Assembly: GCA_004210455.1 (NCBI GenBank)
Contig: SEFA01000057.1
Span: 1 to 41,299, forward strand
Origin: Rubrivivax sp.
Lineage (GTDB): Bacteria > Pseudomonadota > Gammaproteobacteria > Burkholderiales > Burkholderiaceae_C
DNA: 41,299 nt
Direction: 5' to 3'
Shown here one piece after another: positions 1 through 41,299 of this stretch. A program made the translations under genes and the position numbers. How positions within the stretch are numbered: the stretch's first letter is position 1; every line of letters starts with the position of its first letter. Below the pieces are notes generated by a model, which saw only the letters and a program-made list of their open reading frames with translations, made no database searches and had not been told where the DNA came from.

Positions 1-134
1 GCACTCGTACGGGACGCTGTAAGGCGCACGAGGCGCCCGAACCGGGGGGGCGGCGGGGGCTGCTTAAGCACGCCCTCATGAAAACCTTCAGCCAACAGCG
101 TAAGGTTCGAACCTTCCTTCCCCCGAGGTCCGCC

Positions 135-1126
<992 letters not shown>

Positions 1127-1127
<1 letters not shown>

Positions 1128-1735
1128 TGAAGAAGCGTCATCCGCTGCTGCATCCGGCAGCGAAGGTCGTGCTCTTCGTGCTGTGCCTGCTGCCGCTGGA
1201 CTGGTACGTGTTCGGGGCGGTCGCGCAGCCGGACCTGCTCGGAGCGAATCCCGCGGAGACGCTGATCCGCGGCCTGGGCGACTGGACGCTGCGTTTCCTG
1301 TGGATCACGCTCGCGGTGACGCCGGTGCGCACCTGGTTCAACCAGCCGACGCTGGCGCGTTTCAGGCGGATGCTGGGCCTGTTCACCTTCTTCTACGCCA
1401 GCCTGCACCTGCTGGCCTACGGCTGGCTCGACAAGAGCCTGGACTTCCCCGACATCCTGCGCGACATCGCCAAGCGGCCGTTCATCCTGATGGGCTTCGT
1501 CGCGTGGCTGCTGCTGGTGCCGCTGGCCGCGACCTCGTTCAACCGCGCGATCAAGGCGCTGGGCGCGGCGCGCTGGCAGATGCTGCACAAGCTCGTCTAT
1601 GCGATCGCGATCGTCGGGCTGATGCACTTCATCTGGATGCGCGCGGGGAAGAACAACTTCGCCGAGCCCATCGTGTATGGAACCATCCTGGCGGTGCTGC
1701 TGGGGTGGCGGGTGTGGAAGCGCGTCAAGCGGTGA
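1127..1735 (+). CDS. msrQ: MsrQ, haem-binding membrane subunit of the MsrPQ system
   Basis: A 202-residue integral membrane protein of the YedZ/ferric-reductase-like family that passes electrons from the quinone pool or a flavin reductase to MsrP. It begins MKKRHPLLHP and has about six hydrophobic segments. Histidines suited to haem ligation include those in FYASLHLLAYGW, QMLHKLVY and GLMHFIW. Family proteins are about 200 residues, so it appears complete. The ATG overlaps the msrP stop by one base. No terminator follows; the next gene starts 42 bases later after a short gap containing TATGCT, a possible -10 box for the downstream acetyltransferase. Confidence 0.95.
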
Positions 1736-1777
1736 CCTGACGGCTGGTGGATCCATGCGCCGCTATGCTCGGCGCCC

Positions 1778-2299
1778 ATGCTGAACCTCCACCCTGTCTC
1801 CGAGCGGGATCTTTCCGACCTGCGCCGATTCGAAGTCGGCAACCGCGCGTTCTTCGAGGCCCACATCAACGCGCGCCCGGCGTCGTACTACGAGGACGGC
1901 GGCATCGAGTCCGCCATCGCGACCGCGCGTCGGGAGGCTGAGGCGGACACGGGGCATCAGTTCCTGATCCGCGACATCGCGGGCGCGCTGGTCGGCCGCA
2001 TCAATCTCAGCCAGATCAAGCGCAAGCACTACCACTCGTGCGAACTCGGCTACCGCATCGCGGAGAGCGAGAACGGCAAGGGCTACGCAAAGGAGGCGGT
2101 TCGCCTCGTGCTTGAGAAGGCGTTCGGCGAATTGGGTCTGATCCGCGTCGAAGCCAAGGCCCGCGTGGGGAACGCCGGCTCGATCAAGGTCCTGCAACGC
2201 AACGGATTCACGGAGTTCGGCCGCTCGACGCGGAGCTTCCAGCTCGACGGCGAGTGGGAGGACATGCTGTTTTTCGAGTGCAGGGCACCGGGGCGCTGA
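1778..2299 (+). CDS. GNAT-family N-acetyltransferase (RimJ/RimL-like)
   Basis: A 173-residue acetyl-CoA-dependent acyltransferase. The acetyl-CoA pyrophosphate-binding motif A is visible as ENGKGYAKEAV near the middle. It is followed by the RimJ/RimL-type pattern LGLIRVEAKARVGNAGSIKVLQRNGF, in which a residue of the last turn (N-x-x-S-x-x-V-L) is typical of protein or small-molecule acetyltransferases. Length matches the family. The substrate cannot be read from sequence; relatives include ribosomal-protein N-acetyltransferases and antibiotic acetyltransferases. It follows msrQ on the same strand and precedes a decayed segment, so an accessory role is possible. Confidence 0.85.
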   Translation: MLNLHPVSERDLSDLRRFEVGNRAFFEAHINARPASYYEDGGIESAIATARREAEADTGHQFLIRDIAGALVGRINLSQIKRKHYHSCELGYRIAESENGKGYAKEAVRLVLEKAFGELGLIRVEAKARVGNAGSIKVLQRNGFTEFGRSTRSFQLDGEWEDMLFFECRAPGR

Positions 2300-2307
2300 A
2301 CCGCGGA

Positions 2308-2573
2308 TCAACGCCGTCCAGGTTCTTTCACCAGCACCTTGCCGCGCGCAGCATCCCCGGCAAGTTCTCCGGCCCTACCGTGGCCGCCGTAGTGGCTGTT
2401 TCCGGCAACGATTCGCCCGGTTCCACGCCGCCACCGGGCGTCGCCCAGAAGTCCGCGCCCGCCGTCGGCCCGTCCTTGTGGACGAAGCGGAACAGCAGCA
2501 GGCTCAAGTCCGGGTCGAGGACCAGCAACCGAGCCGACGGTCGGCGGCGCAGGGAAGCAGCTTCAGGCGTCAT
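2308..2573 (-). pseudogene. NUDIX hydrolase remnant
   Basis: The minus strand from 2573 encodes a normal-looking start of a small NUDIX hydrolase (RPSARLLVLDPD, then FRFVHKDGPTAGADFWATPGGGVEPGES). The NUDIX box begins correctly with GGGVEPGE but then loses the essential R-E-x-x-E-E helix and reads into unrelated sequence, stopping at 2328. Another frame just downstream (to the TGA at 2308) reads RGKVLVKEPGRR, which could be the original C-terminus. A deletion plus frameshift inside the box would explain this. Known NUDIX proteins need that helix for Mg2+ binding, so the product should be inactive. The exact break cannot be fixed without an intact homologue. Confidence 0.65.
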
Positions 2574-2629
2574 GGGCGCGATTGTCTGCCGTCGATACTC
2601 GCCCGGTCTTCATCGCCTCATCTCGCTTC

Positions 2630-3460
2630 ATGACCGACCACGACGAGTCCGACACTCCCAGAGAAGTCCCCGCGGACGCGCCCGGGTTGACCCCTGCCCT
2701 CGCGGCAAGACTCGCCGGCTACGCCTGGCATCGCAACCTCGTCGGAGAGGCCGGAGCGGACGTCCATCGGCTGCATCGAGCCGATGCGGCCATGCTGTAC
2801 CTCAAGCATGGCGACGGCGATGCGGCGATCGCCATCACCGACGAGTTCGTCCGCCTGCAGTGGTTCGCCGGACCTTGGCCGGTGCCTCGTGTCGAACACT
2901 TCGAATGGTCCGGCGGCACGGCCTGGTTGCTCACACGCGCCGTCCCCGGCCGCACCGCCTACGAATGGCTCGAAGACGATCCGGCTCGCGCCGCGACTAT
3001 CGTGATGTCCATCGGGCGATTCCTTCGAGACCTGCACAAGCTGCCGGTCGACAGCTGCCCGTTCAATGCGGATCACAGGCTGCAACTCGACCTCGCCCGG
3101 AAGCGTCTCGACGCCGGCCGCATCGATGCTGACGACTTCGACAATGCGCGCCAAGGCTGGACGCCGCGGCAGGTGTGGGAAGCGCTCGTCGCGATGCTGC
3201 CGTTCGCCGAAGACCCCGTGGTGAGCCACGGCGACTTCTCGCTCGATAACATCCTCATGAACGAAGAGGGTGACGTCGTCGGCGTGATCGACCTCGGCCG
3301 TGCAGGCATCGCGGATCTCTACCGCGACCTCGCGATCCTGACGAACTGCCTCGATGAATTCGGCCCGACGCTGCGCGACACGCTATTCAGCGCGTACGGC
3401 ATCGCCGAGCCCGATCGGCGCAAGCTCGATTTCCACCTGCTGCTCGACGAATGCTTCTGA
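2630..3460 (+). CDS. APH(3')-like aminoglycoside O-phosphotransferase
   Basis: A 276-residue kinase-fold enzyme expected to transfer phosphate from ATP to the 3'-hydroxyl of kanamycin/neomycin-type aminoglycosides. Visible landmarks are the ATP-binding lysine in MLYLKHGDGDAA, the substrate-lobe phrase AWLLTRAVPGRTAYEWLE, the catalytic loop VVSHGDFSLDNIL (HGD and the Mg-binding Asn), the Mg-binding Asp in GVIDLGRAGIADLYRDLAIL, and the C-terminal LLDECF typical of APH(3') proteins. The ATG at 2630 starts MTDHDE. An upstream in-frame TTG at 2582 would add 16 residues unlike the family. The enzyme looks intact while both neighbours are decayed. Whether it gives resistance, or acts on another substrate, cannot be told from sequence. 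Confidence 0.85.
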   Translation: MTDHDESDTPREVPADAPGLTPALAARLAGYAWHRNLVGEAGADVHRLHRADAAMLYLKHGDGDAAIAITDEFVRLQWFAGPWPVPRVEHFEWSGGTAWLLTRAVPGRTAYEWLEDDPARAATIVMSIGRFLRDLHKLPVDSCPFNADHRLQLDLARKRLDAGRIDADDFDNARQGWTPRQVWEALVAMLPFAEDPVVSHGDFSLDNILMNEEGDVVGVIDLGRAGIADLYRDLAILTNCLDEFGPTLRDTLFSAYGIAEPDRRKLDFHLLLDECF

Positions 3461-3487
3461 GGTGACGCGCCTGCGGCCCCGGCCGCT

Positions 3488-3619
3488 TCAAAGATGCACG
3501 CCGCCCGACACCTCGATCCTCTGCCCGGTGACGAAGCGGTTGCCCTCGCCCATCAGCGCGGCGATCGCGCCGGCAACGTCGTCGGCGACACCGAAGCGGC
3601 CCAGCGGCGTCCGAGCCAT
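3488..3619 (-). pseudogene. C-terminal remnant of a short-chain dehydrogenase/reductase
   Basis: On the minus strand, reading toward the TGA at 3488-3490, about 40 codons encode TPLGRFGVADDVAGAIAALM, then GEGNRFVTGQRIEVSGG and a final VHL. This is the standard C-terminal end of a classical SDR enzyme (PLGRFG...E/D-D-V-A...F-V-T-G-Q...V-x-G-G). The catalytic Ser-Tyr-Lys and the Rossmann fold are gone. The truncated 5' edge abuts, and slightly overlaps, the truncated 5' edge of a LysR-type regulator reading the other way. So this is the stub left by a deletion in a divergent gene pair. Confidence 0.75.
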
Positions 3620-4170
3620 GCACCTGTTCACGCGCATCGTGGACCTCGGCAGCTTCAACGCCGCTGCCGAGGAACTGGATCTGCCGCGATCGAACGTGAC
3701 CTACGCCGTCCAGGCCCTGGAGAAACGCCTCGGCGCGCGGCTGCTGACGTGCTCGACGCGCCATGTCAGCCCGACGCCGGAGGGCCACCTCTATCAAGAG
3801 CGCTGCCGCCGCGTGCTGGAGGAGGTCTCTGCAGACGCTCACGATTCGCGCGCCCGTCTGCGTCACCTCGGCACCGGCGTATCGCGCCTGCTGTCTGCAG
3901 GGATTGGGGCTGATCCAGTGCCCGCGCTTCGGTGTCGCCTCGCTGCTGACCTCGGGGGAACTGGTCGAGTTGCTGCCGCAGGCCCCGCCGCCGCCGCCGC
4001 CGATGCCGATGCCGATGCCGGTCTCCGTGATGTTCCCGAAGCAGCGACAGATGATGCCGCGCGTGCGGGTCTTCATTGACTGGGTCGTGGAACGCGTGCA
4101 AGAGGGATTGGCGGCCGAATCCGATGTTGCAAGGCCCCCGGCGGAACTTTCCGGCGCCCTTCCGGGATAA
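3612..4170 (+). pseudogene. LysR-family regulator remnant (N-terminal HTH plus C-terminal scrap, frameshifted)
   Basis: From about 3618 one frame encodes a LysR winged helix-turn-helix (HLFTRIVDLGSFNAAAEEL, then PRSNVTYAVQALEKRLGARLL, then STRHVSPTPEG). The usual first few residues are missing. Around 3840-3880 the homology jumps to another frame, which carries the far C-terminus of the effector domain (APAYRACCLQGLGLIQCPRF, then SGELVELLP, then MMPRVRVFIDWVVERV), ending at the TAA at 4168-4170. The middle of the effector domain (about 130 residues in family members) is absent. The product cannot be a working regulator. Its C-terminal part also carries a CCG/ATGCCG microsatellite. Confidence 0.8.
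3985..4020 (+). repeat. (CCG)6-(ATGCCG)3 microsatellite
   Basis: Six CCG units at 3985-4002 are followed by three ATGCCG units at 4003-4020. In the LysR remnant frame they read as a run of prolines then Met-Pro repeats. Intact relatives usually have a short proline stretch here, so slippage in a gene no longer under selection is a plausible cause. Confidence 0.9.
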
Positions 4171-4171
4171 T
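4166..4171 (+). promoter_or_regulatory. Candidate -10 box (GATAAT) for the oxidoreductase-FolB gene
   Basis: GATAAT followed by CACGGG lies 80 bases before the ATG at 4252, a layout often seen at housekeeping promoters in this group. No good -35 hexamer is visible at the usual spacing (4143-4148 reads GGAACT). This is a pattern match only. Confidence 0.35.
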
Positions 4172-4251
4172 CACGGGTTTGCTCCGGCGCCGATCGGCCG
4201 CCGCAGCGCGCGCTCTTCCCGGCTCGCCCTTCCCGCCTCGCCCTCCCCGCC

Positions 4252-5676
4252 ATGTCCCAGCCCACGCCAGACCGACTGCCCGCCAGCCTGCCCGCGCTCG
4301 TCGACGCCGCCATCATCGGCGGCGGTCCAGCCGGCTGCAGCGCCGCGAGCTGGCTCACGCAGCTGGGCCTGAGCGTCGCGCTGATCGAACGCGCCCCGCG
4401 CCTGTGCGACAGCCTGCGGCCGCTCGACTACAAGCAGGACTGGCTCCTCGGCGCGCCCGCCGAATCGCTCGCCGACCTGGGCGAGCGTTACGCCCGCCAC
4501 GCCGCCGCCCAACCCGGCGTGCACACCGTGCTGGGCCAGACGGTCGACTCCCTCGACTGGCAGGCCGAGCAGGGCTGGACGCTCTACCTCGACGGCGGCC
4601 CCGCCTTCGCGGCGCAGGCCGGCGACACCGCCGAACCGGCCGCCACCGGCAACCTGCGCCCGGTGCGCGCCCGCTCGCTGCTGCTCGCCACCGGCCTGAC
4701 CCCGCGCCATCCGTCGCCGCTCTATCCCGAGCGAGACCGCCACGATCGCGTGCTCGACGCCATCGAGCTGACCGCCGTCCGCGACCGCCTGCCGCCCGGC
4801 AAGGTGCTGCTGCTGGGCGGCGGCGACAACGCCATCGAGAACGCCCTCTACCTCGCCGGCCGCGGTCATGCGGTCACGCTGTGGTCGCGCTCCGAATGGC
4901 GCGCGCAGAGCCACCTGATCCAGCAGCTCGACGGGGCGACCGGCCTGCGCCGCCGGCCCGCGCAGGCGCTGCCGACCGCGGTGAGCGCCTCACCCGACGG
5001 CGTGACCGTGAGCTCCAAGGCCTACGGCGAGGAACGCTTCGATCACGTCGCCGTGCTGCTCGGCTACGAACCCGCGCCGTCAGCCTGGCTGCTAGTCGCC
5101 GATGCGCTGCAGCGCGCCGGCGTCACCGCGCCGTCGCAACCTTTCCGCGACGAGCCGCGCTTCGGCGTGCTGGGCCTGTTCGTCGCCGGCGACGCCAGCG
5201 GCCGCCAGCATCCCTGCGTGCAGACGGCGCTGGGCGACGGCGTCGTCGCCGCCAAGCAGATCGAAGCCTTCCTGCGCCCGCTGCGCGAATCGCAGCCGCC
5301 GCCGGCGCTGCGCCGCAACAACCGCCAGGTCATCCACATCAACGGCCTGCGCTTCGGCGCCAACCTCGGCCTGCTCGACTTCGAGCGCGAGGGCCCGCAG
5401 CCCATCCTGGTCGACGCCGAAATCAACCTCGGCGCGCAGACCATCGTCTCGCGCGATGCCGACATCGGCCACGTGCTGGACTATCGCCGCGTGCGCACCA
5501 TCATCATCGACGAGTGCACCGCCGAACACACCGACCTGCTCGAAGCCCTGCTGGGCAAGCTCTGCGTCCGACTGATGAAGCTGCCCGGCGTGGTGGGCGT
5601 GCGCATCAAGGTGACCAAGCTCGAAATCTTCCCCGACTGCCAAGTCGCAATCAGCGCCGAATGCGGCACCTGGTAG
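4252..5676 (+). CDS. FAD/NAD(P)-dependent oxidoreductase fused to dihydroneopterin aldolase (FolB)
   Basis: A 474-residue two-domain protein. Residues about 16-350 are a thioredoxin-reductase-like flavoprotein. They have an FAD dinucleotide motif (AAIIGGGPAGCSAASWL), an NAD(P) motif (VLLLGGGDNAIENALYLAGRG) and the FAD-closing phrase LFVAGDASGRQHPCVQTALGDG. No CxxC redox pair is seen, so it is not a classical thioredoxin reductase. From residue 358 (RQVIHINGLRFGANLG) to the end the protein is a complete FolB domain, which cleaves 7,8-dihydroneopterin to 6-hydroxymethyl-dihydropterin in folate synthesis. The expected catalytic Glu378 (LDFE), Tyr411 (VLDY) and Lys456 (KVTK) are all present. The reading frame is open across the join. 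ttcA follows after a hairpin-rich gap. A link between the flavoprotein and pterin redox is inference. Confidence 0.85.
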   Translation: MSQPTPDRLPASLPALVDAAIIGGGPAGCSAASWLTQLGLSVALIERAPRLCDSLRPLDYKQDWLLGAPAESLADLGERYARHAAAQPGVHTVLGQTVDSLDWQAEQGWTLYLDGGPAFAAQAGDTAEPAATGNLRPVRARSLLLATGLTPRHPSPLYPERDRHDRVLDAIELTAVRDRLPPGKVLLLGGGDNAIENALYLAGRGHAVTLWSRSEWRAQSHLIQQLDGATGLRRRPAQALPTAVSASPDGVTVSSKAYGEERFDHVAVLLGYEPAPSAWLLVADALQRAGVTAPSQPFRDEPRFGVLGLFVAGDASGRQHPCVQTALGDGVVAAKQIEAFLRPLRESQPPPALRRNNRQVIHINGLRFGANLGLLDFEREGPQPILVDAEINLGAQTIVSRDADIGHVLDYRRVRTIIIDECTAEHTDLLEALLGKLCVRLMKLPGVVGVRIKVTKLEIFPDCQVAISAECGTW

Positions 5677-5701
5677 TCCCACCCCCTACGCGCTGACGCG
5701 C

Positions 5702-5742
5702 GCCCCCTCAAGGGGGCGGGCCTGGCGGCCCGGCAAAGCCGG
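5702..5742. repeat. Triple-hairpin GC-rich intergenic element
   Basis: Three back-to-back inverted repeats lie between folB and ttcA: GCCCCC-tcaa-GGGGGC (5702-5717), GGGCC-tggc-GGCCC (5718-5731) and CCGGC-aaa-GCCGG (5730-5742). The look is that of the dispersed palindromic repeats common between genes in Burkholderiales. It could also weaken read-through. No second copy was seen in this window. Confidence 0.6.
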
Positions 5743-5782
5743 TTCCGCAGGCCCCGCTTGACGAATACATCGAGGACAGAAC

Positions 5783-6787
5783 ATGACCGACTCCAGCACC
5801 ACCATTGACGGCATCGACCTGGCTGCGGCGGATGCCGACGCCAAGAAGCACGCGCACGAGATGAACAAGCTCTCGAAGCGCCTGCACCGCCAGGTCGGCC
5901 AGGCAATCGGCGACTTCAACATGATCGAGGACGGCGACAAGGTCATGGTCTGCGTGTCCGGCGGCAAGGACAGCTACTCGCTGCTGGACATCCTGATCAA
6001 CCTGCGCGACCGCGCGCCGATCAAGTTCAGCATCGTGGCCGTCAACCTCGACCAGAAGCAGCCCGGCTTCCCCGAGGACATCCTGCCCGCCTACCTGAAG
6101 TCGCGGGGCGTGGACTTCCACATCGAGGAGCAGGACACCTACTCCATCGTCAAGCGCCTGGTGCCAGAGGGAAAGACGACCTGCTCGCTGTGCTCGCGCC
6201 TGCGCCGCGGCATCCTGTACCGCGTGGCGGGCGAACTGGGTGCGACCAAGATCGCGCTCGGCCACCACCGCGACGACATCGTCACCACGCTGATGCTGAA
6301 CATGTTCTTCGGCAGCCGCATGAAGGGCATGCCGGCCAAGCTGGTCAGCGACGACGGCAAGAACGTCGTCATCCGCCCGCTGGCCTACGTGAAGGAATCC
6401 GACCTCGAGCGCTGGGCCGAGCATCGCGAATTCCCCATCATCCCGTGCAACCTCTGCGGCAGCCAGCCCAACCTGCAGCGCGCCACCGTCAAGGCCATGC
6501 TGCAGGACTGGGACAAGCGCTTCCCCGGCCGCGTGGACAACATGTTCACCGCGATGGGCAACATCGTGACCTCGCACATGATGGACCGCGAGCTGTTCCC
6601 CTTCGAGACCATCAAGGCGACCGGCGCGCCGGTGGCCGACGGCGACATCGCCTTCGATGAAGACGAGCAGTGCGGTACCCCGACGCCGGCCACCGGCGTC
6701 GTCAACATCATCCGTCCGGGCGCCAAGGGGCAAGGCCCGGCCCCCGTCGACGACGCGGGCGAGGCGTACTCGGCCGCCGACGACTGA
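5783..6787 (+). CDS. ttcA: TtcA, tRNA 2-thiocytidine(32) synthetase
   Basis: ATP- and Fe-S-dependent enzyme that thiolates cytidine 32 of certain tRNAs. The 334-residue protein has the PP-loop ATP pyrophosphatase motif [13 protein letters not shown], the [14 protein letters not shown] motif whose two cysteines bind the cluster, and the later [12 protein letters not shown] segment contributing another cysteine. The phrase [29 protein letters not shown] is also typical. The N-terminus carries about 20 extra charged residues and the C-terminus an extra tail of about 40 residues beyond the FDEDEQCG region. It sits 106 bases after the FolB fusion, an arrangement seen in beta-proteobacteria. Cytoplasmic. 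Confidence 0.96.
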
Positions 6788-6882
6788 ACGACGTCCAACC
6801 AAGAGAAACCCGCCGCTTACCGCACCGTCACGCCGTCAGCACGCGCAGGTCAACCGCCCGGGGCCACAATCGTTGGACTGTC

Positions 6883-6899
6883 ACGCCGAAGATCGGCGT
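6883..6899 (+). promoter_or_regulatory. Leader hairpin upstream of the lipoprotein gene
   Basis: ACGCCGA-aga-TCGGCGT forms a 7-bp stem with a 3-base loop, 60 bases before the lipoprotein ATG. CACAAT at 6865-6870 just upstream could be a -10 box. It may shape the leader or be an operator; no U-tract follows. Confidence 0.3.
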
Positions 6900-6959
6900 C
6901 GCCGGGCGCGACATATGCCCTGGTCGACGGTCCATCGCGGTATCCGACTGGAGGTCTCC

Positions 6960-7601
6960 ATGTTCACCTTGAATCGTCGAGTCGCCCTGTTGAGCCTGGG
7001 CGCCGCGGCGGCGCTCTCCCTCACCGGCTGCGCCGCCCTGAATAGCGTCTCCGCGGATGCGCAGACTTTCGGCAGCTGGCCGGCGGGCCGGCAGCCCGGC
7101 ACCTTCACCTTCGAGCGCCTGCCCTCGCAGCAGCGCAACGAGGCCAACCAGGCCTCGCTCGAAGACGCCGCCCGCGGCGCGCTGCTGAAGGCCGGTTTCA
7201 CCGAGTCTGCCGACCCGAAGGCGGCCGACGTCGTGGTATCGCTGGGCGCGCGCGTCAGCCGCTCCGGCCCGGCGCCGTGGGACGACCCGCTGTGGTGGCG
7301 CTGGAACGGCAGCTATTGGGGCTGGCGCTACGGCCCGGCCTGGCGTCCGTATTACAGCCGCTGGGGCTACTCATACCCGATGGATCCCATGATGGAGCGC
7401 CGCTACGACCGCGAGGTCGCCATGCTCCTGCGCGACCGCAAGACCAACGAGCCGCTGTATGAGGCTCGCGCCTCCAACGACGGTTTGACCGAAGGCGGCA
7501 AGGAACTCTTCGGCGCGCTCTTCGAGGCCTCGCTGACGGACTTCCCGCAGACGCGGCCCGAGCCGCACCGCGTGACGGTGCAGCTGACGCCGTCGAAGTA
7601 G
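6960..7601 (+). CDS. DUF4136-type outer-envelope lipoprotein
   Basis: A 213-residue predicted lipoprotein: MFTLNRRVALLSLGAAAALS followed by the lipobox LTGC, so the mature protein would start at the Cys near residue 23. The mature part resembles DUF4136 proteins (TFGSWPAGRQPGTFTFERLPSQ, a mid-protein KAADVVVSLGARV strand, and a YDREVAMLLRDRKTNEPLYEARAS strand near the end). A Trp/Tyr/Arg-rich loop (WWRWNGSYWGWRYGPAWRPY) lies between. The function of the family is unknown. The start is supported by GGAGG at 6950-6954, five bases before the ATG. Its own leader of about 170 bases separates it from ttcA. Confidence 0.8.
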   Translation: MFTLNRRVALLSLGAAAALSLTGCAALNSVSADAQTFGSWPAGRQPGTFTFERLPSQQRNEANQASLEDAARGALLKAGFTESADPKAADVVVSLGARVSRSGPAPWDDPLWWRWNGSYWGWRYGPAWRPYYSRWGYSYPMDPMMERRYDREVAMLLRDRKTNEPLYEARASNDGLTEGGKELFGALFEASLTDFPQTRPEPHRVTVQLTPSK

Positions 7602-7627
7602 GACGGCCCGCTCCGGGAGCGCCGTCC
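7601..7627 (+). terminator. Strong hairpin after the lipoprotein gene
   Basis: GGACGGC (7601-7607) pairs with GCCGTCC (7621-7627), with an inner GCTC/GAGC stem. It begins in the stop codon of the lipoprotein gene. No T-run follows, so its strength as an intrinsic terminator is uncertain. Confidence 0.45.
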
Positions 7628-7646
7628 GGCGCTTCGCGGCGACCCC

Positions 7647-7684
7647 GATAATCGCGGTCTCTCCAACAGGGAACCGCGATTTTT
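7647..7684 (+). promoter_or_regulatory. glmU promoter/hairpin element next to the start codon
   Basis: AATCGCGGT (7650-7658) and ACCGCGATT (7673-7681) form a perfect 9-bp inverted repeat followed by TTTC, ending four bases before the glmU ATG. The left arm overlaps a GATAAT -10 box (7647-7652). Transcripts reading in from upstream would carry a terminator-like hairpin with U residues. A transcript starting from the GATAAT box would lack the left arm. No clear Shine-Dalgarno sequence is present. Confidence 0.5.
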
Positions 7685-7687
7685 CTT

Positions 7688-9070
7688 ATGTCGCTGAACA
7701 TCGTCGTCATGGCCGCGGGCAAGGGCACCCGCATGAAGTCCGGCCTGCCCAAGGTGCTGCACAAGCTGGCCGGCCGCGCGCTGCTCCGGCACGTGCTGGA
7801 CAACACCGCCGCGCTGGATGCCCAGGCCCGCATCGTGATCACCGGCCACGGCGCCGAGCAGGTGGAGGCGGCCGTCGGCGGCGAGGGCCTGCGCTTCGTG
7901 CGCCAGGAGCCGCAGCTCGGCACCGGCCACGCGATCCAGCAGACGGTACCGGCCCTGGTCACCGGCGGCACCACGCTGATCCTCAGCGGCGACACGCCGC
8001 TCATCAGCACCGAGACGACGCGTGCGCTGGTCGAGGCCTGCGGCGGTGACAAGCTGGTGCTGCTGACCATCGAGTACGCCGATCCGACCGGCTACGGCCG
8101 CATCGTCCGGGGCGGCGATGCGAACGAACAGGTCCTGGCGATCGTCGAGCACAAGGACGCCAGCGACGAGCAACGCCGGCTGCGCGAGTGCTACACCGGC
8201 ATCATGGCCGCGCCCACCGAGGCGCTGAAGCGCTGGGTCGGCCAGCTCGACAACAAGAACGCCCAGGGCGAGTACTACCTGACCGACATCGTCGCGATGG
8301 CGGTGGCGGAAGGCGTGTCCGTCGTCGGCGTGAAGACGCAGGACGAGACCGAAGTGCTGGGCGTCAACAGCCCGTCGCAGCTGGCGCAACTGGAGCGTCG
8401 CTTCCAGCTCGTCCAGGCCGAGGCGCTGATGACGGCGGGCGTGCGTCTGGCCGATCCCGCGCGCTTCGACCTGCGGGGCACGCTGACCTGCGGCAAGGAC
8501 GTCGAGATCGACGTCAACTGCGTCTTCGACGGCCAGGTGACCTTGGGCGACGGCGTGCGCATCGGCGCGAACTGCGTGATCCGCAACGCGACCATCGCGG
8601 CCAACGCCCGCATCCACGAGTTCACCCACATCGACGGCGAGGCCGCCGGCGTCAGCGTCGGCGAAGGCGCGCTGATCGGCCCGTTCGCGCGACTGCGCCC
8701 GGGCGCGCACCTGGGCGCCGAGGTCCACATCGGCAACTTCGTCGAGGTGAAGAACTCGACGCTGGCCAAGGGGGCCAAGGCCAACCATCTGGCCTACCTG
8801 GGCGACGCCAGTGTCGGCGAACGCGTCAATTACGGCGCCGGCAGCATCACGGCCAACTACGACGGCGCCAACAAGCATCGCACGACCATCGGCGCGGACG
8901 TCCACGTGGGCTCGAATTGCGTGCTGGTCGCCCCGGTCACGCTGGGCGACGGCGCCACCATCGGCGGCGGCTCGACCATCACCAAGGACGTGGCACCCGG
9001 CGGCCTGGCTGTGGCGCGGGGCCGACAAACCGTGATTTCGGGCTGGAGCCGCCCCAAGAAGGGGAAGTGA
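7688..9070 (+). CDS. glmU: GlmU, bifunctional UDP-GlcNAc pyrophosphorylase / glucosamine-1-phosphate acetyltransferase
   Basis: Makes UDP-N-acetylglucosamine for peptidoglycan and LPS in two steps. The N-terminal half is a nucleotidyltransferase with the signature MAAGKGTRMKSGLPKVLHKL and the LSGDTPLI metal/nucleotide motif. The C-terminal half is a left-handed beta-helix acyltransferase with hexapeptide repeats (from about IGANCVIRNATIAANARI on) and the active-site region AYLGDASVGERVNYGAGSITANYDG. At 460 residues it is full length. It is cytoplasmic and normally essential. Translation starts only four bases after a hairpin with U-tract, which is unusual for an essential gene. Confidence 0.98.
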   Translation: MSLNIVVMAAGKGTRMKSGLPKVLHKLAGRALLRHVLDNTAALDAQARIVITGHGAEQVEAAVGGEGLRFVRQEPQLGTGHAIQQTVPALVTGGTTLILSGDTPLISTETTRALVEACGGDKLVLLTIEYADPTGYGRIVRGGDANEQVLAIVEHKDASDEQRRLRECYTGIMAAPTEALKRWVGQLDNKNAQGEYYLTDIVAMAVAEGVSVVGVKTQDETEVLGVNSPSQLAQLERRFQLVQAEALMTAGVRLADPARFDLRGTLTCGKDVEIDVNCVFDGQVTLGDGVRIGANCVIRNATIAANARIHEFTHIDGEAAGVSVGEGALIGPFARLRPGAHLGAEVHIGNFVEVKNSTLAKGAKANHLAYLGDASVGERVNYGAGSITANYDGANKHRTTIGADVHVGSNCVLVAPVTLGDGATIGGGSTITKDVAPGGLAVARGRQTVISGWSRPKKGK

Positions 9071-9114
9071 TTCACCCAAATCAGCGATGAAAGGCCGTAA
9101 GCTCGGCTTGTTCG

Positions 9115-9131
9115 TGTCACGAAGTGTGACA
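9115..9131. promoter_or_regulatory. Operator-like palindrome TGTCAC-N5-GTGACA
   Basis: TGTCAC (9115-9120) and GTGACA (9126-9131) are a perfect 6-bp dyad with a 5-bp spacer, in the 194-base gap between glmU and the next gene. The shape suits a dimeric transcription factor. The rest of the gap shows no gene. Confidence 0.35.
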
Positions 9132-9264
9132 AGTTCCCGGGTATTGGCCCCTGGTGGCCGAACTGGAGCGCGTTCCCCCCGAGCCGTGGGAGGCGCGTTT
9201 GCCGGTAGCTCCCTAGGATCCGTTTCGTTGATTGGCTGAACCGCTGTTTCCCAGCTGACTCCTT

Positions 9265-9741
9265 ATGGCGAACTCCAAAACCGCTGCCAAGCTGCTGCCC
9301 CAGAACGACGACGCGATCGCCGTTCCCCCGGCGTCCGCCGCGCTGGACGCGTTGGCGGACCGCTCGGATGATCCGGCCTCGCAGGTGGCCCGGGCGGAGT
9401 CGCTGGAGCAGCTGGCGATGTCGCACGCGATGTCGGACCAGGCGGCGGAAGCCTGCTTCTACCTGTGCCGCAGCTTGGGGCTGGCTCGCCAGCAACGGGC
9501 GCCGGACGCCGAGCCGGATCTGGAACTGCTGTTCCAGTTGCTGGGCGCGCTGGCGGATCTGCCGGCCGAGGTGTCGGCCCTGCCGATGCCGGAAGGCCAG
9601 GCCGACGGTCTGGGCGTCGCCGAACTCTGCCATCAGCTGAGCGCCGCTCGCGAAATGACGAAGGCCGCCTGGAACGAGGCGGCCGAGTCGGACGAGTCAG
9701 TGGCAGCCTGCCCCGCAGCTCCCGCCCGGGCCCTGCACTGA
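9265..9741 (+). CDS. Hypothetical protein, alpha-helical, Ala/Leu/Glu-rich
   Basis: A 158-residue protein I do not recognise. It begins MANSKTAAKLLPQNDD, lacks a signal peptide or membrane segment, and is predicted by eye to be mostly helical. The middle reads like paired helices of a tetratricopeptide-type scaffold (ESLEQLAMSHAMSDQAAEAC, then FYLCRSLGLARQQ, then LELLFQLLGALADLP). The coding bias of the frame is like that of its neighbours. The stop codon lies at the very edge of a long palindrome shared with the convergent transposase-like gene. No function is assigned. Confidence 0.6.
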   Translation: MANSKTAAKLLPQNDDAIAVPPASAALDALADRSDDPASQVARAESLEQLAMSHAMSDQAAEACFYLCRSLGLARQQRAPDAEPDLELLFQLLGALADLPAEVSALPMPEGQADGLGVAELCHQLSAAREMTKAAWNEAAESDESVAACPAAPARALH

Positions 9742-9831
9742 ACTGAAAAGCCGCCACTCGTCGTTGCAAATGCTCGCCGTAGCGCTGCTACGGCTGTGCT
9801 TTGCGCCTAGATTGGCAACTTTTCAATTCAG
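9738..9831. repeat. 94-base imperfect palindrome between convergent genes
   Basis: Outer arms CTGAACTGAAAAG (9738-9750) and CTTTTCAATTCAG (9819-9831) match at 12 of 13 positions. Inner arms GCCGTAGC (9776-9783) and GCTACGGC (9787-9794) match perfectly around a 3-base loop. The sequence between them also pairs partly (GCAAA/TTTGC). The palindrome spans exactly from the stop codon of the upstream gene to the stop codon of the RAYT-like gene. It could be a bidirectional terminator and/or a REP-type element linked to the transposase-like protein. Confidence 0.75.
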
Positions 9832-10658
9832 CGCTGGCGCTCATGGCCGGCAATCAGCCGGCTCACTCGAGAGACTGAGAGCCCCAATTCACGCGCGAGT
9901 TCGGTCATCGATTGACCGCCTTCGGTGTGCGCGCGATACAGCGCCTCTTCACGGCTGCCGCTGGACTTGAGCCAATCGCCCCAGCGACGCGGCCGCGGCG
10001 AACGCGGTGGATGCTCGCTCAGCCGCACGGTGCGTTGCACGAAGGCGGCATCGCCCAGGAAAATCTGGTGCCGCAGCTGGCTCCAGATGTCGAGGTCGGG
10101 TTCCGACTCCACGATCGCCTGATAACGCTGCGCCGCCTTGCGGCGATCCGCCGCGTTCTGCGGCACGCGGCCCAGGACGTTGGTCCAGAGGCCGTCGATC
10201 TCCAGCCACTCCGGCGCGGTCACCAGGCCGGCATGCGCCTGCAGACTGCTCCAGCGCCAGGCCGTCGGCGAAGACGCCAGCCCGGCGCGCCTTCCGATCA
10301 GTTCCACATAACGGCAGGCATCGAGCAGCAGATGCTCCCGATCCACCAGCACCGCCTTGAAGCGGCCCTGGAAGACATGCCCGATCTGCCCATGCCGCCG
10401 GTTGTGCGCCTGGGTGTACACGCCGTTCAGATGGCGCATCAGTCGGGAGAGATTCGCCTGCCGCGTGAAGAGCAGCAGCTCGTAGTGTTCCCGGCCCAGC
10501 CCGTAGGCGAGCACCTGGGCGTCGAAGCGTTCCGCCGCCTGCTGGATCAGGCCGAGCATCACCTGACGGTCCTCGTCGTCGGAGAACACATGCGCATCCC
10601 CACGTGTCGCCACGTGATAGACGGCGCCGGGGAATTCGATGCGAAGGGGCCTGGCCAT
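9828..10658 (-). CDS. RAYT-like (REP-associated) Y1 transposase family protein with altered HUH motif and C-terminal HTH
   Basis: Relatives are single-strand DNA nucleases of the IS200-like Y1 family that act on REP hairpins. The 276-residue protein starts with the family phrase MARPLRIEFPGAVYHVATRGD and keeps RLMRHLNGVYTQAHNRRHG with the putative catalytic Tyr81, then HVFQGRFKAVLVD. Where the family normally has NHYHL or NHVHL (the metal-binding HUH), this protein reads REHYELLLF. So His58 is kept but the second His is Glu60. The usual NPVRAG is IGRRAG. A C-terminal helix-turn-helix (MTELARELGLSVSRVSRLIAG) is present. The ATG at 10658 is preferred over an upstream TTG. It may be catalytically impaired or repurposed as a DNA-binding protein. 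Confidence 0.8.
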   Translation of the reverse strand: MARPLRIEFPGAVYHVATRGDAHVFSDDEDRQVMLGLIQQAAERFDAQVLAYGLGREHYELLLFTRQANLSRLMRHLNGVYTQAHNRRHGQIGHVFQGRFKAVLVDREHLLLDACRYVELIGRRAGLASSPTAWRWSSLQAHAGLVTAPEWLEIDGLWTNVLGRVPQNAADRRKAAQRYQAIVESEPDLDIWSQLRHQIFLGDAAFVQRTVRLSEHPPRSPRPRRWGDWLKSSGSREEALYRAHTEGGQSMTELARELGLSVSRVSRLIAGHERQR

Positions 10659-10700
10659 GCCCAACAAATAGGCGATGACCGCACAAAAGACAAGCGCCCG

Positions 10701-10820
10701 GGCCGGGATTCCGGCCTCGACGCAAGACTTGACCCCTGATCGCGGGGCCTGGGCTCGTGCTGCGGTGCGGAAGGCTCCGCCGATCCGCCGTGCAGCTCAC
10801 CGGGGAGCGTGCGGGGGTCA
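10701..10820. repeat. Inverted repeats upstream of the RAYT-like gene
   Basis: The 240-base gap 10659-10898 contains no gene. It has a hairpin GGCCGG-gatt-CCGGCC (10701-10716). It also has a wider inverted pair, TGACCCC (10730-10736) against GGGGTCA (10814-10820), with partly matching flanks (CAAGACT / GGACTCAA). Together with the palindrome at the other end of the gene these look like REP-type sequences bracketing the transposase relative. Confidence 0.45.
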
Positions 10821-10898
10821 GGACTCAACAGCCCCGGCCGGGACCTGGATATCCGTGCCTACGCATGGATCGCCCGCCCTCGGACACCATGTCCCGGA

Positions 10899-11381
10899 TC
10901 AGCTCTTCCCGAGCGACTCCAGCACCTTCATGACCGCGTCCTCGCCCATGTTGCGGGCGTCGGCGAGTTCCCCGCCCTTGGTCGTGCCGAGCACCTGGCC
11001 GTCCGCGCCGATCACCGCCACGGTCGGGATGCCTTTCTTCAGCGTCACGCCCATCTGGTTGGCGACGTCCACGTTCTTGTCGAAGCGCCCGACGTTGACC
11101 TTGACCGTCACGAAGCGCTTGTCCACGGCAGTGCCGAGGTGGCCGTCGTTGAAGCCCTTGTTCAGCGCCAGGCAGTCCTTGCACCAGTTGGCGCCGTAGA
11201 CCACCAGCACCTGCTTGCCGTCCCTGGCGGCGCGGGCGACGGCATTGTTGATGTCGGCGCGGGCGTCAGCCTGCTCGTCGTAGGGACCGGGTCCCGAGAC
11301 GGCGTCGGCGGCGTGGACCGAGGTCACGGACACCGCGGCGAGCGCGGCGGCGAACAGCAAAGAGGCGGTGCGGCGTTTCAT
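10899..11381 (-). CDS. Secreted thioredoxin-fold protein with WCKDC motif
   Basis: A 160-residue protein with an N-terminal signal peptide ([20 protein letters not shown], cleavage probably after VHA). The mature domain is thioredoxin-like. [20 protein letters not shown] carries the redox CxxC, and [17 protein letters not shown] has the cis-proline Ile-Pro-Thr. It most resembles the periplasmic thioredoxin-7/DsbD-gamma type. The likely role is thiol-disulfide exchange in the periplasm; the partner is unknown. It is transcribed toward the RAYT-like gene and divergently from the YedI gene, with 156 bases between the two starts. Confidence 0.85.
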
Positions 11382-11537
11382 GACGCCGGAGTGTGCCACC
11401 GGCTTCAATTCCGTGACGGCGGCAAGGGGCCGCGCGGACCGGAAAACCGCTGTTCGGGCTCCGGAAGGCCAACGGCTTGCGGTACAAAGGCGGGCTTCGC
11501 ACAAATCATCACTTTCAGGGAACGGGACTCTTCCGCC

Positions 11538-12452
<915 letters not shown>

Positions 12453-12457
12453 CGCCC

Positions 12458-12700
12458 ATGAAGACGCATCACATCGAAGTCCAGAAGCTCAAGGGCGCCT
12501 CGAACTCCTCCACCAGCGGCCTGGTGACCTTCAAGCTGGACGCCATCGTCAAGGAACGCGAGCCGGTCGACGGCATCGAGCCGAGCACCCTGCTCGTCAT
12601 GACCGAGGCCAACGCCCGCGTGCTGATGGCGCTGCTCAAGACGCAACTGACCGACATGGACGGCCGCAAGCCCAAGAGCCGTCACGGCCGCCACGGCTGA
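12458..12700 (+). CDS. Conserved-looking small hypothetical protein
   Basis: An 80-residue basic protein beginning MKTHHIEVQKLKGASNSSTS, with a predicted mixed alpha/beta body (GLVTFKLDAIVKER, then EPSTLLVMTEANARVLMALL) and a Lys/Arg/His-rich tail (KPKSRHGRHG). There is no signal or membrane segment. An alternative ATG at 12449 overlaps the yedI stop and adds three residues. The central phrase, in which a parameter is allowed in a helix after LLVMTEANARVL, resembles small proteins found in Burkholderiales, but I cannot name a family. It is likely co-transcribed with yedI. Confidence 0.65.
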   Translation: MKTHHIEVQKLKGASNSSTSGLVTFKLDAIVKEREPVDGIEPSTLLVMTEANARVLMALLKTQLTDMDGRKPKSRHGRHG

Positions 12701-12758
12701 ACGCACCGCATCTCTCTCGAACGTCACCCGAACCTCGCCCGACTCTCCAGGATCCGAC

Positions 12759-13370
12759 ATGGACTTTCCGCAGTACCAGCCCGACAAGGCGCAATACACC
12801 CCGCTGACCGACGACGAGCTGTCGGACCTGGACGACTTCCTGTCCGAGCTGGACAACGACGCCGCGATGAACATCGAGGCGCTGGACGGCTACCTCAGTG
12901 CGCAGCTGCTGAGCCCGCTTGCGCTGAGCGGCAAGCCCGGCGACGAATGGATGAGCCCCGTCTGGGGCGGCGGCGATCCCTTCACCAGCGGCAAGCAGCG
13001 CAAGAAGATCGCCCTGCTGCTGCTTCGTCACGTGCACAGCCTGTCGGTGCAGTGGACCTCGAAGCAGGACGAGTGGGAGCCCATCTTCAGCGTCGCCGAG
13101 GAAGGCGAACAGCAGCTGGTGGACGCCGAGGACTGGTGCACCGGTTTCATGATCGGCGTCGACCAGGACGGCGAGGCCTGGACGCCGCTGTTCGACCACA
13201 TCAAGACCGCCGCCGCGCTCGCGCCGATCGCCCTGCTGGGCGGCGACGAAAGCCACCTCAGCGCCGAGGACCAGGAAAAGCTCACCGACCTGCACTGGCG
13301 CGACGCGCTCAGCCGCGAGGTGCCGGAAGGCGTGCTGACGCTGTGGACGCTGCGCTCGCAGGCCGAGTGA
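12759..13370 (+). CDS. UPF0149/YecA family protein
   Basis: A 203-residue acidic cytoplasmic protein of the YecA/UPF0149 family. Family signs are an N-terminal helix LTDDELSDLDDFLSELDN, then AAMNIEALDGYLSAQLLSP (the conserved LDG-[YF]-L), and later DWCTGFMIGVD with the invariant Trp. The C-terminal SEC-C zinc motif found in some members is absent. Function is unknown in the family. AGGA eight bases before the ATG supports the start. It lies between a small hypothetical gene and an M48 protease gene, all on the plus strand with short gaps. Confidence 0.88.
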   Translation: MDFPQYQPDKAQYTPLTDDELSDLDDFLSELDNDAAMNIEALDGYLSAQLLSPLALSGKPGDEWMSPVWGGGDPFTSGKQRKKIALLLLRHVHSLSVQWTSKQDEWEPIFSVAEEGEQQLVDAEDWCTGFMIGVDQDGEAWTPLFDHIKTAAALAPIALLGGDESHLSAEDQEKLTDLHWRDALSREVPEGVLTLWTLRSQAE

Positions 13371-13433
13371 ACGACTGACCCTGTGCCCGGGCGAGCGACC
13401 GGGCGATCCTTTCCTTCTCCATCGCCGGATCCG

Positions 13434-14933
13434 ATGAAGCGCAACTTCCCGTTCGCGGTGCTGGCCACCGCCGCCTTGCTGACGATCGCCGGGTGCGGCA
13501 CCAACGTCGTCAATCCGGTCACCGGCCGCACCGAACGCAGCGCGATGAGTCCGCAGCAGGAAATCGCGACGGGACGTCAGGCGCACCAGGACGTGCTCAA
13601 GGAGTACTCGGTCGTCGACGACGCCAAGCTCCAGGCCTACGTGAGCGCGCTGGGCAACAAGCTGGCGGCGCAGTCGCACCGGGCGGAACTGGCGTGGCAC
13701 TTCACCGTGCTCGACAGTCCGGAGGTCAACGCCTTCGCCCTGCCGGGCGGCTACGTCTACGTGACGCGGGGCATCCTCGCGTACATGGAGAACGAGGCCG
13801 ACCTTGCCGGCGTGATGGGGCACGAGATCGGGCACGTCACCGCGCGGCACGGTGCGCAGCGCGCGACGCGGCAGCAGAACGCCGGCATCGGCGTGCTGGC
13901 GGCGACCGTGCTGGGCGCGGTGCTGGAATCGCGCGGCGTCAGCGGTGCGACGGACCTGGCGGGCCAGGTGTCGCAGAACGCGGCGGCGGGCTACATCGCC
14001 TCCTACAGCCGCGAGCAGGAGCTGCAGGCCGACCAGCTCGGCGCCGAATACCTCTCGCGCAACCATTACGACCCCAAGCACATGGTCGACGTGATCCAGG
14101 TGCTGAAGGACCAGGAGCAGTTCGCCGCCGACCAGGCGAAGGCGCAGGGGAAGCCGCCGCAGACCGGCAACAGCTGGCTGGCCTCGCACCCGAGCAACGA
14201 GCAGCGGCTGCAGCGCATCCGCGACGAGGCGTTGCAGCTGACCGGCGGCCAGACGGTCGACGAGAACCGTGCGGCCTTCCTGCAGGCGATCGACGGCATG
14301 GTCTTCGGCGACAGCCCCTCCCAGGGGCTGGTGCGCGGTCAGCAGTTCCTGCATCCGTCGCTGGACATCGCGCTGACGGCGCCCACCGGCTGGTCGCTGC
14401 AGAACGGCAGCGAGACCCTGACGATCATGAGTCCGGCACGCGACGCGGCGCTGATCCTGCAGCCCGTGCCGGAGAAGGCGGGCACGGTGCACGACGACAT
14501 CCTGCGTCGCTGGGGTGCGGAGCAGGGTCGCACCGACGCGAAGACCATCAACGGCCTGAAGGCCACGCACTTCAGCGGCGTGCGCAGGAACGCGCAGGGC
14601 CAGCGCGGCAATGCCGAGATCACGCTCGTCACGAGCGCCAAGGGGGCGGTGTACGCGCTGGTCTACGCCGCAAAGGACGGCCCGTCGCTGCAGGCGAGAC
14701 GTGCCGCGTTGACGCAGGCGGAAGACAGTTTCCGCGCGCTGTCGGCCGACGACAGGAAGCTCGCCAAGCCGTGGAAGGTCGCGCTGCGGCCCTATCCGGC
14801 TGGTGGCTTCGCCGAGATGGCGAAGACCGCGGTGGTCAACGAAGCGCAGCTGAAGCTGCTCAACGGCCGCTATGGCGGCGAAGCGCTGCCCAAGGTGGGT
14901 GAGCGCGTGAAGACGGTCGTCGCGGCGCCCTGA
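13434..14933 (+). CDS. M48-family metalloprotease lipoprotein (LoiP/BepA-like)
   Basis: A 499-residue predicted lipoprotein (MKRNFPFAVLATAALLTIAG followed by Cys; lipobox TIAGC). The zinc protease site is VMGHEIGHVTARHGAQ, giving His130, Glu131 and His134. The third ligand is the Glu in SREQELQADQLGAEYL about 60 residues on. The substrate-flanking phrase WLASHPSNEQRLQRI is typical of periplasmic M48 proteases. The C-terminal 200 residues (from about LHPSLDIALTAPTGWSLQNG) form an extra domain found in longer members. The expected role is outer-membrane or periplasmic protein quality control. The start at 13434 places the signal at the N-terminus; an upstream in-frame start would not. Confidence 0.9.
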   Translation: MKRNFPFAVLATAALLTIAGCGTNVVNPVTGRTERSAMSPQQEIATGRQAHQDVLKEYSVVDDAKLQAYVSALGNKLAAQSHRAELAWHFTVLDSPEVNAFALPGGYVYVTRGILAYMENEADLAGVMGHEIGHVTARHGAQRATRQQNAGIGVLAATVLGAVLESRGVSGATDLAGQVSQNAAAGYIASYSREQELQADQLGAEYLSRNHYDPKHMVDVIQVLKDQEQFAADQAKAQGKPPQTGNSWLASHPSNEQRLQRIRDEALQLTGGQTVDENRAAFLQAIDGMVFGDSPSQGLVRGQQFLHPSLDIALTAPTGWSLQNGSETLTIMSPARDAALILQPVPEKAGTVHDDILRRWGAEQGRTDAKTINGLKATHFSGVRRNAQGQRGNAEITLVTSAKGAVYALVYAAKDGPSLQARRAALTQAEDSFRALSADDRKLAKPWKVALRPYPAGGFAEMAKTAVVNEAQLKLLNGRYGGEALPKVGERVKTVVAAP

Positions 14934-14946
14934 TACCGGAAAGACA

Positions 14947-14989
14947 AGCCCCGCAGTCCTCGGTCGCAAAACCGTCGAAGTGCGGGGCT
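14947..14989 (-). terminator. Intrinsic terminator between the M48 and S9 peptidase genes
   Basis: AGCCCCGCA (14947-14955) pairs with TGCGGGGCT (14981-14989), and the loop holds a second short stem (CGGT/ACCG). On the minus strand the hairpin is followed by TGTCTTTCC, so it best serves the S9 peptidase gene; on the plus strand the following bases are G-rich. The remaining gap to 15132 shows GC-rich hairpins but no gene. Confidence 0.65.
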
Positions 14990-15132
14990 GATGGGGGACG
15001 GCAGGTCGCGGGGTTTCGGCCCTTGCGGCCGGGGCCCTGCGATCTGGCGGCCAACGCTCGACCTCAGCAGGTAGGCGTTGCCACCAGCACCGCGACAGGT
15101 GGGAGCCGCCCGCCCCACCCGCCGCTAGGGCG

Positions 15133-17814
15133 TCACTTCTGCTGCGCGGCCCCCAGGTTGCGCAACCAGAACTGCTCGTACTTTCGATGCCATCCCACGG
15201 CCTTCACTGCGCCGCCGAGGGCGTGTTCGCCGTCGGGATCCAGGAAGAGTTCGACCAGCCCTTCCTTCCCCGACTCCAGCAGCGCGCGGTACACATTGAC
15301 GGTGTCCTGGTAGAGGACGTTCGGGTCCTGCATTCCGTGCACCAGCAGCAGCGGCTTCTTGAGGTTCTTCGCCAGCGGCAGCAGCGAGTATTTGCGCAGC
15401 ACGGGCTTGGTCCGGTCGACCTTGCCGATGGTGCGTCCGCTGTACCAGCTGTTGTAGTTCTCCCATTCCGTCGGGCCGGCGCCCGCGATGCCGGCCGCGA
15501 ACAGGTCGGGCTTGGTGTACATCGTGTACTGGGTCTGGAAGCCGCCGAAGCTCCAGCCGTTCAGGCCGATGCGCGTGCCGTCGACGCCCAGGTTGGTCTT
15601 CATGTACGCGGCCAGGTCTTCGAGGTCCTCGGTCTGGGGCGCGCCCGGCTTCTCCCAGTTGGCGTCGGCGAATTTTTCGCCGTAGTTGGAGTGGCCGCGC
15701 GGGTCCACCGTCACCGTGACGTAGCCGTGCTTGGCCGCCATGTACATCGCGAAAACGTAGCCGGTCGGCTGGAAGCTGTCGGTCTCGACCGAATGGCGGT
15801 CGTTCAGCGGCCCGCCGTAGGTGTAGACGATCGCCGCGCGCTTGTCGCTCGGCGCCCAGCCCAGCGGCTTGAAGACGTAGGCGGGGATGGTGTCGCCGTG
15901 GCGGTTCTTGAAGCTGAAGCGCTCCGGACGCAGCACGTCGACCTGCGCCCAGGCGGGATCGTGGCTCTGCGTCAGCAGCTTGCCCGCTTCCGCGCCGGCC
16001 GCGGGGGCCTGCCCCTTCAGGAGCTTGAGCTCGGGACGCTCGGCCCAGTTGCCGGCCACTGCGGCGGCCCACTGACCGCTGCGGGCCACCACCGCATTGC
16101 GATGGTAGTCCGGCGAGCGGCCCAGCGCCGTCATGCGACCGTCCTTCAGGTCGACGCGCCAGACGTTCATCGCGGCGTAGTCGTCCTTGTTGGCGACGAC
16201 GAACATCGTCTTCGCATCCGGCGTGAAACCCAGCACCTGGAAGGCTTCGAAATCTCCCGTCAGCAGCGGCTTGACCGACCGGTCGGCGCCGGCCGCGAGG
16301 CTCATCACGTAGGGCTGGCGCCAGCCCTTGTCGGCCAGGATCAGCACCAGCTGCCTGGAGTCCGGCGTGAACGACGGCGTCATCACGTTGACCAGCTCGT
16401 GGTGGATGGGCGCGCGGCGCTCCAGCACCATCTCCGGCTTGGACTCGCCCGGCTTGCCGAGGTAGACGCGGAACTGGTCCTTCTCGCGTTCGAACGTGGT
16501 GAAGGCATAGACGCTGCCGTCGCGGGCCCACACGACCGGCGAGATCTCGAACCAGTTGTCGCCGCCCGGATGCGTGAACACCGGCTGCGGCTGGCGCTCC
16601 GGCGCGGCGCCGGGCGTCGGCACCTTGCGGATGTAGATCGCCATCGAGGGCACGCCGCGCTTGTCGTCGGAGACCTCGCGGTCGACCTTCTTGGCGGTCG
16701 CCCAGCGATCGTTGAAGTTCATGATCTCGACCTGCCGGCCCGGCTTGGGCAGCGGCTTGCCATCGGCGCCGACCAGCGGCGCGTTGGCGACGAGCGCCAT
16801 CCAGCGGCCATCCTCGCTCATCGCCGTCTGGGCGATCTTGAACTTGCGGTCCTCGTCGTCCGGATTGAACAGCTCGCGGTTGATCACCTCGATGCCGGCC
16901 GTGGCCAGGCGCACGCGCAGCACACGCGTCTCGTCCTGCACGATCAGGAACTGGTCGTCCGGCGCATAGGCCACCGGCTTCAGCGTGCGACCCGTGGCGA
17001 GCAGCGGCTCGGCGCGCTCGCTGCCGGCCTTCCAACGCAGCAACTGGCCGCGGTAGGCCAGCACGAGTTCCTCGCCCTTGCACGCCCACACGAACTGCGA
17101 CACGCCGGGGTACAGGTCCTCGGGCTTGAGCTTCTCGCGTTCGCGCTTCTTCTTGAGCTCGTCGCGCAGCTCCCAGAGCGCCATGTCCTTGGGATCCTTG
17201 GCCGGCTTCTTCGCCTCGGGCGCCGACGCGGCGGAGGCCGGCGCGGCAGCCGCGACCGCGGCGTCGCCCCACGCGGCCTTCTCGGCGGCCTTGCGGGCCT
17301 CGTCGCGGGCCTTGCGCTCGGCCAGTTCGACCTTCAACTCGTCGATGGCCTTGCGCTCCCACTGCTCCAGGTCGACCGCCTCGCCGCGCAGGTAGGCGGC
17401 CTGCGCCTCCTCGCGGGCCTGGCGCTCGGCCAGTTCGTCGCGCTTCTGCTTGAGCTTCTTCGCGTAGCGGTCGAGGTTCTCCGGCGTCTCCACCGCGGCC
17501 ATCAGCGTGGGCGAGGTCAGGCGCAGGGTCCTCCCCGTCTGCGTGTCATGCACGTAGAGGTCCATGCCGGCTTCGCCGAACGGGTTCCACAGGTAGGCGA
17601 CGTAACGGCCGCTGGCGCTGAACTTCGCGTCCTTGGCGGACTCGCCGCGATAGGGCTCGGCGCGGAACAGCTGTTCCAGGGTCAGCGGCCGGTTGGTGAC
17701 GGCCACCGGTGCGGCGGCCGTCTGTGCCAGCGAGACCTCGCTGGTCGCCAGCCCCGTCGCCAGGGTCGCCAGCGCCAGGGAAGTGAGGATCCATTGCTTC
17801 AATCGTTGCTCCAC
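15133..17814 (-). CDS. S9-family prolyl-oligopeptidase-type serine peptidase, secreted
   Basis: An 893-residue protein with an N-terminal signal peptide (MEQRLKQWILTSLALATLAT, cleaved near SLAQ). A beta-propeller-like region is followed by a C-terminal alpha/beta-hydrolase domain. The catalytic triad is visible: Ser755 in NGWSFGGFQ, Asp830 in HGMQDPNVLY and His864 in DPDGEHALGG. GGPLNDRHS and PRGHSNYGEKFADANWE are typical of the S9B/C (dipeptidyl-peptidase-like) group. Residues about 115-240 are an extra, highly charged Ala/Lys/Glu-rich segment (KKLKQKRDELAERQAREEAQ, later KKKREREKLK) that should be a long coiled coil. It is expected to cleave peptides in the periplasm or outside the cell. 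Confidence 0.9.
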   Translation of the reverse strand: MEQRLKQWILTSLALATLATGLATSEVSLAQTAAAPVAVTNRPLTLEQLFRAEPYRGESAKDAKFSASGRYVAYLWNPFGEAGMDLYVHDTQTGRTLRLTSPTLMAAVETPENLDRYAKKLKQKRDELAERQAREEAQAAYLRGEAVDLEQWERKAIDELKVELAERKARDEARKAAEKAAWGDAAVAAAAPASAASAPEAKKPAKDPKDMALWELRDELKKKREREKLKPEDLYPGVSQFVWACKGEELVLAYRGQLLRWKAGSERAEPLLATGRTLKPVAYAPDDQFLIVQDETRVLRVRLATAGIEVINRELFNPDDEDRKFKIAQTAMSEDGRWMALVANAPLVGADGKPLPKPGRQVEIMNFNDRWATAKKVDREVSDDKRGVPSMAIYIRKVPTPGAAPERQPQPVFTHPGGDNWFEISPVVWARDGSVYAFTTFEREKDQFRVYLGKPGESKPEMVLERRAPIHHELVNVMTPSFTPDSRQLVLILADKGWRQPYVMSLAAGADRSVKPLLTGDFEAFQVLGFTPDAKTMFVVANKDDYAAMNVWRVDLKDGRMTALGRSPDYHRNAVVARSGQWAAAVAGNWAERPELKLLKGQAPAAGAEAGKLLTQSHDPAWAQVDVLRPERFSFKNRHGDTIPAYVFKPLGWAPSDKRAAIVYTYGGPLNDRHSVETDSFQPTGYVFAMYMAAKHGYVTVTVDPRGHSNYGEKFADANWEKPGAPQTEDLEDLAAYMKTNLGVDGTRIGLNGWSFGGFQTQYTMYTKPDLFAAGIAGAGPTEWENYNSWYSGRTIGKVDRTKPVLRKYSLLPLAKNLKKPLLLVHGMQDPNVLYQDTVNVYRALLESGKEGLVELFLDPDGEHALGGAVKAVGWHRKYEQFWLRNLGAAQQK

Positions 17815-17842
17815 GTCCCGCAGGGTCGGCGGGGGACGCGGG

Positions 17843-17848
17843 ATTCTA
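17843..17848 (-). promoter_or_regulatory. Candidate -10 box (TAGAAT) for the S9 peptidase gene
   Basis: The minus strand reads CCCTAGAATCCC, 29 bases before the S9 peptidase ATG. The same TAGAAT box occurs before uvrA. No convincing -35 is seen. The divergent gap 17815-18016 has no other gene. Confidence 0.35.
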
Positions 17849-18016
17849 GGGACGCCCTCAACAACTGCTTACCCCTGCGCTGTCCACCGCATCCGTCAAG
17901 CGCGCGTTAACTGTCCATACTTTCCCTAGGCAGGCCCTTTCCGGACGCCTCGCCCATGACCTCCGGCAGGGGGAAAGGTCGCGAAGCGAACCGGAAGCAC
18001 CAGAAAGAGGTATTCG

Positions 18017-18619
18017 ATGAAGCAGCTGATTCAACGCATCCTCGGCGCCGTGGCGCTGACGGCTGGCGCCTTGAGCGCGCCGGCGGCCTTCGCGGGCGAC
18101 GTGGGCGTGTCCATCAGCGTCGGGCAGCCGGGCTTCTACGGCCGGATCGACGTGGGCAACGTCCGTCCCGACGTGGTGTACGCGCAGCCGATGGTGATCG
18201 AGCGCGCCTATGCGCCCGCACCGCCGCTCTACCTGCGCGTTCCGCCGAACCATTACCGGTCCTGGGCGCGCCATTGCGGCTATTACGGCGCCTGCGGCCG
18301 GCAGGTGTACTTCGTGCAGGAGGGGTGGTATTCCCGCGCCTATGCGCCGGCCTATTACGGTCGTCCGCATGTGCATCCGATGCCGGTGTACGCGCCGCCT
18401 CCGCCGCCGCGGTGGGATCCGCCCCGTCGCGACCATTGGGACGGGCGCCGTGACTGGCATGACCATCGCGACGACCGTCGCGGCTGGGAAGGCCGTCGCT
18501 GGGACGAACGTCGGGACGACCATCGCGGGGGTGATCGTGGCGGCTGGGACCGCGGCGACCGTGGTGATCGCGGCGACCGGGGCGACCACGGCCACGGTCA
18601 CGGCCGGCATCGCGACTGA
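18017..18619 (+). CDS. Secreted protein with Asp/Arg/Gly/His-rich low-complexity tail
   Basis: A 200-residue predicted exported protein (signal MKQLIQRILGAVALTAGALS, cleavage after AFA). The first mature part (DVGVSISVGQPGFYGRIDVG) resembles small periplasmic proteins of unknown function. The middle has Tyr/Pro/Cys-rich sequence with two cysteines (ARHCGYYGACGRQVYFVQEG). The last 65 residues are a repetitive tail of Asp-Arg-Gly and His-Gly units (DRGDRGDRGDRGDHGHGHG). A tail like this could bind metal or nucleic acid, but that is a guess. AAAGAGG about eight bases before the ATG supports the start. Confidence 0.75.
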   Translation: MKQLIQRILGAVALTAGALSAPAAFAGDVGVSISVGQPGFYGRIDVGNVRPDVVYAQPMVIERAYAPAPPLYLRVPPNHYRSWARHCGYYGACGRQVYFVQEGWYSRAYAPAYYGRPHVHPMPVYAPPPPPRWDPPRRDHWDGRRDWHDHRDDRRGWEGRRWDERRDDHRGGDRGGWDRGDRGDRGDRGDHGHGHGRHRD

Positions 18620-18678
18620 CGGCCGTGTCAGCCCTGACAGGTCTGACAGGGTTGGCAGACGCCTCGCGAGGCCTCGCG

Positions 18679-18711
18679 TATAGTGGTCGGCTTACACACC
18701 AGCAAGGTGTG
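18679..18711 (+). promoter_or_regulatory. Candidate -10 box and leader hairpin
   Basis: TATAGT (18679-18684) is a good -10 hexamer. Downstream lies a small hairpin CACACC-agcaa-GGTGTG (18695-18711), just before the gene at 18729. Upstream, CTGACAG occurs twice (18634-18640 and 18643-18649), which may be an operator. The only TTGGCA is 21 bases from the -10 box, too far for a standard -35. Confidence 0.35.
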
Positions 18712-18728
18712 ATCCACAGCGCCGACGT

Positions 18729-19022
18729 ATGTTCGCCCAAGTCCTCGCCACTCTCGGTCTGCTGACCTGCGTGTTCCTCGCGATCGACATGGCGTTGCCG
18801 CGCCGGCACCAACTGGCCTGGCGGGCCTGGCTGAAGCGGATCGGATGGCGCATGAGCGGGTTCAGCCTGCGCGGCCGCTTCAGTTCCCGCGACCGTCGCC
18901 GCGCCGCCCATGACGCGGCGCTCGATGCGATCGCGCGAGCGAAACACCGCTCCGGCACCTGGGACGGCAACGTCTATCACGGCGACGACTTCGAACAGCG
19001 GCAGCGGCGCAAGCCGCATTGA
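18729..19022 (+). CDS. Small membrane-anchored basic protein, unknown
   Basis: A 97-residue protein with one N-terminal hydrophobic helix (FAQVLATLGLLTCVFLAIDM) followed by a strongly basic cytoplasmic tail (RRHQLAWRAWLKRIGWRMSG, RGRFSSRDRRRAAHDAAL). I do not recognise it. It has a plausible promoter upstream and a perfect intrinsic terminator 29 bases after its stop, so it looks like a real single-gene unit. By the positive-inside rule the tail should face the cytoplasm. Confidence 0.65.
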   Translation: MFAQVLATLGLLTCVFLAIDMALPRRHQLAWRAWLKRIGWRMSGFSLRGRFSSRDRRRAAHDAALDAIARAKHRSGTWDGNVYHGDDFEQRQRRKPH

Positions 19023-19050
19023 CGGCTCCGCCACCGCCCACGACACCTGC

Positions 19051-19078
19051 GAAAACGGCCTCTCACGAGGCCGTTTTC
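19051..19078. terminator. Bidirectional intrinsic terminator
   Basis: GAAAACGGCCTC-tcac-GAGGCCGTTTTC is a perfect 12-bp stem with a 4-base loop. It has an A-run on the left and a T-run on the right, the classic form of a terminator working in both directions. It separates the small membrane protein gene (plus) from the 3' end of uvrA (minus). Confidence 0.92.
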
Positions 19079-19099
19079 CATGACGCGATGCCAGATCGC

Positions 19100-24736
<5,637 letters not shown>

Positions 24737-24778
24737 GTGGTGTCGGCTCTCGCGCCTCGAAAAAGGCAGTGGGCGATG

Positions 24779-24784
24779 ATTCTA
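24779..24784 (-). promoter_or_regulatory. Candidate -10 box (TAGAAT) for uvrA
   Basis: The minus strand reads CCCTAGAATCATC, 43 bases before the uvrA ATG. The context is nearly the same as at the S9 peptidase gene. No clear -35 is present. Confidence 0.4.
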
Positions 24785-24960
24785 GGGAGCGCCGGACCCC
24801 GGATTGGCAGCAGCGGGCGACGAGTGGGCGAACGGGCGGCGGACGCCCGGTGCCAGACCGCCGATCGTCGTCCGTGGCGCCCGCCACGACACAGTGGTAA
24901 GCAATTGCAAGCCAGCGACCGCTCAGGAAGCCTTTGCCTACCTCTTGTCAAGGCCTCCGA

Positions 24961-24988
24961 TTGATGACTTCCGCACACTTGCTAGTCT
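24961..24988 (+). promoter_or_regulatory. Candidate promoter for the receiver-domain gene
   Basis: TTGATG (24961-24966) and TAGTCT (24983-24988) with a 16-base spacer form a plausible sigma70 promoter. The 378-base gap 24737-25114 otherwise shows no gene. Confidence 0.4.
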
Positions 24989-25114
24989 TCGTGGGGTGCG
25001 GCAACAATGGACCCCGTCGTCGCCAAACAACACCGGCGCCCGGTTTCACCCGTACGGCGGACGACTTTTCTAGGGCATATCCCCCTCCTGCCCGGGTCGG
25101 GGACGACAAGCGAC

Positions 25115-25645
25115 ATGGACAGAAACGACGGCCATCCCTTTTCCGGAAGTTCCGAGACCACCCTGGTCTTGATGACCTCGGACGCGTCCTCCAAGCCCGC
25201 CCCCCCGTCCACGATGACCGACCCTTCCGTCTCCGGCCAGCGTCCGGCGCCCGGCGAGCCCTTCGTGCTGCTGGTCGAGGACAACCCGATCAACCAGGTC
25301 GTCGCGCTGGAGTTCCTGGCGCTGATGGGCCTGAAGACGCAGCTCGCGCGCAACGGCCAGGAAGCGCTGGACCTGTGCGAGCAGGCCGCCCCCAGCCTGG
25401 TGCTGATGGACATCCAGATGCCGGGCATGGACGGCCTGGAATGCGCGCGCCGGCTGCGGGAGCAGCAGGCGCAGGGGCGACTGCCGCGTTTCCCGATCCT
25501 GGCGCTGACCGCCCACGCGCTGGACAGCGACGTCGCCGACAGCCTGAAGGCGGGGATGGATGAGCACCTGACCAAGCCGCTCGACTTCCTGACGCTGCGT
25601 CGCCGGCTGGCGCGCTGGCTGGATCTGCCGCAGCTCAACGACTGA
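25115..25645 (+). CDS. Stand-alone response-regulator receiver protein
   Basis: A 176-residue protein with a single CheY-like receiver domain in its C-terminal 130 residues. FVLLVEDNPINQVVALEFLA carries the acidic pair, SLVLMDIQMPGMDGLE the phosphoacceptor Asp, LALTAHA the switch Thr and HLTKPLDFLTL the conserved Lys. There is no output domain. The receiver most resembles those of hybrid histidine kinases, so it may be a phosphorelay intermediate or a protein-interaction regulator. The start is uncertain: ATGs at 25007, 25115, 25172 and 25214 are all in frame. 25115 is chosen because the segment before it does not look coding, while the 30-odd residues after it are only a Ser/Pro-rich leader. 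No kinase gene is nearby. Confidence 0.85.
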   Translation: MDRNDGHPFSGSSETTLVLMTSDASSKPAPPSTMTDPSVSGQRPAPGEPFVLLVEDNPINQVVALEFLALMGLKTQLARNGQEALDLCEQAAPSLVLMDIQMPGMDGLECARRLREQQAQGRLPRFPILALTAHALDSDVADSLKAGMDEHLTKPLDFLTLRRRLARWLDLPQLND

Positions 25646-25832
25646 CCCCCGCGAGAGGTCCCTCCAACGTGGGATGAGGCCTCGTCACAACGGGGGGACA
25701 CTCGTTATTTCGAGGGTCTTTGACGGCGCTCAAAGCTTCCGCGAATCCCCCCTCGCGGCGCTGGCCTTGAGCGCGGTGTGCGTGCTCCACTTTCCGTCCG
25801 CATCCGATGTCCGGGTGCCTGAGGAGTGCTGC

Positions 25833-26045
25833 ATGTTCAGTCGAAACCACATCCAGATGTCCGAGTCGTTGATGGATCTGATCCAGCGATCGGCTCGAGA
25901 AGACGGCATTCGCGACAGCGAGGTCATGATCCGTGCGCTGGCCATGTACTTCACCTTTCGGCAGGAGGTCCGGAGCGGGCTGGTGCTTGGCCTCATCGAC
26001 CCGGAGCATCAACACCAACTGAAGCAGGCGTTCGATGTCTTCTAA
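25833..26045 (+). CDS. Ribbon-helix-helix-like small protein
   Basis: A 70-residue protein: MFSRNHIQMSESLMDLIQRS, then AREDGIRDSEVMIRALAMYF. The beta strand followed by two helices, with the pattern of hydrophobic residues around SESLMDLI...DSEVMIRALAMY, fits the MetJ/Arc/CopG ribbon-helix-helix fold of small DNA-binding proteins. GAGGAG lies seven bases before the ATG. Its last 11 bases overlap the start of the next gene, so the two are translationally coupled. The upstream gap (25646-25832) has a dyad CTTTGA-N6-TCAAAG (25718-25735) that could be an autoregulatory operator. Family assignment is by eye and only moderately sure. Confidence 0.6.
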   Translation: MFSRNHIQMSESLMDLIQRSAREDGIRDSEVMIRALAMYFTFRQEVRSGLVLGLIDPEHQHQLKQAFDVF

Positions 26046-26304
26046 GTGGACGGACTTCGCACGGAGGTTGCCTGCCAATCACGAGCTCAAGATCAATCCC
26101 TCCGAGTCCGAGCCGGACGGTCATGTTCGCCGCGTCAAGGACCTGACCCTCTTCTTCTTCGGACTGCTGGTGCTTGTGACCGTCGTGAGCTACAGCCTGG
26201 TCGTGCTGTTGTCCGACTGCATGGGCGCGGAAGACCGGCGATGGGCCACATCCACCCTCACCGCCGTGTTCGGTGGGGCGCTGGGCTGGCTGATCAAGCG
26301 ATGA
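26035..26304 (+). CDS. Small two-TM membrane protein, unknown
   Basis: An 89-residue protein with a hydrophilic N-terminus (MSSKWTDFARRLPANHELKI), a long hydrophobic helix (LTLFFFGLLVLVTVVSYSLV) and a second, glycine-containing helix at the C-terminus (TSTLTAVFGGALGWLIKR). The form ATSTLTAVFGGALGWL resembles C-termini of small membrane proteins from mobile elements. It starts inside the preceding ribbon-helix-helix-like gene. Function unknown. A DNA-binding regulator coupled to a small membrane protein recalls toxin-antitoxin layouts, but nothing in the sequence proves this. Confidence 0.6.
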   Translation: MSSKWTDFARRLPANHELKINPSESEPDGHVRRVKDLTLFFFGLLVLVTVVSYSLVVLLSDCMGAEDRRWATSTLTAVFGGALGWLIKR

Positions 26305-26326
26305 GCGCCGTGACGCAATACGGACT

Positions 26327-27172
26327 TCACGCCCCTTCAAGAAACCGCTGTACGACCGCGAAGTGCTCCGGCACGTTGAGTGCCGGGGCGTGGCCGCAGC
26401 CCGGGATCGTCACCACCTCCGCCCGCGGACCGCGCACGCGCATCGCCTCGGCCATCTCCGGCAGCAGAAGATCCGACGTTTCGCCACGCAGGCAGAGCAC
26501 CGGCAAGCTCAGCGAGTCCCACTCCGTCCAGCGCTTGTAATCGTCCGGATGGACGAAGAACTGGCGCACCATCGCCGGGTCGTAATGCGGCGTCACTCGC
26601 CCGTCGGGCAGCCGACGCACCGAGCTCTCCGTCAACCGACGCCATTGCGCATCGCTCATCCAGCCGTAGGGCTGGTAGATCTGGCGGAAGTACTGTTCCA
26701 GCTCCGACAGCGTGTCGAAGGCCGACGGCGACCCCGCGTAGCTGCGGATGCGCTGGATCGCCGGTTCCGCGAGTTCCGGACCGATGTCATTGAGCACCAG
26801 CCGTCGGATGCGACCGCGCAGCGAGCTCGCCGCGGCCAGCAAACCGATCGCTCCACCCATCGATGTGCCGACCCAATGGAACGTTGGCAGCGTCAGTTGG
26901 TCGACGAGCGCCACCGCCAGCTTCACGTAGAACGCCAGGCAGTACTCGTTGTCCGGATCCGGACTCCACTGTGACAACCCTCTTCCGAGGGTGTCCGGAC
27001 ACACCACGAAGTAGCGGCCCGTTCCCGCGAGGTGGGCCGCCAGTTCGTCCATGTCGCGCCCCGTGCGCGCCAAGCCGTGCCAGGCGATTACAGGCTCGGC
27101 GCCCGGCTCGCCCCAGGTTTGGACATGGATCTCGCGGCCTTCGCAGCGCAGGTAGTTCGATATCGACTTCAC
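26327..27172 (-). CDS. Alpha/beta hydrolase, last gene of the transporter operon
   Basis: A 281-residue cytoplasmic hydrolase. The nucleophile elbow is WVGTSMGGAIGLLAA (Ser), the oxyanion region is VIAWHGLARTGRDMDEL, and the catalytic His is in IPGCGHAPALNVPEHF. A GTG start at 27172 is chosen because GAGGAGGGG lies just upstream and the GTG overlaps the livM stop (GTGA). Upstream in-frame ATG residues fall inside livM. Family members cleave esters, lactones or C-C bonds. In this operon a natural guess is hydrolysis of imported hydroxyalkanoate oligomers, which would complement the secreted depolymerase. This is inference from position. Confidence 0.8.
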   Translation of the reverse strand: MKSISNYLRCEGREIHVQTWGEPGAEPVIAWHGLARTGRDMDELAAHLAGTGRYFVVCPDTLGRGLSQWSPDPDNEYCLAFYVKLAVALVDQLTLPTFHWVGTSMGGAIGLLAAASSLRGRIRRLVLNDIGPELAEPAIQRIRSYAGSPSAFDTLSELEQYFRQIYQPYGWMSDAQWRRLTESSVRRLPDGRVTPHYDPAMVRQFFVHPDDYKRWTEWDSLSLPVLCLRGETSDLLLPEMAEAMRVRGPRAEVVTIPGCGHAPALNVPEHFAVVQRFLEGA

Positions 27173-28254
27173 GATCCCCTCCTCGCCAGCCGCAGGCGCC
27201 CGACCAGGCCGTTCGGGAAGTGGTACACGGCCAGCACGAACAGCACGCCCAGCCACAGCAGCCAGCGCTCCGGCGCGATCAGCTGCGACAGCACCGGCAC
27301 GCCCGCCACCGCCGAAGCGCCGACCCGCATCAGGTCCTGCAGGTAGCTTTGCGCCAGCACGAACAGCACGCTGCCGATCACCGCGCCGTAGATCGTGCCC
27401 ATGCCGCCGATCACGACGATCAGCAGGATGTCCAGCATGATCTCGAAGGACAGCGACGTGTCCGGCCCGTTGTAGCGCAGCCAGATCGCCAGCAGCGCCC
27501 CGGCCAGCGTCGCGAAGACGGCCGCCAGCAGCGTCGACAAGGTGCGGTAGGTCACCAGCCGGTAGCCGAGCGCCTCGGCGCGGAAGTCGTTGTCGCGGAT
27601 GGCCTGCAGCACGCGGCCGAACGGCGAGTTGACGATGCGCAGCAGCGCCAGCACCAGCATCACGGCGACGACGAACAGCAGGTAGTAGGTCAACAGCCGA
27701 CCGTCGATGACAACGCCGAGCACAGGCTCCTCAAGGAATTCCGTCGACGGCGAGAGCAGCTCCGGGAGCCGGAAGTTGAGCCCGTCCTCTCCGCCGGTGA
27801 AGTCGGACAGCTGCGAAGCCAGACCCTGGAACGCCGCCGCGACGGCCAGCGTGATCATTGCGAAGAAGATCGCCTTCACGCGCAGCGAGAACAGCCCGAT
27901 GACGAGCGCCAGCAGCAGCGACACCGCCAGCGCGCCACCGATGCCGACCGCCAGCGCCGCGAAGCCCGGCGCCATCCGCGAGCTCGCGATGGCGACGCCG
28001 TAGGCCCCGATGCCGAAGAACATGGTGTGCGCGAAGCTCACGATGCCGGTGTAGCCGAGCAGCAGGTCGTAGCTGCTGACGAGCACGATGAAGACGAGGA
28101 TCTTGGCCGCGACGTTCAGCGCCTTGGTGCCCGGGAACACGAACGGCGCGAGCGCCAGCCCGAGCACGGTGATCAGCAGCAGCGCCGCCAGCACGCGGCT
28201 GCGGGGCAGGTCGTGCGACAGCACGGACCGGAGCAGGGAGGGGATCAGGCGCAT
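27169..28254 (-). CDS. livM: LivM-like ABC transporter permease
   Basis: A 361-residue inner-membrane permease of the HAAT (branched-chain amino acid/amide) family. About nine hydrophobic segments are present, with the family phrases SSYDLLLGYTGIVSFAHTMF and FGRVLQAIRDNDFRAEALGY (the coupling loop contacting the ATPase), and GGMGTIYGAVIGSVLFVLAQ near the end. It pairs with LivH. It lies 16 bases after livH and overlaps the hydrolase start. Substrate cannot be read from the permease. Confidence 0.92.
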   Translation of the reverse strand: MRLIPSLLRSVLSHDLPRSRVLAALLLITVLGLALAPFVFPGTKALNVAAKILVFIVLVSSYDLLLGYTGIVSFAHTMFFGIGAYGVAIASSRMAPGFAALAVGIGGALAVSLLLALVIGLFSLRVKAIFFAMITLAVAAAFQGLASQLSDFTGGEDGLNFRLPELLSPSTEFLEEPVLGVVIDGRLLTYYLLFVVAVMLVLALLRIVNSPFGRVLQAIRDNDFRAEALGYRLVTYRTLSTLLAAVFATLAGALLAIWLRYNGPDTSLSFEIMLDILLIVVIGGMGTIYGAVIGSVLFVLAQSYLQDLMRVGASAVAGVPVLSQLIAPERWLLWLGVLFVLAVYHFPNGLVGRLRLARRGS

Positions 28255-28270
28255 GGCAAGCTCGCTCCGC

Positions 28271-29334
28271 TCAACGGTGGCCGACCGGATAAAGGCCCTG
28301 CGGCCGCCACAACAGCACGGCGACCATCAGCCCGATGTTGGAGAACAGCGCCGCCTTGGGCGCGAGGAAACCGCAGTAGTTGGCCATCAGCCCGACCAGC
28401 AGCGCGCCGACGAAGCAGCCCAGTGTCGAGCCCAGCCCGCCGATGATGATCACGATGAAGATCAGCGTGTTGACCTGCGCGCCGATCTGCGGGATGACGC
28501 TCTGCTGGTAGAGCCCCCACAGCACGCCGCCCAGGCCCGCCAGGCCGGACCCGGCGACGAAGACCGCCACGAACAGCCGCCGGATGCGATAACCGAGGCT
28601 CTCGACCATCTCCCGGTCCTGCACGCCCGCGCGGATCAGCAGGCCGAGCTTGGTCCGGTTGAGCAGCCACAGCAGTCCGACGAACACCGCGAGACCGACG
28701 ACGACGGCGAGCAGCCGGAACTTCTCGACCGCCACGTCGCCGACGACGAGCGCGCCGCGCAGCGACTCCGGCGGCTGCAGCGGGATCATCTGCGGGCCCC
28801 AGACCAGCTTGATCAGCTCCTCGCCGATGATCATGCCGCCCATCGTGATCAGGATCTGTTTCAGATGCATGCCGTAGACGGGCCGCACCAGCACCCGTTC
28901 GAAGACCAGGCCCAGGGCCGCCGCGCTTACGATGCCTGCGAGCGCCGCCACGGCCACCGCGCCGAGATTGACCGTGAGCGACGGACTCGACACGAAGCCC
29001 CCGTAGGTGTTCATCGCCCCCATCACCGTCGTCGCGACGAAGGCGCCCAGCGCGATGAACACGCCATGGCCGAAGTTCAGCACGTCCATCAGGCCGAAGA
29101 CCAGCGTCAGGCCCGAAGCGATGACGAAGACGATCAATCCCATCGCCAAGCCGGCGATCGTCAAGGTCGCCCAGCTCGACATGGACCCGATCAGCGGCAG
29201 CGCCGCCAGCGCCAGCGCCAGGACCAGCGCCAGCGGGATGGCATCGAAGCGCGCGCGGGGCACCGGCTGCGCACCGTCCGTCGAGCCGTGCACGGGCTTG
29301 GGCATTGCAGCGGTCCTCATCGTGTCCTTTCCGC

Positions 29335-29338
<4 letters not shown>
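28271..29338 (-). CDS. livH: LivH-like ABC transporter permease
   Basis: A 355-residue permease of the same system. The typical phrase is ASGLTLVFGLMDVLNFGHGV, with the coupling loop in RAGVQDREMVESLGYRIRRL and the conserved GGLGSTLGCFVGALLVGL. The N-terminus has about 35 extra residues before the first membrane helix. The ATG at 29338 overlaps the livF stop (ATGA); a second in-frame ATG lies at 29320. With LivM it forms the membrane channel. Confidence 0.92.
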
Positions 29339-30092
<754 letters not shown>

Positions 30093-30096
<4 letters not shown>

Positions 30097-30848
30097 GCGG
30101 CCTCCGGCATCGCCAGCCCCAGATAGGCGTTCTGCACGACCGGCGAGGCGATCACCGCCTCGGGCTCCCCGTCCGCGACGAGCTGCCCGTTGTGCAGCAC
30201 GACGATGCGGTCGGCCAGTGCCCTCACCACGTCCATCTTGTGCTCGACCAGCAGGAGGGTGTGGGTCCCTTCCGCCTTCAACGCACGGATCAGGTCCAGG
30301 ATCACCGGCACCTCGTCGACGCTCATGCCCGCGGTGGGCTCGTCGAACAGGTAGACCTTCGGCTTGAGCGCCATCAGCATCGCGACCTCCAGCTTGCGCT
30401 GGTCGCCGTGCGGCAGGCTCGCGGCCGCAGCATCGACACGATGACTTAGCCGGACGCGCTCGACGATCGCGCGCGCTTCGTCGAGCAGCTCCCGGTGGTT
30501 CAACCACACCGACCACATCCGCAGGCCCTCGCCGCGGCGCGACTGCACGGCCAGCCGCACGTTCTCGAGCACGCTCAGGCTCGGGAACAGCTGCGTCAGC
30601 TGGAAAGCGCGACCCAGCCCCCGCCGCGTGCGCAGCGGCGCGGCCAGACGCGTGAGGTCCTCGCCGTCCAGCAGCACGCGGCCGGCGCTCGCGCCCAACT
30701 GTCCCGAGATCAGGTTGAAGTAGGTCGTCTTGCCGGCGCCGTTGGGACCGACGATCGCTGTCAACGTGCCGGGGTGGAACACAGCGCTGACGCGGTCCAC
30801 GGCCGTGTGGCCGCCGAAGCGGATGGTGAGGTCGCGGGTTTCGAGCAT
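30093..30848 (-). CDS. livG: LivG-like ABC transporter ATPase
   Basis: A 251-residue ABC ATPase with Walker A IVGPNGAGKTTYFNLISGQL, Walker B KVYLFDEPTAGMSVDE and switch His in LLVEHKMDVV. The signature is degenerate, SLPHGDQRKLEVAM rather than LSGGQ, which is common in LivG proteins. The start at 30848 (MLETRDLTIRFGG) overlaps the depolymerase stop by one base (TGATG). Order livG-livF-livH-livM is reversed from E. coli (HMGF) but is often seen. Confidence 0.92.
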
Positions 30849-32098
30849 CAGGGACAGGTGCCGATCACGTAGTAATTGGGCGCGGTCTGCTTCAGCGTCG
30901 TGGTGACGAAGATGTTCCACAGGCCCATCGCCTGGTTGGAGCCGTTGGCGTAGGTGATGCCGTACAGCGCGTAGGCGCGGCCGGAGATCGAGTGCGTGTA
31001 ATTCGACGCGGTGAAGCAGGTCGCGGGCGTGCCCGGATCGCCGGGATCACCCGGATCGCCCGGGTTGCCCGGCGTGCCGCCGGCCACCTTGTCCACCATC
31101 GCCTTGATCGCGCCGATCTGCGTGCCGGCCTTCTGCGCGAAATTGGAGCCATACCAGCCGACCCAGTCCCAGCAGCCGTTCGGGTTGGGCAGCAGGCCGC
31201 TGGCGGCGGTCGAGCGCGAGGTGTTGTCCACCTTGGTTTGCGGGAACAGCACGACGATGTTGTTGGTGTCGGCCCAGCGCGAGAAGCCGGTGTTCCTCAC
31301 GAACCTGTCACCGATGGTGGCGTAATTCTGCTGGCAGCCGTGCAGCGCGACGTGCAGCTTGCAGACCTGACCGGCCGCGCAGTTGGCGGGCACGTAGGCC
31401 CAGCCGGTCGCCGCCAGGCCGGGGTTGGTGCTGAACGCGGTCTGGTCGAACTCGATGTAGTTGGCCGCGGCGGGGCTGTTGTTGCGCGCGCTCAAGCTGC
31501 CGTACAACTTCGTGAGCACCGCCTTCGCGCCGTCGTAGCCGCAGTTCGCGATGTAGGGCGACGCGCTGCTGCCGCAGCTGTTGTTGCCGGCGGCGTCGAA
31601 GTCGGTCGGCAGCACGTGGGCGGTGCCGCTGCGCTGGACGTATTCGAGATTGGCCGCCGTGACGCCGTTGTTGAGGTATTGCGTCTGCATCGCGTTCATC
31701 GGGTTGGGCCCGACGGTCGTGTCGCTCAGGCCGACGAACAGGAAGACCTTCTGCGAAGCGACGTTGCTCTTGGCGTCGATCGCCGTGCCGCTCCAGTTGT
31801 TGAGGTCGGCCTGCATCGTGTTCAGCGCGGACGACGAGATCGTCGCGTTGTACATGCAGGCGGTGTAGTTGCTGTGGCCGGCGCAGTGGTAGGGCCCGGC
31901 GGCGAAGACGCCGATGCCCTTGAACGTCGAGGAATGCGCGTAACCGAGCTGGTTGGCCATGAAGCCGCCCGAGGACAGGCCCGACACGGTGATCTGGGTC
32001 TTGTCGATGTTGAGCGACGGCAGCGGCACGGCCGCCTGCGCGGCGCCCGCGAATGCCAACGTGGCGGAGACGAGGAATCGGACAACGGACGACTTCAT
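30848..32098 (-). CDS. Secreted short-chain-length PHA depolymerase, type-2 catalytic domain
   Basis: A 416-residue exported esterase expected to cleave short-chain polyhydroxyalkanoates such as PHB. It has a signal peptide (cleaved after AAQA, near residue 22). The lipase box GLSSGG gives nucleophile Ser42, close to the N-terminus. Asp126 (FVGLSDTTVGP) and His161 (SGTAHVLPTD) complete the triad. The oxyanion His253 (LHVALHGCQQ) comes after the triad, the order that defines type-2 catalytic domains. A Gly-Asp-Pro linker (PGDPGDPGDPG) leads to a 55-residue C-terminal domain beginning TCFTASNYTHSISGRAYALY, possibly for polymer binding. AGGAGG precedes the ATG. Its place between the binding protein and the ATPase genes is unusual. 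Confidence 0.88.
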   Translation of the reverse strand: MKSSVVRFLVSATLAFAGAAQAAVPLPSLNIDKTQITVSGLSSGGFMANQLGYAHSSTFKGIGVFAAGPYHCAGHSNYTACMYNATISSSALNTMQADLNNWSGTAIDAKSNVASQKVFLFVGLSDTTVGPNPMNAMQTQYLNNGVTAANLEYVQRSGTAHVLPTDFDAAGNNSCGSSASPYIANCGYDGAKAVLTKLYGSLSARNNSPAAANYIEFDQTAFSTNPGLAATGWAYVPANCAAGQVCKLHVALHGCQQNYATIGDRFVRNTGFSRWADTNNIVVLFPQTKVDNTSRSTAASGLLPNPNGCWDWVGWYGSNFAQKAGTQIGAIKAMVDKVAGGTPGNPGDPGDPGDPGTPATCFTASNYTHSISGRAYALYGITYANGSNQAMGLWNIFVTTTLKQTAPNYYVIGTCP

Positions 32099-32160
32099 TG
32101 GAAACCTCCTGGATGTCGATGGACCTTCAGCGGGGACGCTCAACGCGCCACGTCGGGCGC

Positions 32161-33363
32161 TCAGCGCTTGTTGCGAACGGGGATGTTCATCTCCTCGGGC
32201 TTGATCTCGCGCACCAGCTCCGGCACGCCCCAGGCGAAGGCTGGATCCACCTTGATCTTGAAGTGGTACATCGACTGCATCGCCTGGTGGTCCTCGGGCC
32301 GGAAGGTCATGCGGCCCTTGGGGGTCTCGAAGCTCATGCCTTCCATGGCCTTGATGAGCTTGTGGGTCGCGGTATCTCCGCCGGTCTTCTTGAGCGCCTC
32401 GACGACCGCGATCGCCGCGCTCATGCCGCCGGCGGTGAAGAAGTCGGGCGGCGCCTTGAACTGCTTGTAGTGGTTGGCCACCAGCCATTCATTGACCGGG
32501 TTCTTCGGGATGCCGAAGTAGTAGTAGGTCGCGCCCTCCATGCCGGGCAGCGCCTTGTACGCGGCCATCGCCGGCAGGATGTTGCCGCCGGTGGCGATCT
32601 CGATGCCGTAGCGCTTGAGATCGAGGTCGGCGATCTTGAACGGGTTGCCCGCGCCGGCCCAGATGATGAAGATGACCTTCCGGCCTGGTTGGTCCTTGAG
32701 CCGGTCGATCAGCCGCTGCGCGCCGGCGGTGAAGTCGGTCGTGGTGGTCGGCAGGTATTCCTCGTGAACGACCTTCGCCTTCCTGATCGCATCCTTGAAG
32801 GCCTTCACGCCGTCACGGCCGAAGGCGTAGTCCTGCGCCAGCGTCGCGATCACGGTGCCCGGCTTGTCGAGCGCCACCGCGTTGGAGATCGCATCCTGCG
32901 AGCTGTTGCGGCCGGTCCGGAAGATGTACTTGTTCCACTTGTCGCCGGTGATCGAGTCTGCAACGGCCGGCTCGACCAGCAGGATCTTCTTGTACTCCTC
33001 GGCCACAGGCAGCAACGCGAGCGCGACACCCGACGAGGAAGGGCCGACGGCGATGTCCGCCTTGTCGTCGCCGTAGGCCGCGGCCAACTGGCTCTTGCCG
33101 ACGTCGGGCTTGCCCTGATCGTCCTTCTCGAGGACGACCAGCTTGCGGCCCGCCACGGTCATCGTGCCGCCGGTCGCGTAGTCCAGGCCCATCAGGAAAC
33201 CGGTCTGCGTCTGCTTGCCGTAAGCCTCGAGCGGGCCGGTGCGGCTGTAGACGTGAGCGATGCGGATGTCCTGGCCTTGAGCGAGCGCCGGCGCGCTCGC
33301 GCTGAAGGCGGCGGACAGCGCCAGGACCGCGCCGGTCGCGGCGCGGATGAAGCCGTGGATCAT
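32161..33363 (-). CDS. Periplasmic substrate-binding protein of the Liv-type transporter
   Basis: A 400-residue type-I periplasmic binding protein (Peripla_BP_6/LivJ-like) with a signal peptide (cleaved after ALA, before QGQDIRIAHV). Typical phrases are RIAHVYSRTGPLEAYGKQTQ, VGPSSSGVALALLPVAEEYK and TLAQDYAFGRDGVKAFKDAI. The ligand is not identifiable; relatives bind amino acids, amides, aromatic acids or other small organic acids. It is the first gene of the operon, downstream of a sigma54-type promoter. A 62-base gap separates it from the depolymerase gene. Confidence 0.93.
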   Translation of the reverse strand: MIHGFIRAATGAVLALSAAFSASAPALAQGQDIRIAHVYSRTGPLEAYGKQTQTGFLMGLDYATGGTMTVAGRKLVVLEKDDQGKPDVGKSQLAAAYGDDKADIAVGPSSSGVALALLPVAEEYKKILLVEPAVADSITGDKWNKYIFRTGRNSSQDAISNAVALDKPGTVIATLAQDYAFGRDGVKAFKDAIRKAKVVHEEYLPTTTTDFTAGAQRLIDRLKDQPGRKVIFIIWAGAGNPFKIADLDLKRYGIEIATGGNILPAMAAYKALPGMEGATYYYFGIPKNPVNEWLVANHYKQFKAPPDFFTAGGMSAAIAVVEALKKTGGDTATHKLIKAMEGMSFETPKGRMTFRPEDHQAMQSMYHFKIKVDPAFAWGVPELVREIKPEEMNIPVRNKR

Positions 33364-33419
33364 GGAACTTGTCTCCGGTGGGGCGGACCGGTCGTACGCC
33401 GGTCTCTGCGCTCCTCCAT

Positions 33420-33435
33420 CGCAAGGTCCGTGCCG
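33420..33435 (-). promoter_or_regulatory. Sigma54 (RpoN) -24/-12 promoter of the binding protein/PHA depolymerase/Liv operon
   Basis: The minus strand reads CGGCACGGACCTTGCG. Compared with the sigma54 consensus TGGCACG-N4-TTGCW it matches all core positions (GGCACG, TTGC, and the invariant GG and GC ten bases apart); the outer T and W are C and G. The start codon of the operon is about 57 bases downstream of the -12 GC, giving a leader of about 45 bases. Confidence 0.8.
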
Positions 33436-33464
33436 ACGCCGGCAGGCCAGAAACGACGACGCCG

Positions 33465-33544
33465 CTGTCCGGGTTCCAGACAGCGGCGTGTGATGGCGAT
33501 CAGGGAAGTGTCTGGAAACCAGTCACTGTCCGGAGTCCAGACAG
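33465..33544. promoter_or_regulatory. Three dyad repeats, probable enhancer sites for a sigma54 activator
   Basis: CTGTCCGGGTTCCAGACAG (33465-33483) and CTGTCCGGAGTCCAGACAG (33526-33544) are near-identical direct repeats with 5-bp dyad arms. A third, looser dyad TGTCTGG-aaa-CCAGTCA lies at 33509-33525. They sit about 65, 108 and 126 bases upstream of the predicted start of the sigma54 transcript, where activator sites are expected. The activator could be the protein encoded at 35380-36924. Confidence 0.6.
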
Positions 33545-33566
33545 CGGCGCATTCGATGCGCCGCTG
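33542..33566 (-). terminator. Hairpin after the chemoreceptor gene
   Basis: CAGCGGCGCAT-tcg-ATGCGCCGCTG is a perfect 11-bp stem, 10 bases past the chemoreceptor stop codon. No long T-run follows on the minus strand (GTCTGG). It partly overlaps the most distal dyad repeat. Confidence 0.55.
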
Positions 33567-33575
33567 GACAGAGGC

Positions 33576-35207
33576 TCACGTGCGGAAGGTCGCGACGTGC
33601 TCGTTGAGCAGGCGGGCCTGCTGCTGCAGCGACTCGGCGGCGGCGGCGGTCTCCTCGACCAGCGCGGCGTTCTGCTGCGTCATGTCGTCCAGGTGCTTCA
33701 CGGCCTGGTTGATCTGCGCCAGGCCGTCGGACTGGCCGGCGCTGGACTGGCTGATCTCGGCGACCGTGCCGCTGACCTGCTGCACCGATTGCAGGATCTG
33801 GCCCATCGCCTCGCCGGCGCGACCCACTTGCGCTCCGCCCGCGTCGACGCGCGTGACCGAGTCGTTGATCAGCGCCTTGATCTCCTTGGCCGCGTTCGCG
33901 CTGCGCTGCGCCAGCGCGCGCACCTCGGAAGCGACGACCGCGAAGCCCCGTCCCTGCTCGCCCGCGCGGGCTGCCTCGACGGCGGCGTTGAGCGCCAGGA
34001 TGTTGGTCTGGAAAGCCACGCCGTCGATGACGGAGATGATGTCGGCGATCTTGCGGCTGGCGCCAGCGATGCCGTCCATCGTCTGCACGACCTCTCCCAT
34101 GACATCGGCGCCGAGCTTGGCGCGATCGGCCGCGCCGATGGCCAGCTGATTCGTCTGATGCGCGGCCTGCGCGGAATGCGTGACCTGCTGTGTCAGCTCA
34201 TGCATGGACGCCGCCGTCTGCTGCAGGCTGGACGCCGCCTGCTCGCTGCGCTGCGACAGATCCTGGCTACCCATCGCAACCTCGCGCGACGCGTGCTGGA
34301 TGGAATCCGTCGCATCGCGGATCGCGCGCACCAGATCGCTGAGGCGCCCCTGCATCGCGGCGACCTGCGTGAGGACCTGGCCGATCTCGTCGTTGCCGGT
34401 CGTCTGCCCGCCGACCACCTGCGCCCGCAGGTCGCCGTTGGCCACGGCTTCGACCACCTCGCGCATCTGGTTCAGCCGGCGCTTGAGGCCGCGGGCGAAC
34501 CACTCGACGGCGACCAATGCCGCGATGCCGAAGGCGATCACCAGCACCAGCGCGATCGTCGCGTCGCGTCGCGCGATGCCAGACACGTCGTCGATGTACA
34601 CGCCCGAGCCGATCACCCAGCCCCATGGCTTGAAGCCGGTCACGTAGGACCGCTTGGGTTCCGGATCCTTGGCGCCCGGCTTGGGCCAGAGGTAATCGAC
34701 GAAGCCGCTGCCCTGCGCCTTGACGGTATCGACGAAGGCGACGAACAGCTTCAGGCCGTTCGGATCCTTGTTGCCGGAGAGGTCCTTGTCGTTGAGCTCC
34801 GGCTTGATCGGGTGCATGACCATCCTGGGGGTCATGTCGTTGATCCAGATGTACTCGTTGCCCGAGTAGCGGATCTTGCCGATCTCAGCGGCGGCCTGCT
34901 TCTTCGCGTCGGCCTCGGTGAGGCCGCCAGCGCCGATCTTGTCGAAGTGCCGCTTGGCGATCTGCTCGGCGTTCTTCACCTGCTCGACCGTCGTGATCAT
35001 CTTGACGTCCAGCAGGCTCATCGCGGAGCGGTGGCTCAGCCACATCACCAGCACGACGAAGCCGACCACCGCGGCCAGCACCGCCACGCGCAGCTTGGTG
35101 GCCAGCGTCCAGGCCCGGGGGGCCGTCGTCTTCGAACTCGTCCGGGCGCCAGAAGGCGCGTCCGCAGGGAATCCGGTCGTGGTCGTGGTCGTGGTGAGCG
35201 TGTTCAT
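33576..35207 (-). CDS. Methyl-accepting chemotaxis protein with periplasmic Cache domain
   Basis: A 543-residue chemoreceptor. After a Thr-rich N-terminus (seven consecutive Thr) there is a first membrane helix ([20 protein letters not shown]). A periplasmic single-Cache-like sensor follows ([40 protein letters not shown], then [20 protein letters not shown]). A second membrane helix, a HAMP linker and the signalling domain come next, with the highly conserved tip [20 protein letters not shown] then [17 protein letters not shown]. The Cache domain of this sort commonly binds small carboxylic acids. The gene lies directly upstream of the transporter operon and downstream of the sigma54 activator, on the same strand. 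AGGAGA before the ATG supports the start. Confidence 0.95.
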
Positions 35208-35261
35208 GAAATCTCCTGGGCGGGCCGGTGCAGCCGGTCCTCGTCATCTGCCCTGACCTCG

Positions 35262-35291
35262 AATATGCGCATGCCGCACACCGTGGGACAA
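35262..35291 (-). promoter_or_regulatory. Candidate promoter for the chemoreceptor gene
   Basis: On the minus strand TTGTCC (35291-35286) and CATATT (35267-35262) are spaced by 18 bases, a plausible sigma70 promoter 55 bases before the chemoreceptor ATG. Confidence 0.4.
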
Positions 35292-35379
35292 GCCCCCCGA
35301 ACCCTCGAAGAAGCCCATGAACACGGCTCAAACGTGAGGATGTGGCCCCTCTCGTGCGAACCGTTTTCTGCCGTACGCG

Positions 35380-36924
35380 TCAGGCAGCGGTCAGCTCGGG
35401 GTACTTCGCAAGCTTCTCGTAAAGCGTCGCCCGGGAAATCGCCAGCAGCCGCGCGGCGGCCACGCGATTGCCGTTGGTGCTGCGGAGCGCCTGGGCGATG
35501 GCGGCGCGCTCCAGCTCGGCCTTGCGGGCGGGCAGGGTCTCCGTGGTTGCTGCACCGAGCACACGTTGCGGGAGCCGGTACCCCTCCTCGCTCCCACTCC
35601 TGCGCATGCTCGGAAGGTCGCTCGGAGGGGCACCGGCCCCCGCAACGTCCGCATCGCTCGCTGTGATCGGTTCGAGCACTGCGGGCGCGGCATCATGGAG
35701 ACCGAAATGTCCCGGCAGCAGCTCGTCGTCGTCGCTCATGAGGAAGGCCTGCTCCAGCGCGTTGCGCAACTCGCGGACGTTGCCGGGCCAGGTCTTGCCT
35801 TCCAGGGCCTTCAGCGCCGCGGCGCTCAGCACCTTGGGCGCAAGACCACTGCGCCTCGCAATATCCTCCAGGAGCACGTCGACCAGCGTCCCGATGTCCT
35901 CGCCACGCTCGCGCAGCGCCGGCAGACGGATCGGGAGGACGTTCAGCCGGTAGAACAGGTCGGCGCGGAACTCGCCACGCTGCACCATCGCCGCCAGGTC
36001 CCGGCTGGTCGCCGCGATCACGCGGACGTTGACCTTGACGACCTCGTTGCTGCCCAGCGGCTCCAGTTCCTGCTCCTGCAGCACCCGCAGGAGCTTGGCC
36101 TGGAGCGCCGGCGGCATGTCGCCGATCTCGTCGAGGAAGAGCGTGCCGCCGTCGGCCAGCTTGAACTTGCCGTCACGGCCCTTGCGATCCGCACCGGTGT
36201 AGGCACCGGGCGCGACGCCGAAGAACTCGGCCTCCAGGAGGGTCTCGGGCACGGCGGCGATGTTGACGGACACGAGCGGCCGCGCCGCGCGGCGCGAGGC
36301 GGCATGGATCGCATGCGCGAGCAGTTCCTTGCCGGTGCCGGTTTCGCCGAGCAGCAGCACGGTGGCCTCCGTCTGCGCGACGCGTCGCGCATGGCGCTTG
36401 ACCTCGACGGCAGCGGCGCTCGATCCGACGAAGTCGACGATCCGGTGCTTGGCGCGACGGTTGCGGGACTGTTCGGCCGCGAGCTGGCGGCGCGTGTCGT
36501 CCAGCTCGGCCTGGAGGCAGGCGAACTTGTTCATCAAGGGCTGCATCGTCGTCTCGGGATGGTCCAGCAGGACCATGCCCATCGCGCCGATGACGTCGCC
36601 GCCGGGACCGCGCAAGGGCAGCCGGCTGACGAGGAAGGTCCCCGCCTTGTTGGTCAGCAGGTCCACGAGGATGGGCTGGCCGGTATCGATGACCTGGGCC
36701 ATCAAGGTGTTGGGGACGACTTCCTCGACGCGGCGTCCGACGAATTCGGATTCGTCGCGGAAGCCGAGCGCGGGCAGGAAGCGCTTGTAGCCTTCGCTGA
36801 TCCAGACGACACGGTGCTCGCGGTTGACGACCATCGCGCCCTGGGCGGTGCTGGCCAGCACGTCGAACATGGACTGCGCCGCCAGCCGCAGCACGGCCTC
36901 GGCATCCTGGGGAATGTCGTTCAT
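35380..36924 (-). CDS. PAS-AAA+-Fis sigma54-dependent transcriptional activator
   Basis: A 514-residue enhancer-binding protein. Residues about 15-125 are a PAS domain (MFDVLASTAQGAMVVNREHR ... GGDVIGAMGMVLLD). Residues about 165-395 are the AAA+ domain, with Walker A LLGETGTGKE (193-200), the sigma54-contact loop as GAYTGA (usual GAFTGA), Walker B GGTLFLDEIGDMP and the arginine-finger region FRADLFYRLNVLPI. A Fis-type helix-turn-helix ends the protein (NGNRVAAARLLAISRATLYE). The ATG at 36924 follows AGGAGA. It is divergent from the malonate operon and two genes upstream of the PHA depolymerase/Liv operon. The second has a sigma54 promoter; the first does not show one. Confidence 0.93.
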   Translation of the reverse strand: MNDIPQDAEAVLRLAAQSMFDVLASTAQGAMVVNREHRVVWISEGYKRFLPALGFRDESEFVGRRVEEVVPNTLMAQVIDTGQPILVDLLTNKAGTFLVSRLPLRGPGGDVIGAMGMVLLDHPETTMQPLMNKFACLQAELDDTRRQLAAEQSRNRRAKHRIVDFVGSSAAAVEVKRHARRVAQTEATVLLLGETGTGKELLAHAIHAASRRAARPLVSVNIAAVPETLLEAEFFGVAPGAYTGADRKGRDGKFKLADGGTLFLDEIGDMPPALQAKLLRVLQEQELEPLGSNEVVKVNVRVIAATSRDLAAMVQRGEFRADLFYRLNVLPIRLPALRERGEDIGTLVDVLLEDIARRSGLAPKVLSAAALKALEGKTWPGNVRELRNALEQAFLMSDDDELLPGHFGLHDAAPAVLEPITASDADVAGAGAPPSDLPSMRRSGSEEGYRLPQRVLGAATTETLPARKAELERAAIAQALRSTNGNRVAAARLLAISRATLYEKLAKYPELTAA

Positions 36925-37084
36925 GCCTGGTCTCCTGGGCATTCTTCCTGGACGTTCGTCCCGGCCCTCCGCTGGGCGGAAGGGTGTCCGAGGTCGAACG
37001 GCCGTCGCGCGGCGCCGCCCCGGATCTGATGCGGCCCAATGTAGCAGCCGCTTCGCGGTGCGAAGGCCGTCCGGTGAGACGAAC

Positions 37085-37105
37085 GCCCCGGGGAATCCCC
37101 GAGGC
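37085..37105. promoter_or_regulatory. Palindrome in the divergent activator/malonate gap
   Basis: GCC-c-CGGGG-aat-CCCCG-a-GGC is a 21-bp palindrome with one mismatch pair, 46 bases before the malonyl-CoA decarboxylase ATG. It could be an operator for malonate genes. The rest of the 226-base gap has no gene. Confidence 0.4.
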
Positions 37106-37136
37106 GAACTTCGAGCCGCGCGAGAGGCGATCCGGC

Positions 37137-37142
37137 TATAAA
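37137..37142 (+). promoter_or_regulatory. Candidate -10 box TATAAA for the malonate operon
   Basis: TATAAA lies only eight bases before the ATG at 37151. If used, the mRNA would be leaderless or nearly so. No Shine-Dalgarno sequence sits at the normal distance (GAGAGG is 23 bases upstream), which agrees with this. No strong -35 is seen. Confidence 0.4.
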
Positions 37143-37150
37143 CCGCCCTC

Positions 37151-38458
37151 ATGGCCATCGTGGATTCCTGGACTTCGGCGCGCGCGGCAAGGCAGGTGCT
37201 GTCGCTGGCGCACAAGCTGCTGTCGGAGCGCGGCCAGGCGAACAGCCTGGGCCTGGCCCAGGAGCTGATCGGGCGGATGGGCGCGCTGCCGGGGGACGCC
37301 TGGCCGGCCGTGTTCGACAAGCTGGCCGCCGATTTCAATCCGGAGCCCGCGGCCGTGCTGCAGGCCGCGCAGGCCTACGCCGACGCGCCCGGGACCGAGA
37401 CGCTGCGCCGGTTGACCGAGCTGGGCGAGCCGCCGCGGCAGGAGCTGTTCCGCCGCCTGAACCGCGCGCCCGGCGGCACGGGAACGCTGGTACGGATGCG
37501 CCGGCGCCTGCTGGACGGTCTGGCCTCGCACCCGGACTGGCGCATGGTGGACGCCGACCTGCTGCACCTGCTGTCCTCGTGGTTCAACCCGGGCTTCCTG
37601 GAGATGCGGCAGGTCGACTGGCACTCGCCCGCGCACCTGCTGGAGCAGATCATCCACCACGAGGCGGTGCACGCGATCGACGGCTGGGACGACCTGCGGC
37701 GCCGGCTGCTGCCGGACCGGCGGCTGTTCGCGTTCTTCCATCCGCAGCTGCCCGACGAGCCGCTGATCTTCGTGGAGATCGCGCTGTTGCCCGACATGCC
37801 GGACGCGATCGCGCCCCTGATCGGCAAGCGCAGCGAGGCGATGCCGCCGAACAGCTTCAAGGCCGCCGTCTTCTATTCCATCAGCAACTGCGAGCCGGGC
37901 CTGCGCGGGGTCTCGCTGGGCAACTTCCTGATCAAGCGCGTGGCCGAACACCTGCGGCGCGAACTGCCGCGGCTGAAGCTGTTCTGCACGCTGTCGCCGA
38001 TCCCGGGCTTCGCCGCCTGGCTGCAGCGGATGCGGACGGCGGAGGATGCCGCCGCGGCGGGCACCGGGCTCGACGGGCTCGCCGGTCTGAAGGCGGCGCA
38101 GCGGACGCGCGCCGCGGAAGCGCTGGACCGACTCCGGCACCACACGCCGGCCGAACTCGCCAGTCCGGGCGCCCTTGAGGATGAGACGCTGCAGGCGGAT
38201 CTGCGACGTCTGGCCGCCGTCTATCTGATCGGCCAGACGCCGCTGCCGGGCGGCGATCCCGTCGCGCGTTTCCACCTGGACAACGGCGCCCGTCTTGAAC
38301 GACTCAACCCCGGCGGCGACCGTTCGGCCAAGGGTCTGAAACAGTCGCACGGGATGATGGTCAATTACCTCTACGACCTCGACCGCATCGAGGAACACCA
38401 CGAAGCTTTCACCCAGGGGGAGATCGCGACGGCGCGCGCCGTCGGCGGTCTGCTCTGA
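37151..38458 (+). CDS. Malonyl-CoA decarboxylase
   Basis: Converts malonyl-CoA to acetyl-CoA and CO2. The 435-residue protein has the family's N-terminal helical domain and a GNAT-like catalytic domain. Landmarks are SSWFNPGFLEMRQVDWHSPA, IIHHEAVHAIDGWDDLRRRL, FVEIALLPDMP and YSISNCEPGLRGVSLGNFLI, with the conserved Ser and His motifs of the family (HxEAVH; SNCxxGL). The C-terminus is complete (HGMMVNYLYDLDRIEEHHEA). It is the first gene of an operon with a Bug-type binding protein and malonyl-CoA synthetase. Together these allow growth on malonate or turnover of malonyl-CoA. Equivalent to rhizobial matA. Confidence 0.93.
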   Translation: MAIVDSWTSARAARQVLSLAHKLLSERGQANSLGLAQELIGRMGALPGDAWPAVFDKLAADFNPEPAAVLQAAQAYADAPGTETLRRLTELGEPPRQELFRRLNRAPGGTGTLVRMRRRLLDGLASHPDWRMVDADLLHLLSSWFNPGFLEMRQVDWHSPAHLLEQIIHHEAVHAIDGWDDLRRRLLPDRRLFAFFHPQLPDEPLIFVEIALLPDMPDAIAPLIGKRSEAMPPNSFKAAVFYSISNCEPGLRGVSLGNFLIKRVAEHLRRELPRLKLFCTLSPIPGFAAWLQRMRTAEDAAAAGTGLDGLAGLKAAQRTRAAEALDRLRHHTPAELASPGALEDETLQADLRRLAAVYLIGQTPLPGGDPVARFHLDNGARLERLNPGGDRSAKGLKQSHGMMVNYLYDLDRIEEHHEAFTQGEIATARAVGGLL

Positions 38459-38477
38459 CCCCTTCCGATCATCCTTC

Positions 38478-38501
38478 CACCCTTGTTCCCACCCTTGTTC
38501 C
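38478..38501 (+). repeat. Tandem 12-base repeat CACCCTTGTTCC
   Basis: Two perfect copies (38478-38489 and 38490-38501) lie in the 92-base gap between the decarboxylase and the binding-protein genes, followed by a partial CCCCTTG. Pyrimidine-rich on the plus strand. Role unknown. Confidence 0.6.
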
Positions 38502-38550
38502 CCCCTTGCCCACCGACACCGCGGCCCGCAGAGGCCCACAGGAGACACGC

Positions 38551-39555
38551 ATGACCCAGACTTCCACGACCCGCCGCCGCCTGCTGGGCGCCGCCGCCCT
38601 GGCCTCCCTGTCCGCCGCGGGCGCAGGGATCGCGCCGTCGGCGTTCGCGCAGGCCGCATGGCCGAGCCGGCCCGTGGTCATCGTCGTGCCCTTCCCGGCC
38701 GGCGGCGGCACCGACGCCTTCGCGCGACCGCTGACGGCCGTGCTGACCAAGCAGACCGGCAAGCAGTTCATCATCGACAACAAGGGCGGCGCCGGCGGGA
38801 CCGTCGGCGCGACCCTCGCGTCCAAGGCCGCGCCGGACGGCTACACCTTCTTCATGGGCGCCGTGCACCACGCGATCGCGCCGGCGATGTATCCCAAGCT
38901 CGAGTACAAGCTGGAGGAGGACTTCGTCCCCGTCGCGCTGGTCTCCAGCGTGCCGCAGGTGATCGTGATCAACCCGGCGAAGGTGCAGGCCACCGATGTG
39001 AAGGGCCTGCTCGACTTCCTGAAGAAGAACCCCGGCAAGCTGAACTACGGCTCGGCGGGCAACGGCACCTCGCACCACCTCGCGGGCGAACTCTTCAAGC
39101 TGCAGACGCAGACCTTCATCACCCACATCCCCTACCGCGGCGCCGGCCCGGCGCTGCAGGACCTGATGGCGGGCCAGGTGGACCTGATGTTCGACGGCCT
39201 GGGCTCGTCGGCGGCGCACATCCGCGGCGGACGCATCAAGGCGCTGGCGGTGGCCTCGTCCAAGCGCGCGCCGGGCTTCCCGGACATCCCGAGCGCCGCG
39301 GAGGCCGGCATCCCGCAGTACCAGGTCGCCACCTGGTACGGGCTGTGGGCGCCGAAGGGCACGCCGAAGGAAGTGATCGCCGCGATGCAGGCGGAGCTGC
39401 GCAAGGCCTATGCGACCGAGGAGCTGAAGAACATCTGGACCGGCCTGGGCACCGACATGCCCACGCTCTACGGCGACGCCTTCGGCAAGTTCGTGCACGG
39501 CGAGGTGGTGCGCTGGGCCGACGTGGTCAAGCGCAGCGGTGCGAAACTGGATTGA
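38551..39555 (+). CDS. Bug-family (TctC-like) tripartite tricarboxylate transporter substrate-binding protein
   Basis: A 334-residue periplasmic binding protein. It has a twin-arginine-like signal (TTRRRLLGAAALASLSAAGA, cleavage after AFA). The mature protein starts WPSRPVVIVVPFPAGGGTDA, diagnostic of Bug proteins, with later NYGSAGNGTSHHLAGELFK and HIPYRGAGPALQDLMAGQVD. Position between the two malonate enzymes suggests it binds malonate or a related dicarboxylate. No TctA/TctB membrane partners are in the window, so it is an orphan or works with a system elsewhere. Its stop overlaps the matB start (TGATG). Confidence 0.93.
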   Translation: MTQTSTTRRRLLGAAALASLSAAGAGIAPSAFAQAAWPSRPVVIVVPFPAGGGTDAFARPLTAVLTKQTGKQFIIDNKGGAGGTVGATLASKAAPDGYTFFMGAVHHAIAPAMYPKLEYKLEEDFVPVALVSSVPQVIVINPAKVQATDVKGLLDFLKKNPGKLNYGSAGNGTSHHLAGELFKLQTQTFITHIPYRGAGPALQDLMAGQVDLMFDGLGSSAAHIRGGRIKALAVASSKRAPGFPDIPSAAEAGIPQYQVATWYGLWAPKGTPKEVIAAMQAELRKAYATEELKNIWTGLGTDMPTLYGDAFGKFVHGEVVRWADVVKRSGAKLD

Positions 39556-41108
39556 TGAACACCGTGAACGCCAACCTGTTCGCCGCGCTGCGCGCGAATT
39601 TCTCCGACGACCTGGACGCCTGCGCGATCGAGCTGGCCGACGGCCCCGACGCCGGCCAGCGCTACAGCTGGCGCGACATCGACCGCGCCACGGCGATGAT
39701 CGCCAACCTGCTGGACTCGCTGGACCTGCCCGCGGGCAGCCGCGTCGCGGTGCAGACGGAGAAGAGCGTCGAGGCGCTGCTGCTGTACCTCGCGGTGCTG
39801 CGCGCCGGCTACGTCTACCTGCCGCTGAACACGGCCTACCAGGCCGCCGAGCTCGAGTACTTCATCGACAACGCGGAGCCGGCCGTGGTCGTCTGCGCGG
39901 GGAAGAACTTCGGCTGGATCAGCAAGCTGGCGTTCCAGGCCAAGGTGCCGTGGGTGTTCACGCTGAACGAGGACCGCAGCGGCACGCTGCTGGACCGCGC
40001 GGTGCAGATGCCCGACACGCACCAGGCGGCGGAGAAGACCGCCGATGAGCTGGCGGCGATCCTCTACACGAGCGGCACGACCGGTCGCAGCAAGGGCGCG
40101 ATGCTGAGCCACGGCAACCTGCTGTCCAACGCCGAGGTGCTCAAGCACCACTGGGGCTGGCAGGCGGACGATGTGCTGATCCACGCGCTGCCGATCTTCC
40201 ATGTGCACGGGCTGTTCGTCGCATCGCATGGGGCCTTGCTGTCGGGCGCGAAGATGCTGTGGTTCAACCGCTTCGATCCTCGCGGCGTGATCGCGCGGCT
40301 GCCGGACGCGACGCTGTTCATGGGCGTGCCGACGCTGTACGTGCGGCTGCTGGAACAGGCCGCGCTGACCCGGGAGGCCTGCGCGCGGATGCGCCTGTTC
40401 ATCAGCGGTTCCGCGCCGCTGCTGATCGAGACCTTCCACGAATGGCAGCGTCGCACCGGGTTCACCATCCTGGAGCGCTACGGCATGAGCGAGACAGTGA
40501 TGCTGACCTCGAATCCGTACAAGCCCGAGGACGGCGAACGTCGCGGCGGCACGGTCGGTCGTCCGCTGCCGGGCGTGGGGCTGCGCATCGTCGACGACGC
40601 GGGCGCGCCCTGCCCCAGCACCGGCGACGGCGAGATCGGCCACCTCCAGGTGAGCGGACCCAACGTGTTCTCGGGCTACTGGCGCATGCCGGAGAAGACG
40701 AAGGAGGAATTCACCGCCGACGGCTGGTTCAAGACCGGCGACGTGGGCCGGCGCGACGACCGGGGCTACGTGACGATCGTGGGGCGGAGCAAGGACCTGA
40801 TCATCACCGGCGGCTACAACGTGTACCCGGCGGAGATCGAAGGCTGGCTCAACGAGTTGCCCGGCGTGGCGGAGTCGGCCGTGGTCGGCGTCCCGCATCC
40901 GGACTTCGGCGAAGGCGTGATCGCCGTGGTGGTGCCGCGATCCGGCGCCGCGCTGGACGGCGCGACGCTGATCGCGGCGCTGAAGGACCGCATCGCGGGC
41001 TTCAAGGTGCCCAAGCGCGTCTTCGTCGACGGCGAGTTGCCCCGCAACGCGATGGGCAAGGTGCAGAAGAACCTGCTCCGCGATCGGCACCGCGGACTGT
41101 TCGACTGA
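39555..41108 (+). CDS. matB: MatB, malonyl-CoA synthetase
   Basis: Activates malonate with ATP and CoA to malonyl-CoA. The 517-residue protein is an ANL-superfamily adenylate-forming ligase. It has the P-loop LAAILYTSGTTGRSKGAMLS, HALPIFHVHGLFVA (MatB-type), LERYGMSETVML, GWFKTGDVGRRDDRGYV (hinge Asp) and the C-terminal catalytic Lys in LPRNAMGKVQKN. Fatty-acid or acetate ligases have a different HxxG region, so the malonate assignment is good, supported by the decarboxylase neighbour. The ATG overlaps the preceding stop. Confidence 0.93.
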   Translation: MNTVNANLFAALRANFSDDLDACAIELADGPDAGQRYSWRDIDRATAMIANLLDSLDLPAGSRVAVQTEKSVEALLLYLAVLRAGYVYLPLNTAYQAAELEYFIDNAEPAVVVCAGKNFGWISKLAFQAKVPWVFTLNEDRSGTLLDRAVQMPDTHQAAEKTADELAAILYTSGTTGRSKGAMLSHGNLLSNAEVLKHHWGWQADDVLIHALPIFHVHGLFVASHGALLSGAKMLWFNRFDPRGVIARLPDATLFMGVPTLYVRLLEQAALTREACARMRLFISGSAPLLIETFHEWQRRTGFTILERYGMSETVMLTSNPYKPEDGERRGGTVGRPLPGVGLRIVDDAGAPCPSTGDGEIGHLQVSGPNVFSGYWRMPEKTKEEFTADGWFKTGDVGRRDDRGYVTIVGRSKDLIITGGYNVYPAEIEGWLNELPGVAESAVVGVPHPDFGEGVIAVVVPRSGAALDGATLIAALKDRIAGFKVPKRVFVDGELPRNAMGKVQKNLLRDRHRGLFD

Positions 41109-41116
41109 TCCCGCTT

Positions 41117-41152
41117 CAGAGCAGACGCAGGATGTTGAACGGCCAGTACATG
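41117..41152 (-). CDS. Possible 11-residue microprotein ORF
   Basis: On the minus strand ATG at 41152 encodes MYWPFNILRLL then TGA. AAGGAGA lies four bases before the ATG, the strongest Shine-Dalgarno match in this part of the window. The peptide is hydrophobic. It ends eight bases past the matB stop, convergent with it. It could be a leader peptide or a chance match; the next gene on this strand cannot be matB. Bases 41153-41299 show nothing else recognisable. Confidence 0.3.
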
Positions 41153-41299
41153 GCGTCTCCTTGAGGGTGGATGGGGCCGATCAGTGCGCCGGCCCTGGCG
41201 ATGCATCCGACACGCCGCGCGGAGTACATTGGCTGCCTTGCCTTCCCTCGTCGTGCCTCGCCTTCCTTGCCGCCGCCCCGCTCCCGTGACTGCCCCGCC

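What the first reader, a model, noticed from the sequence alone, without database searches (positions are those of the whole stretch)
26327..33363. A secreted PHA depolymerase built into a Liv-type ABC transporter operon
The gene order is binding protein, type-2 PHA depolymerase, LivG, LivF, LivH, LivM, alpha/beta hydrolase. Stop-start overlaps occur at depolymerase/livG, livG/livF, livF/livH and livM/hydrolase, so the depolymerase is a true operon member and not a neighbour. Liv-type systems are known for amino acids, amides and organic acids. A polymer depolymerase inside one suggests an uptake pathway for hydroxyalkanoate monomers or oligomers, with the terminal hydrolase splitting oligomers in the cytoplasm. 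I know of no described transporter of this type for that substrate.
Basis: partly seen in the sequence, partly recalled or inferred. Interest (0 to 1): 0.72.

Follow-up and report, generated by a model that had tools for sequence, protein, structure and literature searches.

The report
Bioplastic-eating operon with its own importer
A bacterium keeps the gene for a secreted enzyme that breaks down the natural polyester PHB inside the gene set for one membrane importer, and related bacteria repeat and extend this arrangement, so the importer probably takes up fragments of the polymer.

Summary
On the minus strand, 26327-33363 holds binding protein, type-2 PHB depolymerase (phaZ), livG, livF, livH, livM and an alpha/beta hydrolase, with the stated overlaps. 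It is not strain-specific. In 150 genomes of the family, 85 have the binding protein; of 80 loci fetched from these, 77 keep the order livK-livG-livF-livH-livM and 72 have the hydrolase downstream. In genomes with both livK and phaZ, phaZ lies beside livK in 21 of 24, in one fixed slot. A sigma-54 activator is conserved upstream. The binding protein lacks LivJ's ammonium-site glutamate. Best reading: a sigma-54-controlled operon that cuts external PHB and imports 3-hydroxybutyrate and/or its short oligomers through a Liv-type ABC importer. The ligand is inferred, not shown; 51 of 85 homologous operons carry neither PHB enzyme, including the one other genome of the same genus sampled, so the importer's substrate may be broader. 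No such importer was found in the open-access papers searched.

The parts
32161..33363 (-). livK-like periplasmic binding protein (400 aa, signal peptide by eye), first gene
   Evidence: Peripla_BP_6 177 bits; closest solved chains 3n0x and 3nnd (E 2e-176, 6e-168)
30848..32098 (-). phaZ: type-2 short-chain-length PHA depolymerase (416 aa, signal peptide by eye); Ser42-Asp126-His161, oxyanion motif at 250, C-terminal binding motif SNYTHSISGRA at 365
   Evidence: NF050059 368.6 bits over cut-off 280; PDB 2d80/2d81 E 2e-98/5e-98; residues checked
30093..30848 (-). livG-like ATPase
   Evidence: ABC_tran; 1-nt overlap with phaZ
29335..30096 (-). livF-like ATPase
   Evidence: ABC_tran; 4-nt overlap with livG
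28271..29338 (-). livH-like permease
   Evidence: BPD_transp_2 111 bits; 4-nt overlap with livF
27169..28254 (-). livM-like permease
   Evidence: BPD_transp_2 114 bits; 16 nt after livH
26327..27172 (-). alpha/beta hydrolase (281 aa, GTG start, no signal peptide seen by eye, so taken as cytoplasmic), motifs GTSMGG 102, RGETSD 229, GCGHAP 258
   Evidence: Abhydrolase_1 69.8 bits; closest solved chain 3bwx E 3e-38; motifs; in 132 relatives GHAP in 131, nucleophile motif in 128, RGxxSD-like motif in 54
33421..33435 (-). sigma-54 (-24/-12) promoter-like site CGGCACGGACCTTGC, 57 bases between it and the livK start codon
   Evidence: the only match without mismatch in the window; loosened pattern in 47 of 177 upstream regions, in none of the 17 from the phylum search, against 0.3% of base-shuffled ones
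33465..33549 (.). repeated palindromic CTGTCCGG..CCAGACAG elements (33465-33488, 33526-33549, a weaker third at 33509-33525), possible activator sites
   Evidence: repeat search; activator binding is inferred
35383..36924 (-). sigma-54-dependent activator (514 aa from the ATG at 36924; stop codon 35380-35382)
   Evidence: Sigma54_activat 228 bits, HTH_8; upstream on the same strand within 5.5 kb in 61 of 74 family loci that have at least 3.5 kb upstream
33576..35207 (-). chemoreceptor (sCache_2, HAMP, MCPsignal) between activator and livK; optional neighbour
   Evidence: upstream on the same strand in 5 of 80 family loci

Best explanation
The operon is an extracellular-PHB utilisation system. 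A sigma-54 activator switches on livK-phaZ-livGFHM-hydrolase. PhaZ is exported and cuts PHB outside the cell into 3-hydroxybutyrate (3HB) and short oligomers. In many relatives, but not in this genome, an oligomer hydrolase, often with a lipoprotein-like signal, trims these further. The binding protein captures 3HB and/or its dimer or trimer, and the LivGFHM ABC importer brings them into the cytoplasm. There the alpha/beta hydrolase splits ester oligomers, and 3HB dehydrogenase, encoded elsewhere in this genome, feeds central metabolism. Shown by sequence: gene content, order, overlaps, enzyme families, conservation, activator gene. Inferred: ligand, direction, secretion, oligomer import, role of the hydrolase, promoter use, inducer.
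For: Depolymerase identity over the curated cut-off, with catalytic triad and C-terminal binding motif. phaZ beside livK (same contig, under 12 kb) in 21 of 24 genomes that have both; 3HB-oligomer hydrolase in 25 of 32, one of them in fragments; either enzyme in 34 of 85 livK genomes, both in 12 (inputs). Position fixed: phaZ between livK and livG in 47 of 48 loci, 3HBOH after livM in 58 of 58 (few repeats). Two strongly diverged groups of type-2 depolymerase occupy the same slot. Named Acidovorax operons such as L158, L162, L168-L172 read livK-phaZ-livGFHM-3HBOH-second binding protein-hydrolase. PF10605 scores 964-1078 bits in 4 of 4 operon copies scanned; PF10605 is in 0 of 14 control genomes. 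The LivJ Glu226 and Thr102 residues are kept in 0 of 46 aligned sequences, Ser79 in 46 of 46. The hydrolase homologue (58%) also sits beside 3HBOH in a 15-kb stretch without a liv match (L231). A homologue of the activator in another order of the class sits beside TRAP transporter genes and a 3HB dehydrogenase that passes its cut-off (L224). This genome has a 3HB dehydrogenase at 354.6 bits, cut-off 307.05.
Against: 51 of 85 homologous operons have neither PHB enzyme in the operon, and 42 of 85 genomes have neither anywhere at the thresholds used. The other genome of the same genus sampled (G127) and all six loci named Roseateles have no phaZ in the operon, though three of the six have 3HBOH. 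Of 17 loci from the phylum search, 16 keep the core order, phaZ is in none, and 3HBOH in 2, one in the window's order and one in its family. phaZ and 3HBOH presence do not co-vary significantly once the tree is allowed for (median sign-test p 0.625 and 0.25). The window's own genome has no 3HBOH. The terminal hydrolase scores 37 bits against a cut-off of 300 for the known intracellular scl-PHA depolymerase model. No binding or growth data.
Confidence: 0.75

Rival explanations
1. The importer serves a broader or different organic acid (for example other short hydroxy or keto acids), and PHB enzymes joined it in some lineages because 3HB happens to be one of its substrates.
For: Most homologous operons lack both PHB enzymes (51 of 85), including the same-genus genome G127. 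The transporter reaches other classes of the phylum without phaZ. phaZ needs at least 15 changes on the transporter tree. Distant loci have other enzyme neighbours: AMP-binding and enoyl-CoA hydratase (L127), PLP decarboxylase (L128, L130).
Against: Two unrelated PHB enzymes occupy fixed slots; the hydrolase is downstream in 72 of 80 family loci whether or not PHB enzymes are there; AMP-binding and enoyl-CoA hydratase neighbours would also suit 3HB use. It overlaps with the best explanation, since 3HB would still be a substrate.
Confidence: 0.4
2. Only the 3HB monomer is imported; all oligomers are cut outside, and the terminal hydrolase acts on another ester.
For: Many relatives carry an oligomer hydrolase, with a lipobox-like motif in 45 of 56, which would deliver monomer. 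Liv-type binding proteins usually take small ligands (recalled).
Against: This genome has no 3HBOH yet keeps the hydrolase; a hydrolase homologue is next to 3HBOH even without liv genes (L231).
Confidence: 0.4
3. An ordinary branched-chain amino acid, amide or urea importer with a depolymerase gene next to it by chance.
For: Overall Liv/Urt family resemblance of all five transporter parts.
Against: Binding protein scores 54.9 and 53.0 bits against cut-offs of 477 (Liv) and 492.75 (UrtA); ammonium-site residues lost; phaZ position conserved in 47 of 48 loci.
Confidence: 0.04

Closest known systems
Liv / HAAT-type ABC importers (E. coli LivJ/LivK-LivHMGF)
   Same: One binding protein, two ATPases, two permeases of the same families; Ser79, Tyr18 and Phe276 positions of LivJ kept in 46 of 46
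   Different: Residues aligned with LivJ Glu226, Thr102 and Tyr202 replaced; below every Liv and Urt cut-off; PHB enzymes inside the operon
Extracellular scl-PHA depolymerases with type-2 catalytic domain (PMC2666664, passages read)
   Same: Lipase box first, triad, oxyanion motif after it, C-terminal binding motif; over the NF050059 cut-off
   Different: Short Pro-Gly-Asp linker; about 60-110 aa shorter than most operon relatives; encoded within a transporter operon
3HB-oligomer hydrolase (PF10605)
   Same: Present in the same operon of many relatives
   Different: Absent from this genome; the terminal hydrolase here is a different alpha/beta hydrolase family
HbcR (PA2005) with RpoN, control of (R)-3HB catabolism in Pseudomonas aeruginosa (PMC8694187, passages; the original paper is not held)
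   Same: A sigma-54 activator linked to 3HB genes; a homologue of the window's activator sits by a 3HB dehydrogenase in another order
   Different: Orthology to HbcR not tested; HbcR is not known to me to control a Liv importer
Binding protein of PDB 3n0x/3nnd (Rhodopseudomonas palustris, recalled)
   Same: Closest solved relative, matched over residues 31-400
   Different: Deposited as possible substrate-binding protein; ligand not known to me, and no paper with these codes in this sense was found

Membership tests
Extracellular scl-PHA depolymerase, catalytic domain type 2 | Match to the curated family model over its cut-off | tested here: met
   NF050059 368.6 bits, cut-off 280
Extracellular scl-PHA depolymerase, catalytic domain type 2 | Lipase box and triad, with the oxyanion region C-terminal to them | tested here: met
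   Ser42, Asp126, His161 and VALHGCQQ at 250 (aligned to 2d80; the 2d80 triad and the oxyanion reading recalled; order of features from PMC2666664)
Extracellular scl-PHA depolymerase, catalytic domain type 2 | C-terminal substrate-binding domain motif sxxxHxxAGRa | tested here: met
   SNYTHSISGRA at 365, one Ala-to-Ser difference; motif as given in PMC7199957
Extracellular scl-PHA depolymerase, catalytic domain type 2 | Secretion out of the cell and activity on PHB | not testable with these tools
   signal peptide seen by eye; one type II secretion pseudopilin family match in the genome
Liv/HAAT ABC importer | Binding protein, two ATPases and two permeases of the family in one operon | tested here: met
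Branched-chain amino acid Liv importer | Curated Liv models | tested here: not met
   binding protein 54.9 of 477, LivG 181.2 of 362, LivF 167.2 of 441, LivH 65.2 of 379, LivM 67.1 of 366
Branched-chain amino acid Liv importer | Acidic residue that binds the ligand's ammonium group (LivJ Glu226, recalled) | tested here: not met
   aligned residue Ile in 45 of 46, Leu in 1 of 46; no acidic residue in the neighbouring stretch of the window protein
Urea importer Urt | Curated UrtA to UrtE models | tested here: not met
   UrtA 53 of 492.75, UrtB 152.3 of 250.3, UrtC 120.1 of 296.2, UrtD 204.8 of 304.1, UrtE 201.5 of 285.8
Intracellular scl-PHA depolymerase (terminal hydrolase) | Curated model NF050089 | tested here: not met
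   37 bits against 300
3HB-oligomer hydrolase PF10605 (terminal hydrolase) | Match to PF10605 | tested here: not met
   not among its Pfam matches; no match in the whole genome at E 0.001
Sigma-54-dependent operon | Activator gene and -24/-12-like site upstream | tested here: met
   promoter function not measured
HbcR regulator | Orthology to PA2005 | not tested
   PA2005 sequence was not fetched

The most novel reading that the evidence does not exclude
The Liv-type system is the first ABC importer for ester oligomers: it takes up intact 3HB dimers and trimers released from PHB, which the cytoplasmic alpha/beta hydrolase then splits, a polyester counterpart of oligopeptide and maltodextrin import, with depolymerase, oligomer hydrolase, importer, cytoplasmic hydrolase and sigma-54 control assembled in one operon in many Burkholderiales.
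Probability: 0.4. Interest if true: 0.75.

Novelty: new variant of a known kind. Interest (0 to 1): 0.62.

Why it matters
PHB is a common storage polyester and the base of commercial biodegradable plastics (general knowledge). The enzymes that cut it are well studied; how the products enter Gram-negative cells was not described in the papers seen here. A conserved operon that names a candidate binding protein, importer and regulator makes that step directly testable, and gives a marker (livK next to phaZ or 3HBOH) for polyester users in genomes and metagenomes.

Tried and rejected
Rejected: chance neighbourhood; amino-acid, amide or urea specificity, by family model and pocket. A lactate ABC transporter of Phaeobacter (recalled) was considered as a relative and not pursued: searches did not turn up a description of it. 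R. palustris ligand-mapping paper PMC3223731: none of six terms occurs in its main text. A link between phaZ and 3HBOH presence shows in raw counts (17 genomes with both, Fisher p 0.0005) but is not significant on the tree, so it is not used. With one mismatch allowed the sigma-54 pattern is not enriched in the window (6 found, 4.27 expected), so the promoter rests on position and relatives; the pattern was built on the window site and loosened afterwards. Lipobox counts (45 of 56) come from a loose pattern that can match by chance and also misses cases such as L050 and L053, whose N-termini show a lipobox-like Cys. In one search my script took the antisense frame of 3HB dehydrogenase as query; the gene in L224 was then identified on the correct strand by its curated model. 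In one search the second depolymerase group was sampled by L061 and L215 (both over the cut-off); L048 was given with coordinates that returned no family and is dropped. My first reading, that no relative overlaps at phaZ/livG, was wrong and is replaced. Structure prediction and fold search were not used.

Papers: PMC9007349, PMC12542648, PMC13373117, PMC7199957, PMC7830162, PMC13390443, PMC8694187, PMC2666664 and PMC12117332 were seen as passages found by term (up to 12 per paper); PMC3223731 only as a term count. Other papers only as search listings, some of them capped (15 of 23 listed; 20 of 35).
Full report
What is there. The seven genes stand on the minus strand exactly where the finding puts them, with the overlaps it describes. 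livK and phaZ are separated by 62 nt; phaZ and livG share one base; livG/livF, livF/livH and livM/hydrolase overlap by four; livH and livM are 16 nt apart. The depolymerase passes the curated type-2 scl-PHA depolymerase model (368.6 bits, cut-off 280) and aligns over its catalytic domain with the Penicillium PHB depolymerase 2d80 (E 2e-98; species from PMC2666664). Ser42, Asp126, His161, the later oxyanion motif and the C-terminal binding motif are present. The transporter parts match the Liv/Urt families in general, but none reaches a Liv or Urt cut-off.

Conservation. In 150 genomes of the family, the binding protein occurs at E 1e-100 or better in 85, the depolymerase at 1e-30 or better in 31, and PF10605 in 45, of which 44 are over the cut-off; I used 42 of these 45, leaving out G074, G086 and G139, whose matches are short or weak. 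Taking the best place per genome, phaZ lies within 12 kb of livK on the same contig in 21 of the 24 genomes with both (the window's genome counted); 3HBOH in 25 of 32, one of them fragments; both in 12; either in 34 of 85; neither in 51 of 85. phaZ lies elsewhere in 3 livK genomes and in 7 genomes without livK.

I fetched 80 of the 85 loci. Other inserted genes set aside, the order livK-livG-livF-livH-livM is intact in 77 of 80; the three misses (L068, L072, L090) are contig ends. The hydrolase is downstream in 72 of 80; of the eight misses L068, L072, L090 and L105 are contig ends and L061 is the end of the fetched stretch. phaZ is in 21 of these 80, one of them a fragment. Among 80 named loci (at least 15 repeat an unnamed locus), phaZ is in 27 and 3HBOH or a carboxylesterase in 33. 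Over both sets, 47 of 48 phaZ loci have phaZ between livK and livG and one is cut by the contig end; with two loci of the phylum search added, 58 of 58 loci with 3HBOH have it after livM. At least 1 of the 48 and 5 of the 58 are repeats.

The nearest named relative is Mitsuaria sp. PDC51 (binding protein 94% identical), with the same gene order. Named loci with phaZ include Acidovorax, Rhizobacter, Ramlibacter, Piscinibacter, Aquabacterium, Ideonella, Caldimonas and Pseudacidovorax. Against this, the other same-genus genome in the sample (G127), Mitsuaria sp. WAJ17 (L150) and all six loci named Roseateles lack phaZ in the operon; three of those six have 3HBOH.

The second PHB enzyme. An open frame of about 700 aa between livM and the hydrolase was identified as 3HB-oligomer hydrolase (PF10605) in 4 of 4 copies scanned, at 964-1078 bits; the others were found by similarity. 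In Acidovorax it is followed by a second binding protein. Ramlibacter loci L166 and L177, and the unnamed L098, carry a carboxylesterase there. The window's genome has no PF10605 match, one phaZ with one further weak match of 23.5 bits, and one close copy of the binding protein, the next match being 25% identical.

Two depolymerase groups, one slot. On a quick tree of 53 depolymerases, a group like the window's (20 operon members and 2 from elsewhere) is set off by a long, fully supported branch from the other operon members, which do not form one clade. Both sampled members of the second group pass the type-2 model. Either the gene was replaced in place or the slot was filled more than once. 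On a quick tree of transporter proteins of 77 loci, presence of phaZ needs at least 15 changes, and so does 3HBOH. The enzymes are thus gained or lost often while their places stay fixed.

The binding protein. In an alignment of 46 sequences (the window and a sample of the unnamed loci, distant ones included) with E. coli LivJ and LivK (E. coli genes), the position of LivJ Ser79 is Ser in 46 of 46 and Tyr18 is Tyr in 46 of 46, while Glu226 is Ile in 45 and Leu in 1, Thr102 is Val in 45 and Ser in 1, and Tyr202 is Gly in 34. The roles of these LivJ residues are recalled. At this distance the alignment may be off by a column or two, but the window protein has no acidic residue in the stretch around Glu226. 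This fits a carboxylate without an amino group, such as a hydroxy acid, and does not identify it. The closest solved relatives are 3n0x and 3nnd.

Regulation. A sigma-54 activator at 35383-36924 lies upstream on the same strand within 5.5 kb in 61 of 74 family loci and 56 of 68 named loci that have at least 3.5 kb upstream, but in only 3 of 16 loci of the phylum search. The window has one exact -24/-12 match, 57 bases before livK, and repeated palindromic elements behind it. A loosened pattern occurs in 47 of 177 upstream regions, none of them among the 17 of the phylum search, against 0.3% of base-shuffled regions. In 274 sampled genomes of the class, with at most five candidates scored per genome, 5 have a close relative of the activator, three of them outside the family. 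Of the four loci of these three genomes, three sit by TRAP transporter genes, and one of those also by a 3HB dehydrogenase over its cut-off. HbcR of P. aeruginosa is a sigma-54 activator of (R)-3HB catabolism (PMC8694187, passages); orthology was not tested.

The terminal hydrolase. It has no evident signal peptide and belongs to a general alpha/beta hydrolase family. In 132 relatives GHAP is kept in 131, the nucleophile motif in 128 and an RGxxSD-like motif in 54. In L231, which has no liv match in 15 kb, it directly follows 3HBOH. This ties it to 3HB esters, weakly.

How it most likely works. PHB outside is cut by PhaZ; 3HB and short oligomers reach the periplasm; the binding protein and LivGFHM import them; the hydrolase splits oligomers; 3HB dehydrogenase, present in the genome at 354.6 bits (cut-off 307.05), oxidises 3HB. 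Gene content, order and conservation are shown; every substrate statement is inferred. The main weakness is that most homologous operons lack PHB enzymes and that distant relatives have other neighbours, so 3HB may be one substrate of a wider organic-acid importer.

What is known. Term searches of the open-access library (listings partly capped) and passages of PMC13373117, PMC7830162, PMC7199957 and PMC12117332 gave enzymes and pathways for PHB but no importer of this type for its products. Most subscription papers are not in that library, so this is no proof of absence. Depolymerase, oligomer hydrolase and Liv importers are each known; their joint conserved operon and the implied substrate are the new part.

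Noticed in passing
window 30848-32098 compared with operon relatives: The window's PhaZ has a short Pro-Gly-Asp linker before its binding domain; it and Mitsuaria PDC51 are about 60-110 aa shorter than most operon relatives.
   Followed up: partly
L107:12388-13743, L158, L162, L168-L172 and others: A second, different binding protein (Peripla_BP_6) lies between 3HBOH and the hydrolase in Acidovorax-type operons, so one importer may serve two ligands.
   Followed up: partly
L098:3314-5167, L166, L177: A carboxylesterase (PF00135 in L098; similar in the other two) stands between livM and the hydrolase, where others have the 3HB-oligomer hydrolase.
   Followed up: no
L064, L087, L176, L179, L182, L200: The livK gene is tandemly duplicated at the head of the operon.
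   Followed up: no
L224:2242-9771: A stretch from another order of the class carries TRAP genes dctP and dctM, the sigma-54 activator homologue, a chemoreceptor-like match and 3HB dehydrogenase: a possible TRAP importer for 3HB.
   Followed up: partly
window 33576-35207: An sCache_2 chemoreceptor sits between activator and livK, in 5 of 80 family loci on the same strand; it may steer cells to PHB products.
   Followed up: partly
L119:1355-5181: A genome of another family of the window's order has an AMP-binding (acyl-CoA synthetase type) gene between livM and 3HBOH.
   Followed up: partly
window 37151-41108, plus strand: The neighbouring genes look like malonate use (malonyl-CoA decarboxylase, a Bug-type binding protein, an acyl-CoA synthetase); recognised by eye, not searched.
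   Followed up: no
window 19100-24736, minus strand: A 1878-aa reading frame looks like a double-length UvrA (by eye).
   Followed up: no
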